From Wenyingzhuangia gilva (GTDB taxonomy: Bacteria > Bacteroidota > Bacteroidia > Flavobacteriales > Flavobacteriaceae), in assembly GCF_030519655.1 (NCBI RefSeq), contig NZ_JAUMIT010000004.1:248001-312000 (forward strand): a stretch of 64,000 nt of DNA. The letters run 5' to 3'. Numbering within the stretch: the first letter of the stretch is position 1; each line of letters opens with the position of its first letter. The translations under genes and the position numbers were made by a program. Below the pieces are notes generated by a model. The model did not search any database and was not told where the DNA came from. It worked only from the letters and a program-made list of their open reading frames with translations. Positions 1-64,000 of the stretch are shown in pieces.

Positions 1-2999
1 GCTAAATCCTCAATTGAATAAATATCGTGATGTGGAGGGGGAGAAATCAATCCTACGAAAGGAGTTGAGTTACGAGCAGAAGCAATCCAAGGTAATACTT
101 TTGTACCTGGTAATTGTCCACCTTCTCCTGGCTTAGCACCCTGAGCCATCTTAATTTGTATTTCTTTTGCAGAGCTTAAATAGTGAGATGTTACCCCAAA
201 ACGTCCTGAAGCTACCTGCTTAATAGCAGAGTTTTTATTATCTCCATTCGCATCTGGTTGGAAACGTCTTCTGTCTTCACCACCTTCACCAGAGTTAGAT
301 TTTGCACCTAAACGGTTCATGGCGATGGCTAAGTTTTCATGCGCTTCACGAGAAATAGATCCGTAAGACATTGCACCCGTTTTAAAACGTTTTACAATTT
401 CTGTCCAAGGTTCAACCTCTTCTAAAGGAATTGGATCGTAGTTGGTAAACTCGAACAATCCACGAATAGTTAATAAGTTTTTAGCCTGTTCGTTGATTGC
501 ATTTTTATATACATCGTAAGAAGCTTGATCATTTAAACGTACTGCTTGTTGTAATTTAGCAACAGTAGTAGGATTAAAAATGTGTCTTTCTCCGTTACGT
601 CTCCATCTATAATCACCACCAATGTTTAATCCTAAACGTTTGTCGATGTAAGTATCTGGATATGCATATTTATATCTTTCGTTGATTTCTTTTTCAATTT
701 CGTATAAACCAATACCTTCAATTCTTGAAGCAGTGTAAGGGAAGTATTTGTTAACGAACTCTGAATTAAATCCAACAATTTCAAAAATTTGAGAACCTCT
801 ATAAGAATGTAATGTAGAGATTCCAATTTTGTTCATAATCTTTAAAATACCTTTACCAATTGCTTTGTTAAAGTTATCTACAGCTTTTTGCTCATCTAAC
901 TCAATAAATCCTTCTTGAACTTGTAAACGGATAATTTCATTTACCATATAAGGGTTAATTGCAGAGGCACCATATCCAAATAATGTAGCAAAATGGTGTG
1001 GTTCACGAGGTTCTGCTGATTCGATAACGATATCAAAATAAGAACGCTTACGTAAACGGTTCATTTGATGATGAACATATGAACATGCTAATAAAGCAGG
1101 AATAGGAGCTTTTTCTTTGCATGCACCTCTATCAGATAAAATAATGATGTTCACACCATTGTCAACTGCTTTGGTGATTTTAGTGATGATTTCTTCTAAA
1201 CCATCTTCTAAACCATTCATCCCCTTAACCTTAGTATATAACATTTCAATAGTTTCAGCTTTGAAACCATCGATGTTAATATTTCTAATTTTTTCTAAAT
1301 CATTGTTAGAGATGACAGGGTTTTGAATTCTTAATTTGTGACATTGCTCTGGAGTAATATCAAAAATGTTTTTGTCATTTCCTAAAGCCAAACTAATGTC
1401 TGTTACTACTTCTTCACGGATACCATCTAAAGGTGGGTTGGTAACCTGGGCAAATAACTGTTTAAAATAGTTAGGTAATAATTGAGGTCTATCTGATAAA
1501 ACAGCAATAGGAGTATCAATACCCATAGAACCTAATGCTTCTTTACCATCTTGTGCCATTGGTACAATTACTTCTTGAATATCTTCAATAGTATAATTGT
1601 ATAAACGTTGACGAGTTTTTAAGTCTAATGTTTCTAAAGGACAAGCTTTGTTATCATTAGGAACGTCTTTTAATCTTAAACTATTTTTGTTTAACCATTC
1701 TTTGTAAGGTCTTTCAGAACATATTTTGTTTTTGATTTCCTCATCATCAATGATTCTACCTTCGTTCATATCAACCAAAAACATTTTCCCAGGCTCTAAA
1801 CGACCATGGCTTACTACATCTTCGGGAGCAATATCAACCACACCAACTTCTGATGACATGATTAATTTACCACTTTTAGTTACAGTATAACGAGAAGGTC
1901 TTAAACCGTTACGGTCTAATAAAGCTCCAACATAATCTCCATCAGTAAAAGGAACTGAGGCAGGACCATCCCAAGGCTCCATAATACAAGAATTGTATTC
2001 GTAAAATGCTTTTCTGTCTTCAGACATGGTAGCGTGTTTTTCCCAAGCTTCAGGAATTGTCATCATCATTACTTCTGGTAATGAACGACCTGTTAAAGTT
2101 AATAACTCAACAGACATATCCATAGAAGCAGAATCCGATTTACCTGGTAAAATAATTGGGAATAATTTTTCCATTGTGTTAGCATCAAAAACATCAGATT
2201 TCATGATTTCCTCACGAACACGCATTCTTGATACGTTTCCTCTTAATGTATTTATTTCCCCATTTTGACATAAGAATCTAAATGGTTGTGCCAATTCCCA
2301 AGCAGGCATAGTATTGGTAGAGAAACGTTGGTGTACCAATGCCAATCTAGTTACTAAGTCTGGTTGTTGTAAATCTGTATAATAAGGACCAATATCCTCA
2401 GGCATAATAATACCTTTGTAGATAAGAGTCGTATTTGATAAAGAAGGTAAGTAGAAATAACTAGCTTCAGACATTTTAGAGTTACGTATTGTATGCTCCG
2501 TAATTTTACGGGCTGCATATAATTTAGCTCTAAAAATATTTTCATCTAAGTCACCTTGAGCAACAAATACTTGTTCAATATTTGGTTCAGATGCTAATGC
2601 AATTTCTCCTAATTGTGAAGAATCTACAGGGACTTCTCTCCATCCTAAAACTGTCAATCCTTGCTTGGCAATTTCTTTTTCAAAAGCTTCTTTACAAAAT
2701 TTGTGTTGATTGGTGTTCTTTGGTAAGAATACCATTCCTACAGCGTATTTACGTTGTTCTGGAAGCTCAAAATCACAAACTCTTTTAAAGTAGTCATGAG
2801 GGATGTCAATTAACAATCCAGCACCATCTCCGGTTTTCCCGTCAGCACTAACACCTCCACGGTGTTCTAGTTTCACTAAAATTTCTAATGCATCATGAAT
2901 GATTTGGTTGGTCTTTTCACCCTTAAGGTTACAAATAAAACCTGCCCCACAGTTTTCATGTTCAAATTCTGGTAAGTATAGTCCTTGTTTCTGTATCAT
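1..2999 (-). CDS. gltB: Glutamate synthase large subunit (partial, C-terminus beyond window)
   Basis: The minus frame is open from an ATG at 2999 to the left edge, giving about 999 codons of a protein usually near 1500 residues. The enzyme makes two glutamates from glutamine and 2-oxoglutarate in the cytoplasm. The N-terminus shows the class II glutamine amidotransferase start: ENCGAGFI, with the presumed catalytic Cys at residue 17, the first residue after propeptide removal in this family. [18 protein letters not shown] follows. At the window edge the FMN-domain signature [15 protein letters not shown] is readable. The 3Fe-4S and C-terminal GXGXG domains, and any gltD partner, would lie outside. 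A well-formed promoter sits just upstream (3021-3051). No frameshift was seen. Confidence 0.96.
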
Positions 3000-3364
3000 A
3001 TTTTAAATAAATATAGATGACAAAATTACGCAAATATTAATGAATAACAAACTATACAAGTAGTTACATAGCTTTGTTATTTGATTATTGCAGTTTTATT
3101 ACGAATAGTAGTTTTTTTAGGTATAAATACTGATAATATGATAAAAATAGACCTTATATTTTTTTGAGTTCAAAATATCTCATAATGAATATGTTAAATG
3201 CTTTTATTTTAAAAACCTGCTATAAAGCAGTTTAGCTTATTTAGATTCAATATGTATTGTTAAATGTGGAAAATGTAAAATATTTTTATGTTAATAATTT
3301 AATTTGCACTGCAACAAATCAAGAATAATCACTATAATTACTTTATATTAAGACTTAAGTTTTT
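3000..3364. other. Divergent intergenic region, gltB / flavoprotein
   Basis: A 365-bp AT-rich gap between divergent genes. It holds the gltB promoter at 3021-3051. Towards the plus-strand gene only a 7-of-8 match to a -7 box (TTAATTTG, about 3298-3305) is visible. No small ORF, RNA gene or strong hairpin was recognised. Confidence 0.5.
3021..3051 (-). promoter_or_regulatory. Promoter of gltB
   Basis: Read on the minus strand, TTTG (3051-3048) is followed after exactly 19 bp by TAATTTTG (3028-3021). This matches the Bacteroidota consensus TTG-N19-TAnnTTTG. It lies 22 bp before the gltB ATG. Confidence 0.75.
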
Positions 3365-4600
3365 ATGATTATTAAAGAATACGATGTAATCGTAATAGGA
3401 GGTGGGCCAGCAGGTGGGCAATCTGCAAGAGAGTTGTCAGCCAAAGGTTATAAAGTACTTTTAACTGAGAGACACAAAAGCTTTAAAGAGAATAATTTTT
3501 CAAGCGCTGGAATGACATTAGATCCTTTAACGGAATTTGATATTCCTGAAAGTGTTGTAGGTGCTTATTGGAAAAATTTAGAGGTTCAATGTTCAAAAAA
3601 TTTATATTCTTGGAAAGGGAATAAGAGCAAAGGTGTTGTTTTAGATTTTGGAAGACTACGACAGTTTTTAGCTGATGAAACTATTAAGTATGGAGGTGAT
3701 GTTTTAATGGGACATACTTATTTAAAAAAGGAACTTATTTCAGATGGTGTTATCGCAAGTTTTAAAAATGCTGTATCAAATGAAGTAGTTCAATACAAAG
3801 CAAAACTTTTGGTAGATGCAACAGGACCAGGTAGAAGAGTTATGTATAATTCTTTAGAGGATCAGCCTAAATTAATCTGTGGAGGAGGAGTTGAGTATTT
3901 GATTGAAGTAGAGCAAAAGATATATGATAAATACAAAGACTCTTTGTTTTTTTTCTTAGGTGATGAATGGGCTTATAAAGGATATTCCTGGATTTTTCCG
4001 ATGGAAAATAGAATCTTAAAAGTGGGAGCTGGAAAAATCTATATTCAGGTTGATAAAGAAGATGAGTTTAAAGGTTCTGTAAAAAAAATGACAGAAAAAG
4101 TTATTAAAGATTATTTAAAAGCAGATGAATATAATTTAATAGATATTCACGGAGGTACCTTAAAATATAGTCCTAGTATAAAAGATACCTTTTATAAAGA
4201 CAAGGTAGTGGCTGTTGGTGATGCAGTTTCTACGGTAAATCCATTAGGAGGAGAGGGGATTAGATATGCTATGCAAAATGCAAGATTGGCTTCTAATTAT
4301 ATTGATCATTACCTAAAGTCGGGAAGGGAGAGTTTTAGTACATATAGGAAAAAATGGAGAAACAAACATTTGCTAAAATGGCAACTGAGTGAGGCTTCTT
4401 GTAGAAGAATGTATGCCAAATACACTGATGATAAAATAGAAAGAAGGATAGGGTATATTCATAAAACAACCAATATCGACAGTATCATAGAAATGTTGTT
4501 TAATTTTAAATTCAATAAAATGATTACGCGTGTTTTTGAGGTGTATAAATTAAAGTTAATTTATAAGTTTAATAAAAACCCCAAAGTTAAATTTAGATAA
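3365..4600 (+). CDS. FAD-dependent oxidoreductase, geranylgeranyl reductase family
   Basis: A 411-residue protein. The N-terminal dinucleotide-binding motif VIVIGGGPAGGQSAREL (residues 8-24) is followed by an acidic/basic switch at TERH. The second FAD motif GDAVSTVNPLGGEGIRYAM lies at about residues 286-304. This arrangement is typical of the geranylgeranyl reductase/FixC-like flavoproteins that reduce isoprenoid double bonds or hydroxylate hydrophobic substrates. The actual substrate cannot be read from sequence. The C-terminal 90 residues are very basic, which would suit membrane association. It stands alone between a divergent gltB and its own terminator at 4601-4633, so context adds nothing about function. 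Confidence 0.8.
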   Translation: MIIKEYDVIVIGGGPAGGQSARELSAKGYKVLLTERHKSFKENNFSSAGMTLDPLTEFDIPESVVGAYWKNLEVQCSKNLYSWKGNKSKGVVLDFGRLRQFLADETIKYGGDVLMGHTYLKKELISDGVIASFKNAVSNEVVQYKAKLLVDATGPGRRVMYNSLEDQPKLICGGGVEYLIEVEQKIYDKYKDSLFFFLGDEWAYKGYSWIFPMENRILKVGAGKIYIQVDKEDEFKGSVKKMTEKVIKDYLKADEYNLIDIHGGTLKYSPSIKDTFYKDKVVAVGDAVSTVNPLGGEGIRYAMQNARLASNYIDHYLKSGRESFSTYRKKWRNKHLLKWQLSEASCRRMYAKYTDDKIERRIGYIHKTTNIDSIIEMLFNFKFNKMITRVFEVYKLKLIYKFNKNPKVKFR

Positions 4601-4633
4601 AAAAAGGCTATCTCAAAAGATAGTCTTTTTTTT
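4601..4633 (+). terminator. Rho-independent terminator after the flavoprotein gene
   Basis: GGCTATCT and AGATAGTC pair around a CAAA loop and are followed by a run of eight T residues, immediately downstream of the stop codon. Confidence 0.85.
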
Positions 4634-4725
4634 CTGCTAAAAATCATAGCAGAAAATGATTTTTAGTGGGGATAGTTGTAACATTATTTATAAAACTTTG
4701 TTAAAAAAAAATATATTTATGTAAA

Positions 4726-4758
4726 TTGATTCTAAATAATAAGATATTGATAACTTTG
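4726..4758 (+). promoter_or_regulatory. Candidate promoter of the ECF sigma gene
   Basis: TAACTTTG at 4751-4758 is a full match to the -7 box TAnnTTTG. The nearest TTG (4726-4728) is 22 bp upstream, a little more than usual. It lies 27 bp before the start codon. Confidence 0.5.
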
Positions 4759-4784
4759 TAGTCTCTAAAATATTTAAGTAAAAA

Positions 4785-5387
4785 ATGAAAAAAAATACTC
4801 CAAACGATATTTTCCATTTTGAGAACTTTGTAGCTGGAAGTGAAAAAGCTTTTGAGTATTTCTTTCGTAAATATTATAATCACGTACTTGGTTTTTCAAT
4901 CAATATTTTAAATGATGAGAAAGAAGCTGAGCATATTGCTCAAGAGGCTTTTGTGAATCTTTGGATGAATAGAGGTAGAATAGAAAAATGTATAGGTATT
5001 GAGTCATTCCTATATACTTATGCAAAATCTAAATGTTTAAATTGTCTAAGACATCAAAAAGTAAAAAAACGCTATGTTGACGATTCTTTAAATGCAAAAG
5101 AACAGCAATTAAATCATGAAGTATTAAAGTCCATGGAGTTTGATGCTTTTGATTTGGTTGAATTAAAAGATTTGATTCAGCAAGCTATTGATAACTTGCC
5201 AAGGCAAACAAAAATAATTTTTGAAAAAAAGCGCTTTCAAGAAAAAATGAATAAGCAAATAGCAGAAGAGTTGGGAGTAAGTGTAAAAACTGTTGAGGCA
5301 CATATTACCAAAGCTTTAAAGTCTTTAAGACTTAGTTTGTCGTCTTATTTACCTATTTTTTTATTAGCTTTTTTGTTTAATAGTTAA
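4785..5387 (+). CDS. ECF RNA polymerase sigma factor (FecI-like, Bacteroidota type)
   Basis: A 200-residue sigma-70-family protein. Region 2 is seen in DEKEAEHIAQEAFVNLWMNRGRI (about residues 44-66). Region 4 carries a helix-turn-helix in AEELGVSVKTVEAHITKALKSL (about 165-186). The last 15 residues are hydrophobic, as often seen in this group. It should direct core polymerase to the downstream operon once released by the anti-sigma factor encoded 97 bp away. The order sigma, FecR, STN-containing SusC and SusD is the standard cell-surface signalling arrangement, so the inducing ligand is probably whatever the SusC/SusD pair imports. Confidence 0.92.
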   Translation: MKKNTPNDIFHFENFVAGSEKAFEYFFRKYYNHVLGFSINILNDEKEAEHIAQEAFVNLWMNRGRIEKCIGIESFLYTYAKSKCLNCLRHQKVKKRYVDDSLNAKEQQLNHEVLKSMEFDAFDLVELKDLIQQAIDNLPRQTKIIFEKKRFQEKMNKQIAEELGVSVKTVEAHITKALKSLRLSLSSYLPIFLLAFLFNS

Positions 5388-5484
5388 TAAAAAGACTAAT
5401 TTTAAATAGGGTTTTTTAACACATAGGGGTACTAATATATAAGGAGCTAATAACAGTTGTTTTAGTGAGTTTAATGATAAGCCA

Positions 5485-6621
5485 ATGAGTGTTGAAAAAA
5501 TGAATATTAAATTATTGTATAAATATTTACAAAATAATGCTACAGAAAAAGAAGTAGCAGAAGTTTTTAAATGGATTGAATTATCGGTTGAAAACAAACA
5601 ACAGTTTTTGTTATTAAAAAAATCTACCTTATTAACTGCAAAAGCTTCTGCAAATTCTCAAAATGCTTTTAAAGTAGTTCAAGAACAAATTCAAAACACA
5701 ACGGAAAGAAAAACAAGTAATTTCTATAAATACGCTGCTGTTATAGTGGTAAGTGTGGTTATTTCTATGACTTGGTATTTTAAGACCCCAAAAGATATTG
5801 AACAGCAGGGTTATGTGGAGTTAGAAATAGAGGGAGGAGAAACAAAAGAGCTTACAGAAACTCATAAAGGGTGGTTAATAAATAAAGTAGGAGTGTTGTT
5901 GGCAAAACAAAATCAGCAAGAACTATCGTATCAAAATCAAAATAAGAGGTTAAAGAATCATATTCCTGTACACACATTAAAAGTACCTCATGGAAAAACA
6001 TTCAAAGTAGTATTGTCCGATGGAACTACAGTGTTTTTAAATGCAGGAAGTTCTTTAAGATATCCTGAATATTTTGATGTAGAAGGTGCTAGAGAAGTTT
6101 ATTTAAAAGGAGAAGCATTTTTTAATGTGACCAAAGATGAAGCACATCCTTTTATTGTAAAAACACAAGATGCTTTGGTGCAAGTATTAGGTACTCAATT
6201 TAACTTGAGTGCTTATGATGATGATGAAACTGTTCATTGTGAGTTGTTAGAAGGAAAAGTACTCTTTTCCAATCTATCAAAAACATCAGTAGCTTTGACT
6301 TCAGGAGAACAAGCCTTGGTCAATAAAGGTTCTAGTGATGTTCAAAAATCAACAGTTGCTGTTTCGGAGTATACTTCATGGATGCGAGGTGAGTTAATTT
6401 TTAGTGAGACTCCTTTTCCACAGATTGTAAAAAAAATAGAAAGATCTTTTAATGTAAAAATCAACAACCACTATGCTGTATTAGGAAATCAAGTATTTTC
6501 GGGTATTATTAAAGTAAAGAATGGTGATGTTAAGGAGTTGTTTGAATTGTTTAAAATAGATACTCCTTTCCAATATAACATTACAGGAACAATTATAGAA
6601 ATTACCGAGCCACAGCCCTAA
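5485..6621 (+). CDS. FecR-type anti-sigma factor
   Basis: A 378-residue inner-membrane regulator. An N-terminal cytoplasmic part (residues 1-75, with YKYLQNNATEKEVAEVFKWI) should hold the sigma factor. One membrane segment follows at about 81-101 (YAAVIVVSVVISMTWYF). The periplasmic FecR domain follows (about 165-275: HTLKVPHGKTFKVVLSDGT, EVYLKGEAFFNV, LEGKVLF), and then a C-terminal DUF4974-like domain ending in ITGTIIEITEP. It is expected to receive the signal from the STN domain of the next gene's product. An in-frame ATG 15 bp downstream (5500) is an equally good start. Confidence 0.92.
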   Translation: MSVEKMNIKLLYKYLQNNATEKEVAEVFKWIELSVENKQQFLLLKKSTLLTAKASANSQNAFKVVQEQIQNTTERKTSNFYKYAAVIVVSVVISMTWYFKTPKDIEQQGYVELEIEGGETKELTETHKGWLINKVGVLLAKQNQQELSYQNQNKRLKNHIPVHTLKVPHGKTFKVVLSDGTTVFLNAGSSLRYPEYFDVEGAREVYLKGEAFFNVTKDEAHPFIVKTQDALVQVLGTQFNLSAYDDDETVHCELLEGKVLFSNLSKTSVALTSGEQALVNKGSSDVQKSTVAVSEYTSWMRGELIFSETPFPQIVKKIERSFNVKINNHYAVLGNQVFSGIIKVKNGDVKELFELFKIDTPFQYNITGTIIEITEPQP

Positions 6622-6642
6622 TATTCTTTAACCTCAAATTTT

Positions 6643-9600
6643 ATGATTTTTTTTAAACTATATAATATTGCAAAAAAAACAATAGTCTTAGTATGTTTTA
6701 TAGCTAGTCTTACTATGTTTTCGCAAGAAAAAAAGTTGACGTTAGATTATAAAGACAGTCCGTTAGATCAAGTTTTAGAAAGCATCGAAAAACAAACTTC
6801 GTATCGGTTTTTATTTAATGCTAACAAAATAGATTCTAAAAGTAAAGTTACTATCATTATAGAAACAAACGATTTAGATTTAGTCTTGTCTATGTTGTTT
6901 ATGAATTCTGATATAGAATATGTTATCAGAAAAGAACAGATATTATTAACAAAACAGTCAGAAAAATCATTAACATTTGTTACACAAGAGCAAAGAACGG
7001 TCAAAGGAAAGGTATTGAATGCCCAAACTAAAGAGCCTTTAATGGGAGTAATGGTATTGGTAAAAGGAACCAGGCAAGGAGCTATTACAAACGAAAAAGG
7101 AGAGTTTCAATATTTATTAAAAGGAGCTAACATAAAAAATAAAGTGCTGGTGTTTTCTATGTTAGGAATGAAAAGTCAAGAAACATTAGTAGGTAATCAA
7201 TCTTTTTTTGAGGTGTTTTTGGAAGCTGAAACTGATTATTTAGAAGAGGTTGTGTTAACGTCTTCTTATGGAACTAAAAAGATAAAAGAAGAGTTAGTAG
7301 GGAGTGTAACCACTTTAACAAGTAAAGATATTCAAGTAGAGCAAACATTAGAAAGTGTAGATAAAATGCTTGAAGGTCAGATTGCAGGGGTGTTGATAGA
7401 GAATACCACAGGGGTAGGGAATCCGGTAAAAATACATGTTAGAGGACAAGGAAGTTTAACACCTCTAAATAATGCAGTTTTAGGAACATCTACACAGCCT
7501 TTAATTATTATTGATGGTGTTATTTTGGCTGAAGAAGCGGCTGTAGATAGTGAGTTTTTTGATGGGAGTGGACGTTTTACCGAAGATTTATTAAATCCTT
7601 TAACCCAATTGTCTTCAGAAAGTATTGAGAGTTTTACTGTATTAAAAGATGCTGCAGCCACAAGTCTTTACGGTGCCGATGGTGCCAATGGAGTTATTTT
7701 AATTACCACTAAAAAGGGAAAAAGAGGGAAGCCAAAATTTAACTTTTCTACTCAATTGGGAGTTTCTTCGGCAATCAATAGAATTAAATATTTAAATGGA
7801 GAGCAATACCATGAACTTAGAAGTGAGTATTTAAAAAATACTACGACCAATTATACTCCAACAACGTATAATGGTGTGGATACCGATTGGTTTAAATTGT
7901 TAAATGAGCAAGGATTTTTTAATAGAACAAATTTTGGAGTTTCAGGAGCCAATCAAAAAATATCATATAGAGTTAATGTGGGGTATTCTAAAATAGACGA
8001 AGCTCAAAAAGGAAACGAAACAGAACAGCTAAATGCCAGTGTTAATTTAGGATACGAAGTTAAAAAGTTTTCAGCCAGTTTATCATTACAACCAAGTTAC
8101 TTGCAAAAAACAAATCCTAATATTTATTATAGTTTTGCTTTTGTTCCTACCATCAATCCTTATACAGAAGATGGAGCATTCTCAGAAATAGGAGTTACGG
8201 GAATGGCCAATCCTTTAGCAGCAATCGCTCAAAATAAAAATGTTACCAAAACCTATGCATTACTAGGGAGTTTAAATCTAAATTATCAGTTGTCAGATGA
8301 TTTTAGTGTTTCAACTTTGTTTGGTGTTTCAGCATCTGATAAAGAACAAGATCGATATTTTTCTGGAGCTAATGAAAGTGGAAGAAGTAGTGGTTCTTTT
8401 ACTTTAAATGGAGTTACTTATCCTAATTGGGGAAGGAGAGTAATTAATGAAAGAAGCAATCATAAGTGGAATTGGCATGCTCAATTAAGTCATCAAAAAA
8501 ACATCAATAATCAACATTATTTTAACAGTATATTGGGAGTTGAGTTGGCAGCAGACGAGGCTAATTTAGCTTATCAGAGTGGATTAGGATTTGTGAATTA
8601 TGAGCAAGTAAACAGTGTTGCAAATGCTATTAGAGATGATAATCCTGATACCGTTGTTGATGAATCGACCAACAATCAATCATACAGATCGGATATTAAC
8701 AACAATTCTAGAGTCTCTATTTTTTCTCAGTTTAATTACAACTTTAAAAAACGATACTTTTTTTTAGCAAACCTACGTAGAGATGAAAGTTCTGTTTTTG
8801 GAACAGATACTAGTGTGGCTTATAACGGAGGAGCTGGTGCTAGCTGGATGTTGTCTAACGAGAATTTTTTAACTCATGTGCGTTGGCTTGATTTGTTAAA
8901 ACTAAAAGTGAGTTATGGAACTACGGGAAATTCTAGAATAGGATCGTATAGATCTAAAGGGTTGTACAATAGCTCTCAAAACGGATATAATGGAAACAAG
9001 GGAGCTACCACCTCTACTGCTCCAAACATTGCGCTAGGATGGGAAAAAAACACCAAGTTTAATACAGGAATCGATGTCAACATTTTCCAACGATTAAATC
9101 TTTCGGTAGAATATTATTACGATGCTATTTCAGACTTAATAACTAGCAGAAATATTCCATCAGAACTCGGTTATAGTAGCATGCAATTAAATGCTTCGGA
9201 CATGTACAATAGAGGTTGGGAATTGTCTGCTTTGATGAAATGGATCAGACAAAAAGATTTTAAATGGATGACCTCTTTTAATGTTTCTACAGTAAAAAAT
9301 AAGGTGACAAAATTAACTGGTTTGGGAAGCGAGTATTCTACTTCAGAACGAGCGTTGGCACAAAAAGTAGGATACAGTACTACGGCTATTTGGGGAATAA
9401 AATGGGTAGGTATAGATCCTGCTACGGGAAGAGATTTATTAGAGAAAGAGGGACAAGTATACGATGCAGTTACTTACAATAGATTGCTTTCAGAAGCAGA
9501 CTGGGAACCCATAGGAAACAGTCAGGCAAAAGCCTATGGAGGGTTTAACAATACGTTTACTTTCTTTAACAAATTAGATGTTTCGGTAAGAGGTTCTTAT

Positions 9601-9996
9601 CAGTTTGGAGGTGATGCGTTGGTGCAAGATGAATTAATATCTAAATACAATATTACATCTAACAGAAACTTATCGATAAACGCTTACGATTATTGGAGAC
9701 AACAAGGCGATGTTGTTCAGCAACCAGTGGTTACTAGCAACAATCCTCCATTGTCTAATCTTATCAAATATTTATACGATGCTAGTTATATAAAAATCAA
9801 CAACATCAATATTAAATACAATTTTAACACAAATACACTTCCTTTTATAAAAAGATTATCAGCCTATGTAAACGTCTCTAATGTAGGTTACTGGTATTTA
9901 GAAAAAAGCCAAGAAGGAAGAAATGGAATTAGAGAATTTATGTTTACGTATCCGCAATCAAGAACCTTTACGGTAGGAGTAAGTGCTGGATTTTAA
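6643..9996 (+). CDS. SusC/RagA-type TonB-dependent outer-membrane receptor with STN domain
   Basis: A 1117-residue receptor with a signal peptide (about 1-27). An STN (secretin/TonB short N-terminal) domain at about 30-105 (LTLDYKDSPLDQVLESI) marks transducers that talk to a FecR protein. A carboxypeptidase-like beta domain (about 118-195: VKGKVLNAQTKEPLMGV) precedes the plug (LEEVVLTSSYGTKKIKEELVGSV, then VLKDAAATSLYGADGANGVI). The barrel ends in a C-terminal aromatic residue (VGVSAGF). It should import a ligand with the SusD-like lipoprotein encoded 11 bp downstream. The ligand is unknown. The genes that follow include no glycoside hydrolase, which argues against an ordinary glycan locus. 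Confidence 0.95.
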   Translation: MIFFKLYNIAKKTIVLVCFIASLTMFSQEKKLTLDYKDSPLDQVLESIEKQTSYRFLFNANKIDSKSKVTIIIETNDLDLVLSMLFMNSDIEYVIRKEQILLTKQSEKSLTFVTQEQRTVKGKVLNAQTKEPLMGVMVLVKGTRQGAITNEKGEFQYLLKGANIKNKVLVFSMLGMKSQETLVGNQSFFEVFLEAETDYLEEVVLTSSYGTKKIKEELVGSVTTLTSKDIQVEQTLESVDKMLEGQIAGVLIENTTGVGNPVKIHVRGQGSLTPLNNAVLGTSTQPLIIIDGVILAEEAAVDSEFFDGSGRFTEDLLNPLTQLSSESIESFTVLKDAAATSLYGADGANGVILITTKKGKRGKPKFNFSTQLGVSSAINRIKYLNGEQYHELRSEYLKNTTTNYTPTTYNGVDTDWFKLLNEQGFFNRTNFGVSGANQKISYRVNVGYSKIDEAQKGNETEQLNASVNLGYEVKKFSASLSLQPSYLQKTNPNIYYSFAFVPTINPYTEDGAFSEIGVTGMANPLAAIAQNKNVTKTYALLGSLNLNYQLSDDFSVSTLFGVSASDKEQDRYFSGANESGRSSGSFTLNGVTYPNWGRRVINERSNHKWNWHAQLSHQKNINNQHYFNSILGVELAADEANLAYQSGLGFVNYEQVNSVANAIRDDNPDTVVDESTNNQSYRSDINNNSRVSIFSQFNYNFKKRYFFLANLRRDESSVFGTDTSVAYNGGAGASWMLSNENFLTHVRWLDLLKLKVSYGTTGNSRIGSYRSKGLYNSSQNGYNGNKGATTSTAPNIALGWEKNTKFNTGIDVNIFQRLNLSVEYYYDAISDLITSRNIPSELGYSSMQLNASDMYNRGWELSALMKWIRQKDFKWMTSFNVSTVKNKVTKLTGLGSEYSTSERALAQKVGYSTTAIWGIKWVGIDPATGRDLLEKEGQVYDAVTYNRLLSEADWEPIGNSQAKAYGGFNNTFTFFNKLDVSVRGSYQFGGDALVQDELISKYNITSNRNLSINAYDYWRQQGDVVQQPVVTSNNPPLSNLIKYLYDASYIKINNINIKYNFNTNTLPFIKRLSAYVNVSNVGYWYLEKSQEGRNGIREFMFTYPQSRTFTVGVSAGF

Positions 9997-10007
9997 AAAA
10001 GAGAAAT

Positions 10008-11474
10008 ATGAAGAAATATAGCCTCTATATAATCACTGTTTTAATGAGTTTTGGTTTTACAGACTGTAGTGATTTTTTGGAACAAGAAACAGGAAATAGA
10101 AGTTCTGTAGACGAGCAATTAGCAACCAAAGAAGGTGTTGTAACAGCGTTGTACGGTGCTTATACATCTTTAGAAAATTTATTGAGAAGTGAGGCTTTTA
10201 CGGTATATGCCGATTTGCAGGGAGGGAATTTATCTTTTTCTCCTACGGCTTCAGGAACCAATAAAGGTCAAATTTCTGTTTCAAGCAATGTAGAAAATGT
10301 CTATGCGTTTCAAGATCTTGCATTGAGTAGCCATTTCAGTTCGTTTTATAGCAGTGCTTATAGTGTTATCAATCAGGTGAATCTTATTTTAGAATTCGTG
10401 CCTTTGTTGCCAAATACTAGCGAGCAAGATCAAGCAGCAATACAAGCACAATGCAAAACTATTAGAGGATATGTTCATTTTTTATTGTTGCAGTTGTATG
10501 CTCAAAATTATACCTATACAACCGATGCTAGTCATTTAGGAGTGGTGTATCAAACATTAACATTAAATTCTGGAATTTCATATGCTGAAAGAGCAACGGT
10601 TAAAGATTGTTTTGATTTTTCAATTAGCGATTTAAATGATGCGATAAGCCTGTATCAGCAAGAAAATACTTTATTGGAAGGGCCTGATTATTCTTACTTT
10701 AACAGTTATAGTGCTAAAGCATTGTTGGCTAGAATTTATTTGGCTCAAAACAATTGGGAGCAAGCCTATCAGTTGGCCAACGATATTATAGAAAATAGTG
10801 GATTTACATTGAGTTCTTCAGCGACCTATGTTGAAGAATGGGAAAATACTGATGCTCCTATCAACGAAGTTTTATTGGAGTTTTCAGTTCCTAGAGATGC
10901 GGAAGGTAATGTGGGGGCTTCAATGTCTGCTTATTACGGAATTAATTCAGTTACCAATTATGGAAAATATGTAGCTTCTTTAGATTTGATCACTCTTTTT
11001 GAAGAAAACGATGTGAGAAAAAAATTGTTCATCTCTAATCAACTTGCTACTCTTTACAATGATGAGTTGGTTGATGAAACCTATTACTTTACCAAAAAGT
11101 ATCAAGACAATGCTGGCTATATCGCTTTTAGATTAAGCGAGTTGTATTTTATTAGAGCAGAAGCAGCGATTTATTTAAAGAATGAGACTGTGGCTATGCA
11201 AGATATAAATACTATTAAAGAAAGAGCGGGGGCAGCTAGAATAACAACTACAGCTAATTTACTAGCGGAGCTTTTGCTAGAAAAAAGAAAAGAATTCTGT
11301 TTTGAAGGGCATTTGTTTTTTGATATCGCTAGAACCCATCAAAATGTAGAACGAAATCAAGGATGTATTTCTAATGTTTGTTCTTTAAGTTATCCATCAC
11401 CAAAATTTGTGTTGCCAATTCCTCAATCCAGTATCAATATTAATTCAAATTTAGAACAAAATGAATCGTATTAA
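10008..11474 (+). CDS. SusD/RagB-family surface lipoprotein
   Basis: A 488-residue protein with a lipoprotein signal (lipobox SFGFTDC, Cys20). The SusD-type helical TPR-like N-terminal half includes ATKEGVVTALYGAYTSLENLLRSEAF. The family-typical C-terminal stretch is IAFRLSELYFIRAEAAIYLKNE followed by LLLEKRKEFCFEGHLFFDIARTH. It would cap the SusC channel and bind the ligand at the cell surface. Its stop overlaps the next ATG by 14 bp, so translation of the two is probably coupled. Confidence 0.94.
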   Translation: MKKYSLYIITVLMSFGFTDCSDFLEQETGNRSSVDEQLATKEGVVTALYGAYTSLENLLRSEAFTVYADLQGGNLSFSPTASGTNKGQISVSSNVENVYAFQDLALSSHFSSFYSSAYSVINQVNLILEFVPLLPNTSEQDQAAIQAQCKTIRGYVHFLLLQLYAQNYTYTTDASHLGVVYQTLTLNSGISYAERATVKDCFDFSISDLNDAISLYQQENTLLEGPDYSYFNSYSAKALLARIYLAQNNWEQAYQLANDIIENSGFTLSSSATYVEEWENTDAPINEVLLEFSVPRDAEGNVGASMSAYYGINSVTNYGKYVASLDLITLFEENDVRKKLFISNQLATLYNDELVDETYYFTKKYQDNAGYIAFRLSELYFIRAEAAIYLKNETVAMQDINTIKERAGAARITTTANLLAELLLEKRKEFCFEGHLFFDIARTHQNVERNQGCISNVCSLSYPSPKFVLPIPQSSININSNLEQNESY

Positions 11475-12936
11475 TATCCAATATTTTTACTTGCTGTTTG
11501 CTATGTTGTTAATGGCTTGTTCAAAAGAAGAAGTTGAAACTACTACTATAGACTCTCATGTAAGATTTCATTTTTTAGTGAGTTCTAACAATCAACCTTT
11601 GGAATATCCTCAGGTAAGTAGTGGGTTGATTGCTCAGCCATCTTATACACATCAAAGTCTTGTAACGCTAAAAATTCCTGTGGCTTTGTCAGCTAATCAA
11701 TTAAAAGAAAAGGTAACGGTTTCTTATGAGGTTTATACCGAAAATGAGTTGGATTTAGTGACTATGACTCCTGAAAATCAATTGACTTTTCAGGCTGATA
11801 AGTTGGTGGACACGCTGTATGTAAATTTTAATCAGCGTTGGGAAACACCTCAAGGTATTTCAATAAAATTAACTGCAGTTTCTGATGAAACTATTCAGAT
11901 TGGTGCTTTAAACGATACATATAAAAATGATGAATTTAGTCTGACTCTAGAAAGTGTAAATACTACTTACGCGTTGGTTCAAAATAGAATAGAAATTCAA
12001 GGACAACAAGGAGAGCAAGTGCGGTTTGATGTACAGTTTCCTAATGGTTTTGTTACTGATGAAATTGATAATTTACAAATGTTTACAGAGTTAAAAGGGT
12101 TTGATTATCGTTTGGAAAAATTATCAGAAAATCCGTTTAAAAAATCCATTACTTATCAGTTAACACTGAATGAGGCTATAGATAATGATGAAGTGTATTA
12201 CAAAAGCACCGTAGGCTTACAAAGCACCAATTTGTATGCTACCAGTGGAAATAGCATTTTAGAAATTATAAAACCTACTAAAACAGACAGAGATGTTTCG
12301 TTAAATACAGCAGCAAATTTTTACAATTTATCCGATCCTTTTCATAGAACTTATGGGGAAAATTGGATGGATAGTAATAATGACGGCGTGTGTAGTTGGC
12401 AATCTTTTTTTGCGTTTACCTATCCCGTAGTTGTAAATGCTGACGATGAAAATGCTGTTTTGTATGATGATTTAGGAACTGAAGATCCCTCAGATGATAT
12501 TTATCATCATGCGTTTAGAATTGGGTTTAACGCCACAACATCCGCAACGGCTACTACAAATTCATTTAATTTAAAAAGATGGTTCAATGGAGAGTCTAGT
12601 TCATCACGAAATTCTCCAGGTTTGAATATACAAGAAGCATTAGAGTTTTTTCCAGCAGAGGGAACCAATGCGAAAAGTGGAAAAGTATTAGTAGTTCCTC
12701 AAAATATTACTGTAGGAACAAGTGCTGGTAAGAGTTACAATATTGCTATTTCTGGAGAGGGAACTTATAAGGAAATTAGCGAAGGAGTTTTTCAGTTAGA
12801 TTTTGAATTAAACGCTACCAATCAAGAACTTTTTGGAGGCACTGTTACCTCAGTTTATAAAATATACAATACTTCAAATTATGAAGATCCCGAAGATTTA
12901 ATCACTAATAATTGTCTTGTTACTTATGATTTATAA
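11461..12936 (+). CDS. Lipoprotein of unknown function in the SusCD operon
   Basis: A 491-residue protein with a clear lipoprotein signal (LLFAMLLMACSKEE, Cys20). The first 170 residues look beta-rich and resemble in style the accessory lipoproteins found after SusD genes, with strand-like stretches such as SLVTLKIPVAL and EKVTVSYEVY. I could not assign a family with confidence. The middle contains a Trp- and Asp-rich stretch (NWMDSNNDGVCSWQSFF, about residues 301-317). Its start lies inside the SusD gene and its end overlaps the di-heme peroxidase gene, so it is likely made together with both. It may be a ligand-binding surface protein or the substrate of the peroxidase; both are inference. 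Confidence 0.75.
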   Translation: MNRINIQYFYLLFAMLLMACSKEEVETTTIDSHVRFHFLVSSNNQPLEYPQVSSGLIAQPSYTHQSLVTLKIPVALSANQLKEKVTVSYEVYTENELDLVTMTPENQLTFQADKLVDTLYVNFNQRWETPQGISIKLTAVSDETIQIGALNDTYKNDEFSLTLESVNTTYALVQNRIEIQGQQGEQVRFDVQFPNGFVTDEIDNLQMFTELKGFDYRLEKLSENPFKKSITYQLTLNEAIDNDEVYYKSTVGLQSTNLYATSGNSILEIIKPTKTDRDVSLNTAANFYNLSDPFHRTYGENWMDSNNDGVCSWQSFFAFTYPVVVNADDENAVLYDDLGTEDPSDDIYHHAFRIGFNATTSATATTNSFNLKRWFNGESSSSRNSPGLNIQEALEFFPAEGTNAKSGKVLVVPQNITVGTSAGKSYNIAISGEGTYKEISEGVFQLDFELNATNQELFGGTVTSVYKIYNTSNYEDPEDLITNNCLVTYDL

Positions 12937-14080
12937 AAACTATAAAATACTGTTAATAGCAGTTGTGTCTGTTTTGTTTGGTTCTTGGATAAAAAAGAAT
13001 GGAACGACTACTGCTGATATTGTTTATTTAAGAAAAGTATATGCAAGTGGAAATACTGCTTTGTGGCCTAAGCCAGATTTACATTCATCTGTAGATACTT
13101 TATTGTTTAAAGATATTGGACCGTTACCTAAGGTACCCGATCCTAGTTACAATCCCTATTCTGTAGAGAAAGCTAAGTTGGGAAAAATGTTGTTTTTTGA
13201 TCCAAGATTGTCGGTTAGTGGACAAATAGCTTGTGCTTCTTGTCACAATCCAGAGTTGGCATGGACCGATAATTCTACTCGTTCATTTGGACATAACAGA
13301 CAAACAGGTAAGAGAAATGCCATGACTATTTTAAATTCTGGTTATGCAAAAGAATTGTTTTGGGATGGTAGAGCTACTAGTTTAGAAGATCAGGTACGTT
13401 TTCCTATTCAAGATCCTTTGGAAATGAATCAGGATATTCATTTAGCAGTCAATACCATCCAAAACATTAAAGGATATCAGCCTTATTTTATAAAAGCATT
13501 TGGAGATACGTTGGTTACACAACAAAGAATTCAGTATGCCGTGGCTACTTTTGAAAGAACTGTGAATAGTTATAAGAGTAGATTTGACAAATTTGTGTTG
13601 GGAGATGCCAATCAGTATACTGATGAAGAAGTATTAGGACTTCATTTGTTTAGAACCAAAGCCCGCTGTATTAACTGTCATAATACTCCTTATTTTAGTG
13701 ACAATCAATATCATAATGATGGTCAAACTTTGTTTGGAACAGAGAACGAAGATTTTGGTAGGTATCATGTAACTCAGCAAATGGAAGATTTGGGAAAAAT
13801 GAGAACTCCAACACTAAGAGAAGTTTCAAGAACAGGACCTTGGATGCATCATGGACACTTTCCTTCTCTTTTAGATGTGGTAGAGTTTTATAATTTGGGA
13901 AACCCAGCACCCATTCAAAAAAAATATTTGGGTATAGGAAGAGATTCTTTAATTCCTAATACATCACCAATCCATCAAAAACTATATTTAAACAAAACAG
14001 AGATCAAAGCTTTAATTGCTTTTATGCAGACCTTAAAATCCAGTAAGGGAAGAACCTTGTTGCCGGAGTTACCGAATTAA
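12926..14080 (+). CDS. Di-heme cytochrome c peroxidase / MauG-like protein
   Basis: A 384-residue periplasmic protein with an N-terminal hydrophobic export segment (ILLIAVVSVLFGSWI). Two c-type heme sites are visible: CASCH (residues 103-107) and CINCH (248-252), plus MRTPTLREVSRTGPWMHHG near the second heme. This is the di-heme peroxidase/MauG fold, whose members reduce peroxide or oxidise Trp/Tyr on partner proteins. I start at ATG 12926, which overlaps the preceding gene by 11 bp; an upstream TTG at 12917 is also in frame. Lying inside a SusCD operon, it more probably serves ligand processing or modification of a neighbour than general peroxide defence. Confidence 0.9.
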   Translation: MIYKNYKILLIAVVSVLFGSWIKKNGTTTADIVYLRKVYASGNTALWPKPDLHSSVDTLLFKDIGPLPKVPDPSYNPYSVEKAKLGKMLFFDPRLSVSGQIACASCHNPELAWTDNSTRSFGHNRQTGKRNAMTILNSGYAKELFWDGRATSLEDQVRFPIQDPLEMNQDIHLAVNTIQNIKGYQPYFIKAFGDTLVTQQRIQYAVATFERTVNSYKSRFDKFVLGDANQYTDEEVLGLHLFRTKARCINCHNTPYFSDNQYHNDGQTLFGTENEDFGRYHVTQQMEDLGKMRTPTLREVSRTGPWMHHGHFPSLLDVVEFYNLGNPAPIQKKYLGIGRDSLIPNTSPIHQKLYLNKTEIKALIAFMQTLKSSKGRTLLPELPN

Positions 14081-14122
14081 ATTAAAATCAACAAAAATTT
14101 ATAAATATTAAACCTTTTAATT

Positions 14123-15535
14123 ATGAAAAAAACAGTACTTAGTTTCTTAACCATGGTAACGGCTTTTAGCCTAAATGCCCAAGTGGTACAAGTAAAGGAG
14201 ATTAACAATAGTGGAATATTAAATGCTAGTCCAGCAAATTTATTTGTATATCAGAACCATATTTATTTTGCTGCAGACGATTCAAGTGGATCTAACAGTC
14301 CAAATGGTGAAGATTTAGGAAAAGAATTGTGGAAATCTGACGGTACTGAAAGCGGAACTGTTTTGGTAAAAGATCTTAGAATTGGTAGTGACAGTTCTTC
14401 TCCTAATCATTTCTTTAACTATAACGATATATTATATTTTTCTGCAAATTCAGGAGGTGGAAACGTATTGTTTTCTACAGATGGAACTGAAGAAGGGACA
14501 AATGCAACAGGTGGCCCTTTTATTTTTAATCAGGTAGAATTAAATAACAAGATATATTATGTGAATTCTGTAGATAGTAATAAGCTTTATGAGTTTAACG
14601 GAACTTCAGCTAGCACTGTAATCAATGTAGGAACAGGAATAGAAAGTATTGTAGGAGCCAATATTGTTGCTTTTAATAATAAGTTATACGCTTATATGGA
14701 TTATTCAGAAGATGAACCTACGGTAGGAAGAGAGTTGTATGTTTACGATCCTGAAACAGGAGTTTTCAGTTTGATAAAAGATGTAGATTCAGGAACCGGG
14801 GATTCAAGCATTAGTAATTTTACAGTAGTAGCTAACACGTTGTTTTTTGAAGCAAAAAATGCTTTGTGGATGACAGATGGAACTACCGAAGGAACTCAAG
14901 CGGTTGAAGTAGCTTTGAGTGTAACAGGAGTAAATAATTTTTATGGTTGGAATGGAACTTTGTTTTTTGAAGGAGATGATGGAGCAGGAGATCAATTGTG
15001 GAGTTATACCAAAGAGACCAATGTGCTTACCAAACTGAGTGATGTTGCAGGAGAAAATAGTGATCATGATCCTTCTGATTATGTGGTTTATGAAGGGTAT
15101 TTATACTACAGTGGAAAAGACGCAAATGATAGTGATAAGCATTTGTTTAGAACCGATGGAACTACTGTTCAGCAAATAGATACAGCTATTAAAGATGTTG
15201 ATGATTTAGTAGAAATGAACGGAGTTATTTATTTTGAAGGAGATAATGGAACAACAGGGAATGAATTGTATAGTTTTGATCCCGAAAGTTTATCAACATC
15301 AAGTGTATTTTCAAAAAGTATAAAAATATATCCAAATCCTGCGCAAGAATATATTGTTGTACCATCAGAGCTTATAGGTAATGAATATTCAATAGTGAAT
15401 ATAACAGGAAGTGTAGTAAAAAAAGGATTTGTTGTATCAGAAAAAATAGATTTAAAACTTTCTTCGGGAGTGTATATTATAAGTTTTAAAACAAGTAAAG
15501 GACTTGCAAGTAAAAAACTAGTGATTAAAAATTAA
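14123..15535 (+). CDS. T9SS-exported ELWxxDGT-repeat protein
   Basis: A 470-residue secreted protein with a signal peptide (SFLTMVTAFSLNAQ). Degenerate ELWxxDGT repeats are spread over the body: ELWKSDGTESGT, LFSTDGTEEGT, LWMTDGTTEGT and LFRTDGTTVQ. Together they suggest a beta-propeller-like repeat protein. The C-terminal 80 residues form a type A type IX secretion sorting domain (KIYPNPAQEYIVV ... LASKKLVIKN). It would be delivered to the surface or medium. It ends the sigma/FecR/SusCD/peroxidase block, before a strong terminator. Its binding target is unknown. Confidence 0.9.
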   Translation: MKKTVLSFLTMVTAFSLNAQVVQVKEINNSGILNASPANLFVYQNHIYFAADDSSGSNSPNGEDLGKELWKSDGTESGTVLVKDLRIGSDSSSPNHFFNYNDILYFSANSGGGNVLFSTDGTEEGTNATGGPFIFNQVELNNKIYYVNSVDSNKLYEFNGTSASTVINVGTGIESIVGANIVAFNNKLYAYMDYSEDEPTVGRELYVYDPETGVFSLIKDVDSGTGDSSISNFTVVANTLFFEAKNALWMTDGTTEGTQAVEVALSVTGVNNFYGWNGTLFFEGDDGAGDQLWSYTKETNVLTKLSDVAGENSDHDPSDYVVYEGYLYYSGKDANDSDKHLFRTDGTTVQQIDTAIKDVDDLVEMNGVIYFEGDNGTTGNELYSFDPESLSTSSVFSKSIKIYPNPAQEYIVVPSELIGNEYSIVNITGSVVKKGFVVSEKIDLKLSSGVYIISFKTSKGLASKKLVIKN

Positions 15536-15540
15536 ATACA

Positions 15541-15578
15541 AAAACAAGCCCCTTACTACTCAGTAAGGGGCTTGTTTT
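15541..15578. terminator. Bidirectional terminator between the ELWxxDGT gene and rho
   Basis: A perfect 17-bp stem (arms 15541-15557 and 15562-15578, core GCCCCTTACT) closes on a 4-nt loop, with A and T tracts on either side. It serves the two convergent genes. Confidence 0.93.
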
Positions 15579-15586
15579 TTAGAATA

Positions 15587-17230
15587 TTATCCATTCATTG
15601 ATATTAAAAATTCTTCATTGTTTCTAGAAGATTTAATTCTGTCTTTGATAAATTCCATGGCTTCCACAGGATTCATGTCTGCCAAGTATTTTCTTAGTAC
15701 CCACATGCGTTGTACTGTTTTTTCATCTAATAATAAATCATCTCTACGAGTACTAGATTTAATCAAGTCGATAGCAGGATAAATACGTCTGTTGGCAATG
15801 TTTCTTTCTAGTTGTAGCTCCATGTTACCAGTTCCTTTGAATTCTTCAAAAATAACCTCGTCCATTTTAGAACCAGTTTCTGTTAAGGCAGTTGCTATAA
15901 TGGTTAAAGAACCACCACCTTCTATATTACGAGCTGCCCCAAAGAAACGTTTAGGTTTGTGTAATGCATTGGCATCAATACCTCCTGATAATATTTTACC
16001 AGATGCAGGTGCAACAGTATTGTATGCTCTTGCCAAACGAGTAATAGAATCTAAAAGAATTACTACATCATGACCACATTCAACCAAACGTTTTGCTTTT
16101 TCTAAAACAATATTGGCAACTTTTACGTGTTTTTCTGCAGGTTCATCAAAAGTAGAGGCAACTACTTCTCCACGTACACTACGTTGCATGTCTGTAACTT
16201 CTTCAGGTCGTTCATCTATCAATAAAATTAATTGATACACTTCAGGATGGTTAGAAGCAATAGCATTGGCAATGTCTTTTAACAACATTGTTTTACCTGT
16301 TTTAGGTTGTGCTACAATCATACCACGTTGTCCTTTACCTATAGGAGCAAATAAATCCATAATTCTTGTAGATAATGAACTTCTACCTCCTGATAAATTG
16401 AATTTTTCTTCTGGAAAAAGAGGTGTAAGGTGCTCAAAAGAAACGCGATCTCTAACTTCTTTAGGTGATAATCCGTTTATTTTAGAAACTCTAATTAATG
16501 GAAAGTATTTTTCTCCTTCTTTAGGAGGTCTTACATTCCCTTTTACAGTATCTCCAGTTTTTAATCCAAATAATTTTATTTGAGATTGAGACACATATAC
16601 GTCATCTGGTGATGAAAGATAGTTGTAGTCTGATGATCTTAAAAAACCATAACCATCAGGCATCATTTCTAACACTCCTTCACTTTCTATAATACCATCA
16701 AACTCATAGTTAGGGTCTTTTAGACTTTTACCTTTGTTGTTTTTGTTATTTCTATTGGTGTTTTTGTTATTTCTTGGAGGATTATTAGGGTTGTTTTGAG
16801 GCTGATTAGGATTGTTATTTCCATTATTTCCTTTATTGTCAGTGTTTTTTTCCTCGTTGTTTTTGTGATTGTTTCTAGGGGCTTTTTGAGGCCTTTCCTG
16901 AGGTTTTTCTGTACTTTTAGGATTTTTCTCCTTTGCTTTAAGTACTTCTTTGCTTTCTTCTTTTTCAACAGTAACTGTTTCCTGCGATGTTTCAGGAGTA
17001 GATTTAGGCTTTCTAGGTACCCTAGCTTTTTTAACAGGTGTTGATTTGATTTCTTCAGTTGTTTTTTGACTAGTAACTTGTTTTGCAGCTTCGTGAGCTG
17101 CTTGCTCATCTAGAATTTTGTAAATCAAATCCAACTTTTTTAGTTGACTGGTTTTTTTTAATCCAATTGTTTTTGCAATTTCCTGCAAATCTGCAAGAGT
17201 TTTTGCTTTTAATTGAGAAATTTCGAACAT
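15587..17230 (-). CDS. rho: Transcription termination factor Rho with long disordered insert
   Basis: A 547-residue protein against about 420 in E. coli. Residues 1-45 form the Rho N-terminal helical domain ([20 protein letters not shown]). About 45-175 is low-complexity and rich in Asn, Lys, Pro and Gln. The cold-shock-like RNA-binding domain follows ([21 protein letters not shown]). The ATPase domain carries Walker [16 protein letters not shown], then [17 protein letters not shown], Walker [18 protein letters not shown], and the Q/R-loop region [20 protein letters not shown]. It is a hexameric RNA-dependent helicase that ends transcription. The extra length is the insert only; the catalytic parts look complete. 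Confidence 0.97.
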
Positions 17231-17363
17231 TTAAAATGTGTATAATGAATATTAAAATCTCTTAAAATGGGCATCAATATTATTAAGAGAAAATTGTTTG
17301 TTTTAAAATTGAAAATAATATAACAGGTAAGTGTTTCTGCTATAATTGTTTAATTAGATATGA

Positions 17364-17393
17364 CAAATATAGTTTTTTTTTTTATCTGACAAA
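17364..17393 (-). promoter_or_regulatory. Candidate promoter of rho
   Basis: On the minus strand TTTG (17393-17390) precedes TATATTTG (17371-17364) by 18 bp. This would give a leader of roughly 130 nt before the rho ATG, long enough for the autoregulation known for rho genes; the autoregulation itself is inference. Confidence 0.6.
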
Positions 17394-17417
17394 GTCTTTA
17401 TAAATAAAAAGAAAATG

Positions 17418-17425
17418 TAAATTTG
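17418..17425 (+). promoter_or_regulatory. Candidate -7 box for the DUF4293 gene
   Basis: TAAATTTG matches TAnnTTTG and lies 19 bp before the ATG. No clear TTG is seen at the proper distance upstream. Confidence 0.4.
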
Positions 17426-17444
17426 TAATCGTTATTTAAAGAGT

Positions 17445-17879
17445 ATGATTCAAAGAATTCAAACATTGTATTTATTATCTGTATTTATTATTACAGGAGT
17501 GTTAACCAATTTCGTTTCTTTTTTTACTTTGAATGATGGTAGTCATTTGTTTTTAACAAGTACCATTGTGAATAACTCAGTTCTTTTAAAATCAGTAGGA
17601 ATATTTTTAGTGTTGTCTGCAATTTTGTCTTTAATTGCTATTTTTAGTTATAAAAAAAGACAAAATCAATTTGTGATTAACAGGTTAAATATTCTGATTA
17701 ACTTCTATTTATTAAGTGTATTGATTTACTTATCTCTAAAATTACCTGGAGAAATGCAAATTTCTGAGAAAGGTATTGGGATTTATTTTCCTATTGTTAA
17801 TATTGTTCTGCTAGTCATGGCAAACAAGGCAATTAAGAAAGATGAAGATCTTGTAAAATCTGTAGATAGGTTACGATAA
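17445..17879 (+). CDS. DUF4293 family membrane protein
   Basis: A 144-residue protein that begins MIQRIQTLYLL, the characteristic start of the DUF4293 family common in Bacteroidota. Four hydrophobic segments can be seen: about 7-27, 46-67, 78-98 and 108-126. The tail is charged. Function is unknown. It is divergent from rho, an arrangement that I recall as frequent in flavobacteria, and has its own terminator. Confidence 0.88.
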   Translation: MIQRIQTLYLLSVFIITGVLTNFVSFFTLNDGSHLFLTSTIVNNSVLLKSVGIFLVLSAILSLIAIFSYKKRQNQFVINRLNILINFYLLSVLIYLSLKLPGEMQISEKGIGIYFPIVNIVLLVMANKAIKKDEDLVKSVDRLR

Positions 17880-17909
17880 GCTTAACATCTTAGTTTATTT
17901 AGTGCGACT

Positions 17910-17942
17910 AAATCCCAAGACATTTGTTTTGGGATTTTTTTT
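17910..17942 (+). terminator. Terminator after the DUF4293 gene
   Basis: AAATCCCAA (17910-17918) pairs with TTGGGATTT (17929-17937), followed by T residues. Confidence 0.8.
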
Positions 17943-17976
17943 ATGCTTTTTCCTTATTTTACGTGTATGAATAAAC

Positions 17977-18007
17977 TTCGGCATTTCAATTTTAAATTGT
18001 AATTTTG
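17977..18007 (+). promoter_or_regulatory. Candidate promoter of prfA
   Basis: TAATTTTG at 18000-18007 is a full -7 match. TTCG, a one-base variant of TTTG, stands 19 bp upstream at 17977-17980. The box ends 20 bp before the ATG. Confidence 0.5.
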
Positions 18008-18027
18008 CAGTCTACAAAAAATGTAAC

Positions 18028-19107
18028 ATGTTAGATAAGTTAAGAATTGTTAAGCAACGTTTTGATGAAGTATCAGATTTAATTATTCAACCAGATATTA
18101 TTTCTGATCAAAAGCGATATGCTAAACTTAATAAAGAATATAAAGACTTAAGTAAAGTCGTAAAAAAAGGAAACGAATATGAAAATTTGCTTTCTAATAT
18201 AAATGAAGCCAAAGAAATAATTTCTGATGGTTCTGATGCCGAAATGGTAGAGATGGCAAAAATGGAGTTAGAAGAAGGAAGTGAAAGAATTCCTCAATTA
18301 GAAGAGGAAATTAAGTTCATGTTAATTCCTAAAGATCCAGCTGATGGTAAAAACGTAATTGTAGAAATTAGAGCAGGTACAGGTGGAGATGAAGCAAGTA
18401 TTTTTGCGGGTGATTTATATAGAATGTATACCAAATATGCTGCTTCTAGAGGTTGGAAAACTGAAGTTGAAGATATTGCAGATGGTACTTCTGGAGGATT
18501 TAAAGAAATTATTTTTAGTGTAACAGGTGAAGACGTTTATGGAGATTTAAAATTTGAATCTGGAGTTCATCGTGTACAACGAGTACCACAAACAGAAACT
18601 CAAGGACGTGTTCATACTTCTGCAGCAACAGTAATGGTTTTGCCAGAGGCAGAAGAATTTGATGTACAAATAAATAATTCTGATGTACGTGTAGATTATT
18701 TCTGTTCTTCAGGACCTGGAGGACAATCTGTAAACACAACGTATTCAGCAGTTCGTTTAACACACATTCCAACTGGAATTGTAGCACAATGTCAGGATCA
18801 AAAATCTCAACATAAAAACAAAGATAAGGCCATGAAAGTATTACGTTCTCGTATATACGAAATGGAATTAGCAAAAAAATTAGAAGCAGATGCGGCTCAA
18901 CGTAAAACAATGGTAAGTTCTGGAGATAGATCTGCTAAGATTAGAACTTATAACTATCCACAAGGTCGTGTAACAGAGCACAGAATTGGTTTGACTTTGT
19001 ATGATTTATCAAAAATTATTGATGGAGATATTCATAAAATTATTGATGAATTAAAATTAACAGAGAATACAGAAAAGTTAAAAGAATTGGGAGAAGCTAA
19101 TCTTTAA
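18028..19107 (+). CDS. prfA: Peptide chain release factor 1
   Basis: A 359-residue protein, the normal length for RF1. It releases the finished peptide at UAA and UAG codons. The GGQ peptidyl-transferase motif is at residues 231-233, within [12 protein letters not shown]. The PxT stop-codon recognition tripeptide is PQT at 187-189, within [14 protein letters not shown]; this is the RF1 rather than the RF2 (SPF) signature. The acidic/helical N-terminal domain (1-100) is complete. RF1 is the factor needed for the UAG stops that four heme-operon genes use further along. Confidence 0.97.
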
Positions 19108-19130
19108 TTCTAAGAACAAGTATAAAATTT

Positions 19131-19160
19131 AAAAGCCCTTTACAAAAGTAAAGGGCTTTT
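19131..19160 (+). terminator. Terminator after prfA
   Basis: AAAAGCCCTTTAC and GTAAAGGGCTTTT form a perfect 13-bp stem with an AAAA loop; the U-tract is short. Confidence 0.85.
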
Positions 19161-19572
19161 GCGTTTAGTAATAAAAAATTGCTATGAGTTTTACTAAACG
19201 CTTCTCCTCTAAATGTTAAAAACATATAGAAGAATCGCTATAATCGCTATGAAAAAGTTGCTACAGCTAAATTACAACTGATGTTTTGTTTTGTTTGGTC
19301 TTATTCGTTAGTTGGTTATTAAATATCGGTGAATAGTAATTTTTTAGAGATAAAGATTCATTCAGAGTTGAAAAATGTATAATAAATAGAGTGCTCGTTT
19401 TTTAGAATTTCTAATAAAAATCGTATTAAAGTGCTCCTTAAAACGCATTTTAATATAAAATACCAATATTCCCCTTTTTAGATATCATAATAGCCCTTAG
19501 TAAATTCATAAAAATTATATTTATTTGTAGCTTTGAACGATTAAGTGTTATAATTACATCTAATTTTAAGAA
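19161..19572 (+). other. Intergenic region upstream of the GH105 operon
   Basis: About 410 bp without a recognisable gene. A full -7 match TAGCTTTG at 19528-19535 lies 37 bp before the GH105 start, without a good TTG at 19 bp. No RNA gene or conserved palindrome was recognised in the rest. Confidence 0.4.
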
Positions 19573-20757
19573 ATGAATAAAAACAATATTATGAGATTAA
19601 AACATTCATTAAGTATCCTTATTGCTCTAACAACAGTTCTTTTGGTTGGTTGTAAATCAATAAAAAAATCAACAGGAATAAATGAATCAATAGGAATAAA
19701 TGATTCTAAAAAAGAGGTGATTGGTATGATTAACAAGGTAAATAATCATTGGCAAAACTCTCATCCTAAGCATGGAGATGCTTTTTGGAACCGAGCAGCT
19801 TATCATACAGGAAATATGGAAGCTTATAAAGTCACAAAAAACCAATCTTTTTTAGATTATTCTTTGGCTTGGGCTGAGCATAATGAATGGATGGGAGCAA
19901 AATCTCAAAACAAAGCTGAATGGAGATATAATTATGGTGAAAATGATAGACATGTATTGTTTGGAGATTGGCAAATTTGTTTTCAAACATACATAGATTT
20001 ATACAATTTTACGGGTAAAAACGATCCTACTAAAATTGCTCGTGCTCGTGAAGTGATGGAATATCAAATGAGCACAGATAAAAATGACTATTGGTGGTGG
20101 GTAGATGGTTTGTATATGGTAATGCCAGTAATGACAAAACTTTACAATGTAACAGGAAACGAGCTATACTTAGAAAAGTTAGAGGAATATTTAACTTATG
20201 CTAATAGTATAATGTATGATGAAGAGGCTGATTTGTATTTTAGAGATGCTAAATATGTATATCCAAAACACAAAAGTGCCAATGGCAAAAAAGACTTTTG
20301 GGCGAGGGGAGATGGATGGATTTTTGCTGGATACGCCAAAATTATTCAAGATTTACCTAATGACTCTAAATACAAACAAAAATACATTCAACGTTTTAAA
20401 GATATGGCAGTAGCTTTGGCAGCTGCTCAACAAAATGAGGGATATTGGACACGTAGTATTTTAGATCCAGAACATGCTCCAGGGCCAGAAACTAGTGGAA
20501 CTTCTTTTTTTACTTATGGATTTTTGTGGGGTATTAATAATGGTGTTTTAGACAAAGAAACTTATTTGCCTGTAGTTCAAAAATCATGGAATTATTTAAC
20601 AACCGTTGCTTTGCAAGAAAATGGTGCGGTAGGATATGTACAGCCTATTGGTGAAAAGGCTATTCCTGGTCAGGTAGTTGATGTAAATTCTACAGCAGAT
20701 TTTGGAGTGGGGGCATTTTTATTAGCAGCATCGGAAATGGTTCGTTTTTTAGAATAA
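19573..20757 (+). CDS. GH105 unsaturated uronyl hydrolase (lipoprotein)
   Basis: A 394-residue (alpha/alpha)6-barrel hydrolase of the YteR/GH88-GH105 type. This family removes 4,5-unsaturated galacturonic or glucuronic acid from the non-reducing end of oligosaccharides made by polysaccharide lyases. Motifs seen are WWWVDGLYMVMPVM (Asp178) and FWARGDGWIFAGYAKII (Asp247). A lipoprotein signal ends at Cys27 (TTVLLVGC). The ATG at 19591 would give a tidier signal peptide and may be the real start. It heads an apparent three-gene operon with GH16 (44 bp on) and the DUF2264 gene. Confidence 0.92.
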   Translation: MNKNNIMRLKHSLSILIALTTVLLVGCKSIKKSTGINESIGINDSKKEVIGMINKVNNHWQNSHPKHGDAFWNRAAYHTGNMEAYKVTKNQSFLDYSLAWAEHNEWMGAKSQNKAEWRYNYGENDRHVLFGDWQICFQTYIDLYNFTGKNDPTKIARAREVMEYQMSTDKNDYWWWVDGLYMVMPVMTKLYNVTGNELYLEKLEEYLTYANSIMYDEEADLYFRDAKYVYPKHKSANGKKDFWARGDGWIFAGYAKIIQDLPNDSKYKQKYIQRFKDMAVALAAAQQNEGYWTRSILDPEHAPGPETSGTSFFTYGFLWGINNGVLDKETYLPVVQKSWNYLTTVALQENGAVGYVQPIGEKAIPGQVVDVNSTADFGVGAFLLAASEMVRFLE

Positions 20758-20801
20758 CATAGATTATATATTGATGTTTAAAAAAAACGACTAAAAATAA
20801 T

Positions 20802-21659
20802 ATGATAAAATTTAGATTTTCCATTCTAAGTGGCATATGTTTTTTTGTTTTAATTAGTTGTACTTTATTAAATACAAATAACATTCCTAAAATAGAAGGG
20901 TATCAATTGGTTTGGAGTGATGAATTTAATGTTGATGGCATTCCCAATCAACAAAATTGGAGTTATGAAATTGGTTTTGTGAGAAATCAAGAAAATCAAT
21001 GGTATCAAAAAGAAAATGCTTTTTGTAAAGATGGGAATCTAGTCATTGAAGCGAGAAAAGAAAACAAAATAAATCCTAATTTTATTTCATTAGATCATAA
21101 AGATTGGCGTAAAAACAGAGATTCTATTCATTTTTCTTCAAGTTGCATCATCACTAAAGGAAAACATGCTTTTAAGTATGGTACGTTTGTAATGCGAGCT
21201 AAAATACCAACAGAAATGGGATTGTGGCCAGCCTTTTGGACACTTGGATTAGAACCTAATTGGCCTGCTAATGGTGAGATTGATATTATGGAATTTTACA
21301 AAGGAGATGTACTGGCTAATGTTGCTTGGGAAGCAAATCAAAAATGGAAACCTATTTGGGAATCAAAAAAATATCCTTTAGAGCAGTTTAAGAATAAAAG
21401 TTGGGGAGAGGAATTCCATATTTGGAAAATGGATTGGGATGAAAATTCAATCAAATTATATGTGGATGATCAGTTGCTAAACCAAGTTGATTTAAAACAG
21501 ACCTATAATTTAACAAACCAAAAAAATCCATTTCATAAACCGCAATATTTACTTTTAAATTTAGCTGTAGGAGGATTAAATGGGGGTGATATTTCTAATA
21601 CACATTTCCCTGCTCAGTATGTAATTGATTATGTTAGAGTCTATCAAAAACAAGAATAA
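20802..21659 (+). CDS. Glycoside hydrolase family 16 (lipoprotein)
   Basis: A 285-residue endo-acting beta-glycanase of the GH16 beta-jelly-roll fold. The catalytic signature GEIDIMEF gives nucleophile Glu159, Asp161 and acid/base Glu164. The lipobox is at Cys20 (FFVLISC). VWSDEFNVDG and QNWSYEIG at the N-terminus are family-typical, as is VIDYVRVYQ at the end. Substrates in GH16 include laminarin, agar, carrageenan, porphyran and beta-galactans, and the sequence alone does not decide between them. With a GH105 and a putative glucuronidase beside it, a beta-galactan or beta-glucan backbone with uronic acid side groups is one possibility. Confidence 0.92.
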   Translation: MIKFRFSILSGICFFVLISCTLLNTNNIPKIEGYQLVWSDEFNVDGIPNQQNWSYEIGFVRNQENQWYQKENAFCKDGNLVIEARKENKINPNFISLDHKDWRKNRDSIHFSSSCIITKGKHAFKYGTFVMRAKIPTEMGLWPAFWTLGLEPNWPANGEIDIMEFYKGDVLANVAWEANQKWKPIWESKKYPLEQFKNKSWGEEFHIWKMDWDENSIKLYVDDQLLNQVDLKQTYNLTNQKNPFHKPQYLLLNLAVGGLNGGDISNTHFPAQYVIDYVRVYQKQE

Positions 21660-21660
21660 A

Positions 21661-23694
21661 ATGATTAAAAAAATTGTTACACTAAGCGTTTTTTTTATGT
21701 GTTTGTTTACAATCGCACAAAACAAAGAAGTATTATCTAGTAAAAAAAATAGCTCTGTTTTTATAGTAGAAAATCCAAACTATGAGTTAAGTCCTTATAC
21801 AGGAATGACTAAACAACACTGGAAAGATGCAGCCATGTATTTGTTAGAAGGAGCATTTAGTTACATTCATACTTTAGATGACCCAATGAAATTTCCTAAA
21901 CAACCCGGGAAAAGTTATCCTCATAATGAAGATAGAGTTCCGACTGAAAAATTAGAAGGATTGTGTAGAACATTGTTTGTGGCTTCTCCTATTTTAAAAG
22001 AGAATCCAGATTTAGTCATTAACAATATTAATGTTGCAGATTATTATCGATATCAAATAGGGAAATTAATAGATCCTAAAAGTAAATCATATATTGTTCC
22101 TAGAGCTAAAAATGGTGGACCTAGTCAGAATTTAGTTGAATTTGGAGCCTTAGCTTTATCAATGTTGGTAAATCCTGAAGTCTTGTGGGAACCATTACCA
22201 CATGATCAAAAAGATGAATTGGCTAGAATTATGTTGAGTTATGGTGATGGACCAACGGTAGATTCTAACTGGAAATTTTTCAACATTTTTGTGTTGAGTT
22301 TTTTTAAAGAACATGGATATAAGGTTAATGAAGAGTTGTTAGTAAAGTACTTAAATAAATCGTTAACACATTATAGAGGAAATGGTTGGTATAATGATAG
22401 TCCTGCTTATGATTACTATAGTATGTGGGCTTTTCAGATGTACGGAATGGTTTGGTCACAATATTTTGGAGATCAACATTACCCAGAAATTGCAAAACAA
22501 TTCAAATCAAACTTTAATGGTTTAAAAGATAACTATCCTTATATGTTTAGTAAAGACGGAAAAATGATTATGTATGGTAGAAGTATTAGTTACAGAACTG
22601 GATCTATTGTTCCTTTTCCGTTGATGGGATTTCAGAATGATGAAAATGTAAATTACGGATGGATGAGAAGAATTTCATCCGGAGTCATTAAGCAGTTTTT
22701 TACGCATCCTGATTTTATGAATGACAATGTTCCAACTTTAGGTTTTTATGGAGCATTTGAACCCGCAGTTCAAAATTATAGCTGTAGGGGAAGTGTGTAT
22801 TGGATGGGAAAAGCCTTTTTTGGTTTATTAGTACCTGATGATAGTCCGTTTTGGACGGCCAAAGAAAATAATGGTGCTTGGGATGATGAGTTAAAAAAAG
22901 ATAAGGTTTACAACAAATTTCAAGGAAAATCAGAAGTGTTAATTACAGATTATCCAAATATTGGAGCTTCAGAAATAAGAGCTTGGTGTCATGAAAAAGT
23001 GAAAGATGATTGGCAAAAGTTTAGATCAACAGAAAACTATAATAGATTATCATACAGTAGTGCTTTTCCTTGGCAAGCCGATGGAGAACATGGAGAGGTA
23101 GCTATGAATTATGTAATCAAAAACAAACAAAACAAATGGGAAGCTTTTAGATTGTATACATTTAAAAAGTTTAAAGAAGGTATTTATTATAGAGATGTGG
23201 TTCTGGAAACAGACGAAAACATCAAATTTAATTTGGCAGATATTCCTTTGGCAAATGGAATTTTAAGAGTTGACAAAAATAATAGTGATCAACCTATTTC
23301 TATGAGGTTAGGTCATTATGCTTTACCAAAATTAGATAAAGAGATTACGAAAACTATCAAAAAAGTAAAAGGTTATGAGGTAACTATTATTGATAATGGA
23401 ATTTATCAATTAGCAATGATTCCATTATTAGGATGGCGAAACTCAGAAGTTGTAACTGCAAAAGGATTACATCCCGAAAGTGATGAAAGTTATGTAATTA
23501 ATGTAATATGTGAAGAAAATGGTAAGTCAAAAAAGTCAAATATTTATGCAACTTTAATGCTTTGGAAAAAATCTGGAGAAAAATGGAAGTCTAAGGAATT
23601 GGTTCCCGTAAAGAGTATTACATCGACAACAAAAGAAGATATAGTTACTATTATATTTAGAAATGGTGAAAGTAAAGAAGTGAAATTTGATTAA
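21661..23694 (+). CDS. DUF2264 / GH154-like protein, secreted
   Basis: A 677-residue protein with a signal peptide (MIKKIVTLSVFFMCLFTIAQ). I start at ATG 21661, one base after the GH16 stop; an upstream in-frame TTG inside GH16 is unlikely. The (alpha/alpha)-barrel N-terminal part (LVEFGALALSMLVNPEVLWEPL, GNGWYNDSPAYDYYSMWAFQMYG, GRSISYRTGSIVPFPLMGF) matches what I know as DUF2264. As I recall, that family has been renamed GH154 for exo-beta-glucuronidases acting on arabinogalactan. The C-terminal 250 residues look beta-rich. In this operon it would take terminal uronic acid from oligosaccharides; substrate assignment is inference. Confidence 0.78.
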   Translation: MIKKIVTLSVFFMCLFTIAQNKEVLSSKKNSSVFIVENPNYELSPYTGMTKQHWKDAAMYLLEGAFSYIHTLDDPMKFPKQPGKSYPHNEDRVPTEKLEGLCRTLFVASPILKENPDLVINNINVADYYRYQIGKLIDPKSKSYIVPRAKNGGPSQNLVEFGALALSMLVNPEVLWEPLPHDQKDELARIMLSYGDGPTVDSNWKFFNIFVLSFFKEHGYKVNEELLVKYLNKSLTHYRGNGWYNDSPAYDYYSMWAFQMYGMVWSQYFGDQHYPEIAKQFKSNFNGLKDNYPYMFSKDGKMIMYGRSISYRTGSIVPFPLMGFQNDENVNYGWMRRISSGVIKQFFTHPDFMNDNVPTLGFYGAFEPAVQNYSCRGSVYWMGKAFFGLLVPDDSPFWTAKENNGAWDDELKKDKVYNKFQGKSEVLITDYPNIGASEIRAWCHEKVKDDWQKFRSTENYNRLSYSSAFPWQADGEHGEVAMNYVIKNKQNKWEAFRLYTFKKFKEGIYYRDVVLETDENIKFNLADIPLANGILRVDKNNSDQPISMRLGHYALPKLDKEITKTIKKVKGYEVTIIDNGIYQLAMIPLLGWRNSEVVTAKGLHPESDESYVINVICEENGKSKKSNIYATLMLWKKSGEKWKSKELVPVKSITSTTKEDIVTIIFRNGESKEVKFD

Positions 23695-23721
23695 TTTCTA
23701 ACATTTATAAATGATTGTAAA

Positions 23722-23753
23722 AAGACCTCAAACAAACTTGAGGTCTTTTTTTT
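23722..23753 (+). terminator. Terminator closing the GH105-GH16-DUF2264 operon
   Basis: AAGACCTCAA (23722-23731) pairs with TTGAGGTCTT (23738-23747), followed by a T tract. Confidence 0.88.
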
Positions 23754-23956
23754 AGGAAAATGGAAGCATACTTGATTTTAGATAGCTGTTATTTATTTTA
23801 TATTTATTATCATTTTTTTATATATAATAGATAGAATTAAATAGTTTTTATTGTTAATAGTACAATTTTCTTGCTTTATAAGTACGATATTCTTGATGTA
23901 AAAAGATAAATGAAACTTAATTTGTGATTATAATTAAAACTAAAAATTAACTTTTT

Positions 23957-26950
23957 ATGAATCAGAAAATGGTACTGCTCAAGCAAATATTTAAACTTTA
24001 TATCATGTTTGTACTTTTTATTTCATTTGGAAATTTAAAAGCACAAACGTTAGCGTTTCCAGAAGCAACAGGTTTTGGTAAATATACTACTGGAGCAAGA
24101 GGATATGCGAATCCAGAAATTTATTTGGTAACCAATTTAAATGACAGTGGGGCAGGTTCTTTTAGAGACGCTGTAAGTCAGCCTGGTAGGTTTGTTATTT
24201 TCAGAGTAGGAGGAATCATCAACTTACAATCTCAAATTGTAGTAGCAAAAAACACAACTATTGCAGGGCAAACAGCTACTGGAGAAGGAATTGTGTTATA
24301 TGGACCAAGAGTCACTTTTACAGGAGCTAGTAATACCATTGCTCGTTATATTAGAATTCGTTTTGGTGGAGCAGCAAAAAATCAAGACGCCTCTGGTTTG
24401 TCTAATGGAGAGAATATGATTTTTGACCATATGACATTTTCATGGGGAACCGATGAAGTTTTCTCAATCAACTGGGATGGAAAAGGAACAAGTCCAGACA
24501 ATATTACTGTTCAAAACTCTATCATCGGTCAAGGATTACATCGTCATAATCACTCAGCAGGAGGTTTAATTCAGCCTTCAGGAGGTAAAATAAGTCTTAT
24601 AGGAAACTTATATACAGGAAATAAAACTCGTAACCCAAAAGTAAAAGGAATCAACGAATTTGTAAACAATGTAGTTTACAATTGGGGAAATTATGGAAAT
24701 ACTTATGGACATACTGAATCTGGTGAAGCATATATTATGGGGGGAGATTCTGATGGTGTTTCCAATGTAAATATCATTAATAATTATTTTATAGGAGGAC
24801 CTAATACCAGTACTACTAGAACAACACCTTTTAGTAGAGGAAACTCTAATTTTTATTTATACGGATCAGGAAATTATTTTGACAATGATAGAGATGGAAC
24901 TTTAAATGGATCTTTAGTTTCAGCCGATACAGATGGTTATCCTACAGGTGATTCGTCTACTATCTTAAACACTCCTTATGATTATCCAATGAAAAACCCA
25001 ACATTAACAGCAGAACAAACTTTTAATCAGGTAGTTTTAAATGTGGGAGCATCCTATCCAAAAAGAGATCAGGTAGATAGTTTGATGATTGATGATTTAA
25101 AGTCTAAAGGACTAAAGGCTTTTTATGTGTATAGAGAAACCGATTTACCTTTTATAAACGGTGGGGTTGGACATGTATACGCAGCTCCAGCTCCTTTAGA
25201 TTCGGATAATGATGGAATGCCAGATGATTGGGAAGATGCAAACGGATTAAACAAAAATGACAATAGTGATGCTTTGGCTGTAAGTAGTTCAAATGCACCG
25301 TATTTAAACATTGAGGTTTATATTAATGGATTGGTAAATACAACGCCACCAGATTTTATCACACCACCATCAAGCATTAGTTTTTCTAATCAGACATCTA
25401 CAGAAACGCCTCCTAATAGTACCTTAACGGTTCAATGGAGTGATAATGCTGATAATGAAGAGTCTTATATTTTAGAGCGTTCTACCAATGGTACAGATTT
25501 TACAGTTATTGCGACTTTAAATGCTAATATTACTAGTTATAATGAGGTTGCTTTAGTACCCAATACTAAATATTATTATAGAGTAAAAGCAACAAATAGT
25601 TCAGGGTCTTCTGTATATAGCAATGTATCATCGGTAACCACTCCGCAAATACCAACAGCACCTTCTAAAACAGCTATTGTTTCTCCTAGCATGGGTTATG
25701 ATTACGTTGAACTATCTGATGGAAAAGCAACTTTAAAATGGACAGGAAGTGATAATACATCAACTTTTGCTATTTATTTTGGAACAGAAGAAAATAATCT
25801 TACTAAACTATCAGATGTTACTTATAGCGGTAATCCACTATACGAAGTAATAAATTTATCCTCTAACGTAAATTACTATTGGAGGATAGATGCTACAAAT
25901 GATAAAGGAACAACAGAAGGAGATGTTTGGAATTTTAAAACAATTGCTAATATTCAAGAAGAAATGGTCGGATATTGGCCTTTTAATGAAGCTGTTTTTG
26001 ATGGTGGAGATTTAGATGATAAAACAAGCTATAACAATGTTGGTGTTTTAGATGTTAATTATGATAATACAGATGTTAGAGTTACAGGAAAAGCTGGAAA
26101 TGCTTTAGATTTTTCTACCTCGCCCAATGATACTTATATGGTAAACATTCCAAATAAAGATCAAATATTTTTAAATAATAGTTCTTTCACTATTTCTATT
26201 TGGGTAAAAGCTGCATTTGAGTTAATGCCTACAGGGTCTAATAGTGCTTATTTATTATGTAAAGGTTCTTTTAAAGCCAATGAAACTACCGGGGCTACAG
26301 GAAAAAGATATAATATTGAATTTAAAGACAGTCAGTTTCGTTTTGCCATAGATGACAATGTTGTTAAGAAAGAGTTATCCACTAGTGCAACTCCTTTTTT
26401 TACAGGAGATTGGGAGAATATTGTAGTGATGAGAGATGTCATAAATCATAAATTAAAATTATATATAAATGGTGTTTTTTCAAATGAAATAGATGAAACG
26501 GGAGTAACTGGAATTGCGGAAGTAAGTGATTTAATACTTGGAAACATTGGAGAGTACGAATTATTGGTTGGTACAGGTTCTGCACCTTATAAAGGAATGA
26601 TTGATGAACTAAAAATATTTAATTACGCTTTAAATGAAACCGAAGTTTTAGAGTTATATCAAAATGTATTGTTAAGTAATAAAAACATAATTAAGAATAG
26701 TAGCAAAGTAAAAATATATCCTAATCCAGCAAAAGAGCAAATAAATATAAATATACCTTTATATAACAAAAATAGAGTTACAGCAATTTTAAAAGATATT
26801 GCAGGAAAGGTTGTGTTTAAACAAGAATTGATAGCAAAAAGTCAGCATCAATTTATCATGCAAAGATCTAATAAAATAAAATCAGGAATCTATGTTCTAC
26901 ATATTATTGGAGATGATTTAAATAATACTTTAAAAGTAATTATAGAATAA
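23957..26950 (+). CDS. Modular pectate lyase (PL1-like) with FN3, LamG and T9SS sorting domain
   Basis: A 997-residue secreted protein. The order is: signal peptide (about 1-30); parallel beta-helix pectate lyase domain (about 32-405; FPEATGFGKYTTGARG, GSFRDAVSQPGRFVIFRVGG, ENMIFDHMTFSWGTDE); a calcium-loop segment DSDNDGMPDDWEDANGLNKND (about 415-435); two fibronectin III-like domains (about 468-561 and 564-664); a LamG/concanavalin-like domain (about 668-898); and a T9SS type A tail (KIYPNPAKEQINI to the end). It would cleave uronate-containing glycan by beta-elimination outside the cell and feed unsaturated products to the GH105 enzyme. The exact glycan is not decided by sequence. Confidence 0.9.
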   Translation: MNQKMVLLKQIFKLYIMFVLFISFGNLKAQTLAFPEATGFGKYTTGARGYANPEIYLVTNLNDSGAGSFRDAVSQPGRFVIFRVGGIINLQSQIVVAKNTTIAGQTATGEGIVLYGPRVTFTGASNTIARYIRIRFGGAAKNQDASGLSNGENMIFDHMTFSWGTDEVFSINWDGKGTSPDNITVQNSIIGQGLHRHNHSAGGLIQPSGGKISLIGNLYTGNKTRNPKVKGINEFVNNVVYNWGNYGNTYGHTESGEAYIMGGDSDGVSNVNIINNYFIGGPNTSTTRTTPFSRGNSNFYLYGSGNYFDNDRDGTLNGSLVSADTDGYPTGDSSTILNTPYDYPMKNPTLTAEQTFNQVVLNVGASYPKRDQVDSLMIDDLKSKGLKAFYVYRETDLPFINGGVGHVYAAPAPLDSDNDGMPDDWEDANGLNKNDNSDALAVSSSNAPYLNIEVYINGLVNTTPPDFITPPSSISFSNQTSTETPPNSTLTVQWSDNADNEESYILERSTNGTDFTVIATLNANITSYNEVALVPNTKYYYRVKATNSSGSSVYSNVSSVTTPQIPTAPSKTAIVSPSMGYDYVELSDGKATLKWTGSDNTSTFAIYFGTEENNLTKLSDVTYSGNPLYEVINLSSNVNYYWRIDATNDKGTTEGDVWNFKTIANIQEEMVGYWPFNEAVFDGGDLDDKTSYNNVGVLDVNYDNTDVRVTGKAGNALDFSTSPNDTYMVNIPNKDQIFLNNSSFTISIWVKAAFELMPTGSNSAYLLCKGSFKANETTGATGKRYNIEFKDSQFRFAIDDNVVKKELSTSATPFFTGDWENIVVMRDVINHKLKLYINGVFSNEIDETGVTGIAEVSDLILGNIGEYELLVGTGSAPYKGMIDELKIFNYALNETEVLELYQNVLLSNKNIIKNSSKVKIYPNPAKEQININIPLYNKNRVTAILKDIAGKVVFKQELIAKSQHQFIMQRSNKIKSGIYVLHIIGDDLNNTLKVIIE

Positions 26951-27052
26951 GATTTTATAAAACTCAGTTGATTTTACTTATGAAGAATTGACCAATGATC
27001 AATTTTGAAAGTTTTAATAGTAAAAATTCAATTAATTTGCAGTGGTTGTTAA

Positions 27053-27078
27053 AAAAAAACCTACTAGTTGGTTTTTTT
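27053..27078 (+). terminator. Probable terminator after the pectate lyase gene
   Basis: AAAAAAACC (27053-27061) pairs with GGTTTTTTT (27070-27078) around an 8-nt loop. It is about 100 bp after the stop codon. The stem has only two G-C pairs. Confidence 0.5.
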
Positions 27079-27147
27079 ATGTGTTGTTTGGTCTAATAAT
27101 TGATTGTTTTTTTTAAAATTACTACAAAATTAAAAAATTGCTAAAAG

Positions 27148-28188
27148 ATGAATATGTTAAAAGATTTAAGATTTGATACAGATCCCAATAAGTTTAAGTA
27201 TCAACAGATAGTTGATTGTTTTATTGATAATATTTCTAAAGGAAATATAAAAAAGAATCAAACATTACCATCTATTAATGTATTTAGTAAAGAGTATAAA
27301 GTTTCTAGAGATACAGTAGAAAAAGCATACAAAGTTTTAAAAAGAAAAAATATAATTGCGGCTAATAAAGGAAAAACAACCTATGTTAATAGTACAGAAA
27401 TATCTTTAAAGAAAAATGTTTTGTACTTAATGAATAAAATGAATGATTATAAATCAAAAGTTTATAATTCGTTTGTTGATGAACTAGGTGATGAATTTAA
27501 TATAGATATTGAAATATATCATTGTGATGAATCACATTTTTTAAAATTATTAGAAAAGAATATAGGTCATTATGATTATTATGTAATCATGCCTCATTTT
27601 AAAAGTAATTACGCTAAAGAGTACTCTTTTTCTAATGAAGCTCTGGAAATAATAAAAAAAATACCAAGAAATCAATTGGTCGTTTTAGATAATAATGATT
27701 TGTCTGTCGATGGAGATATTATTGAAATTTATCAAGATTTTGAAAATGATGTATACAATGCTTTATTACAAGGAAAGGATAAAATTATTAATCACGAAAA
27801 AATGATTGTAAGAATTCCAGAAAGTGAGCAATTTTCATATCAACATAAAATATCAAGAGGTTGCAAAAAGTTCTGTTTGGAGCACAATATGGATTATGAA
27901 GTTTTAAGTATAGATCATTTAAATTTACAAAAAGGAGAGTTACAGTTTGTTATTGATGATGATGATTTGGTAAATGTAATTGATGTTATTAACGATAATA
28001 AATTAAAACTAGGTAAAGAAATTGGTGTTTTATCTTACAATGAAACGCCGTTAAAAAGATTATTAGGAATAGCAGTTATTTCTACAGATTTTAAAAAAAT
28101 GGGAAAAACTGCCGCTAATATGCTTACTAATGGTGAAAACGGAAAAATTAAAAACCCATTTAGGTTTATTGATAGAAAATCAATTTAA
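27148..28188 (+). CDS. GntR-family transcriptional regulator with periplasmic-binding-protein-like sensor domain
   Basis: A 346-residue regulator. The N-terminal winged helix is of the GntR type (FKYQQIVDCFIDNISKGNIKK ... VSRDTVEKAYKVLKRKNII, residues 12-75). About 250 residues of a LacI/sugar-binding-like sensor follow (VLYLMNKMNDYKSKVYNSFVDEL, VVLDNNDLSVDGDIIEIYQDFENDVYNAL). It ends FRFIDRKSI, nearly the same tail as the second regulator at 37433-38479, so the two are paralogues. Lying between the lyase gene and uxaC with its own terminator, it probably senses a sugar released from the polysaccharide. In-frame ATGs at 27148 and 27154 are both possible starts. Confidence 0.88.
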   Translation: MNMLKDLRFDTDPNKFKYQQIVDCFIDNISKGNIKKNQTLPSINVFSKEYKVSRDTVEKAYKVLKRKNIIAANKGKTTYVNSTEISLKKNVLYLMNKMNDYKSKVYNSFVDELGDEFNIDIEIYHCDESHFLKLLEKNIGHYDYYVIMPHFKSNYAKEYSFSNEALEIIKKIPRNQLVVLDNNDLSVDGDIIEIYQDFENDVYNALLQGKDKIINHEKMIVRIPESEQFSYQHKISRGCKKFCLEHNMDYEVLSIDHLNLQKGELQFVIDDDDLVNVIDVINDNKLKLGKEIGVLSYNETPLKRLLGIAVISTDFKKMGKTAANMLTNGENGKIKNPFRFIDRKSI

Positions 28189-28221
28189 AAAAAGCGCTCA
28201 ATACATATTGAGCGCTTTTTT
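28188..28221 (+). terminator. Terminator after the first GntR gene
   Basis: AAAAAAGCGCTCAATA and its exact complement (28206-28221) form a 16-bp stem with a two-base CA gap, followed by a G and three Ts. It starts at the last base of the stop codon. Confidence 0.9.
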
Positions 28222-28271
28222 GTTTCATTCTTTCACATTATAGAGGAATAGACAATTCCTTTGCATATTTA

Positions 28272-28302
28272 TTTGAATTATGGATAAAATGAAATACATT
28301 TG
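28272..28302 (+). promoter_or_regulatory. Promoter of uxaC
   Basis: TTTG at 28272-28275, a spacer of exactly 19 bp, then TACATTTG at 28295-28302. This is a perfect match to the Bacteroidota promoter pattern, 43 bp before the ATG. The last base is shared with the operator that follows. Confidence 0.85.
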
Positions 28303-28313
28303 TTAACGTTAAC
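28302..28313 (+). promoter_or_regulatory. LacI-type operator at the uxaC start site
   Basis: GTTAACGTTAAC is a perfect 12-bp palindrome with the central CpG typical of LacI-family operators. It covers the expected transcription start, directly after the -7 box. A LacI-type regulator gene follows uxaC, so repression relieved by a uronate is the natural reading. Confidence 0.8.
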
Positions 28314-28345
28314 GATTAGTAATTTCGAAATAAATAATATATAAA

Positions 28346-29740
28346 ATGAAGAACTTCATTAATGATCATTTTTTGCTTCAAAATGATAAAGCAGTTGAGT
28401 TATACAATGCAGTAAAAGATTTACCAATTATAGATTATCACTGTCATTTACCTCCAGATGAAATAGCAAACAATACCTCTTTTCAAAACATTTCTCAAGC
28501 TTGGTTAAAAGGAGACCACTACAAATGGAGAGCTATGAGAACTTTAGGTGTTGACGAAAAATACATTACTGGAAATACTCCAGATGAAGAAAAGTTTAAA
28601 AAATGGGCTTCTACTGTTCCTTATGCTGTGTTAAACCCTCTTTATCACTGGACTCATTTAGAAATGAAACGTTACTTTGATATTGATGAGTTGCTTACAG
28701 AAAAAAATCACGCAAGTATTTACGAACAAACTTCTGCTAAATTACGCTTGCCAGAATTCAGTACTCAAGGATTAATAAAGAAGATGAATGTTGAACACAT
28801 TTGTACTACTGATGATCCTTTGTACGATATGGGCTACCACGACGCTATAAAAGCACAAGGGAATTCTTTTAAAGTAACTGCTTCTTTTAGACCAGATGGG
28901 TTTATGAACATAGAAAGTGAAGGCTTTATTGATTACATGGAGAAATCAGAAGAAATTTATAAAAAAGACATCAGTTCTGTTTATGATTTAATTGATTTTA
29001 TTGGAAAAAGAGTAGACTTTTTTGACGAAAAAGGATGTAGAATTTCAGATCATGGTCTAGAAAATGTTTGTGCTGCAGATTTTGATTTAAAATCAGTTGA
29101 TGCAACTTTTAAGAAAAGAAAAGACGGTAAAACTTTAACAGCTCAAGAGATTGAAGAATACAAATCTGCTATTTTGGTTATTTTGTTCGAAAAATATCAT
29201 GAAAAAGGTTGGGTTCAACAATTACATTTAGGAGCTTTAAGAAATAACAACTCAAGAAAATTAAGTATTTTAGGACCTGATACAGGTTGGGATTCTATTG
29301 GAGATTTTCCTCAAGCACAAAGTTTGTCTAAATTCTTAAATCGTTTAAATAAAGAAGATAAATTAGGGAAAACCATTATTTATAACTTAAACCCTGCAGA
29401 TAACTACGTTTTTGCTTCTATGATTGGAAACTTTAACGAAGGAACCATGAAAGGTAAAATTCAATACGGTGCCTCTTGGTGGTTCTTAGACCAAAAGAAA
29501 GGAATTGAAGATCATTTTGATGCTTTGTCTAGCTTGGGATTAGTTTCTTGTTTTATTGGAATGTTAACAGACTCAAGAAGTTTCTTATCTTATCCAAGAC
29601 ACGAATACTTTAGAAGATTATTATGTAACTACTTTGGAGAAAAAATTCAAAGTGGAGAGTTACCAAATGACATGCCATGGTTAACAAAAATAGTTCAAGA
29701 TATATGTTACAACAACGTTAAAGGATATTTAAACTTTTAA
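28346..29740 (+). CDS. uxaC: Uronate (glucuronate/galacturonate) isomerase
   Basis: A 464-residue cytoplasmic enzyme of the amidohydrolase superfamily. It interconverts D-glucuronate with D-fructuronate and D-galacturonate with D-tagaturonate. The metal-binding DYHCHLPP motif gives His32 and His34. Other typical stretches are WLKGDHYKWRAMRTLGV, CTTDDPLYDMGYH and MLTDSRSFLSYPRHEYFRRLL. It is a single gene between terminators, with an operator on its promoter and its likely repressor downstream. It links the extracellular lyase/GH105 steps to central metabolism; the later enzymes (oxidoreductase, dehydratase, KDG kinase, aldolase) are not in the window. Confidence 0.97.
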   Translation: MKNFINDHFLLQNDKAVELYNAVKDLPIIDYHCHLPPDEIANNTSFQNISQAWLKGDHYKWRAMRTLGVDEKYITGNTPDEEKFKKWASTVPYAVLNPLYHWTHLEMKRYFDIDELLTEKNHASIYEQTSAKLRLPEFSTQGLIKKMNVEHICTTDDPLYDMGYHDAIKAQGNSFKVTASFRPDGFMNIESEGFIDYMEKSEEIYKKDISSVYDLIDFIGKRVDFFDEKGCRISDHGLENVCAADFDLKSVDATFKKRKDGKTLTAQEIEEYKSAILVILFEKYHEKGWVQQLHLGALRNNNSRKLSILGPDTGWDSIGDFPQAQSLSKFLNRLNKEDKLGKTIIYNLNPADNYVFASMIGNFNEGTMKGKIQYGASWWFLDQKKGIEDHFDALSSLGLVSCFIGMLTDSRSFLSYPRHEYFRRLLCNYFGEKIQSGELPNDMPWLTKIVQDICYNNVKGYLNF

Positions 29741-29764
29741 GAAATATATCTTAATGATAAACAT

Positions 29765-29804
29765 AAAGGCTTGCTATTAAGTATATTTAGCAAGCCTTTT
29801 TTTA
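29765..29804 (+). terminator. Terminator after uxaC
   Basis: AAAGGCTTGCTA (29765-29776) pairs with TAGCAAGCCTTT (29788-29799), followed by a T tract. Confidence 0.88.
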
Positions 29805-29852
29805 TTTATAAATTTTGCTTCTTTGCAAAAAGATTAATCTTAATAATTTAAG

Positions 29853-30914
29853 ATGGAAAAACCTGTAGGAATAAAAGAAATAGCCAAGCTTTCAAATACA
29901 TCAATAGGTACTGTAGACAGAGTTATTAATAATAGAACAGGAGTTGCTCCTAAAACAAAACAAAGGATTTTAGAGGTAATTAAACAAACGGGCTATGTAA
30001 AAAATAATATTGCAAGTCGGTTAAAATTATCAGCAGGAAAAAAGGTTAATATAGCGGTGGTTTTGCCCCATGCAATTAGCGGTGTTAGCTATTGGAATCT
30101 TCCTAAAAATGGAATTAAAAAAGCTTTAAGTGAGTTGAGTGATTTTGGAGTTGAAGTTGATTTTATGGATTTTAGTTCTGATGATAAATTTCGTTATAAT
30201 ACTATTGTCAATAAAATTATAAATCATCATTATGATGGAATTATTACGGTTAGTTTATTTGAAGAAATTTCAAAAAGACTCGTAGATTTTTCTAATAAAA
30301 ATGATAAACCTTTGATTTTTATAGATAGCAAAAACAATGCAGTTACCAAAGCTAATTTTGTTTGTCAAAACTCTATTAAAGCCGGTGAGGTAGCTGCTAG
30401 ATTGTTGTATAACAATATTGGTAATAATGGTGTATATATTGCACTAACTTTAGTTGATAAATCGGAATTTCAAGGAAATCAAAAAGAGCGTGAATTAGGA
30501 TTTAAAAATTTTCTACAATCAAAAAATAAAGAAATTAAAATTCATTCTATTGTTCATACGATTGATGAAAACTTAGAACATAATCTAGAGTTACAAAAAT
30601 TAATGAATGTAGAAATGATAAAAGGAGTCTTTGTTACCAACTCTAGATCTTATATTTTTGCCAAATTTTTAAAAGAGAAGACTTATAAAAATGTTCAAAT
30701 TATTGGATTTGATTTAAACCAAAAAAATATTGAGGAGTTAAAAAATGAAAGTATTCAATATCTAATCAATCAAAAACCAGAATTACAAGGATATCAATCA
30801 TTGATGAAAATTTTTCAAAAAATTACTCAGGACGATACAGTTTCTCTAAATATAGATATTCCTATTGAAATTATTGTCAAGGAAAATCTACAAGATTCGA
30901 ATGAAATATTATAA
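29853..30914 (+). CDS. LacI-family transcriptional regulator
   Basis: A 353-residue regulator. The N-terminal helix-turn-helix and hinge read VGIKEIAKLSNTSIGTVDRVINNRTGVAPKTKQR (residues 4-37) with the hinge helix NNIASRLKLSAGK. The rest is a periplasmic-binding-protein-like sensor domain (VNIAVVLPHAISGVSYW, IDSKNNAVTKANFVCQNSIKAGEVAARLLY, VQIIGFDLNQKNIEEL). It probably acts on the palindrome GTTAACGTTAAC before uxaC. Such regulators are usually released by the pathway's sugar; which uronate applies here is unknown. Confidence 0.93.
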   Translation: MEKPVGIKEIAKLSNTSIGTVDRVINNRTGVAPKTKQRILEVIKQTGYVKNNIASRLKLSAGKKVNIAVVLPHAISGVSYWNLPKNGIKKALSELSDFGVEVDFMDFSSDDKFRYNTIVNKIINHHYDGIITVSLFEEISKRLVDFSNKNDKPLIFIDSKNNAVTKANFVCQNSIKAGEVAARLLYNNIGNNGVYIALTLVDKSEFQGNQKERELGFKNFLQSKNKEIKIHSIVHTIDENLEHNLELQKLMNVEMIKGVFVTNSRSYIFAKFLKEKTYKNVQIIGFDLNQKNIEELKNESIQYLINQKPELQGYQSLMKIFQKITQDDTVSLNIDIPIEIIVKENLQDSNEIL

Positions 30915-30930
30915 GATCAATCACAAATGC

Positions 30931-30968
30931 AAAAGGGATTTCAAAATTAATTATGAAATCCCTTTTTT
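30931..30968. terminator. Bidirectional terminator between the LacI gene and the permease gene
   Basis: AAAAGGGATTTCA (30931-30943) pairs with TGAAATCCCTTTT (30954-30966). T and A tracts on both sides serve the two convergent genes. Confidence 0.88.
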
Positions 30969-30989
30969 AGTTTTAAACTTAAAATATTT

Positions 30990-32408
30990 TTATTTTTTTT
31001 TCTTCTGAAAGTATTTACTAAATACCATAAATAAAACTCCACATAATAACCAAGAAGGAAGCGTTACAAAAGATAAGAAAATATCAAATTTTATAGAAAT
31101 AAAATAAAACAATCCAAAGCTAATAGCCCATGCAAATAATACTGCTTTGTTGTACTTAATTCCAGCAACTTCAGCATAGTTTTTAGTAATCCCCCATTTC
31201 TCATGGAAAAAGTGTTCAAATGCAATTACAGCACCAAATGGAGCCAATATAAATCCGTACAAAGCAACAAAACCTAAAAGTTTCATAGCAAAGGCAGGAA
31301 ATAAACCAGCAATGGTAGCAATAGATCCAGCTAAAATAGTGACTTTAGCAGTTGATAATTTTGGCATAATAGCTTGAAAAGCTAAACCAGCTCTATAAAT
31401 AGTTGGGTTTGCAGTTGTCCAACCTGCTAATACTACCGCTATAATTCCAAGAATTCCAATAGCATTGTATGCCAAAGGACCTGGAGCTACAGGAGGAGCT
31501 TCACCATTACTTAAAAATGCTTGAGCTTCTGGAGACTGAACATATACTGCGTATAATAATGCAGCGGCAATCCATGCCATGTAATGACCTACATACATAC
31601 CCGCAGCAGTTGCCCAACCCGCTTTAGCTTCTTTAGCAAAACGGAATACCGATAAGTCAGACATACCAATATGCATAGCACCGTTAGCAAACCATGACCA
31701 AATAACTACATGCCAAAAGGTAAATTTTATTTGACCAGGAAACGGCTCTGCTCCATTTCCCCAAATATCCCAAAATTCAGATAAATTACTTACCCCTAAT
31801 TGATTGATTGCAACCACACCACAAGCAACAAATGCTAATACAATAATTGGAGACATCCAGTTAGCGGCTTTTGTTACAGTATCATACCCTTTTGCAGCAA
31901 TCATGGAAATAACCGCACCAATAGCTATTACAATAATAATCCATGTCATTCCATTAGGCATGGTATCTGTAAGTTTAGGCATTTCCATATTAAATGGAAT
32001 TCCTACTGCTGTTGCAGATACGGTAATCATAGATCCAGCTAAAAAACAAAACAGAATTCCGTTTGCAAGGTTGTATCCAGTTACTAATTTTTTACCACAT
32101 ATTTTTTCTAATTGAAAATATAAAGTCAATCTATTTTTAATCGCAATTTCAGCCGTTAAAAATCGCCAACATAAAACCGCTAAAATATTTCCTAAAAGCA
32201 ATCCAACAATTAAATCAAAAGCACTTACACCAGCCGTTAAAAAAAGTGGTCCAATCATAAATTCTGTACCTGCAGCGTGTTCTCCAGCATACATTCCTAT
32301 AAAACTTTTCCATCCTTTTAACTTGGATTGAGGAACGGGCTCTCTTTCGAATTCCCCCCCAGCAATTTCTTCAATTTCGTTTATCTCGTTGATATTAGTT
32401 TGACTCAT
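30990..32408 (-). CDS. Purine-cytosine permease-like (NCS1-type) transporter in the rhamnose operon
   Basis: A 472-residue inner-membrane protein with about 12 hydrophobic segments. The N-terminal part (GWKSFIGMYAGEHAAGTEFMIGPLFLTAGVSAFDLIVGLLLGNILAVLCWRFLT) has the layout of the nucleobase:cation symporter-1 group, and a proline-rich loop follows TM7. It is the last gene of the operon rhaEW-rhaI-kinase-permease, only 29 bp after the kinase gene. No RhaT-type or other sugar transporter is nearby. From position, it probably brings L-rhamnose (or a related sugar) into the cell. That would be an unusual substrate for this family and is inference. Confidence 0.8.
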   Translation of the reverse strand: MSQTNINEINEIEEIAGGEFEREPVPQSKLKGWKSFIGMYAGEHAAGTEFMIGPLFLTAGVSAFDLIVGLLLGNILAVLCWRFLTAEIAIKNRLTLYFQLEKICGKKLVTGYNLANGILFCFLAGSMITVSATAVGIPFNMEMPKLTDTMPNGMTWIIIVIAIGAVISMIAAKGYDTVTKAANWMSPIIVLAFVACGVVAINQLGVSNLSEFWDIWGNGAEPFPGQIKFTFWHVVIWSWFANGAMHIGMSDLSVFRFAKEAKAGWATAAGMYVGHYMAWIAAALLYAVYVQSPEAQAFLSNGEAPPVAPGPLAYNAIGILGIIAVVLAGWTTANPTIYRAGLAFQAIMPKLSTAKVTILAGSIATIAGLFPAFAMKLLGFVALYGFILAPFGAVIAFEHFFHEKWGITKNYAEVAGIKYNKAVLFAWAISFGLFYFISIKFDIFLSFVTLPSWLLCGVLFMVFSKYFQKKKK

Positions 32409-32437
32409 AGTAATAGTTTGAATTTTATTTTAAAAAA

Positions 32438-33814
32438 TTACGTAATAATAAATGGTACGTGTTTTTTTAGTGAATAATTAGTTTTTAAAAACTTTGAATT
32501 TAATTTTGAATCTGAAATAGCAATGGCAGCTCCTAAAGCCGATCCCAATGATGAATTGGTAGATCTCAACTTCATTCCTCTAAAGTGATGTGATAGCAAT
32601 TTGATAAAAATATCATTATCGCTAAATCCACCATCAACAAATAATCGTTTGATTTCAGGATCTTCACCTGTTGCTATTTTGATGTTTTCTACTTGAATCA
32701 ACACCAATTCAATCATTAATTGATGATAAGCTTCTTCAAAAGTTTTGTGCTTAAGAATTGTTTCTTCTGGAGCATTTTTATCTTCTATCACATTCCACTT
32801 ATAACAGTAAGAAAAATCTTCCATTAGTTTTGTGTAAATATCATAGTTAAAAGCTACAGTTTTATGATTTTCTTGAGGAACATTATATATTTCTGTTAGC
32901 TTATGAGCTTGAGATTTATATTCACTTCCTAATAACAAACGTGCAGATTTTACAGCTTTACCATTAATTCTCATATAATTTAAACAACCGCTTAGAATTT
33001 CATCTTTGGTTAAATTTGTTTGAGTAAATGGATTTAATGAAACACTCCAAGTTCCTGTAGAAATCAACACAAATTTTTTCTTAGAACTTCTTACGTAAGG
33101 TAATAGGGCAGAAGAGCTATCGTGAATACCCACACCAATTTTAATACGCTTACCATTGTAATTCATATTAATACTAGTTTCTGTAGATACTATTTGTGGT
33201 AATTTTAAGTTAATTCCTTCCTTATAAACCCACTCGTGATAATCTTTCTTTTCGTAATCCCATAAACCTGTATGACACCCAATGCTTGTGTACTCACTTA
33301 AAGCAATACCTGTAAATATATAGCTCATGTATTGAGGCAAGTGTAACGAAAATTTAATCTTTTTATAGATTTCGGGTTTGGTATGTTTGATCCAATATAA
33401 TTGCATACCAGAATTTAACATTCCTGAATTTGGAGAACCTGTTTTTCTTGTAAATTCTTCTTCAGGACCATATTTTTCGTAAAATGAAGCAATCAATGCT
33501 TCATCCATAGGCTTGGTGTAGTTGTATAGGGGAGTTAATAACTCTCCGTTTTCATCTAAATGAACAAAACTAGCTCCGTAGGTTGAAAAATTGATTGCTT
33601 TTACATTGTACTCTTCCGAATCCAAAATACGATGAAATAACTCTTTCAACCATTTTTGTAATTCAGGTAAGTTTTCTGTAGGATAACCGTCTTCGTCAGT
33701 TATTTCATCAAAACGAGCATATTCTCTATAAACCTCTTTGTACTTTTTGTCAAAAAGAAAGAATTTTTTATTCGTTTTTCCAATGTCGAAGACTGCAGTT
33801 ACTTTTTGTTTCAT
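32438..33814 (-). CDS. rhaB: FGGY-family sugar kinase, probable rhamnulokinase
   Basis: A 458-residue kinase of the FGGY/hexokinase-actin fold. The N-terminal phosphate loop is VFDIGKTNKKFFLF (residues 8-21). The second-domain signatures are ISTGTWSVSLNPF and RLFVDGGFSDNDIFIKLLSHHF, with GSALGAAIAI near the end. FGGY enzymes phosphorylate pentuloses or deoxyhexuloses. With rhaI upstream (9-bp gap) and the aldolase before that, L-rhamnulose is the expected substrate. The symbol rests on this context more than on a family-specific residue. Confidence 0.85.
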   Translation of the reverse strand: MKQKVTAVFDIGKTNKKFFLFDKKYKEVYREYARFDEITDEDGYPTENLPELQKWLKELFHRILDSEEYNVKAINFSTYGASFVHLDENGELLTPLYNYTKPMDEALIASFYEKYGPEEEFTRKTGSPNSGMLNSGMQLYWIKHTKPEIYKKIKFSLHLPQYMSYIFTGIALSEYTSIGCHTGLWDYEKKDYHEWVYKEGINLKLPQIVSTETSINMNYNGKRIKIGVGIHDSSSALLPYVRSSKKKFVLISTGTWSVSLNPFTQTNLTKDEILSGCLNYMRINGKAVKSARLLLGSEYKSQAHKLTEIYNVPQENHKTVAFNYDIYTKLMEDFSYCYKWNVIEDKNAPEETILKHKTFEEAYHQLMIELVLIQVENIKIATGEDPEIKRLFVDGGFSDNDIFIKLLSHHFRGMKLRSTNSSLGSALGAAIAISDSKLNSKFLKTNYSLKKHVPFIIT

Positions 33815-33823
33815 GTAAATAGA

Positions 33824-35104
33824 TTATAGACCAGTTGCTACTGTATTTCTACCTCTTTCTTTAATTAAATAATTTCTTAAATCTAACTCACGATATGCTT
33901 TTATTGGACTAATAGCACCACCTCTGTTAACTCTAGCTTTTTCAATTAAAGGACGAACGTCTGTTCTATAAGCTCCTTGTAAAATTTCTTGACATTTAAC
34001 GACATCATTATCTAATTGAGCAGCTTTTAAGGCAGCTTGATCAACTAATAATGCTTTTGCAAATGCTTCTTGAATGGCTTCTAAAGATTGAATTAAATCT
34101 TCTAAAGGATCTTTGATATTGTGACTTGCATCAATCATCCAAGCTAGATCTGGATTTTGAGGATTGTTAGCCATACCATAAACCAATTCGTTAAAAATTA
34201 AGAATAAAGCATAAGGTTTGATACTACCAACAGTTAAATCGTCATCTCCGTATTTACTATCGTTAAAGTGGAAACCTCCTAATTTACCTTTTAAACTTAA
34301 AATAGAAACAATTTGTTCTATATTGCTATTTGGTAAATGGTGACCTAAATCAACTAAAGTATAAGCTTTTTCTCCACATTCGTTAGCTAACATTAAAGAA
34401 GCTCCCCAATCTTGGATAACTGTGCTGTAAAAGTTTGGTTCGTAAGGCTTGTACTCAATTAACATTTTCCAATCTTCAGGAATGTCTTTGTAAATTGTTT
34501 TTAAACTATCTTGAGTATTTTGAAAAGCTGTTTGGAAGTTATTTTGACCTGGGAAACAAGAACCATCAGCCAACCAAACTGTTAAAGCTTTAGAACCTAA
34601 TTTTTCTCCAATTTTGATCACATCAATGTTGTGCTGAATTGCTTGTTCACGAACAGCTTGACTTGTATTACTTAAAGAACCATATTTGTATGATTCCTTA
34701 GCATCTTTTTGATCTTGAAACGTGTTAGAGTTTACAGCATCAAATTTAATATCTAATGAAGAAGCTAATTCTTTAACAGTATTATAATCTTGTGGTACAT
34801 CCCATGGAATGTGTAAAGACACTGCTCCAGCAGTTTGCGTTAATGCGTGTAAAATTCCAACATCTTCTATTTTTTGTTCAAGTGTAGTAGGTTCTCCATA
34901 AAAACCAAAACGTCCAAAACGAGTTCCTCCAGCACCTAAAGCCCAGCTAGGGATTGCTACTTGAAATTCTGCTAATTTTGATAATATAGTGTTTACATCA
35001 TGACCATTTTTAGTCAATTGATTTGCTAAAAAATCAAAGTTATCATTATGATTTTCAAGAAGATTTTTATTGGCATCTTGAATATGTTGATCTTGTATTT
35101 TCAT
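33824..35104 (-). CDS. rhaI: L-rhamnose isomerase (RhaI type)
   Basis: A 426-residue xylose-isomerase-like TIM barrel that converts L-rhamnose to L-rhamnulose. It resembles the RhaI (Pseudomonas/Streptomyces) class rather than E. coli RhaA. Metal-ligand regions can be seen in MLIEYKPYEPNFYSTV (Glu), TLVDLGHHLPNSN (Asp, His) and GGFHFNDSKYGDDDLTVGS (His, Asp). WALGAGGTRFGRFGFYGEP near the N-terminus is typical of the family. It follows rhaEW across a hairpin and precedes the kinase by 9 bp. Confidence 0.93.
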   Translation of the reverse strand: MKIQDQHIQDANKNLLENHNDNFDFLANQLTKNGHDVNTILSKLAEFQVAIPSWALGAGGTRFGRFGFYGEPTTLEQKIEDVGILHALTQTAGAVSLHIPWDVPQDYNTVKELASSLDIKFDAVNSNTFQDQKDAKESYKYGSLSNTSQAVREQAIQHNIDVIKIGEKLGSKALTVWLADGSCFPGQNNFQTAFQNTQDSLKTIYKDIPEDWKMLIEYKPYEPNFYSTVIQDWGASLMLANECGEKAYTLVDLGHHLPNSNIEQIVSILSLKGKLGGFHFNDSKYGDDDLTVGSIKPYALFLIFNELVYGMANNPQNPDLAWMIDASHNIKDPLEDLIQSLEAIQEAFAKALLVDQAALKAAQLDNDVVKCQEILQGAYRTDVRPLIEKARVNRGGAISPIKAYRELDLRNYLIKERGRNTVATGL

Positions 35105-35124
35105 TTTTTTATTATTTTGGAAAA

Positions 35125-35161
35125 AAAACTCCCATAATGGTGTGACCTCTATGGGAGTTTT
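35125..35161 (-). terminator. Hairpin with T-tract between rhaEW and rhaI
   Basis: AAAACTCCCATA (35125-35136) is the exact complement of 35150-35161. On the minus strand it is followed by a run of Ts. It sits inside the presumed operon, 19 bp after the rhaEW stop and 20 bp before the rhaI start, so it may lower or condition downstream expression. Confidence 0.8.
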
Positions 35162-35179
35162 AGAAAGTAAATATTGTAA

Positions 35180-37285
35180 TTATCTTACGAAAGCGTTAGC
35201 CATACCACCATCAACATTGATGATGTTTCCTGTAGACTTGTCTAAAATTCCTACGAAAGTAAAAACTCCGTTTGCAATATCTGCAGGGGTAATAATTTCA
35301 TTCAATAAATTTCTTTTTGCGTAAAATGCTGGTAATTCTTCAACAGTAATTCCGTTAGCTTTTGCTCTACCTTCGGCCCAAGCACCTTCCCAAATTTTAC
35401 TACCTACAATAACTCCGTCAGGGTTTACTGTATTAACACGTACTTTGTCTTTAGCCAATTCAGCAGCTAATAAACGCACCATGTGTTGTTGAGCAGCTTT
35501 AGCTGTTCCGTATGCAACATTGTTTGGTCCTGCAACCAATCCGTTTTTACTTGCAATAGAAATATAATCTCCTCCTAATCCTTGTTTACGAGTAATTGCA
35601 GAGAATTGTTTCGCTAAGTCAAACTGACCTTTTACTAAAATACTTTGTAAAATATTCCAATCTTTATCAGTTGTATCTTCTAAAGCTTTAGAAATTGCCA
35701 ATCCAGCGCTGTGAACAACAATATCAACACCCCCAAATTCAACACAAGCTTTTTTGTATGCTGAAGCAATTGAATCAGTATTTGTTACATCACAAATAGC
35801 GTAAGTAGAAACGTCTCTTTTGTATGTAGCATTAGCTTCAATTAAACTTTGTTCGTTAATATCAGTTAAAACAACATTAGCTCCTTCAGCAGCTAATTTA
35901 TCAGCAATAGCTTTACCAATTCCACCACCTGCACCAGTTACCAATGCAACTTTACGAGATAATGGTTGTTCTTTTGGCATACGTTGTAATTTAGCTTCTT
36001 CTAATAACCAGTACTCAATATCAAAAGCTTCTTGTCTTGGTAAAGAGGTGTACTCAGTAATTGCTTCAGCACCACGCATTACGTTAATTGCGTTTACGTA
36101 AAATTCGTTAGCTACACGTGTAGTTTGTTTGTTTTTTGCAAAACTAAACATACCTACCCCTGGGTAAATAATAATTACTGGGTTAGCATCACGAATAGCA
36201 GGGCTATTGTCTTTTTTACAAGTATTGTAGTACTCAGCATATTCAGCTCTATAAGCTTCAAATGCTGGTTCTAATTTCTTTAAAACAGCTTCAGTATCAG
36301 ATAAATCTTCGTTTTTGTCTAATGTTAAAACTAAAGGCTGAATTTTAGTTCTTAAGAAGTGATCTGGACAAGAAGTTCCCATAGGAGCCAATCTTTCTAA
36401 ATCATTACTATTGATATATTCCATGACTACGTCGGAATCAGAGAAGTGACCAATCATTCTGTTTTCTGAAGAACATAGACCTCTTAATAAAGGCATGATT
36501 TGAGCTGCTTTTTCTAAACGCTCTTCTTTAGGTAAGCTTTCAATTTTTTGCCCTCCAAAAACACTTCCTTTTTCTGCTATTTTTTTCTCGATGTATTCAG
36601 AAGCCATTTCAATTACTTCTAAACTGTTCATGTAACACTCATAAGAAGTATCTCCCCAAGTAAATAAACCATGTGAACCTAAAACGATTCCTCTAATTCC
36701 AGGATTGTCAGCTAAACATTTTTCTAACTGTAAACCTAAATCAAATCCAGGACGTTGCCAAGGCACCCATCCCATGGTGTCTCCCCAAATTTCTTTGGTT
36801 ACTTTTTCACTGTCTTTAGCTGCAGCAACTGCAATTAAAGCATCAGGGTGTAAATGATCTATATGAGCAAATGGTAATAAACCATGTAAAGGTGTATCAA
36901 TAGATGGAGCTTTACTATCTAAATCGTAAATACAGTGGTCAAATAAACCAACCATACGATCTTCATCAGCCATTCCACCGTATACATTTTTTAAATCTCT
37001 TAATCTTTTAGTGTATAGACCAGCAATTCCTGCTCTGTCTAAAGTTCCGATGTCTCCTCCAGAACCTTTTACCCACATAACCTCAACTTCTTCATTTGTT
37101 AAAGGATCTGTTTCAATTGTTTTACAACTAGTGTTCCCACCACCGTAATTGGTAATTCTTAAATCTGCTCCTAAGATATTAGAACGGTATAAGAATAATG
37201 ATACTTGATCATCTCCTAAAGCATCTGCTTTTTCATTGTCCCACAGATAGTCAACGTATTTGAAGTTTTTAGTCTGATTTCCCAT
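35180..37285 (-). CDS. rhaEW: Bifunctional rhamnulose-1-phosphate aldolase / L-lactaldehyde dehydrogenase
   Basis: A 701-residue fusion. Residues 1 to about 420 form a class II aldolase/adducin-like domain (NYGGGNTSCK, WVKGSGGDIG, LLPFAHIDHLHPDALIA with the His pair, VLGSHGLFTWG). From about 430 a short-chain dehydrogenase follows: VALVTGAGGGIGKAIADKL for NAD, the active-site YGTAK, and INVDGGMANAF at the end. The aldolase splits rhamnulose-1-phosphate to DHAP and L-lactaldehyde, and the SDR half oxidises the aldehyde to lactate. I start at ATG 37285; an upstream TTG at 37324 also is in frame. It is the first gene of the operon after the GntR gene. Confidence 0.93.
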   Translation of the reverse strand: MGNQTKNFKYVDYLWDNEKADALGDDQVSLFLYRSNILGADLRITNYGGGNTSCKTIETDPLTNEEVEVMWVKGSGGDIGTLDRAGIAGLYTKRLRDLKNVYGGMADEDRMVGLFDHCIYDLDSKAPSIDTPLHGLLPFAHIDHLHPDALIAVAAAKDSEKVTKEIWGDTMGWVPWQRPGFDLGLQLEKCLADNPGIRGIVLGSHGLFTWGDTSYECYMNSLEVIEMASEYIEKKIAEKGSVFGGQKIESLPKEERLEKAAQIMPLLRGLCSSENRMIGHFSDSDVVMEYINSNDLERLAPMGTSCPDHFLRTKIQPLVLTLDKNEDLSDTEAVLKKLEPAFEAYRAEYAEYYNTCKKDNSPAIRDANPVIIIYPGVGMFSFAKNKQTTRVANEFYVNAINVMRGAEAITEYTSLPRQEAFDIEYWLLEEAKLQRMPKEQPLSRKVALVTGAGGGIGKAIADKLAAEGANVVLTDINEQSLIEANATYKRDVSTYAICDVTNTDSIASAYKKACVEFGGVDIVVHSAGLAISKALEDTTDKDWNILQSILVKGQFDLAKQFSAITRKQGLGGDYISIASKNGLVAGPNNVAYGTAKAAQQHMVRLLAAELAKDKVRVNTVNPDGVIVGSKIWEGAWAEGRAKANGITVEELPAFYAKRNLLNEIITPADIANGVFTFVGILDKSTGNIINVDGGMANAFVR

Positions 37286-37321
37286 TGTTAATTTTGATGT
37301 AATTATATTATGTAATAAATC

Positions 37322-37367
37322 CAAAAGTATAATAAGAGCACAGGGTTTCTATCCTGTACTGTACTGT
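37322..37367 (-). promoter_or_regulatory. Candidate promoter and regulator site before rhaEW
   Basis: On the minus strand TACTTTTG (37329-37322) is a full -7 match, without a clear TTG at 19 bp. Just upstream stands the repetitive ACAGTACAGTACAG (37367-37354), continuing as GATAG. This is a likely contact site for the GntR regulator encoded next to it. Confidence 0.45.
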
Positions 37368-37386
37368 TGGAATTAAAATTATTTTA

Positions 37387-37424
37387 AAAAAAAACCAATT
37401 TAATATATATTAAATTGGTTTTTT
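37387..37424 (-). terminator. Terminator after the second GntR gene
   Basis: CCAATTTAATAT (37395-37406) and its exact complement (37407-37418) form a palindrome, flanked by A8 and T6 tracts. It separates the GntR transcript from the rhaEW promoter. Confidence 0.85.
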
Positions 37425-37432
37425 GATTTTTT

Positions 37433-38479
37433 TTAGATTGATTTTCTGTCAATAAAGTTAAACGGAATTTTTACTTTTCCCTTTTCCTTGTTCATAATCA
37501 TTTTAGCGGCAGTTTCTCCCATAATTTTAAAATCTGTAGACATTACCGTAATGCCAAGAAGTTCTTTTAAAGGAGTATCATTATAGGAAATAACCCCAAT
37601 TTCTTTTCCTAAAACATATTCATCCTCTCTTATTTGTTTGATTAGTTTAACTAGGTCAGATTCTTCAATGGTAACAAATAAATCTCCTCTTTTTAAAACG
37701 ATATCATCGTAAACTTCGTCAAGAATTTCAAATTCAAGTTTGTTTTCTATACAAAATTTTCTGAATCCATGTAAAATTCTTCTAGGATATGGGTATACAG
37801 ATTTAGAAGGGTATACCAATATAATGTGTTCGTATTTAGCTATTTTATTAATTCCTGTGTTTAAAGCTTCATAAATATCATTTTCAAAATCTTGATAAAC
37901 TTCAATAATATCACCATCAGCTCCAAGCTTTGTATTGTCTAATACAACTAGTTTTTCTTTAGGGATTTTTTGAATAGCATTATATACTTCATCAGTAAAA
38001 CTAATATGTCTTAAGTTATCAGTTTTAAAGTGTGGCATAATTACATAATAATCATAGCTAGATTTGTATTTGTTTAACAAACTTAAAAATACAGATTCAT
38101 CGCAGTGATATACGTGGATGTCAACATGAGAATTTGCTCCAATTGTATTGATAAAAGAGTCGTAAATTCTAGTTTTATAAGTACTTAGTTTATTAACAAG
38201 AAATAAAATATTAACCTTAGAAATTAACTTGGTTCTTGTAATATAATAACCTTTACCTCTAATAGAAGATATAATGTTACGTTGCTTTAAAATACTATAA
38301 GCTTTTTCTACAGTATCTCTAGATAAATAAAACTCCTCACTAAACATATTAATAGAAGGAATCTTTTGATCAATAACAAAGTTTCCTACAGATATGTTGT
38401 GAATAATAGAGTCTACTATTTGTTGATATTTTGGTACCCTTGAATTTTCATCAATGGTAATAAATTTGGTCATCCCCAT
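37433..38479 (-). CDS. GntR-family transcriptional regulator of the rhamnose operon (probable)
   Basis: A 348-residue paralogue of the regulator at 27148-28188. The winged helix reads PKYQQIVDSIIHNISVGNFVIDQKIPSIN ... LSRDTVEKAYSILKQRNIIS, and the sensor domain shares YDYYVIMPHFK, KLVVLDNTKLGADGDIIEVYQDFENDIYEAL and the tail FNFIDRKSI with it. It is transcribed towards the rhamnose genes and separated from them by a terminator. L-rhamnose or rhamnulose is a likely effector by position. The ATG at 38473 (MTKFITID) is an equally good start. Confidence 0.88.
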   Translation of the reverse strand: MGMTKFITIDENSRVPKYQQIVDSIIHNISVGNFVIDQKIPSINMFSEEFYLSRDTVEKAYSILKQRNIISSIRGKGYYITRTKLISKVNILFLVNKLSTYKTRIYDSFINTIGANSHVDIHVYHCDESVFLSLLNKYKSSYDYYVIMPHFKTDNLRHISFTDEVYNAIQKIPKEKLVVLDNTKLGADGDIIEVYQDFENDIYEALNTGINKIAKYEHIILVYPSKSVYPYPRRILHGFRKFCIENKLEFEILDEVYDDIVLKRGDLFVTIEESDLVKLIKQIREDEYVLGKEIGVISYNDTPLKELLGITVMSTDFKIMGETAAKMIMNKEKGKVKIPFNFIDRKSI

Positions 38480-39022
38480 TGTAATGGTTGTGTTTGGTTA
38501 AAAGTAACAGGAAGTAAAGAAATGTTGATTATTTGATTAAACAAAAATAAATACGATTTAATAGTTGTTATATTATTAAAATTGATACTAAATTATTGCT
38601 TATTCCATAACACAAATTAAGTTAAATTATACTTTAAAACAAAATATAAATAAGGTCAAAACAAGTAAGTACAATTTGTTTTATTTCTAATGTCGGGTCA
38701 CAACAGGATAGTTTATGGTAATTGAATAAATACTTTTACAAAATAAATGATGATGTTATGAATGTTTAGGTACACAACATAATTATTTCCTGTTCATCCA
38801 GATATTCGATTTATAATGATATCATTTGAGTATATGGAGGTGTAAATTTGTCTATATTTTTTAGTTTAGTATAGTGATTAAGTATTTTTTTTACATAAGA
38901 GCCTTTCAAGAAATTGAAAGGCTTTTTGATGTCATCTAATTATATAAAGACATATAAGATTAAGTGAATATATTTTTTATCTTCGATAGTTAGTAAGAGA
39001 TTTAAACGTCTAATTAGAATTA
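38480..39022. other. Divergent intergenic region with isolated terminator
   Basis: A 543-bp gap between the minus-strand GntR gene and the glycosyltransferase. It holds a terminator-like hairpin at 38901-38927 with no gene before it. AACAGGA occurs three times: on plus near 38505 and 38703, and on minus near 38790. A near-match -7 box (TATCTTCG, 38978-38985) lies before the glycosyltransferase. No tRNA or convincing small ORF was recognised. Confidence 0.5.
38901..38927 (+). terminator. Orphan Rho-independent terminator
   Basis: GCCTTTCAA (38901-38909) pairs with TTGAAAGGC (38913-38921) around GAA, followed by a T tract. No plus-strand coding gene lies within 7 kb upstream, so it may end a small non-coding transcript. 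Confidence 0.7.
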
Positions 39023-40156
39023 ATGAAAGTATCTGTTGTTATTGTAAATTATAATGTCCGTTATTTTTTGGAGTTATGCTTATATAGTGTTAAAAAAGCG
39101 CTTCAAAATGTTGAAGGGGAAATTATAGTGGTCGATAATGTTTCTAAAGATACTAGTTGTGAAATGATTAAGGAACTTTTTCCTGAAGTTATTTTAATAG
39201 AAAACACTGAAAATGTAGGTTTTTCTAAAGCCAATAATCAAGGAGTTGCTATTGCAAAAGGAGATTATGTATTAATTTTAAACCCAGATACAGTAATAGG
39301 AGAAAATCTTTTTGATGAAATTTTATCTTTTGCCGACCATCAGAGCGATTTAGGAGCTTTAGGAGTTAGGTTGGTAGATGGAACGGGTGAGTTTTTACCA
39401 GAAAGTAAAAGAGGTTTACCAAGACCAAAAACGTCTTTGGAGAGAATGATAGGTTCTAATCATAGTGGGTATTATTCTACCTACTTAACTAAAGATGGAA
39501 TTGGTAAAATTGAAGTTTTGGTTGGGGCTTTTATGTTGATGAAAAGACAACGTTATTTGGAGGTGAAAGGTTTTGATGAAGATTATTTTATGTATGGTGA
39601 AGACATAGATTTAAGTTACAAATTAACGAAAGCAGGTTATACTAATTATTATTATGGAAAATCTGTAGTGATTCATTATAAAGGAGAGAGTACTCGTAAA
39701 GATGTAAAATACTTAAGGCATTTTTATGGAGCAATGAATATTTTTTATGAAAAACATTTTAAGTTCACTGGTTTTGATCATTTTTTAATGAAAACAGGAA
39801 TTAAGATTTTATTTTTAATAAAGTATTTTCAACTTAGCAATGCACCTATAATTGCAAATGATACTAGTAGAATTCTTTTTGTAGGGAATAGGGATGTTAC
39901 TTCTAATTTACAATTACAAAAAAAAATTCTCCAAATTCCTGTGGAAGAATTGATAAAACTAGAAGAGTATATCAGAGAGTATGATATTGAAGAAATATGG
40001 TTTGAAGAAGGGGGGTTAACTTATCAGGAAATCATCAATCAAATAGGAACTCATAGATTTAGCAAGGTTTTATTTAAAATTTTACCAAAGAATACTAACT
40101 TTTTAATAGGTAGTAATTCTATGGATGGTAGGGGAGAAGTAATCTTTTTAAATTAA
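39023..40156 (+). CDS. Family 2 glycosyltransferase
   Basis: A 377-residue GT-A fold enzyme. The N-terminus is VSVVIVNYNVRYFLELCLYSV, then EIIVVDNVSKDTS, NVGFSKANNQG and VLILNPDTVI (donor/metal site). VGAFMLMKRQRYLEVKGFDEDYFMYGEDIDLSYKL carries the acceptor-side ED. This pattern is that of rhamnosyl-type GT2 enzymes acting on surface polysaccharide. From about residue 275 an extra 100-residue segment (SRILFVGNRDVTSNLQLQKK ... MDGRGEVIFLN) follows the transferase domain; its role is unknown to me. It is a single gene with its own terminator. Confidence 0.9.
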   Translation: MKVSVVIVNYNVRYFLELCLYSVKKALQNVEGEIIVVDNVSKDTSCEMIKELFPEVILIENTENVGFSKANNQGVAIAKGDYVLILNPDTVIGENLFDEILSFADHQSDLGALGVRLVDGTGEFLPESKRGLPRPKTSLERMIGSNHSGYYSTYLTKDGIGKIEVLVGAFMLMKRQRYLEVKGFDEDYFMYGEDIDLSYKLTKAGYTNYYYGKSVVIHYKGESTRKDVKYLRHFYGAMNIFYEKHFKFTGFDHFLMKTGIKILFLIKYFQLSNAPIIANDTSRILFVGNRDVTSNLQLQKKILQIPVEELIKLEEYIREYDIEEIWFEEGGLTYQEIINQIGTHRFSKVLFKILPKNTNFLIGSNSMDGRGEVIFLN

Positions 40157-40189
40157 AAAAAGGCATCAAAATTATTTGATGCCTTTTTT
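40155..40189. terminator. Bidirectional terminator between the glycosyltransferase gene and hemJ
   Basis: AAAAAGGCATCAAA and TTTGATGCCTTTTT form a stem of about 14 bp flanked by A and T tracts, between convergent genes. Confidence 0.9.
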
Positions 40190-40190
40190 G

Positions 40191-40745
40191 TTATAGTTGT
40201 TTTTCCCAGTCTTTTTTGGTTCTTAATTTTTTGTAAAGTTTTACCATCATCATTAATGTTATGGAAAATAGTAAGATTCCTATTACTCCCCATATCCAAC
40301 CAATAGCATTTTTTAATACTACTAAGAATACTACTGCAAATAAAATAACGGTTGCCACTTCGTTCCATAATCGTAATTGCATGGTACTGTATTTACAAAC
40401 ATTGTTTTGTAATTGTTCAAAAATTCTATGACAAATGTATTGATATAAATAAAGAGCTAAAACAAAAGATAGTTTTACCCACATCCAAGGTTGTTCCAAA
40501 TAATGAGGCATTAAATACAATAAATAAAACGCAAATAAACTTGCTAAAATGGCTGATGGCCAGGTAATAATATACCACAAACGCTTTTCCATTAATTTGT
40601 ATTGCTTTTGTAAAATAGCTCTGGCAGGTTCTTCTTTTTCTTCGGCTTCTGTATGGTAAATAAAAAGGCGAACCATGTAGAATAAACCAGCAAACCAGGT
40701 AACTACAAAAATAATATGCAGAGATTTTACGTATAAATATTCCAT
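40191..40745 (-). CDS. hemJ: Protoporphyrinogen IX oxidase, HemJ type
   Basis: A 184-residue membrane protein with four hydrophobic segments. It starts MEYLYVKSLHIIFVVTWFAGLFYMVRLFIYH; His10 is the conserved heme-ligand position of HemJ, and KQYKLMEKRLWYIITWPSAILA follows. HemJ oxidises protoporphyrinogen IX to protoporphyrin IX, the step before ferrochelatase. The ferrochelatase gene ends 6 bp upstream, which strongly supports the assignment over other CopD-like membrane proteins. Confidence 0.92.
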   Translation of the reverse strand: MEYLYVKSLHIIFVVTWFAGLFYMVRLFIYHTEAEEKEEPARAILQKQYKLMEKRLWYIITWPSAILASLFAFYLLYLMPHYLEQPWMWVKLSFVLALYLYQYICHRIFEQLQNNVCKYSTMQLRLWNEVATVILFAVVFLVVLKNAIGWIWGVIGILLFSITLMMMVKLYKKLRTKKDWEKQL

Positions 40746-40751
40746 AGTATT

Positions 40752-41768
40752 TTATTTATTTAGCCATTCATTTAACCAATTACTCACTACGGCTACCCAA
40801 TCATCTCTATCGTTTAAACAAGGAATTGTGGTGAATTTTTCTCCTGTGTTTTCCTCAAACTCATGTTTGGCTTCCATTCCAATTTCTTCAATAGTTTCTA
40901 AACAATCGGCAACAAAAGCAGGGGTGACTACCGCTAGTTTTTTTATTCCATTCTGAGCTCTATCATTAATGGTTAAATCAGTATATGGCTGTAGCCATGG
41001 GTCTTTTCCTAATCTAGATTGAAAAGAAGTGCTGTAAAAACCAGGTTTTAAATTTAGTTTTTTTACAACTCCCTGAGTAGTGGCATAGCATTGATGTCTA
41101 TAGCAAAATTCATGAGCTTCAGATTTTGTGTTACAACATTCTCCGTTTAATGAACAATGATTTCCGGTAACGTCAGAGTTTTTAATATGTCTTTCTGGAA
41201 CCCCGTGATATGAAAACAACAAGTGATCATATTCGTCTTTTTCTAAAGTTTCATGAATGCTTTTAGACAATACATCAATATAATCTTGTTTGTTATAAAA
41301 AGCTGGTAAAGAACTTAGTTTGATGTTTGGGAATTGATCTCTAATAATTCTTTCAGCCAAAACCACAATAGTTTCTGTAGTTGCCATGGCGAATTGAGGA
41401 TACAAAGGTGCTAATAAAATATCTGTAACTCCTTTGTTTACCAATTCCGTAATTCCAGTTTCAATAGAAGGTTTTCCGTATCGCATGGCCAAAGCAACAG
41501 GGGCTTTTACATGTTTTTTTACTTTGTTGATAAATTTTTCTGAAATCACAATTAATGGAGACCCTTCATCTGTCCATACCTTGCTATATGCTTTGGCAGA
41601 TTGTTTGGGTCTGGTGTTTAAAATAATTCCTTTTACCAACAAGCATCTTGTTAAATAAGGAACATCAATTACACGTTCATCCATTAAAAATTCATCTAAA
41701 TAATTTCTTACATCTTTTACTGATGTGCTATTAGGAGAACCTAAGTTTACAAGTAATATTCCTTTCAT
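40752..41768 (-). CDS. hemH: Ferrochelatase
   Basis: A 338-residue protein that inserts ferrous iron into protoporphyrin IX. It shows LLVNLGSPNSTSVKDVRNYLDEFLMD at the N-terminus, LLAPLYPQFAMATTET, the catalytic His in LLFSYHGVPERHIK, and the later acidic motif in VVTPAFVADCLETIEEIGMEA. A Cys-rich stretch GNHCSLNGECCNTKSEAHEFCYRHQC (about residues 201-226) has six cysteines, unlike the E. coli enzyme. The start ATG overlaps the stop of the RNA methyltransferase gene in TAATG, so translation is coupled. Confidence 0.96.
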   Translation of the reverse strand: MKGILLVNLGSPNSTSVKDVRNYLDEFLMDERVIDVPYLTRCLLVKGIILNTRPKQSAKAYSKVWTDEGSPLIVISEKFINKVKKHVKAPVALAMRYGKPSIETGITELVNKGVTDILLAPLYPQFAMATTETIVVLAERIIRDQFPNIKLSSLPAFYNKQDYIDVLSKSIHETLEKDEYDHLLFSYHGVPERHIKNSDVTGNHCSLNGECCNTKSEAHEFCYRHQCYATTQGVVKKLNLKPGFYSTSFQSRLGKDPWLQPYTDLTINDRAQNGIKKLAVVTPAFVADCLETIEEIGMEAKHEFEENTGEKFTTIPCLNDRDDWVAVVSNWLNEWLNK

Positions 41769-42289
41769 TATAAATTACTATTATTTGTTAGTTGTTTTGT
41801 GATTTCGTACAAACTCACACTAAGACTATTAATCACATTCATAGAAGAGTTTTTTCCGTACATAGGAATATGAATACTTTCATCACAAAGATTTAGTGCT
41901 TCTTGGTCAATTCCAAATCTTTCGGAGCCAATTAACAAAGCTATTTTTTGATGGGTTGTAAAATTGTATTGTTGTATGTTTTTACTCTTGTCTGTAATTT
42001 CTAAAGCAATAAGAGTATAACCTTCATTTTTTAAAGTGGATATCAACGAGATGATATCATTGTAACTAATAATATCAATATTTTTATCGGTATTTCTAGC
42101 GGTTCGTTGTACTAGTCTGTTTTCTGTGTTTGGAGAATTGATATTTAAGTAAAACGTTTTTACCCCAAAAGCTTCAGATACTCTTAAACCCATGCCCACA
42201 TTTTGTGGTGTTCTTAATTCTTCACCAATAACAATTAAAGGGAAGTCAATTTGATTGTTTACCGTTTTGTTGTGATTTAATTGTTCCAT
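41768..42289 (-). CDS. SpoU/TrmH-family RNA 2'-O-methyltransferase
   Basis: A 173-residue SPOUT-class enzyme. The three family motifs can be seen: ELRTPQNVGMGLRVSEAFG with the conserved N and R, KIALLIGSERFGIDQEAL, and IHIPMYGKNSSMNVINSLSVSLYEI. It transfers a methyl group from S-adenosylmethionine to a ribose 2'-OH of tRNA or rRNA. Which site is unknown. It is joined by TAATG overlaps to the AraC gene before it and hemH after it, an odd but tight position within a heme operon. Confidence 0.9.
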   Translation of the reverse strand: MEQLNHNKTVNNQIDFPLIVIGEELRTPQNVGMGLRVSEAFGVKTFYLNINSPNTENRLVQRTARNTDKNIDIISYNDIISLISTLKNEGYTLIALEITDKSKNIQQYNFTTHQKIALLIGSERFGIDQEALNLCDESIHIPMYGKNSSMNVINSLSVSLYEITKQLTNNSNL

Positions 42290-43194
42290 TAAGCATTAAT
42301 TTGTTTGGTAAATTGTTTAGGAGTAATACCAAACTTACGTTTAAATGCAGCAATAAAATGACTGGAATTACTATAGCCAATTTTATTACCAATTTCATTT
42401 ACATTCAAATGATTTTCGATTAATAACTTTTTAGAAAACTCTAGTTTATAGTTTAATAAAAAAGTAAAAACAGGAGCACCATAAACTTCTTTAAATCCTT
42501 GTTTAAGTTTTTTGATGTTCAATCCAACTGTTTTAGAAAGTTCCTCTAAAGATGGAGGGTCAGCCATTTGATCAATAATAATATTTTTTACTTGTCTTAA
42601 TTGATTAATAGTGTCTTCATTAGCCATAAAAGGACATTTCTCATCTGTATTTTCATCAGCATTACTAAAATAAAGACTAAGTAATTCATATACTTTTCCT
42701 TTAATAAACAATGTGTGTAAAGGTGTGCTTTTTGGTTTTGTAACCAGTTGATGTAATACTACTTGTAAGGCAGTGTTGGTTTCTTTTTTTTCTATAATAG
42801 GTTTCCCAATAATAAAATTATCATAATTAAATAGATAATTGTTTTCTTCTGTAAAAAGAGAATGAAAATATTGAACAGGAATTAGTAATAAAATCAAATT
42901 ACTATTTGTGGGTAATTCAAAAAGTAAATTCATTTTGGTTTCTTTAAAATAAACCATGCACGAAGTGTCTTTTTCTAAATTTACGGCACAATGCTCCATG
43001 TTAAAAGCAACTTTGCAAGGGTCATTTAAATTAAAAAAAACATAAATGTAGTTCTTGTCATCACTGTGTTTATAATACTGAATATCAGTTTCGTAATTAG
43101 TGATTTGAAGAATGCTAAAGTCTTGAGATTCATTCAAAAAAGTAGCAGTACTTTTATCGATGTTTTTGTATTTGTTAGGGTCAAAATGAATCAT
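42289..43194 (-). CDS. AraC-family transcriptional regulator
   Basis: A 301-residue protein. The C-terminal 100 residues carry two helix-turn-helix units (DPPSLEELSKTVGLNIKKLKQGFKEVYGAPVFTFLLNYKLEFSKKLL and HLNVNEIGNKIGYSNSSHFIAAFKRKFGITPKQF). The N-terminal 190 residues contain CKVAFNMEHCAVNLEKDTSCMVYF and may bind an effector. The layout is like PchR-type iron/siderophore regulators. It is divergent from hemA and co-transcribed with hemH and hemJ. It may therefore control heme genes on both sides; this is inference from position. Confidence 0.9.
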   Translation of the reverse strand: MIHFDPNKYKNIDKSTATFLNESQDFSILQITNYETDIQYYKHSDDKNYIYVFFNLNDPCKVAFNMEHCAVNLEKDTSCMVYFKETKMNLLFELPTNSNLILLLIPVQYFHSLFTEENNYLFNYDNFIIGKPIIEKKETNTALQVVLHQLVTKPKSTPLHTLFIKGKVYELLSLYFSNADENTDEKCPFMANEDTINQLRQVKNIIIDQMADPPSLEELSKTVGLNIKKLKQGFKEVYGAPVFTFLLNYKLEFSKKLLIENHLNVNEIGNKIGYSNSSHFIAAFKRKFGITPKQFTKQINA

Positions 43195-43226
43195 TTTTTT
43201 AACGCTATTTTTTGTTTTAATTGCTA

Positions 43227-43234
43227 CAAAATTA
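43227..43234 (-). promoter_or_regulatory. Candidate -7 box for the AraC-hemH-hemJ operon
   Basis: On minus the sequence is TAATTTTG, a full TAnnTTTG match 33 bp before the AraC start; no good TTG is seen at the normal distance. Confidence 0.4.
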
Positions 43235-43399
43235 AGTTAATTACTCTTAATTCCATCTAGAAATATGTTTTTTTAATAGAGTTTTGCTTAAAGCATAATT
43301 ACATGATTTTTATCATAAGATCAATATAAGTTCTAGGTTTTTGGGTTATTTAGAGATGTTTTAAATTACTGTGTTTACCTTATGGAGTTGTTTATAGTT

Positions 43400-43445
43400 C
43401 TTTTGTCGATGTTTTTAAAAAAATAATGGTGGTACTTTTGTCGAT
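43400..43445 (+). promoter_or_regulatory. hemA promoter region with 11-bp direct repeat
   Basis: CTTTTGTCGAT occurs at 43400-43410 and again at 43435-43445, 35 bp apart. The second copy overlaps the full -7 match TACTTTTG (43433-43440). Direct repeats near a promoter suit an AraC-type regulator, whose gene is divergent here. The box also argues that hemA translation starts at 43465 rather than further upstream. Confidence 0.5.
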
Positions 43446-43464
43446 ACTTATGGTGTGTAAACAT

Positions 43465-44709
43465 ATGAATACAGATGAAATAGGAACCAAACTCTATAAT
43501 ATTGGAGTTAGTTATAAAAAGGCGGATGTGGAAACACGTAGCGCTTTTAGTTTGTCTAAGCAAAAACAAATTGCTTTACTAAAAGATGCTAAGTCCAAAG
43601 GGATTGATGGTGTAATGGTGGTTTCTACTTGTAACAGAACAGAAATTACTGGATTTGCAAAACATCCTTTTGAATTGATTAGTTTGCTTTGTGAACATTC
43701 AAATGGTACAGTAGAAGAATTTGTTAAGTTTTCTAACATCTTTAAATCTACCGAAGCTATTTTACATTTGTTTAAAATAGGAACAGGGTTAGAAAGTCAA
43801 ATTTTAGGAGATTATGAAATTGTAAGTCAGTTAAAACAGGCTTACCAATTGGCTCAAAAATATGGAACCATCAATACTTATTTAGAAAGATTGATGAATT
43901 CAGTTTTACAAGCAAGTAAAGAAGTAAAAAATCAAACAGAATTAAGCTCTGGAACAACGTCAGTTGCTTATGCAGCTACGCAGTATATTATAGATAACGT
44001 AGAGAATTATAACTCTAAACGTGTATTGGTATACGGTTTGGGAGAAATTGGTAAAAATGCTTGTAAAAATTTACTTGAATATACAGAGAACAATAATATT
44101 CACTTAATTAACAGAACACATGCAAAGGCAATTGAATTTGCTGAAGTTCATCAGAATATTGCCATCAACACTTATGAGAATTTAGAGGTGGAAATAGAAG
44201 ATGCAGATATTTTAATAGTATCTACAGGTTCCGACATGCCAACCATTACTACTAAAAACATCAAACCAGATAAGGCTATTTTAATTTTGGATTTATCTAT
44301 GCCAGAAAACGTTCATAAAGATGTAAAATCATATGAAAATGTTACTTTGGTTAATGTAGATCAGTTGTCTAAAATTACAGATAAAACTCTAGCAAAACGT
44401 ACGGCTGAAATTCCAAAAGCAATGCTCATTATTAAAAAACATAAGCAAGATTTTAATGAGTGGGTAATGCATAGAAAGTTTACACCAGCAGTAAATGCAT
44501 TAAAAGAATCTTTGTTAGCCATTCAACACGATGAATTGGACTTACACAAAAAACGTTTGGAAGGTTTTAATGAAGAACATGCCGAAATTATTACTTCTAG
44601 AATGATTCAAAAAATCACCACTCAGTTTGTAAAACATTTAAAAGATGAAAATACATCTGTCAATCAAAGTATTGATGTGGTGAGTAAAATATTTAATTCT
44701 TCTATATAA
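43465..44709 (+). CDS. hemA: Glutamyl-tRNA reductase
   Basis: A 414-residue enzyme that reduces glutamyl-tRNA to glutamate-1-semialdehyde, the first committed step of C5-pathway heme synthesis. The catalytic Cys56 lies in VSTCNRTEI. The NADPH-binding fold shows VLVYGLGEIGKNACKNLLEY, and the C-terminal dimerisation helices are FNEEHAEIITSRMIQKITTQFVKHLKDE. I start at ATG 43465, just after a promoter box; an ATG at 43426 is in frame but lies upstream of that box. It begins the long plus-strand heme operon. Confidence 0.96.
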   Translation: MNTDEIGTKLYNIGVSYKKADVETRSAFSLSKQKQIALLKDAKSKGIDGVMVVSTCNRTEITGFAKHPFELISLLCEHSNGTVEEFVKFSNIFKSTEAILHLFKIGTGLESQILGDYEIVSQLKQAYQLAQKYGTINTYLERLMNSVLQASKEVKNQTELSSGTTSVAYAATQYIIDNVENYNSKRVLVYGLGEIGKNACKNLLEYTENNNIHLINRTHAKAIEFAEVHQNIAINTYENLEVEIEDADILIVSTGSDMPTITTKNIKPDKAILILDLSMPENVHKDVKSYENVTLVNVDQLSKITDKTLAKRTAEIPKAMLIIKKHKQDFNEWVMHRKFTPAVNALKESLLAIQHDELDLHKKRLEGFNEEHAEIITSRMIQKITTQFVKHLKDENTSVNQSIDVVSKIFNSSI

Positions 44710-44719
44710 AAACTCTATA

Positions 44720-45640
44720 ATGAGTAAAATCATCAGAATTGGTACAAGAAATAGTGAGTTAGCCTTATGGCAAGCACATTTGGTACAAGGCAAATTACAA
44801 GATTTAGGATATCAAACAGAAATTGTTGAATTATCATCTATTGGTGATGAAATTTTAGATATTCCCTTGCATCAAATTGGAAGTATGGGGGTTTTTACCA
44901 AAACGTTAGATGTTGCCATGTTACGTGGTCAAATAGACATTGCGGTACATTCTCTAAAAGATGTACCAACACAATTGCCAGAAACCATTGTACAAGCAGC
45001 TGTTTTAGAAAGAGCAGATGTACATGATGTAATTGTTTATAAAGGAACAGAAGAAGATTTAGTAGCAGATGGAGTTACCATTGCTACAGGTAGTTTGCGT
45101 AGAACTGCTCAGTGGTTACACAAATATCCCACTCATACTTTAACAGATTTACGTGGAAATGTAAATACTCGTTTACAAAAGTTACAAGACAATAACTGGA
45201 ACGGGGCAATTTTTGCAAAAGCAGGATTAGAACGTATTAATTTGTTGCCAGAAAATCATTTGGTATTAGATTGGATGATTCCAGCACCAGCACAAGGGGC
45301 AATTATGATTACTGCTTTAGAATCTGACAAAGAAGTTTTAGAGGCCTGTGCTAAAATAAATCATGAAGAAACAGCTTTGTGTGTAGGAATAGAACGTGAT
45401 TTTATGAGAACTTTAGAAGGTGGATGTACAGCACCCATTGGGGGAAATGCAGAAATTGTTGCAGATAAAGTTACTTTTAAAGGTTTGTTAAGTGCTATTG
45501 ACGGTAAAGAACAAAAAGGTGTTTTTAAAATTGCTGATTTAAAAGATGCTAAAGATTTAGGAAAGCAATGTGCTCAGGAAATTTTAGCCAATGGAGGTGA
45601 TGTTTTAATGAAAGAAATTAAAAAAGTAATTAAAAAATAA
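44720..45640 (+). CDS. hemC: Porphobilinogen deaminase (hydroxymethylbilane synthase)
   Basis: A 306-residue enzyme that joins four porphobilinogen units. It shows IRIGTRNSELALWQAHLV, AVHSLKDVPT, ATGSLRRTAQW, DLRGNVNTRLQKL and the dipyrromethane cofactor Cys236 in LEGGCTAPIGG. It starts 10 bp after hemA. Confidence 0.97.
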   Translation: MSKIIRIGTRNSELALWQAHLVQGKLQDLGYQTEIVELSSIGDEILDIPLHQIGSMGVFTKTLDVAMLRGQIDIAVHSLKDVPTQLPETIVQAAVLERADVHDVIVYKGTEEDLVADGVTIATGSLRRTAQWLHKYPTHTLTDLRGNVNTRLQKLQDNNWNGAIFAKAGLERINLLPENHLVLDWMIPAPAQGAIMITALESDKEVLEACAKINHEETALCVGIERDFMRTLEGGCTAPIGGNAEIVADKVTFKGLLSAIDGKEQKGVFKIADLKDAKDLGKQCAQEILANGGDVLMKEIKKVIKK

Positions 45641-45690
45641 CTCTGTCACTTCGAGTGATTTTGAGGAACGAAAAATTGTATCGAGAAGAA
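45641..45690 (+). repeat. REP-like short element between hemC and hemD
   Basis: The 50-bp gap contains the self-complementary ACTTCGAGT, a TTTTGAGGAACGAAAAAT stretch and GTATCGAGAAG. This resembles a short dispersed element that I recall from many flavobacterial genomes. It has no heptad periodicity and so differs from the elements between the later heme genes. Whether it recurs in this genome cannot be seen in the window. Confidence 0.5.
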
Positions 45691-46344
45691 ATGAAAATTC
45701 TATCAACAAAAGTACTAACCAATCATCAACGAGACTTATTAAAGGAGTTTGATGTGAAAGAAGTATCTATGATTGATATTTCCTTTGGAGAAAATTTTAA
45801 GGTAGAAGAAAACATTCCTTATGCTGTTTTTACCAGTGCAAATGCTGTGAGATCAGTATTTGAAAAGAATAAAAATAAAGCAGAAAGCTTTCAAAAAGTA
45901 TATTGTGTTGGATTAAAAACCAAATCTTTGTTAGAAAGTTTTGGAGTGCAAGTAGAAAATGTTGCAGACAATGCTTTAGCGTTGGCAGATATTTTAGTAG
46001 CCAAAAAAATACAAGACATTCACTTTTATTGTGGAAACCTACGTAATAATGATTTGCCTAATGTAATGGCAGAAAATGGAGTGTTGGTTACAGAATATAT
46101 TGTTTATAAAACAGAACTATGTAAACATACTTTTAACGAAAGTTTTGATGCTATTTTGTTTTTTAGTCCAAGTGGAGTGACTAGTTATGTAAAAGGAAAA
46201 AACAATTGTAATGTAAAAGTTATTTGTATTGGATATACCACTGCTACAGAAGCTTTAGATGCATTTGAAGAAGTATATGTTGCAGAGGAAACAAGTGTAG
46301 AATCTGTCATTCAAAAATTAAAAGAAATTACAAAAAGTAGCTAG
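45691..46344 (+). CDS. hemD: Uroporphyrinogen-III synthase
   Basis: A 217-residue protein that closes hydroxymethylbilane to uroporphyrinogen III. The family is poorly conserved, but [45 protein letters not shown] and [14 protein letters not shown] fit it, and position between hemC and hemB is decisive. A GTG at 45655 is in frame but would translate through the REP-like element, so I prefer ATG 45691. The last codons AGT AGC TAG already belong to the repeat element that follows. Confidence 0.93.
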
Positions 46345-46412
46345 TAGCAAGTATCAAGAGGCTAGATATAGTTTACCAGATACCAGATACCAGATACCAG
46401 ATACCAGATAAA
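46336..46412 (+). repeat. Heptad inverted-repeat element 1 (hemD-hemB gap)
   Basis: The left part is AGTAGCTAGTAGCAAGTATCAAG. The right part has five exact tandem copies of the 7-mer ACCAGAT (46375-46409), ending three bases before the hemB ATG. GTATC of the left arm is complementary to GATAC of the right arm. The hemD stop TAG lies inside the left arm. Confidence 0.85.
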
Positions 46413-47378
46413 ATGAATAGAACAAGACGATTAAGAAAATCCGAAGGAATTAGAAGATTGGTAAGAGAAAATAATCTTACGGTAGATGATTTAATTTATC
46501 CTTTGTTTATAGAGGAAGGAGAAAACATAGAAAAAGAAATTGTTTCTATGCCTGGTATTTTTCGTTTTTCATTAGATAGAATTTCTAAAGAATTAGATGA
46601 GGTAGTGTCTTTAAACATCCCTGCTGTTTTGTTGTTTGGTATTCCATCAGAAAAAGATGAGGAAGGAACAGAGACTTGGAATGATAATGGAATTATGCAA
46701 CAAGCAGTTCGTTTTATTAAAAAGAATTATCCTAGTTTGTATGTCATCACCGACGTTTGTTTTTGTGAATATACAAGTCATGGTCATTGCGGAATTATTC
46801 ATGAGAATGATGTAGATAATGATGCTACTTTAATCAATTTAGCCAAACAGACCATTTCTCATGCCAAAGCAGGAGTAGATATGGTAGCTCCTTCAGGAAT
46901 GATGGATGGAACCATTGCTACCATGAGAGAAGCGTTAGATAATAGTGGTTTTCCAAACATCCCAATTATGGGATATTCCGTAAAATATGCATCTGCATTT
47001 TATGGGCCTTTTAGAGATGCTGCAGATTCTGCTCCAACATTTGGAGATAGAAGAACGTATCAAATGGATCCATCAAACAGATTAGAAGGGCATAGAGAAG
47101 CTTCTTTTGATGATGAAGAAGGAGCGGATATTTTAATGGTAAAACCTGCTTTGTCTTATTTAGATATTATTAGAGATTTAAAAGAAGATTTTGATAGACC
47201 TATTGCTTGTTATAATGTAAGTGGAGAATATGCCATGGTAAAGGCAGCAGCAGAAAAAGGTTGGATTGATGGAGAACGTGTTATGATGGAATCTTTATTG
47301 TCTATGAAAAGAGCAGGAGCAGATATTATCATCACCTATTTTGCCAAAGAAGTAGCTAAAATATTAAGAAACAAGTAG
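46413..47378 (+). CDS. hemB: Delta-aminolevulinic acid dehydratase (porphobilinogen synthase)
   Basis: A 321-residue TIM-barrel enzyme that condenses two aminolevulinate molecules. The zinc-binding triad is Cys116, Cys118 and Cys126 in [14 protein letters not shown]. The two active-site lysines are Lys191 ([19 protein letters not shown]) and Lys244 ([12 protein letters not shown]). The gene ends in TAG, which opens the next repeat element. Confidence 0.97.
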
Positions 47379-47442
47379 CAGGTATCAAGTATCAAGAGTT
47401 TAAAATCTAGATACCAGATACCAGATACCAGATACTAAAAAA
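47374..47442 (+). repeat. Heptad inverted-repeat element 2 (hemB-hemL gap)
   Basis: The left arm has two tandem GTATCAA units (47382-47395) followed by GAG. The right arm has three exact ATACCAG units (47411-47431) and a partial fourth. GTATC units can pair with GATAC units every seven bases, leaving aa/ca mismatches. Confidence 0.87.
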
Positions 47443-48732
47443 ATGAACACAAAAAACTCAGAAAAACTATATAAAAAAGGATTAGTAAATCTAGTAGGAG
47501 CTGTAAACTCTCCTGTTAGAGCCTTTTCATCAGTAGGAGGAAATCCTTTGTTTATTGACAAGGCAAAAGGAGCTTATATCAAAGATGTAGATGGAAACAA
47601 ATACATTGATTTGGTATTGTCTTATGGACCTATGATTTTAGGACATAGAAATAAAAAGGTAGAAAAAGCGGTTACTAAGGCAATTAAGAAAGGAACCTCT
47701 TTTGGAGCTTCTACCAATGCTGAAATTAAATTAGCAAAAATAGTTTGCGATGCTTTTCCGGGAATGGATAAAGTCCGTTTTGTAAACTCTGGTACCGAAG
47801 CGGTATTGAGTGCTATTCGTTTGGCAAGAGCTCACACAGGAAAAGATAAAATTATTAAGTTTTCAGGTTGTTATCACGGGCATATGGATGCCATGTTGGT
47901 AGCAGCAGGTTCTGGTTTGGCAACTTTAAGTTTACCAGGTTCAAAAGGAGTGCCTGCACAATCTGTAGAAAACACGTTGATTGCTGAGTACAATAATTTA
48001 GAAACTGTAAAAGCTCATTTTGACAAGCATGATGATATTGCTGGTGTTATTTTAGAACCAGTAACAGGAAATATGGGAGTGGTACAACCAAGTGATGAGT
48101 TTATCAAAGGATTAAGAGCTTTAACCAAAGAGAAAAATGCGTTATTAATTTGTGATGAAGTGATGACAGGTTTCCGTTCTAAATTTGGAGGAGCACAAGA
48201 ATTGGTTGGAGTTGAAGCAGATATTACTTGTTTAGGAAAAGTTATTGGAGGTGGTTTTCCAGTAGGAGCTTATGGAGCTCGAAACGAAATTATGGAAAAT
48301 GTTGCTCCCTTAGGAGGAATGTATCAAGCAGGAACATTGTCAGGAAATCCTATTGCGATGGCAGCAGGAATTTCAACCTTAACAGAGTTAAAACATCAAA
48401 ATCCATATGACAAGTTCAATACTGTTGCAGAAAAAATAGAAAAGATGTTATTGTCATCAGCTAAAAAATATGGTGTTGATTTAGTGGTGAATAGATTTGG
48501 TTCTATGATCAATCCATTTTTTACCAATAAAGAAGTAACAAACTTTACTGATGCACAAACTTCAGATACAGATAGGTTTGCAAAATTCTTTTGGGCAATG
48601 ATAGAAAACGGTGTGTTTTTACCACCATCACAATTTGAAGCTTGGTTTTTATCGTCTACGATTACCATGAAAGAATTAAAGAAATTAGAAGTTTCGATAG
48701 AGAAATCGATGTTGGTAGTTGGTAATTTGTAA
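47443..48732 (+). CDS. hemL: Glutamate-1-semialdehyde 2,1-aminomutase
   Basis: A 429-residue PLP enzyme that makes 5-aminolevulinate. It shows VGAVNSPVRAFSSVGG, FVNSGTEAVLSAIRLARAHTG, GCYHGHMDAMLV and LLICDEVMTGFR. The PLP lysine is Lys266 in CLGKVIGGGFPVGAYG. It completes the C5 route with hemA and hemB. Unlike its neighbours it ends in TAA, and no heptad element follows it. Confidence 0.97.
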   Translation: MNTKNSEKLYKKGLVNLVGAVNSPVRAFSSVGGNPLFIDKAKGAYIKDVDGNKYIDLVLSYGPMILGHRNKKVEKAVTKAIKKGTSFGASTNAEIKLAKIVCDAFPGMDKVRFVNSGTEAVLSAIRLARAHTGKDKIIKFSGCYHGHMDAMLVAAGSGLATLSLPGSKGVPAQSVENTLIAEYNNLETVKAHFDKHDDIAGVILEPVTGNMGVVQPSDEFIKGLRALTKEKNALLICDEVMTGFRSKFGGAQELVGVEADITCLGKVIGGGFPVGAYGARNEIMENVAPLGGMYQAGTLSGNPIAMAAGISTLTELKHQNPYDKFNTVAEKIEKMLLSSAKKYGVDLVVNRFGSMINPFFTNKEVTNFTDAQTSDTDRFAKFFWAMIENGVFLPPSQFEAWFLSSTITMKELKKLEVSIEKSMLVVGNL

Positions 48733-48765
48733 TTGGAGAGACAGTAAGAATTATAATTATATAAG

Positions 48766-49122
48766 ATGCATCATAATTTTAGAGAATTAGAAATTTGGAA
48801 AGAATCAAAAGATTTAAGTATTCAAATTTATAAAATAACCCAAACATTTTCTAAACAAGAAGTGTATGGAATTGTTTCTCAAATTTGTAGAGCATCTGTA
48901 TCAATTCCATCAAATATAGCCGAGGGATCTGGAAGAAATAGTAATAAAGATTTTTCAAGATTTATTAATATAGCATTGGGTTCTTCTTTTGAGTTAGAGA
49001 CTCAGTTAATAATAGCACTTGAATTAGAATATATAAGCAAAGAAGATTTTGAAAACTTGATAAATAATCTACAAATGATTCAAAGAAAGTTATCAGGTTT
49101 TAATAAATATTTACAAAAATAG
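48766..49122 (+). CDS. Four-helix-bundle protein (23S rRNA intervening-sequence protein family)
   Basis: A 118-residue protein with the family's usual features: FRELEIWKESKDLSIQIYKIT, FSKQEVYGIVSQICRASVSIPSNIAEGSGRNSNKDFSRFINIALGSSFELETQL and a C-terminal helix. Relatives are encoded by 23S rRNA intervening sequences and by many scattered loci in Bacteroidota; their function is unknown. Its place between hemL and hemE looks like an insertion, since it has no link to heme. It ends in TAG and is followed at once by a heptad element. Confidence 0.9.
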   Translation: MHHNFRELEIWKESKDLSIQIYKITQTFSKQEVYGIVSQICRASVSIPSNIAEGSGRNSNKDFSRFINIALGSSFELETQLIIALELEYISKEDFENLINNLQMIQRKLSGFNKYLQK

Positions 49123-49202
49123 TAGTTAGGTATTAAGAGTAAGTATTTGGATAATGATATCCAACTACCAACTACCAACTACCAACTACCAACTACATCA
49201 AT
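49120..49202 (+). repeat. Heptad inverted-repeat element 3 (four-helix-bundle gene-hemE gap)
   Basis: Five exact tandem copies of CCAACTA (49161-49195). On the left, GTAGTTAGGTA is complementary to TACC/AACTAC of the right, and TTGGATA pairs with TATCCAA around the centre. Unit sequence differs from elements 1 and 2, but period and arm arrangement are the same. Confidence 0.87.
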
Positions 49203-50228
49203 ATGATAAAAAACGACTTATACCTAAGAGCCTTAAAAGGCGAAACAGTAGAAAGACCTCCAGTTTGGATGATGAGACAAGCAGGGAGATATTTACCAGA
49301 GTTTCAAGAAATAAAAAAGAAGTACGATTTCTTTACTCGTTGTCAAACGCCTGAGTTGGCAGCAGAAATTACAGTACAACCAATCCGTAGATATGGAATG
49401 GATGCTGCTATTTTGTTTTCGGACATTTTGGTCATTCCACAAGCCATGAATATTGAGGTGGAAATGAAATCAGGAATTGGGCCTTGGTTGCCAAATCCTA
49501 TTCGTACCATGCAAGATGTGGAGAAAGTAATTGTTCCAGATATTGATGAGACTTTAGGATATGTAATGGATGCCATTAAACTAACCAAAGAAATGTTGAA
49601 TGATGACATTCCGTTAATTGGTTTTGCAGGTTCTCCATGGACTATTTTGTGTTACTGTATTCAAGGGCAAGGATCAAAGAATTTTGACATGGCTAAGGAG
49701 TTTTGTTTTACACAACCTTTGGCAGCTCATGCATTGTTACAAAAAATAACAGATACGACTATTGCTTATCTTAAAAAGAAAGTAGAGGCAGGTGTAAATG
49801 CAGTTCAAGTATTTGACTCTTGGGGAGGTATGTTGTCTCCGGTAGATTATCAAGAATTTTCTTGGAAATATATCAATCAAATTATTGAAGCTTTAAAAGA
49901 TGATGCCCCAGTCATTGCTTTTGGAAAAGGATGTTGGTTTGCTTTAGAAGACATGTCTAAATCTAACGCATCTGCTTTAGGAGTAGATTGGACAATTACT
50001 CCAGAATGGGCCAGAAAATTAACGGGTGGAAACATTACTTTACAAGGTAATTTTGATCCTACACGTTTGTTTTCTCCACCCGCAGAAATAAAAAAGCAAG
50101 TAACCACTATGATTGATGCTTTTGGAAAAGACAAATACATTGTGAATTTAGGTCACGGTATTTTACCAAATATTGGTTTAGATAACGCCAAAGCATTTAT
50201 TGAAGCGGTTAAAGAATATGGAAATTAG
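49203..50228 (+). CDS. hemE: Uroporphyrinogen decarboxylase
   Basis: A 341-residue TIM-barrel enzyme that removes four carboxyl groups to give coproporphyrinogen III. Signatures are [68 protein letters not shown] and [10 protein letters not shown]. It ends in TAG inside the next element. Confidence 0.97.
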
Positions 50229-50300
50229 TAGTTAGTACTGGGTACAGAGTATTAAGTTTTTAATCTCTGTACTCAATACTTTGTACTTAATACTAATATC
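50226..50300 (+). repeat. Inverted-repeat element 4 (hemE-hemF gap)
   Basis: Left arm units AGTACTGGGTACAGAGTATTAAG face right arm units CTCTGTACTCAATACTTTGTACTTAATACT around TTTTTAAT. GTACAGAG pairs perfectly with CTCTGTAC, and AGTATTAAG with CTTAATACT. GTAC/ATAC recurs at intervals near seven bases, although copies are less regular than in elements 1 to 3. Confidence 0.8.
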
Positions 50301-51203
50301 ATGAAAGAACAATTTTACAACTACATACAACAATTACAAGACACCATTTGTGAAGGTTTAGAAGCGGTGGATGGTGATGCAAAGTTTGTAGAAGATTTAT
50401 GGGATAGACCCGAAGGTGGTGGAGGAAGAACTCGTGTAATTTCTAATGGACAAGTGTTTGAAAAAGGAGGAGTGAATATTTCTTCGGTACATGGAGAATT
50501 ACCCATGGCTTTACGCAAACAATTTGGAGTAGAAGCAGGTAATTTTTATGCTTGTGGGTTGAGTTTGGTAATTCATCCTAAAAATCCAATGGTACCTACA
50601 GTTCATGCCAATTGGCGTTATTTTGAAATGTATGACGAATTAGGAAATGTAGTAACACAATGGTTTGGTGGAGGACAAGATTTAACACCTTATTATTTGT
50701 TTGATGAAGATGCTATACATTTTCATCAAGTTTGTAAAACAGCTTGTGACAAACATAATGCTGAATTCTATCCTTTATACAAAAAGAAATGTGATGAGTA
50801 TTTTTGGAATGCTCATAGAAATGAAGCACGTGGAATAGGAGGCCTGTTTTTTGATTATTTAAAACCTACAGACGAAATATCATTACATCAATGGTATGAT
50901 TTTGTAACAGAAGTAGGAAATAGCTTTTTAGAAAGTTATGTACCTATTGTAGAGAAACGAAAAGGATTGACATATACCAAAGAACAAAGAGATTGGCAAG
51001 AAGTGCGTAGAGGACGTTATGTAGAATTTAATTTGGTTCATGATAGAGGAACCTTATTTGGTTTAAAAACCAATGGTAGAATAGAATCTATTTTAATGAG
51101 TTTACCACCACATGTTCAATGGCACTATTGTCACGAGCCAGAAAATGGGTCAGAAGAAGAAAAATTAGTGGAAATATTAATGAATCCTAAAGAGTGGGTA
51201 TAA
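50301..51203 (+). CDS. hemF: Oxygen-dependent coproporphyrinogen III oxidase
   Basis: A 300-residue enzyme that oxidatively decarboxylates coproporphyrinogen III. Signatures: GGGGRTRVISNGQVFEKGGVNIS, VHANWRYFEMYD, WFGGGQDLTPYYLF, EARGIGGLFFDYL and EVRRGRYVEFNLVHDRGTLFGLKTNGRIESILMSLPP. The presence of this form, rather than only HemN, fits an organism that makes heme aerobically. Confidence 0.97.
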   Translation: MKEQFYNYIQQLQDTICEGLEAVDGDAKFVEDLWDRPEGGGGRTRVISNGQVFEKGGVNISSVHGELPMALRKQFGVEAGNFYACGLSLVIHPKNPMVPTVHANWRYFEMYDELGNVVTQWFGGGQDLTPYYLFDEDAIHFHQVCKTACDKHNAEFYPLYKKKCDEYFWNAHRNEARGIGGLFFDYLKPTDEISLHQWYDFVTEVGNSFLESYVPIVEKRKGLTYTKEQRDWQEVRRGRYVEFNLVHDRGTLFGLKTNGRIESILMSLPPHVQWHYCHEPENGSEEEKLVEILMNPKEWV

Positions 51204-52193
51204 ATGAGAATGTTAAGATTTATTTTCTTAATATTTACATTTTCTGTTTTTAGCCAGGAAAAGGATTCTTTGTATATAGAAAACTATTCTTATAAAATAA
51301 ATGTCAAAACTTCTTTAGAGTTAGAAGAACAGGCATTAGAAGTTACGAATTTAAATACTTTAAATAATTATTCTCTTAGGCAGAATGAAGTAGGTAAACT
51401 AGCTTTATCATTAAATTATGATATTTTAGGAATTAAAATTGGTTTTTCTCCTGATTTTTTAAAAAATGATTTTGCTTTAAAAGGCCCTGCACAATATAGG
51501 CACTATAGAATTAGGATTTATTTTCCTAAGTTATATCAACAATTTTATTATTATCGCACCAAAGGCTTTTATGTTAAAAATACCGAAGACCATCTAGAAA
51601 ATTGGGAAAAAGGAAAAGATCCTTATTTGCAAATTTCTAATTTAAATACCTTGGAAATTGGAGGAGAAACTAGATACTACTTTAGCAATAAATTTGGGTA
51701 TAGAGCCATTTTTTCAAATACAGAAAGACAGTTAAAATCTAAAGGAACTTGGATGGGGTTGTTAAAATACAATTACTCCAAAATAGACAAAACATCAAAG
51801 GATTACTTTATGTTGGATGATGAAAGTTATAATATAAGCCTAATGGGAGGTTATGTATATAATTTAATCTTTGATAATAATAAATATTTGTTTGGTCAAA
51901 TAACACCCAGTATTGGACTAAAGTATGTTAGAAACATGCATGATAATAGTAGTGGAGGAATAGAAAACGATCATCTTTTAATTCCTAATATTGGATTGAG
52001 AACTCGTTTAGGTTTAGGGTATAATTCAAGTAAATTTTATTACGGAGTAAGTGTTTTGATTACTTCAACATCTTATCAAGAATATTCTAATATAGACCTG
52101 GTAGACTCTAGAATATTTGCTTCTATTCATTTAGGATATAGATTTAAAGCTTTTAAAGGTCTTGAAAGATTATTCCAAAAAATTGGTTTATGA
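51204..52193 (+). CDS. DUF4421-like outer-membrane protein
   Basis: A 329-residue protein with a signal peptide (MRMLRFIFLIFTFSVFSQ). The body has short amphipathic strands and many Tyr and Asn residues, suiting a beta barrel. DSLYIENYSYKINVKTSLE near the start and YRAIFSNTERQLKSKGTWMGLL in the middle fit the DUF4421 family as I know it. Function is unknown. Its ATG follows the hemF stop directly (no gap), so it is probably made from the heme operon mRNA, but it need not act in heme synthesis. Confidence 0.75.
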   Translation: MRMLRFIFLIFTFSVFSQEKDSLYIENYSYKINVKTSLELEEQALEVTNLNTLNNYSLRQNEVGKLALSLNYDILGIKIGFSPDFLKNDFALKGPAQYRHYRIRIYFPKLYQQFYYYRTKGFYVKNTEDHLENWEKGKDPYLQISNLNTLEIGGETRYYFSNKFGYRAIFSNTERQLKSKGTWMGLLKYNYSKIDKTSKDYFMLDDESYNISLMGGYVYNLIFDNNKYLFGQITPSIGLKYVRNMHDNSSGGIENDHLLIPNIGLRTRLGLGYNSSKFYYGVSVLITSTSYQEYSNIDLVDSRIFASIHLGYRFKAFKGLERLFQKIGL

Positions 52194-52311
52194 CTTTAAA
52201 TTTTACAATAAATAAGTATAATTATGTTGTAAATCTTATTTGTTTTGTTAATTACTTTTAACCAGTATTTCTTAAAAAAATAGTTATATTATCTTTTTTA
52301 GTATAAAATAC

Positions 52312-52354
52312 TTAAACTCTACACTTGTAGAGTTTAAATATTTTTCTATATTTG
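52312..52354 (+). promoter_or_regulatory. BlaI-type operator on the blaI promoter
   Basis: Arms TTAAACTCTACA (52312-52323) and its exact complement (52326-52337), with CT between, form a 26-bp palindrome containing the TACA/TGTA core typical of BlaI/MecI operators. TTG (52325-52327), 19 bp and TATATTTG (52347-52354) make a full promoter, so the operator lies across the -33 box. Confidence 0.82.
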
Positions 52355-52379
52355 TAGAACAACATAAATTGCTATAGAT

Positions 52380-52745
52380 ATGAAATTATCAAAAACAGAA
52401 GAAGAGTTAATGAATTATTTATGGAAGCTAGAAAAAGCTTTTATGAAAAACTTGTTGGAGTTTTATCCAGAGCCTAAACCAGCAACAACAACTGTTGCAA
52501 CACTTTTAAAACGCATGACTGATAAAGGTTTTATTAGTTATAAGCTGTATGGGAAATCAAGAGAATATTATCCTTTAGTAAAAAAGGAAGATTATTTTTC
52601 CGAACATGTAAATGGGTTGATTAAGAATTTTTTTAATAATAGCGCTTCTCAATTTGCTTCTTTTTTTACTCAGGAAACTAATTTGACCAAGGAAGAGTTG
52701 GAGGATTTAAAAAAGCTTATTGATAACGAAATAAAAAATAAATAG
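52380..52745 (+). CDS. BlaI/MecI/CopY-family repressor
   Basis: A 121-residue winged-helix repressor. It shows LSKTEEELMNYLWKLEKAFMKNLLEFY, the recognition region PKPATTTVATLLKRMTDKGFISYKLYGKSREYYPLV, and a C-terminal dimerisation helix ending KLIDNEIKNK. Such repressors are inactivated by their membrane metalloprotease partner, here encoded 2 bp downstream. Autorepression through the palindrome at 52312-52337 is the expected control. Confidence 0.94.
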   Translation: MKLSKTEEELMNYLWKLEKAFMKNLLEFYPEPKPATTTVATLLKRMTDKGFISYKLYGKSREYYPLVKKEDYFSEHVNGLIKNFFNNSASQFASFFTQETNLTKEELEDLKKLIDNEIKNK

Positions 52746-52747
52746 TT

Positions 52748-55003
52748 ATGTTTCTGTTTATTTTAAAATCAAGTGCTTGTTTGGCTAGTTTTATATTGTT
52801 CTATAGGCTTTGTTTAGAAAAAACGAGCGTACATGTTTTTAAACGATTTTATTTATTAGGTGCTTTGTTATTATCAATAGGGATTCCATTAATAACATTT
52901 ACGCAATATATAGAAGTAGAAAGATCTGTTTCATTTTTATCTACGCAAAACTTTATTTTAACCGATACTATAACTAATGAACCTATAAACATAGATTATA
53001 CATCCACTATTTTATGGAGTATTTATTTATTAGGTGTTGTTCTTTTTTTGTTTAGATTTTTAAAGAATTTATTTCAATTAAATCAAAAAATAAGAAAAAA
53101 CGTAAAATTTAAGAATAAAGAATTTACCAATGTTTTATTAAATGATTTAGTTCATCCACATACTTTTTTGAATTACATATTTCTGAATAAAACTAATTAC
53201 GAAAATAATCAACTTCCTGATGAAGTTTTATTACATGAGGAGACTCATGCTAAACAAAAGCATACCATAGATATATTATTTATTGAGTTTTTACAAATTA
53301 CATTTTGGTTTAATCCTTTATTGTATGTTATAAAAAAAGATATAAAATTAAATCATGAATTCTTAGCAGATCATGCGGTTTTAAAAAGAGGAGTAAACAA
53401 ATCTACTTATCAAAAAATATTATTAGCATTTGCTACTCCCAATAATTATATTAAAAATCATTCCTCTTTAGCAAATTCAATCAATTATTTATTAATCAAA
53501 AAAAGATTTACAGTTATGAAAATACAAACATCAAAAACAGTCTTTTGGTTTAGAAGTTTACTACTACTACCAATATTATGTGTTTTAATTTATGGTTTTA
53601 GTCAACACAAAGTAGTTGAAAAACCTGTTGAGATTCATGAAACAGAGGTTACCGAAGCTATGATACAAGAATATATAGAATTTATAGATAAATATGAAAA
53701 AACCAAAATAATTGATTTTTTAGTATATGAAAGAATAGTAGCTATCTATGAATTAATGTCAGATAAACAACGTAATACGGTTAAAAAATATCCTGACAAT
53801 ATGATACCTAGCTTGGCTAAGGTTAAGTATAAAATACCTATTGAAAATGAATTTAATCAATGGAAGAATAGCGAAAAATTTGCTATTTGGATTAATGGAA
53901 GATCAGTAAAAAATACTGAATTAGATAATTATAAAGCAACGGATTTTAAATATTACACTAGTAGTTTTGTTCATAATAATGCTAGAAGTAAAAAATATCC
54001 TCAACCATATCAAAATCACTTATACACGGAAAAAGGATTTGAAGAAACATATTTAAAATATGGTATAAATAAGTTTAGAAGATTATTTGATGAATATAAA
54101 AAACTAGATGATATAAATGATTTTGAAAAACAACTTATAAAAGTACAGTTAGAAAAGCTATACAAATCATTATCTAATCAAGATATTAAAAAATATAATA
54201 TTAAGAATCCTGCTACTTTAAATGTTTTTAAGAAAAACATTAATAAAGACACTATCCCTAAAAATATAGAGAGTTATGTACAGGCAAGAACATATGTATT
54301 GAATTTTATAAAAAAACAAGATATAGATTACCCGTTAGGTTATTTAACTCTGTCAGAAACTGAGCAAAAATATTTTAACAAACTATACAGGCTAATGTCT
54401 GATGAATATATGAAATTAAGTGAAAGTGAAAGAAAAAGTGCTCCTTTACAAATAGCTCCTCCTCCTTCACCAAAAGAATATGAATTAATAGACGGAAAAT
54501 TTCACAAGAAAAAGGTTGTAGGTACGTTTCCTCCTCCGCCACCACCACTTTCTCCACTGCCTAAAAATCCATCAAAAGCACTGATAGAATTAAAGAAAAA
54601 ATATGATGAGCAACAAGAGATATACGGTAAGTTAATAAGTTCTCTTATAAATGAGAAAAAAGGAACTACAGAAGAACTTAGAAAAGCTAGTGTGCATGTT
54701 ACAAATTTGTATAAGGAATATTCAGCGATGGCTGAAAAGGAAAAAGACAAAAGAAATAAATCAAAAGTAGAAGGGTTTCCTCCTCCGCCACCACCACTTT
54801 CTCCACTGCCTAAAAATCCATCAAAAGCATTGTTAGAATTAAAGAAAAAGTATGATCAGGAAATAGCAATATACGGAAAACTAATAGGTTCTTTTATTAG
54901 TGAGAAAAAAGGAACTACAGAAGAACTTAGAAAAGCTAGTGTGCATGTTACAAATTTGTATAAGGAATATTCAGCGATGGCTAAAAAGGAAAAAGAAAAT
55001 TAA
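52748..55003 (+). CDS. BlaR1-like M56 membrane metalloprotease with duplicated C-terminal segment
   Basis: A 751-residue protein. The first 300 residues have three or four membrane segments and the M56 zinc protease domain. The catalytic HEETH is at residues 163-167 (VLLHEETHAKQKHTIDILFIEFLQITFWFNPLLYVIKKD), and HEFLADHAVLKRG supplies a further ligand. After a membrane segment (about 267-285) comes a long, charged, probably periplasmic part. No penicillin-binding sensor domain (SxxK, SxN, KTG) was seen. Near the end two 74-residue segments starting FPPPPPPLSPLPKNPSKAL are almost identical. It should cleave or signal to the BlaI repressor; the inducer is unknown. Confidence 0.88.
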   Translation: MFLFILKSSACLASFILFYRLCLEKTSVHVFKRFYLLGALLLSIGIPLITFTQYIEVERSVSFLSTQNFILTDTITNEPINIDYTSTILWSIYLLGVVLFLFRFLKNLFQLNQKIRKNVKFKNKEFTNVLLNDLVHPHTFLNYIFLNKTNYENNQLPDEVLLHEETHAKQKHTIDILFIEFLQITFWFNPLLYVIKKDIKLNHEFLADHAVLKRGVNKSTYQKILLAFATPNNYIKNHSSLANSINYLLIKKRFTVMKIQTSKTVFWFRSLLLLPILCVLIYGFSQHKVVEKPVEIHETEVTEAMIQEYIEFIDKYEKTKIIDFLVYERIVAIYELMSDKQRNTVKKYPDNMIPSLAKVKYKIPIENEFNQWKNSEKFAIWINGRSVKNTELDNYKATDFKYYTSSFVHNNARSKKYPQPYQNHLYTEKGFEETYLKYGINKFRRLFDEYKKLDDINDFEKQLIKVQLEKLYKSLSNQDIKKYNIKNPATLNVFKKNINKDTIPKNIESYVQARTYVLNFIKKQDIDYPLGYLTLSETEQKYFNKLYRLMSDEYMKLSESERKSAPLQIAPPPSPKEYELIDGKFHKKKVVGTFPPPPPPLSPLPKNPSKALIELKKKYDEQQEIYGKLISSLINEKKGTTEELRKASVHVTNLYKEYSAMAEKEKDKRNKSKVEGFPPPPPPLSPLPKNPSKALLELKKKYDQEIAIYGKLIGSFISEKKGTTEELRKASVHVTNLYKEYSAMAKKEKEN
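54527..54997 (+). repeat. Two-copy 222-bp repeat inside the BlaR1-like gene
   Basis: Units at 54527-54748 and 54776-54997 have a period of 249 bp (83 codons). They are nearly identical at DNA level over the proline-rich start and the GTTEELRKASVHVTNLYKEYSAMA end. The high identity indicates a recent duplication or ongoing conversion. Confidence 0.9.
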
Positions 55004-55016
55004 AAAAAGATTTGTG

Positions 55017-55047
55017 AAAAAAGCGAAGTTTTAAACTTCGCTTTTTT
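55017..55047. terminator. Bidirectional terminator after the BlaR1-like gene
   Basis: GCGAAGTTT (55023-55031) pairs with AAACTTCGC (55033-55041), flanked by A6 and T7. It serves convergent genes. Confidence 0.85.
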
Positions 55048-55523
55048 TATGATTTTAAGTTTTCTAACAAATGAGTATAGTCATGTTGTAAGTCTTCATG
55101 CAGTGTACTCGTTTTTTTTTCAATATTTTTAAGTTCTCTAGTAAAAATATTTAATAATTGTTGGTTTTTAGTTACAGAAGGTTTCATCCTTCTAAGTTTT
55201 TTACAAAAATAGAGTAACAACTCAATTTCTGTTTCTTTTACGTTTGAATAACGTATATATGTTTTAACTGATTTTAGAATTTTACGAACACTTTTTTTGA
55301 TGTAGAAATAAGAAGTGGTATTAATTACTTTAAAGGCTTCATCCATCTCTATTTTAATATCCTGAATATATTCTTGTTCGTTGGCAGATTCAAAAAGTAA
55401 ATAGGTTAAAAGTTCTTTGTTCTCTTTTTTAAATTTAGAAAATCTTAAAATTATATTGATGAGGTCAATTCTATCAATATTATTTAACTCTTTTTTAAGT
55501 TGTGTAACAGTTGCTGTATTCAT
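55047..55523 (-). CDS. Uncharacterised 158-residue protein
   Basis: Not recognised. The protein is very rich in Lys, Glu, Leu and Ile, without signal peptide or membrane segment. Helices are predicted by eye through most of its length (QLKKELNNIDRIDLINIILRFSKFKKENKELLTYLLFES; DIKIEMDEAFKVI; FYIKKSVRKILKSVKTYIRYSNVKETEIELLLYFCKKLRRM), so an all-helical cytoplasmic protein is likely. It stands alone, convergent with the BlaR1-like gene. Codon use is like its neighbours. Confidence 0.75.
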   Translation of the reverse strand: MNTATVTQLKKELNNIDRIDLINIILRFSKFKKENKELLTYLLFESANEQEYIQDIKIEMDEAFKVINTTSYFYIKKSVRKILKSVKTYIRYSNVKETEIELLLYFCKKLRRMKPSVTKNQQLLNIFTRELKNIEKKTSTLHEDLQHDYTHLLENLKS

Positions 55524-55750
55524 AATCTAAACGAAGATAAAACAATTCTTTGTATAACTATAGTGTCTTAAAAATCATAAATATTATATTGAATTAATAA
55601 TTTTGGTGTCTATTTAATGGAAAAATAGTTTTTTGTTTTTAAATATTATTGTTTTGTATAAATTAGCTAAACAAGTATTAATTATATTAATACTGTAACA
55701 ACTAAACTAACTATTTTTTAAACTATTCCAGTGTGTATTTATAACTTTAG

Positions 55751-56500
55751 TTATAATGCACACTTTTTTAAAACACTTAAGAGTTGTTTAATTTGAACAT
55801 CATCTACAGAAATTTTTTGATATTCATTAATATCTTTGTTTTTTCCCATTTGAATATCTGGATTAAAATAAGTCATCTCACTTTTTTCAAATGTTTTACA
55901 TGAGGCATGGTATTCTGTAGCTTTTGTTTTGATGTAAATTTCTTCAATATTTTTATCATTAATTCCGCTTCCAGGCATGATAATAATATCTTTTTGAGCC
56001 AGTTCTACAAGGTGCTTTAAAATATTAACACCTTCATAAGCAGTGTTTTTTCTACCTGAGGTTAATATTCTGTCAATCCTTAATTCTTTAAGTTGTTGTA
56101 ACGCTTTAAATACATCATTACACATATCAAAAGCTCTATGAAAAGTACATTCTAAAGGGAATACTAATTCTTGAATCTCTTTAGTTTGATAAATATTAAT
56201 ATCACCTGAAGCTGTTAGCATTCCAAAAACAATACCATTGGCTCCAAGTTCTTTAACTTTTAAAGCATCTTGTTTCATGATTTCAAATTCGGCATCGTTG
56301 TATAAAAAATCTCCTCCTCTGGGACGAACAATTACATTTACAGGAATATTAACATGATCTAAAACATATTTAATGGTTGCATAGGATGGGGTAGTACCTC
56401 CTTCGGTAAAATTTTCACAAAGTTCAATTCTATCAGCTCCAGCTTCTGCTGCTTTAATAGCTGAAGTTGCAGAATAACAACATATTTCCAGGGTATTCAT
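55751..56500 (-). CDS. cutC: CutC-family protein
   Basis: A 249-residue TIM barrel. It starts MNTLEICCYSATSAIKAAEAGADRIELCENFTEGGTTPSYATI, with VNVIVRPRGGDFLY, THRAFD-type stretch ECTFHRAFDMCND, ILTSGRKNTAYEG and IIIMPGSGIN. The family is named for copper homeostasis, but its biochemical role is still unclear, and many members sit in carbohydrate clusters. Here it lies 7 bp after a GH43 gene as the last gene of the operon, which supports a sugar-related role. I start at ATG 56500; a TTG precedes it. Confidence 0.92.
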   Translation of the reverse strand: MNTLEICCYSATSAIKAAEAGADRIELCENFTEGGTTPSYATIKYVLDHVNIPVNVIVRPRGGDFLYNDAEFEIMKQDALKVKELGANGIVFGMLTASGDINIYQTKEIQELVFPLECTFHRAFDMCNDVFKALQQLKELRIDRILTSGRKNTAYEGVNILKHLVELAQKDIIIMPGSGINDKNIEEIYIKTKATEYHASCKTFEKSEMTYFNPDIQMGKNKDINEYQKISVDDVQIKQLLSVLKKCAL

Positions 56501-56507
56501 CAATCTT

Positions 56508-57521
56508 TTAAGGTTTATAAGGTTTTATCACCTTTAATTTATCACCAGACAAATCTATTTCAAATAGATGAGGAACTCTATGGTATTTACCATTAATCAC
56601 AGCATGGCTATGAATGGCCATTAAATTTTTTCCTTCAAAAGTCGTAAAGATCATTCCATGACCGAAATTGGGAGGCGTAATAGGATTTTTTTCTTGTATC
56701 CAAGGCCCATCTAATGTACCGCTTTCAGAATAAGCCACTCCTTGTACGTATACATCATGAATCCAGCTAGTCCAAATCATTCCTAAACGTTCAGTTCCTG
56801 TTTTAAATAAAAAACACCCGTCAGTTACCTTGTTTGGACCAATAGTACCATCTTTATTTTGTTGTTTACTCCAAGGAGAATCACTTGCTCTAAATAACAA
56901 CTTTCCTTTTCCAATAGAACCACTTAAATCAGGTTTAAGTTCAATTTTTTCTATGGTACCGTTTTCGTTTTGTAACCATTCATAACAATAAACCATATAA
57001 GGTTTGTTGTCTTTATCTATCCAAAAAGTTCCATCAAGTGTGGGCATATTTGCAGGTAAGTAAGTTTTGTCTTTCATTGGAGTGTAAGGTCCTTCTGCTT
57101 TATCGCTTACCAAAATATGGCTCGCCCTACGATCTATGATGTTTTCACCAACAGTATCAATTTTAATTTTTTCATTTGTGAATGTAGCAAAGTAATAATA
57201 CTTGTTTTTATATGAGTGAATTTCAGCAGCCCAAATCATCGGTTTAGGTCCCATCCATGAAGTTGGATCTGTTTTAGCAACTCTATATGGTCCTTCCCAT
57301 AAAGCTAAATCTTTACTTTTCCATAAATATCCTCCAGTTCCAGTCATATAATACCTCTTGGTTTTAGGATCAGCTAAAATATAAGGATCACTAAGTCTGA
57401 TCCCATTTAATGGAATATCTTTTTTGATTACTTTTTTATTTTGACCTAGACAATTTGTTGATTGAAAAAAGTAAAATAGAGAAAGGGAAATAGTTAAAAG
57501 AAATTTTATTTTCATTTTCAT
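56508..57521 (-). CDS. Glycoside hydrolase family 43 protein, secreted
   Basis: A 337-residue five-bladed beta-propeller enzyme with a signal peptide (LLTISLSLFYFFQSTNC). The general-base Asp is in NGIRLSDPYILADPKTKRYYMTG. TLDGTFWIDKDNKPYMVYCYEW carries the second Asp and the acid Glu region. GPWIQEKNPITPPNFGHGMIFTTFEG is typical of the third blade. GH43 enzymes mostly release arabinose, xylose or galactose. The Cys in FFQSTNC could be a lipobox variant, but LGQ after it suggests ordinary cleavage. It lies between the hydrolase and cutC genes. Confidence 0.9.
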   Translation of the reverse strand: MKMKIKFLLTISLSLFYFFQSTNCLGQNKKVIKKDIPLNGIRLSDPYILADPKTKRYYMTGTGGYLWKSKDLALWEGPYRVAKTDPTSWMGPKPMIWAAEIHSYKNKYYYFATFTNEKIKIDTVGENIIDRRASHILVSDKAEGPYTPMKDKTYLPANMPTLDGTFWIDKDNKPYMVYCYEWLQNENGTIEKIELKPDLSGSIGKGKLLFRASDSPWSKQQNKDGTIGPNKVTDGCFLFKTGTERLGMIWTSWIHDVYVQGVAYSESGTLDGPWIQEKNPITPPNFGHGMIFTTFEGKNLMAIHSHAVINGKYHRVPHLFEIDLSGDKLKVIKPYKP

Positions 57522-57529
57522 GTGTTGGT

Positions 57530-58417
57530 TTATTTCAGTTTATCATTAAAAAAATCAATAGTTCTCTTCCAAGCTAGCGTAGCTGCTTTTTCATTATAAC
57601 GAGGAGTGGTGTTGTTATGAAACCCATGATTTACATCAGGATAAAAATAAGCTGTATGTTCTATGTTGTTTTCTTTTAAATTGATTTCATATGCTGGCCA
57701 ACCGGCATTTACACGTTTGTCTAATCCTGCATATTGCAATAATAGAGGTGCTTTAATAAGTGCTGTTTCTTCAGCAGAAGGTTGTCCACCATAAAATGGA
57801 ACAGCAGCTAAAAGTGTTGGAATTTTTACAGCCATCATATTAGAAATCCATCCACCAAAACAAAAACCGACCACGGCAATTTTTCCGTTACAGTTAGGAT
57901 GTCCTTTTAGATAATCATAAGCAGCAATAAAATCTTCTAACATTTCATATCTATCACGTTTTTGTTGTAATGCTCTACCATCATCGTCATTTCCGGGATA
58001 TCCACCTAAGGGACTTAGCGCATCGGGAGCAAGACTGATGAAATTTTCTAAAGCCGTTCTACGTCCCACATCTTCGATGTAAGGATTTAAACCTCTATTT
58101 TCATGAACCACAATTACACCCGGTAATTTTTGATCATGTTTTTTAGGAATAGAAAGCAATCCTTTTATAGTACCACCTCCTTTGGGTGAATGGTAAGTAA
58201 TATAATCAGAATTAATATTAGGATCATTTTTGGCTACTGTAATCGTATCGGTATAGTTGGGAGAAATAAAACTAAGCAATGAGCTCATGGTAATTCCACC
58301 AACAGCATACAACGATAACTTTTCTAAAAACTGAGAACGATTGATTTTGTTATGTGCGTAAGCGTCATACAAATGAAATACTTCTTGATTGATGTCTTCT
58401 TTTTTAAGGGAACTCAT
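57530..58417 (-). CDS. Dienelactone hydrolase family protein with N-terminal membrane/export segment
   Basis: A 295-residue alpha/beta hydrolase. The catalytic Cys is in AVVGFCFGGWISNM, the Asp in LLQYAGLDKRVNAGWP, and the His in YPDVNHGFHNNT. The N-terminal 50 residues (NRSQFLEKLSLYAVGGITMSSLLSFISP) form an export or anchor segment like the Tat-type starts of relatives, though without the twin arginine. It lies 8 bp upstream of the GH43 gene in a carbohydrate operon, so it may remove an ester group from the glycan; this is inference. Confidence 0.87.
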   Translation of the reverse strand: MSSLKKEDINQEVFHLYDAYAHNKINRSQFLEKLSLYAVGGITMSSLLSFISPNYTDTITVAKNDPNINSDYITYHSPKGGGTIKGLLSIPKKHDQKLPGVIVVHENRGLNPYIEDVGRRTALENFISLAPDALSPLGGYPGNDDDGRALQQKRDRYEMLEDFIAAYDYLKGHPNCNGKIAVVGFCFGGWISNMMAVKIPTLLAAVPFYGGQPSAEETALIKAPLLLQYAGLDKRVNAGWPAYEINLKENNIEHTAYFYPDVNHGFHNNTTPRYNEKAATLAWKRTIDFFNDKLK

Positions 58418-58492
58418 AGATTTTAATTTTCCATTAAAATACCTAATAAAAAAAGGCTATCAAAATTTAATATTCTTCTTTAGACCAAAACT

Positions 58493-61400
58493 TTATCTAA
58501 CCAAAGTAGCTCCCATTAATCCTATCACCAAATCGTTAGAATAGGTTTCTAGTGTTAATGATTTTAATTGTTTATGCTCATTTAGAGGTAAATCTAATAA
58601 TTGAGCAGCCCCACCATCAATTTTATTGGTTCCATTCTTTTTTAGTACTTCATAAGAATCCATATGCCAATCTCCCGTTTTTAAATACAAACGAGGAGGT
58701 TGCGGTTTTCCTGTATTAAAAGCAAAGCCATCTTGATAATAATCTTGTTCTATAGGCCACCAATTTTCTGGACTGATGAGTTCTAATTTGTCTGAACTTC
58801 CATCGGTATAGTTAACAGTTATAATTCCATTCACCATTCTGGTTTGCATATGATGTGCAGATCCAGCCATTAACAAATAAACATGTTTGGCATTTCCTTG
58901 TAAAGGAATGTTTACAGATTCAGGGTAATTATCCCACTGAGAAGTAAATACAATATTATCCGTAGGCTCTCCTAAAATGTTAAAAGGAATTCCTTGTGGA
59001 GAAATAATTTGATTGTTTTTTCCTGCTTTGGCAATTATTCCTTCATCATTAATTTCCTCCGTTTCTTTGTAAGAACACCAATCTCCAATTCCTTGTACAG
59101 GAATACTAAGTGTTGGATAAGGAGAACGAGGAGCAAAATATTGTTCTTTAAAAATATTAACAACCCTATCGTTATAATAATTTTTTAGGTTGATGGTTTC
59201 AAAAACAGTATTGGCATTGGATTTTACATTCCAGTTTAAATAAGATTTTTGATGTTGAGTTTCTTTTGTTGTAATTGTTACTGGATTGGTTCCTGGCAAT
59301 AAAAAATTGTTTGGAATTTTGATATTTTTAGAAATACCATCATTATCGATACTTATTTTCTCTTGATATTTGTTGATTTTAACAGTTCCATTAATCAATT
59401 TATGTGTATTATTTTTTAACGCTATTTGAAAATCATCATCAGTTTCTTTTTTGATGATTTCAATAGGTGAAATGATATTTAACTGAATAGGTTGCCACCA
59501 TTGATATTCTCCCTGTTTTAGTTGTACAAATAAAGTCTTGTTTCCAACTGATGATTTTAACTTTAATTGAATATCATTTGTGTGTTTTTCTATGGTTGAA
59601 AAAACATCTTGAGGATTAAATAAATTTATGATTTTAGCCTTGTTAAAAGGAATTTTTATGATGTCATTTGTAGTTACGGTATAATTGTTTTTGGTTGAAT
59701 TAAAGTCAGAACCTCCCCATGTGATTTGAATATCAAAAGTTGAATCAATGGGTGTTTTGATGATAATTTGTGGTTGGCCTACGGCATTTTCTTTATTTTT
59801 CCATTCAACCTTTTTTCCGTTTACATTTACGTTCTCAATTTTTTCTGTTTTAACATTTAACACCAATTCTAAATAAATATCGGTGTTAAAGTTTGTGGTG
59901 ATGTTGTAGACATCAGTATTTTTATTTTGTTTGTAATCAATATTGATGTCTTGGGTTTTCATGGCTGCAAATTTCCAATCTAAAGGCCAACCTGGAGAAA
60001 TTTCTATTTTTTTATTGATGATATCTGGTTTTACCCCAAACAAACCTTCTACAAAAGCTCTAGAAGCCACACCAACAGGATCAGCAAAATCACGATACAA
60101 TTCCCCTCTAAAAGCATCAAAATGTGATAGCTGCCCAAAATTTCCCGGAGAACTTCCCATGTACATATAATCGTACATGGTTCCTTTCATCAACTTAAAA
60201 GCTTCATTATTTCTTCCCGATTTCCAATAGGCTAGGGCAGTGTGTAAAACTTCGGCCATGGCTACATTGTTAATAGACCAAGTGTAGGGCATCCAATTAC
60301 TGGTTGATAAAGTGTACAGATTTTCTTGTGTTTTATCATTGGTGTAAACAGGAATATGTGGAATGTTGTCATCTACATATTTTGTTGCTTGATATGCTTG
60401 AAAAGGATTGCTAATTTCTTCATCAATAGCGTGATAAATGGTCCACAAAGCAGGAGTAGGGTGGACTAATTTTTTTCCTAATAAATCTTGATATTCGGCA
60501 TAAGTTCCCTTGTTTTCTAGCCACAAACGTTTGTTAATGGCTTTTAAAATTTTATCAGCTTCCTCTTGATAAGGAGTAGGATTTACATCAATAAGTTTTG
60601 CCAGTTCTGCCGCTTGTTTGTTAGCACTATAATTGTAAGCAGATGCATGAGTAACCGCTCCTCCACTATATTGTAAAGCATCACTAGCCCAAATAGCTGC
60701 ATAAGCATTGTAAAGCCCATCATTATCAGGATCAAAATTTCTTTTTTCCCATTCTAAATGTCTTTCTATTACTGGCCAACTTTCTTTTAAAAACTCCGTA
60801 TCACCTGTCCATTTAAAATGCCATAACAACTGGTTGATAAACACCAAATTCATGTCGTAATGATGAGGTTTACTTTGTTTGTTTGGATTTCTACTAATGT
60901 ATCCAGAAGTAAAAATAGAAGTACCTTTTTCTTCTTTATTTCTGGCTAAATGTGTTTTCGGATCAGCCACTACAGGTCCACTTTTAGGATCGGTATATTG
61001 TGCCGCAAAATAACCTCTAAAATGTGTTTTGGCTCTGTCGTGATTTCCTAACCAATCGGCAGCATAAGCACCTCTCCAACCTGGTAATGGCATTCTCCAA
61101 GCTACGGCTCCATGCATAAAATAAGATTCAGTATCCCAAACAGCATCGGCAGCAGTTGCCAATTGAGCTCCAGCAGCATTTAAATATTCATCGGGAGTGT
61201 TCATCCAGAATCTATCCGCAATTTTTTTACGAATTTTATCAGTTTTGTCAAACAAACTTGGCATTGATTTATGCGTTACAGGGTTTCCTGTATCAGGATT
61301 GTAGAGCATAAAATAACTTTCTTTTGAATGACTAAACTCAAGACTACCCATGACAACTGGAGCATCAGATTTTTTTGATTTTAGTAATTCATTAGGCGTT

Positions 61401-62158
61401 TCTAAATGATGAGCATCTCCAATTTTTAAAGAACTATTTGTAGGAACAATTCCTGCAATTCTTTTTTTTGTGATGAGTTTATTATTGTTGATTTCATCAT
61501 TGTTAGGTTTAGCATTTTTAGGAAGTTCCCTGCCTTTGCTGTAGTATAAATGAAAAGTTCCATCATTTAAATAGATATCATTTTCAACACAGTTTTCTGC
61601 TTTTAAATAAAAGTTTGATTCTGGATCTGCTCCTAAATCACCTTCTCTAGAAAATCTTTTTCCAGTAGCTCCACCAAAAGTCCAAACTAACTTTACATCC
61701 TCAGGAATATTATGAGAATTTACTTTTAAAATCATTCCATCAGCCTCTTGTAAGGCTAATAATTCTAAATCTAAGATTCCATCTTTTAAAATAGGATCTG
61801 TAATGCTGTATTTTATAGCCCCAGCACCATAGGTCATTTTTATGTTTTCAGTATCAATTAGCCAAATGGAAGTATCATTATTTGCTAATCCTAACTTTAG
61901 CGTTCCACCATAACGAGTCATGTACAATCCAAATTCAGGCAAATCACCTGCTTCTACACGAAAGCCTGTATTGGTTCCGTATAGAGCGCGGTTGAATCTT
62001 TTTTCTCCATTATGAATCACAAATTCATTCCCCTCAGGATGATAACGAAGTTCACGAGTTTGATTACGCCAAGTTTTCTGTTTTTCTATGGGAGCCTTTT
62101 CTGAGTTACAAGAAATAAAAATAGTTGCTGCTAAGAGAAAGAAAATATGTTTTTTCAT
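58493..62158 (-). CDS. DUF4450-like large lipoprotein, probable six-hairpin glycosidase
   Basis: A 1221-residue protein with lipobox Cys17 (ATIFISC). After a beta-rich N-terminal part (RELRYHPEGNEFVIHNGEKRFNRALYGTNTGFRVEAGDLPEFGLYMTRYGG) comes an (alpha/alpha)6-barrel-like middle (ESYFMHGAVAWRMPLPGWRGAYAADWLGNHDRAKTHFRGYFAAQYTD; WHFKWTGDTEFLKESWPVIERHLEWEKRNFDPDNDGLYNAYAAIWASD). The last 450 residues are again beta-rich. I believe this is the DUF4450 type seen in Bacteroidota polysaccharide loci. Its substrate is unknown. It lies 45 bp after the partial glycosidase gene, with the same direction. Confidence 0.75.
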   Translation of the reverse strand: MKKHIFFLLAATIFISCNSEKAPIEKQKTWRNQTRELRYHPEGNEFVIHNGEKRFNRALYGTNTGFRVEAGDLPEFGLYMTRYGGTLKLGLANNDTSIWLIDTENIKMTYGAGAIKYSITDPILKDGILDLELLALQEADGMILKVNSHNIPEDVKLVWTFGGATGKRFSREGDLGADPESNFYLKAENCVENDIYLNDGTFHLYYSKGRELPKNAKPNNDEINNNKLITKKRIAGIVPTNSSLKIGDAHHLETPNELLKSKKSDAPVVMGSLEFSHSKESYFMLYNPDTGNPVTHKSMPSLFDKTDKIRKKIADRFWMNTPDEYLNAAGAQLATAADAVWDTESYFMHGAVAWRMPLPGWRGAYAADWLGNHDRAKTHFRGYFAAQYTDPKSGPVVADPKTHLARNKEEKGTSIFTSGYISRNPNKQSKPHHYDMNLVFINQLLWHFKWTGDTEFLKESWPVIERHLEWEKRNFDPDNDGLYNAYAAIWASDALQYSGGAVTHASAYNYSANKQAAELAKLIDVNPTPYQEEADKILKAINKRLWLENKGTYAEYQDLLGKKLVHPTPALWTIYHAIDEEISNPFQAYQATKYVDDNIPHIPVYTNDKTQENLYTLSTSNWMPYTWSINNVAMAEVLHTALAYWKSGRNNEAFKLMKGTMYDYMYMGSSPGNFGQLSHFDAFRGELYRDFADPVGVASRAFVEGLFGVKPDIINKKIEISPGWPLDWKFAAMKTQDINIDYKQNKNTDVYNITTNFNTDIYLELVLNVKTEKIENVNVNGKKVEWKNKENAVGQPQIIIKTPIDSTFDIQITWGGSDFNSTKNNYTVTTNDIIKIPFNKAKIINLFNPQDVFSTIEKHTNDIQLKLKSSVGNKTLFVQLKQGEYQWWQPIQLNIISPIEIIKKETDDDFQIALKNNTHKLINGTVKINKYQEKISIDNDGISKNIKIPNNFLLPGTNPVTITTKETQHQKSYLNWNVKSNANTVFETINLKNYYNDRVVNIFKEQYFAPRSPYPTLSIPVQGIGDWCSYKETEEINDEGIIAKAGKNNQIISPQGIPFNILGEPTDNIVFTSQWDNYPESVNIPLQGNAKHVYLLMAGSAHHMQTRMVNGIITVNYTDGSSDKLELISPENWWPIEQDYYQDGFAFNTGKPQPPRLYLKTGDWHMDSYEVLKKNGTNKIDGGAAQLLDLPLNEHKQLKSLTLETYSNDLVIGLMGATLVR

Positions 62159-62203
62159 AAATGGAAATTAATATATTGATTGGAGTTGATAGAAAGTTAA
62201 GAA

Positions 62204-64000
62204 TTAAAAAACAGGTTCTAAGTTTTCCCATTTTACCTTCCATTTTCCATTTTTAGGAAAACCAGGGTTTTCTACAGAACATCCATCCCAACCAGCACAC
62301 ATCATGGCAACAGTTTGTAACAAACCTCCATTTCCAGGCAAATAAATTCGCAAACGATCATCTTGATAATTATGACCATTTTTTAAATAGGTGTTTTTTT
62401 GAACATCTTTTAATAACAAATCTAAAGCTAGTGCTGGTTTTCCCAAACGAACAGCAGACATAGAAGACATAGGATAATCCCATCCCCAAGTGTTAGGCCA
62501 ATCCCATTTTTTGGCAATTACTTCTAAAGTAGATTCCATGATTTTTGGATCAATTTTATCCCAATGAGGTAAAATTCCATAAGCTCCTAAAACCATTGGA
62601 TGATCTCTCATCAATTCAATATCGTTATAAGATTCCGTAGCTCCTTGAATCCCTAAATACAATCCATCAGCTTGATCTGGAGTGGCAAGATTCATTCTAA
62701 CTTTTTCCCATTTTTCATTTTTAGGTTTCTCTAATCTTTTTAACCAATTCTGAGCAGTAGTTAATCCCCAATACCAATAAGCCAACTCAAAAGGAGGATT
62801 ATAAGTTGTAGTTCTTTCCCAATGTTCTTGAGCAGGAATTAAAGGTGGAGCAAGATCAAATTGTTTTTTTTCGTCATTCCAAATTGGGAAATCAGCCATA
62901 AAGTTTGCAGTTTCTACAATTAATGCTTCATATTTTTTTAAAGTTTCAGGTGATTTGTTTTGACGGTACATTTGCTCTGCCAACCAAATAATATGAGGTT
63001 GTTGCCAAATTAAATAAGACCCTACAGAAGAGGGACTGTTTTCTCCATCAGGACCAATCATTTTTGGCCACCTAACTCCTTCGTATCCTTGGTCTAAAGC
63101 CGTTTGTTTGGCTTTTTCCATCATGTCAAAATAATAATCTAATTGTTGTTCTATTAATGCTCCACGTTGCCATTGTGCAAAATGTGCCACATGCCACCAA
63201 TGCATTTCTAAGTGAAATTTACCAAACCAACTGTTAAATGTTAAACCTGTTTCTGCCGGAGGTAAATCTCCTGTGCTTTGAATTTTAGTTAAGTATTGAG
63301 ATAAAATCACTCTTCTTTCTAATTCTTTAGCTCTCTCATCTGTACAAGCTCCAAAATCTACAAATCCACCTTTAGACCAATAACTGTGATAAGCTGTTTT
63401 ACTATTTTCTTCGGTGCTTTTAAAAGTTGGAACATTGTTCGTAATTTCATCAGGAGAAAACTGACAAGAAAACTGAATTTGATCTTCGTTTTTGTTTGAT
63501 AATTTAAATTGATGTTTGTCTGTTTGAGTTATTTCTGAGTTTCCTTGCCAATCAATTTCTACAAAGTAATCATCGTTGTCAAGTTGTCTTTTTAGAGTGA
63601 TGTTATTATTGTTTTGATTTATAATATCACTCTTATGAGTATCAACATTTTGCATATCAATTCCGCTACCTGTATGCGCAATTTTTGGTGCTGGAAAATT
63701 CCATTCTACAGAAAGTTGTCCTTTTTTAATTAAAGGTGACTTAACATTTACAGCCACCAAATCATTTTCTTGATGCGAGTAAACTTCTACATGAACAGGT
63801 TGGTTATCAAAAGTAAAATCTGAAGTAATTTTTCCTGTCCATAAATCTAATTCGTGTGTTGGATTTTTGATGTCAGAAAGTTTCGCCTTTGTTCCATCTT
63901 TAAAATGCAAATCAAAACCAATCAATCCTAAATGAATTTTGTGGGCATTTTCTCTAAAATAATCACAAGCTTCTTTAGCTCTTTCATTGTCTTTTATTTG
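62204..64000 (-). CDS. Six-hairpin glycosidase-like protein (partial, N-terminus beyond window)
   Basis: The minus frame is open from the stop at 62204 to the right edge, giving 598 codons. It is still coding before the first possible internal start (a TTG at 63925), so the true start lies outside. The C-terminal half has the helical pattern of (alpha/alpha)6 glycosidases of the GH65/GH95 style: LEMHWWHVAHFAQWQRGALIEQQLDYYFDMMEKA, GVRWPKMIGPDGENSPSSVGSYLIWQQPHIIWLAEQMY and NTWGWDYPMSSMSAVRLGKPALALDLLL. The Trp/His-rich active-site face and the conserved Glu/Asp suggest a hydrolase. I cannot name the family with certainty. Confidence 0.8.
   Translation of the reverse strand, partial: QIKDNERAKEACDYFRENAHKIHLGLIGFDLHFKDGTKAKLSDIKNPTHELDLWTGKITSDFTFDNQPVHVEVYSHQENDLVAVNVKSPLIKKGQLSVEWNFPAPKIAHTGSGIDMQNVDTHKSDIINQNNNNITLKRQLDNDDYFVEIDWQGNSEITQTDKHQFKLSNKNEDQIQFSCQFSPDEITNNVPTFKSTEENSKTAYHSYWSKGGFVDFGACTDERAKELERRVILSQYLTKIQSTGDLPPAETGLTFNSWFGKFHLEMHWWHVAHFAQWQRGALIEQQLDYYFDMMEKAKQTALDQGYEGVRWPKMIGPDGENSPSSVGSYLIWQQPHIIWLAEQMYRQNKSPETLKKYEALIVETANFMADFPIWNDEKKQFDLAPPLIPAQEHWERTTTYNPPFELAYWYWGLTTAQNWLKRLEKPKNEKWEKVRMNLATPDQADGLYLGIQGATESYNDIELMRDHPMVLGAYGILPHWDKIDPKIMESTLEVIAKKWDWPNTWGWDYPMSSMSAVRLGKPALALDLLLKDVQKNTYLKNGHNYQDDRLRIYLPGNGGLLQTVAMMCAGWDGCSVENPGFPKNGKWKVKWENLEPVF

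Follow-up and report, generated by a model that had tools for sequence, protein, structure and literature searches.

Four gaps of a heme operon in Wenyingzhuangia gilva, all inside the window (the whole 64,000-nucleotide stretch analysed here), carry short repeats with a 7-bp period that can pair into hairpins. The locus raises the question of whether these hairpins are regulatory RNAs of the heme genes kept by the host or copies of an element that is found at other sites as well.

Repeats in the gaps of the heme operon

All four elements lie on the forward strand, and three are without an ORF. Element 1 occupies the hemD-hemB gap (46336..46412; TRF arrays at 46335-46358 and 46374-46410), with left repeats that run into the end of hemD and a right arm of five ACCAGAT units. 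Element 2, with GTATCAA / GATACCA units, is located between hemB and hemL (47370..47442; TRF 47372-47396 and 47409-47435), and element 4, with GTACAGAG / CTCTGTAC, between hemE and hemF (50226..50300; TRF 50268-50298). The left arm of element 3 (48712..48738; TRF 48712-48736, period 7), also found in the congener G101, consists of TTGGTAG-type units over the hemL stop, so that the last HemL codons sit within the repeats, and its right part (49120..49202; TRF 49161-49196) comprises degenerate inner units followed by five copies of CCAACTA. An ORF encoding a four-helix-bundle protein of the S23 / 23S_rRNA_IVP family (48766..49122, forward strand; PF05635, E 1.2e-40) lies in between. An earlier note on this DNA, made from the letters alone, had treated this gene as a mere neighbour and had the third element begin behind it; because the repeats at 48712-48736 overlap the hemL stop, the gene is instead placed inside element 3.

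The 7-periodic repeats that the note described in the four gaps were recovered by TRF as three perfect arrays (46374-46410, 5.3 copies; 47409-47435, 3.9 copies; 49161-49196, 5.1 copies) and one looser array (50268-50298). They do lie in the gaps, but do not simply fill them from stop to start, given that arms overlap stop codons. Folding of the four gap RNAs, which the note had suggested, yielded z-scores of -3.1, -6.8, -4.2 and -5.1 for elements 1 to 4, with none of 200 shuffles as stable in any gap. The proposed complementarity of left and right units is thereby supported in all four gaps by RNA folding; under a stricter, Watson-Crick-only score it does not hold for the bare hemD-hemB gap, where 22 of 60 shuffles were equally good and the stem is therefore weak. 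Among 22 hem gaps from seven genomes (hemD-hemB, hemB-hemL and hemE-hemF where present, and three hemC-hemD gaps, with S23-hemE gaps left out), the strict score was matched by at most 1 of 60 shuffles in 10, and 15 contained a lag-7 segment of at least 11.

Rfam searches produced two sub-threshold matches and nothing else in the heme region, and only two tRNAs, neither inside the window, in 144 kb that include it; a known Rfam RNA was dropped as the identity of the elements, all matches in the heme region being sub-threshold.

Arms and period at S23 loci

The window S23 matches, by profile, PDB chains 2gsc and 2rld, and we know of no catalytic domain in S23 proteins. A match to the family was detected in 232 of 296 genomes sampled from the phylum of the window and in 74 of 100 genomes of its family. 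The Xanthomonas S23 is a homopentamer of four-helix bundles, and S23 has no known function, according to the accessible text of PMC4990558.

Nine PF05635 matches in eight loci were identified in the W. gilva genome, the aligned proteins being 22-40% identical to the window S23. By eye, all eight loci lie between 7- or 8-periodic arms in short intergenic gaps. The hemL-hemE gap is one of the eight; the others, going by the translations, appear to be groES-groEL, hisH-hisA, clpX-dnaG, sufA-sufB, ffh-folD, moaE-moaC and fcl-gmd. One of these loci (L011) has TCAGTTT / AAACTGA arms. When the ORF-less hem elements were compared by eye with the S23 arms of the same genome, only the GTAC type, present at hisH-hisA and hemE-hemF, was found in common.

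Period 7 is also in excess in a larger sample of this genome. Across 464 kb (20 stretches of 20 kb plus the window), segments of at least 16 outside ORFs numbered 14 at lag 7, 6 at lag 14 and 2 at lag 15, with 0-1 at each of lags 4-6 and 8-13. A score of at least 12 for hairpin and lag 7 alike was reached in 8 of 190 gaps, compared with 1 after shuffling and 0 using lag 8. Away from the heme genes, examples occur as a cluster in L060, in L064, in L067 and in L075, where some nine copies of CACTACT form a direct array in a convergent gap, outside operon gaps. Averaged over all gaps, autocorrelation showed a slight lag-7 excess (co-directional gaps 0.330 with the hem gaps and 0.324 without them; convergent 0.348; divergent 0.325, with no excess), which implies that most gaps lack an element. 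The search of this genome and its relatives that the earlier note called for returned a lag-7 excess here and period-7 segments in 15 of the 22 hem gaps.

The association between S23 and arms extends to many genomes. A first set combined the best 80 of 590 relatives that a profile scan detected in named genomes of bacteria and archaea with 35 loci from the family and this genome; 114 of these 115 loci were usable (one short-flanked locus was dropped, and L010, L013 and L014, broken loci of this genome, had been left out beforehand). Flanks reached a complementarity of at least 12 in 93 of the 114, where mismatched loci would give 23.4. Segments of at least 12 were found in 55 loci at lag 7 and in 17 at lag 8, compared with 0-2 for each other lag between 4 and 13, and the autocorrelation had its main peaks at lags 7, 14 and 21 and a minor one at 8. 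Judged by record title, the best 80 of 590 comprise many Bacteroidota as well as MAGs labelled, by title only, as Nitrospirae, Desulfosarcina, Cloacimonadota, Chloroflexi, Fibrobacter and Gracilibacteria. The phylum search supplied a second set, of 89 loci, with complementary flanks in 73 (19.5 expected) and period 7 in 54, period 8 in 13, no other period and 22 unclear cases; both sets are weighted to high-scoring S23 genes and may share species. In a third count, 138 loci were gathered, and 131 of them combined sufficient flank with an unbroken S23 ORF: 73 were of period 7, 16 of period 8 and 42 without clear period, with none of period 5, 6 or 9-11. Arms at L006, L158 and L159 are direct rather than inverted. 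Rfam, at gathering score, gave no match for 13 S23 loci belonging to other phyla or to bins without placement.

The repeats of the left arm open right at the upstream gene's stop codon (offset 0 in the median and -4 to +7 for the middle half; n = 80), and this stop is TAG in 51 of 106 loci versus 45 of 188 other ORFs of the same loci. The crowding at the stop comes in part from short gaps and from repeats that themselves supply stops. S23 shares its orientation with both neighbours in 52 of 80 loci and is opposed to both in one, the rest being mixed or undetermined. The earlier rule of a degenerate left and a tandem right arm does not generalise, since the 114 S23 loci display no polarity (left more regular in 55, right in 55). 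Purine and G/C bias of the arms was measured as well; it is symmetric under strand reversal and was left out of the argument.

Arm sequence and period are co-inherited with the S23 lineage at unrelated sites. Within the set of 131 loci, pairs with unrelated neighbours had a mean arm similarity of 19.5 at 30-39% S23 identity (n = 1948), which rose to 26.6 at 60-69% (n = 82) and further to 37.7 at 70-79% (n = 12). On the S23 tree, which is poorly resolved, period changed 9 times against a shuffled mean of 14.7, and none of 500 shuffles was as low (78 rows, one per site and period). The nearest S23 relative at another site was of period 8 for 10 of 16 period-8 rows versus 5 of 62 period-7 rows (Fisher 1.2e-5). 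The tracking of S23 by period could be plain co-inheritance of the arms and not the work of a protein ruler, and many of the S23 genes that share a site may have been inherited vertically for a long time.

Turnover among congeners and distribution of the arrays

A comparison of hem operons from six congeners (a contig end truncates one of them, and another lacks hemB here) showed that most of the hem gaps are occupied by elements and that, with HemE 95-98% identical, the same gaps nevertheless hold quite different heptads, often in both arms; whole-unit differences occur among them. In the hemL-hemE gap, one congener has an S23 that is 92% identical, and in the others identity is 54-67%; the gene is broken in G102. 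At hemE-hemF, G102 has a related element with, by eye, one paired change on both sides, and at hemB-hemL the presence of an element varies among congeners (G100). A heme-specific regulatory element was rejected, because the same gaps of congeners hold unrelated heptads and similar elements are found in other operons. The proposal that structure rather than sequence is kept up stands to the extent that period and complementarity persist as sequence changes; stem structure alone is not what is conserved, given the existence of an 8-nt class and of arms that are direct repeats.

Other operons reveal elements with the ORF, elements without it and bare gaps. At groES-groEL, an element with an already broken S23 sits directly behind the groES stop in this genome only, and all six congeners have a bare gap; the comparison is unpolarised and, at this one site, no clear target duplication was visible by eye, the arms varying freely. 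At hisH-hisA, four genomes carry S23, one has the identical arm sequence without an ORF, and two have ORF-less elements of other units. At ffh-folD, this genome carries S23, and all six congeners have, by eye, ORF-less repeats. The loci thus document an S23-arm association, one clean empty site and, at one site, S23-type arms without an ORF.

Arrays are nearly absent from the sampled genomes that lack S23: 48 lag-7/8 arrays were counted in 1200 kb of nine S23-positive genomes versus 2 in 720 kb of seven S23-negative ones, with 7 and 4, respectively, at five control lags. All but one of the 48 (47/48) are away from any S23 gene. Array density per genome differed with a Mann-Whitney p of 0.0008, kinship ignored, and the low S23-positive genomes (G061 with 1 array, G071 with 3) overlap the S23-negative G025 with 2.

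Phage carriage was rejected for the window S23, which has no match in 50,697 phage records. S23 loci on viral-like contigs were collected from IMG/VR, and 19 of 23 were retained (L361, L362, L366 and L373 have equal scores and were set aside as probable duplicates); a lag-7 arm of at least 12 is present in 14 and a lag-8 arm in one, so that arms occur on viral-like contigs too. Among plasmids, 25 records had an S23 match, and the ten loci fetched, all cyanobacterial, comprise eight with a lag-7 arm of at least 12, a ninth with a lag-8 arm and one with neither; flanks are complementary at 12 or more in seven, and on one plasmid S23 lies against nrdB and nrdA. The viral-like and plasmid flank sets were excluded from the statistics.

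Known systems and the origin of the hairpins

The earlier note knew no named element of this architecture, and partial precedents do exist in the heptad hairpins (STRRs) of cyanobacterial operons, the heptad stems of trnL introns and the heptamers of a Coxiella rRNA IVS. In the available text of PMC4990558, the Coxiella IVS is termed selfish; it is closed by a terminal stem of 28 bp and carries, before an S23p ORF, 2-3 tandem GACAGAT heptamers that vary between strains. This text places S23 and heptamers together in one instance. As in element 3, the S23p ORF of rRNA IVSs (Coxiella; Leptospira and others are cited) lies between complementary arms; the IVSs, however, reside in rRNA helices, whereas element 3 is at a stop codon between hemL and hemE, and elements 1, 2 and 4, unlike S23p-bearing IVSs, have no ORF. 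The same portion of that source describes no ORF-less family, period-8 class or co-inheritance of arms with S23.

STRRs are usually 7-bp repeats forming a hairpin, for example in the hupS-hupL gap, with unknown function and a suggested role in transcript stability or translation coupling (accessible text of PMC2670836), and the P6b stem of the Nostoc trnL intron always consists of one of two 7-nt motifs with similar structure (PMC4476775, in the part available). The hem elements, too, are 7-nt tandem repeats in intergenic hairpins, apart from the failure of hemD-hemB at the strict score, but STRR hosts are cyanobacterial and the hem elements are in Bacteroidota; a small comparison gave Flavobacteriaceae proteins, at 61-63% identity, as the nearest named ones. 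The available print on STRRs and P6b draws no tie to S23, whereas nine of the ten cyanobacterial plasmid S23 loci have a lag-7/8 arm. TAACTGA heptamers of Beggiatoaceae, Cyanobacteria and Bacteroidetes are likewise intergenic arrays in overlapping host groups (compare the TCAGTTT / AAACTGA arms of L011), but they repeat a single unit in direct orientation and, in the main strain, mostly precede start codons immediately; a post-transcriptional regulator is proposed for them, and S23 is absent from the description in the accessible part of PMC4679880. Heptad hairpins are thus partly known already (cyanobacterial STRRs, the Coxiella rRNA IVS), and a general link of S23 to heptads, a lineage-specific period and ORF-less derivatives were not found in the accessible open-access literature, which largely excludes subscription papers and preprints.

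The co-inheritance with S23, the empty site and the arms of S23 type that lack an ORF favour an element over a host-derived regulatory RNA of the heme genes. We consider it likely that the repeats of the hem gaps make up one S23-encoding element (48712-49202) and three relatives without an ORF. They would belong to a widespread, apparently mobile hairpin family, in which a 5' arm of period 7 or 8 is followed by an S23/IVP gene, or by no gene at all, and then by a 3' arm that is usually complementary; its members lie at the stop codon of the upstream gene, mostly in operons. The stems are indeed much more stable than their shuffled versions, a lag-7 segment of at least 11 persists in 15 of 22 hem gaps despite sequence change, and stability or coupling has been suggested for STRRs (PMC2670836, as accessible), all of which would suit regulatory or processing hairpins maintained by the host for stability, RNase III cleavage or translational coupling, with S23 as a bound regulator or a passenger. 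We regard that explanation as unlikely, however, because elements come and go at the same gap (groES-groEL; hemB-hemL in G100), arms can be direct repeats, direct arrays such as the convergent CACTACT copies occur outside operon gaps, and arms track the S23 lineage at unrelated sites.

The clustering of periods 7 and 8 by S23 lineage and the near lack of arrays in the sampled S23-less genomes also make it quite unlikely that the arms are a mutational by-product, in which polymerase slippage and template switching generate 7-/8-nt inverted tandems and S23 merely sits there. From slippage alone one would expect neither a period fixed at 7/8 nor a gene within the loop, even though congeners differ by whole units and heptanucleotides are the commonest long simple repeats for most genomes covered by a survey that PMC4679880 cites in its available text. 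Mobilisation in trans by a known enzyme, be it a DGR- or group-II-like reverse transcriptase or a REP-type Y1 transposase, appears very improbable. PF05635 is homologous to, and resembles, the DGR accessory protein Avd (accessible text of PMC10053308), but RVT_1 was found in 26 of 100 family genomes against 74 for S23, and no recognisable reverse transcriptase in the S23-rich G007, G073 and G006 (16, 12 and 11 S23 matches); none was present among the eight heme-operon proteins scanned, and the sole RVT_1 match of the W. gilva genome is on another contig. Y1_Tnp, the REP / RAYT criterion, occurs in 39 of the 100 genomes, with no match in W. gilva, G054 (13 S23) or G073. Either enzyme as a required partner is therefore unsupported, G073 being rich in S23 without either.

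For the mobile hairpin family, the S23 pentamer may bind the repeats of its own arms, and the element would copy itself into new stop-codon sites using host enzymes. Arms would drift by slippage of 7 or 8 nt and by arm-to-arm templating, which could keep spacing and pairing while sequence turns over; loss of the ORF would leave MITE-like hairpins, as in the other heme gaps, and the stem in the mRNA is probably cut or tolerated, as in rRNA IVSs. A broader reading, which we put forward tentatively and hold to be possible rather than probable, would make S23/IVP the founding gene of a class of mobile elements with no transposase, integrase or reverse transcriptase of their own, in which the protein ring reads the 7-/8-nt repeats of its own arms, sets the period, rebuilds both arms and spreads hairpins to operon stop codons across bacteria, with rRNA IVSs, STRRs, trnL P6b heptads and TAACTGA arrays as its traces.

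If the hem repeats are pieces of a widespread mobile element built around S23, this protein would become the common link of several bacterial repeat families that lack an explanation. If S23 and the heptad hairpins of operons are two halves of one element, the functions of both become testable, the predicted ligand of S23 being its own arm repeat, with 7- or 8-nt spacing depending on the lineage, and a transposase-free spread of DNA inside operons may be at work.

Repeats in and near the heme operon

Where the periodic arm repeats of the S23 element (an element carrying a gene for a PF05635 / 23S_rRNA_IVP four-helix-bundle protein) encode the last residues of HemL, as at 48712-48736 of the window and in the hem loci of congeners, these residues vary among the congeners; in G100, for example, the protein ends in VASSK-stop. 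The hemC-hemD gap (45641-45687) is occupied by a different, CGAG-containing sequence that recurs in some congeners, and CGAG-containing palindromes are also present in two further stretches, L060 (515-601) and L068 (6443-6587). Within the 751-aa ORF at 52748-55003 lies a tandem duplication (54526-54996; 249 bp, 1.9 copies, 92%).

Heptad mosaics

Two stretches, L261 (G078:C1:2700001-2720000) and L061, contain extended mosaics between genes, made up of numerous distinct heptad types, among them ACTTCGG, ACTCCCG and GTGAGTA; an S23 gene was not found within these stretches.

Arms and genomic sites of S23 elements

Around one S23 subfamily (MES.LEVWKLAHQL), found in three genomes of the genus (L158, L159 and L006), the CGANNAN-type arms are direct, not inverted, and a protein similar to this subfamily is likewise accompanied by direct CGANNAN-type arms at L165; the sites are non-homologous. 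On cyanobacterial plasmids (L375, L383), one S23 element lies between cas6 and cas4 and the other between cas10 and a cmr3-family gene. At what looks like a single site, between the two genes of a fad-type pair whose ends read approximately KPLRN-stop and MKTAYIVKAYRTAVGKA, S23 is present in many genera, with arms that differ (e.g., L016, L022, L029, L117 and L118).
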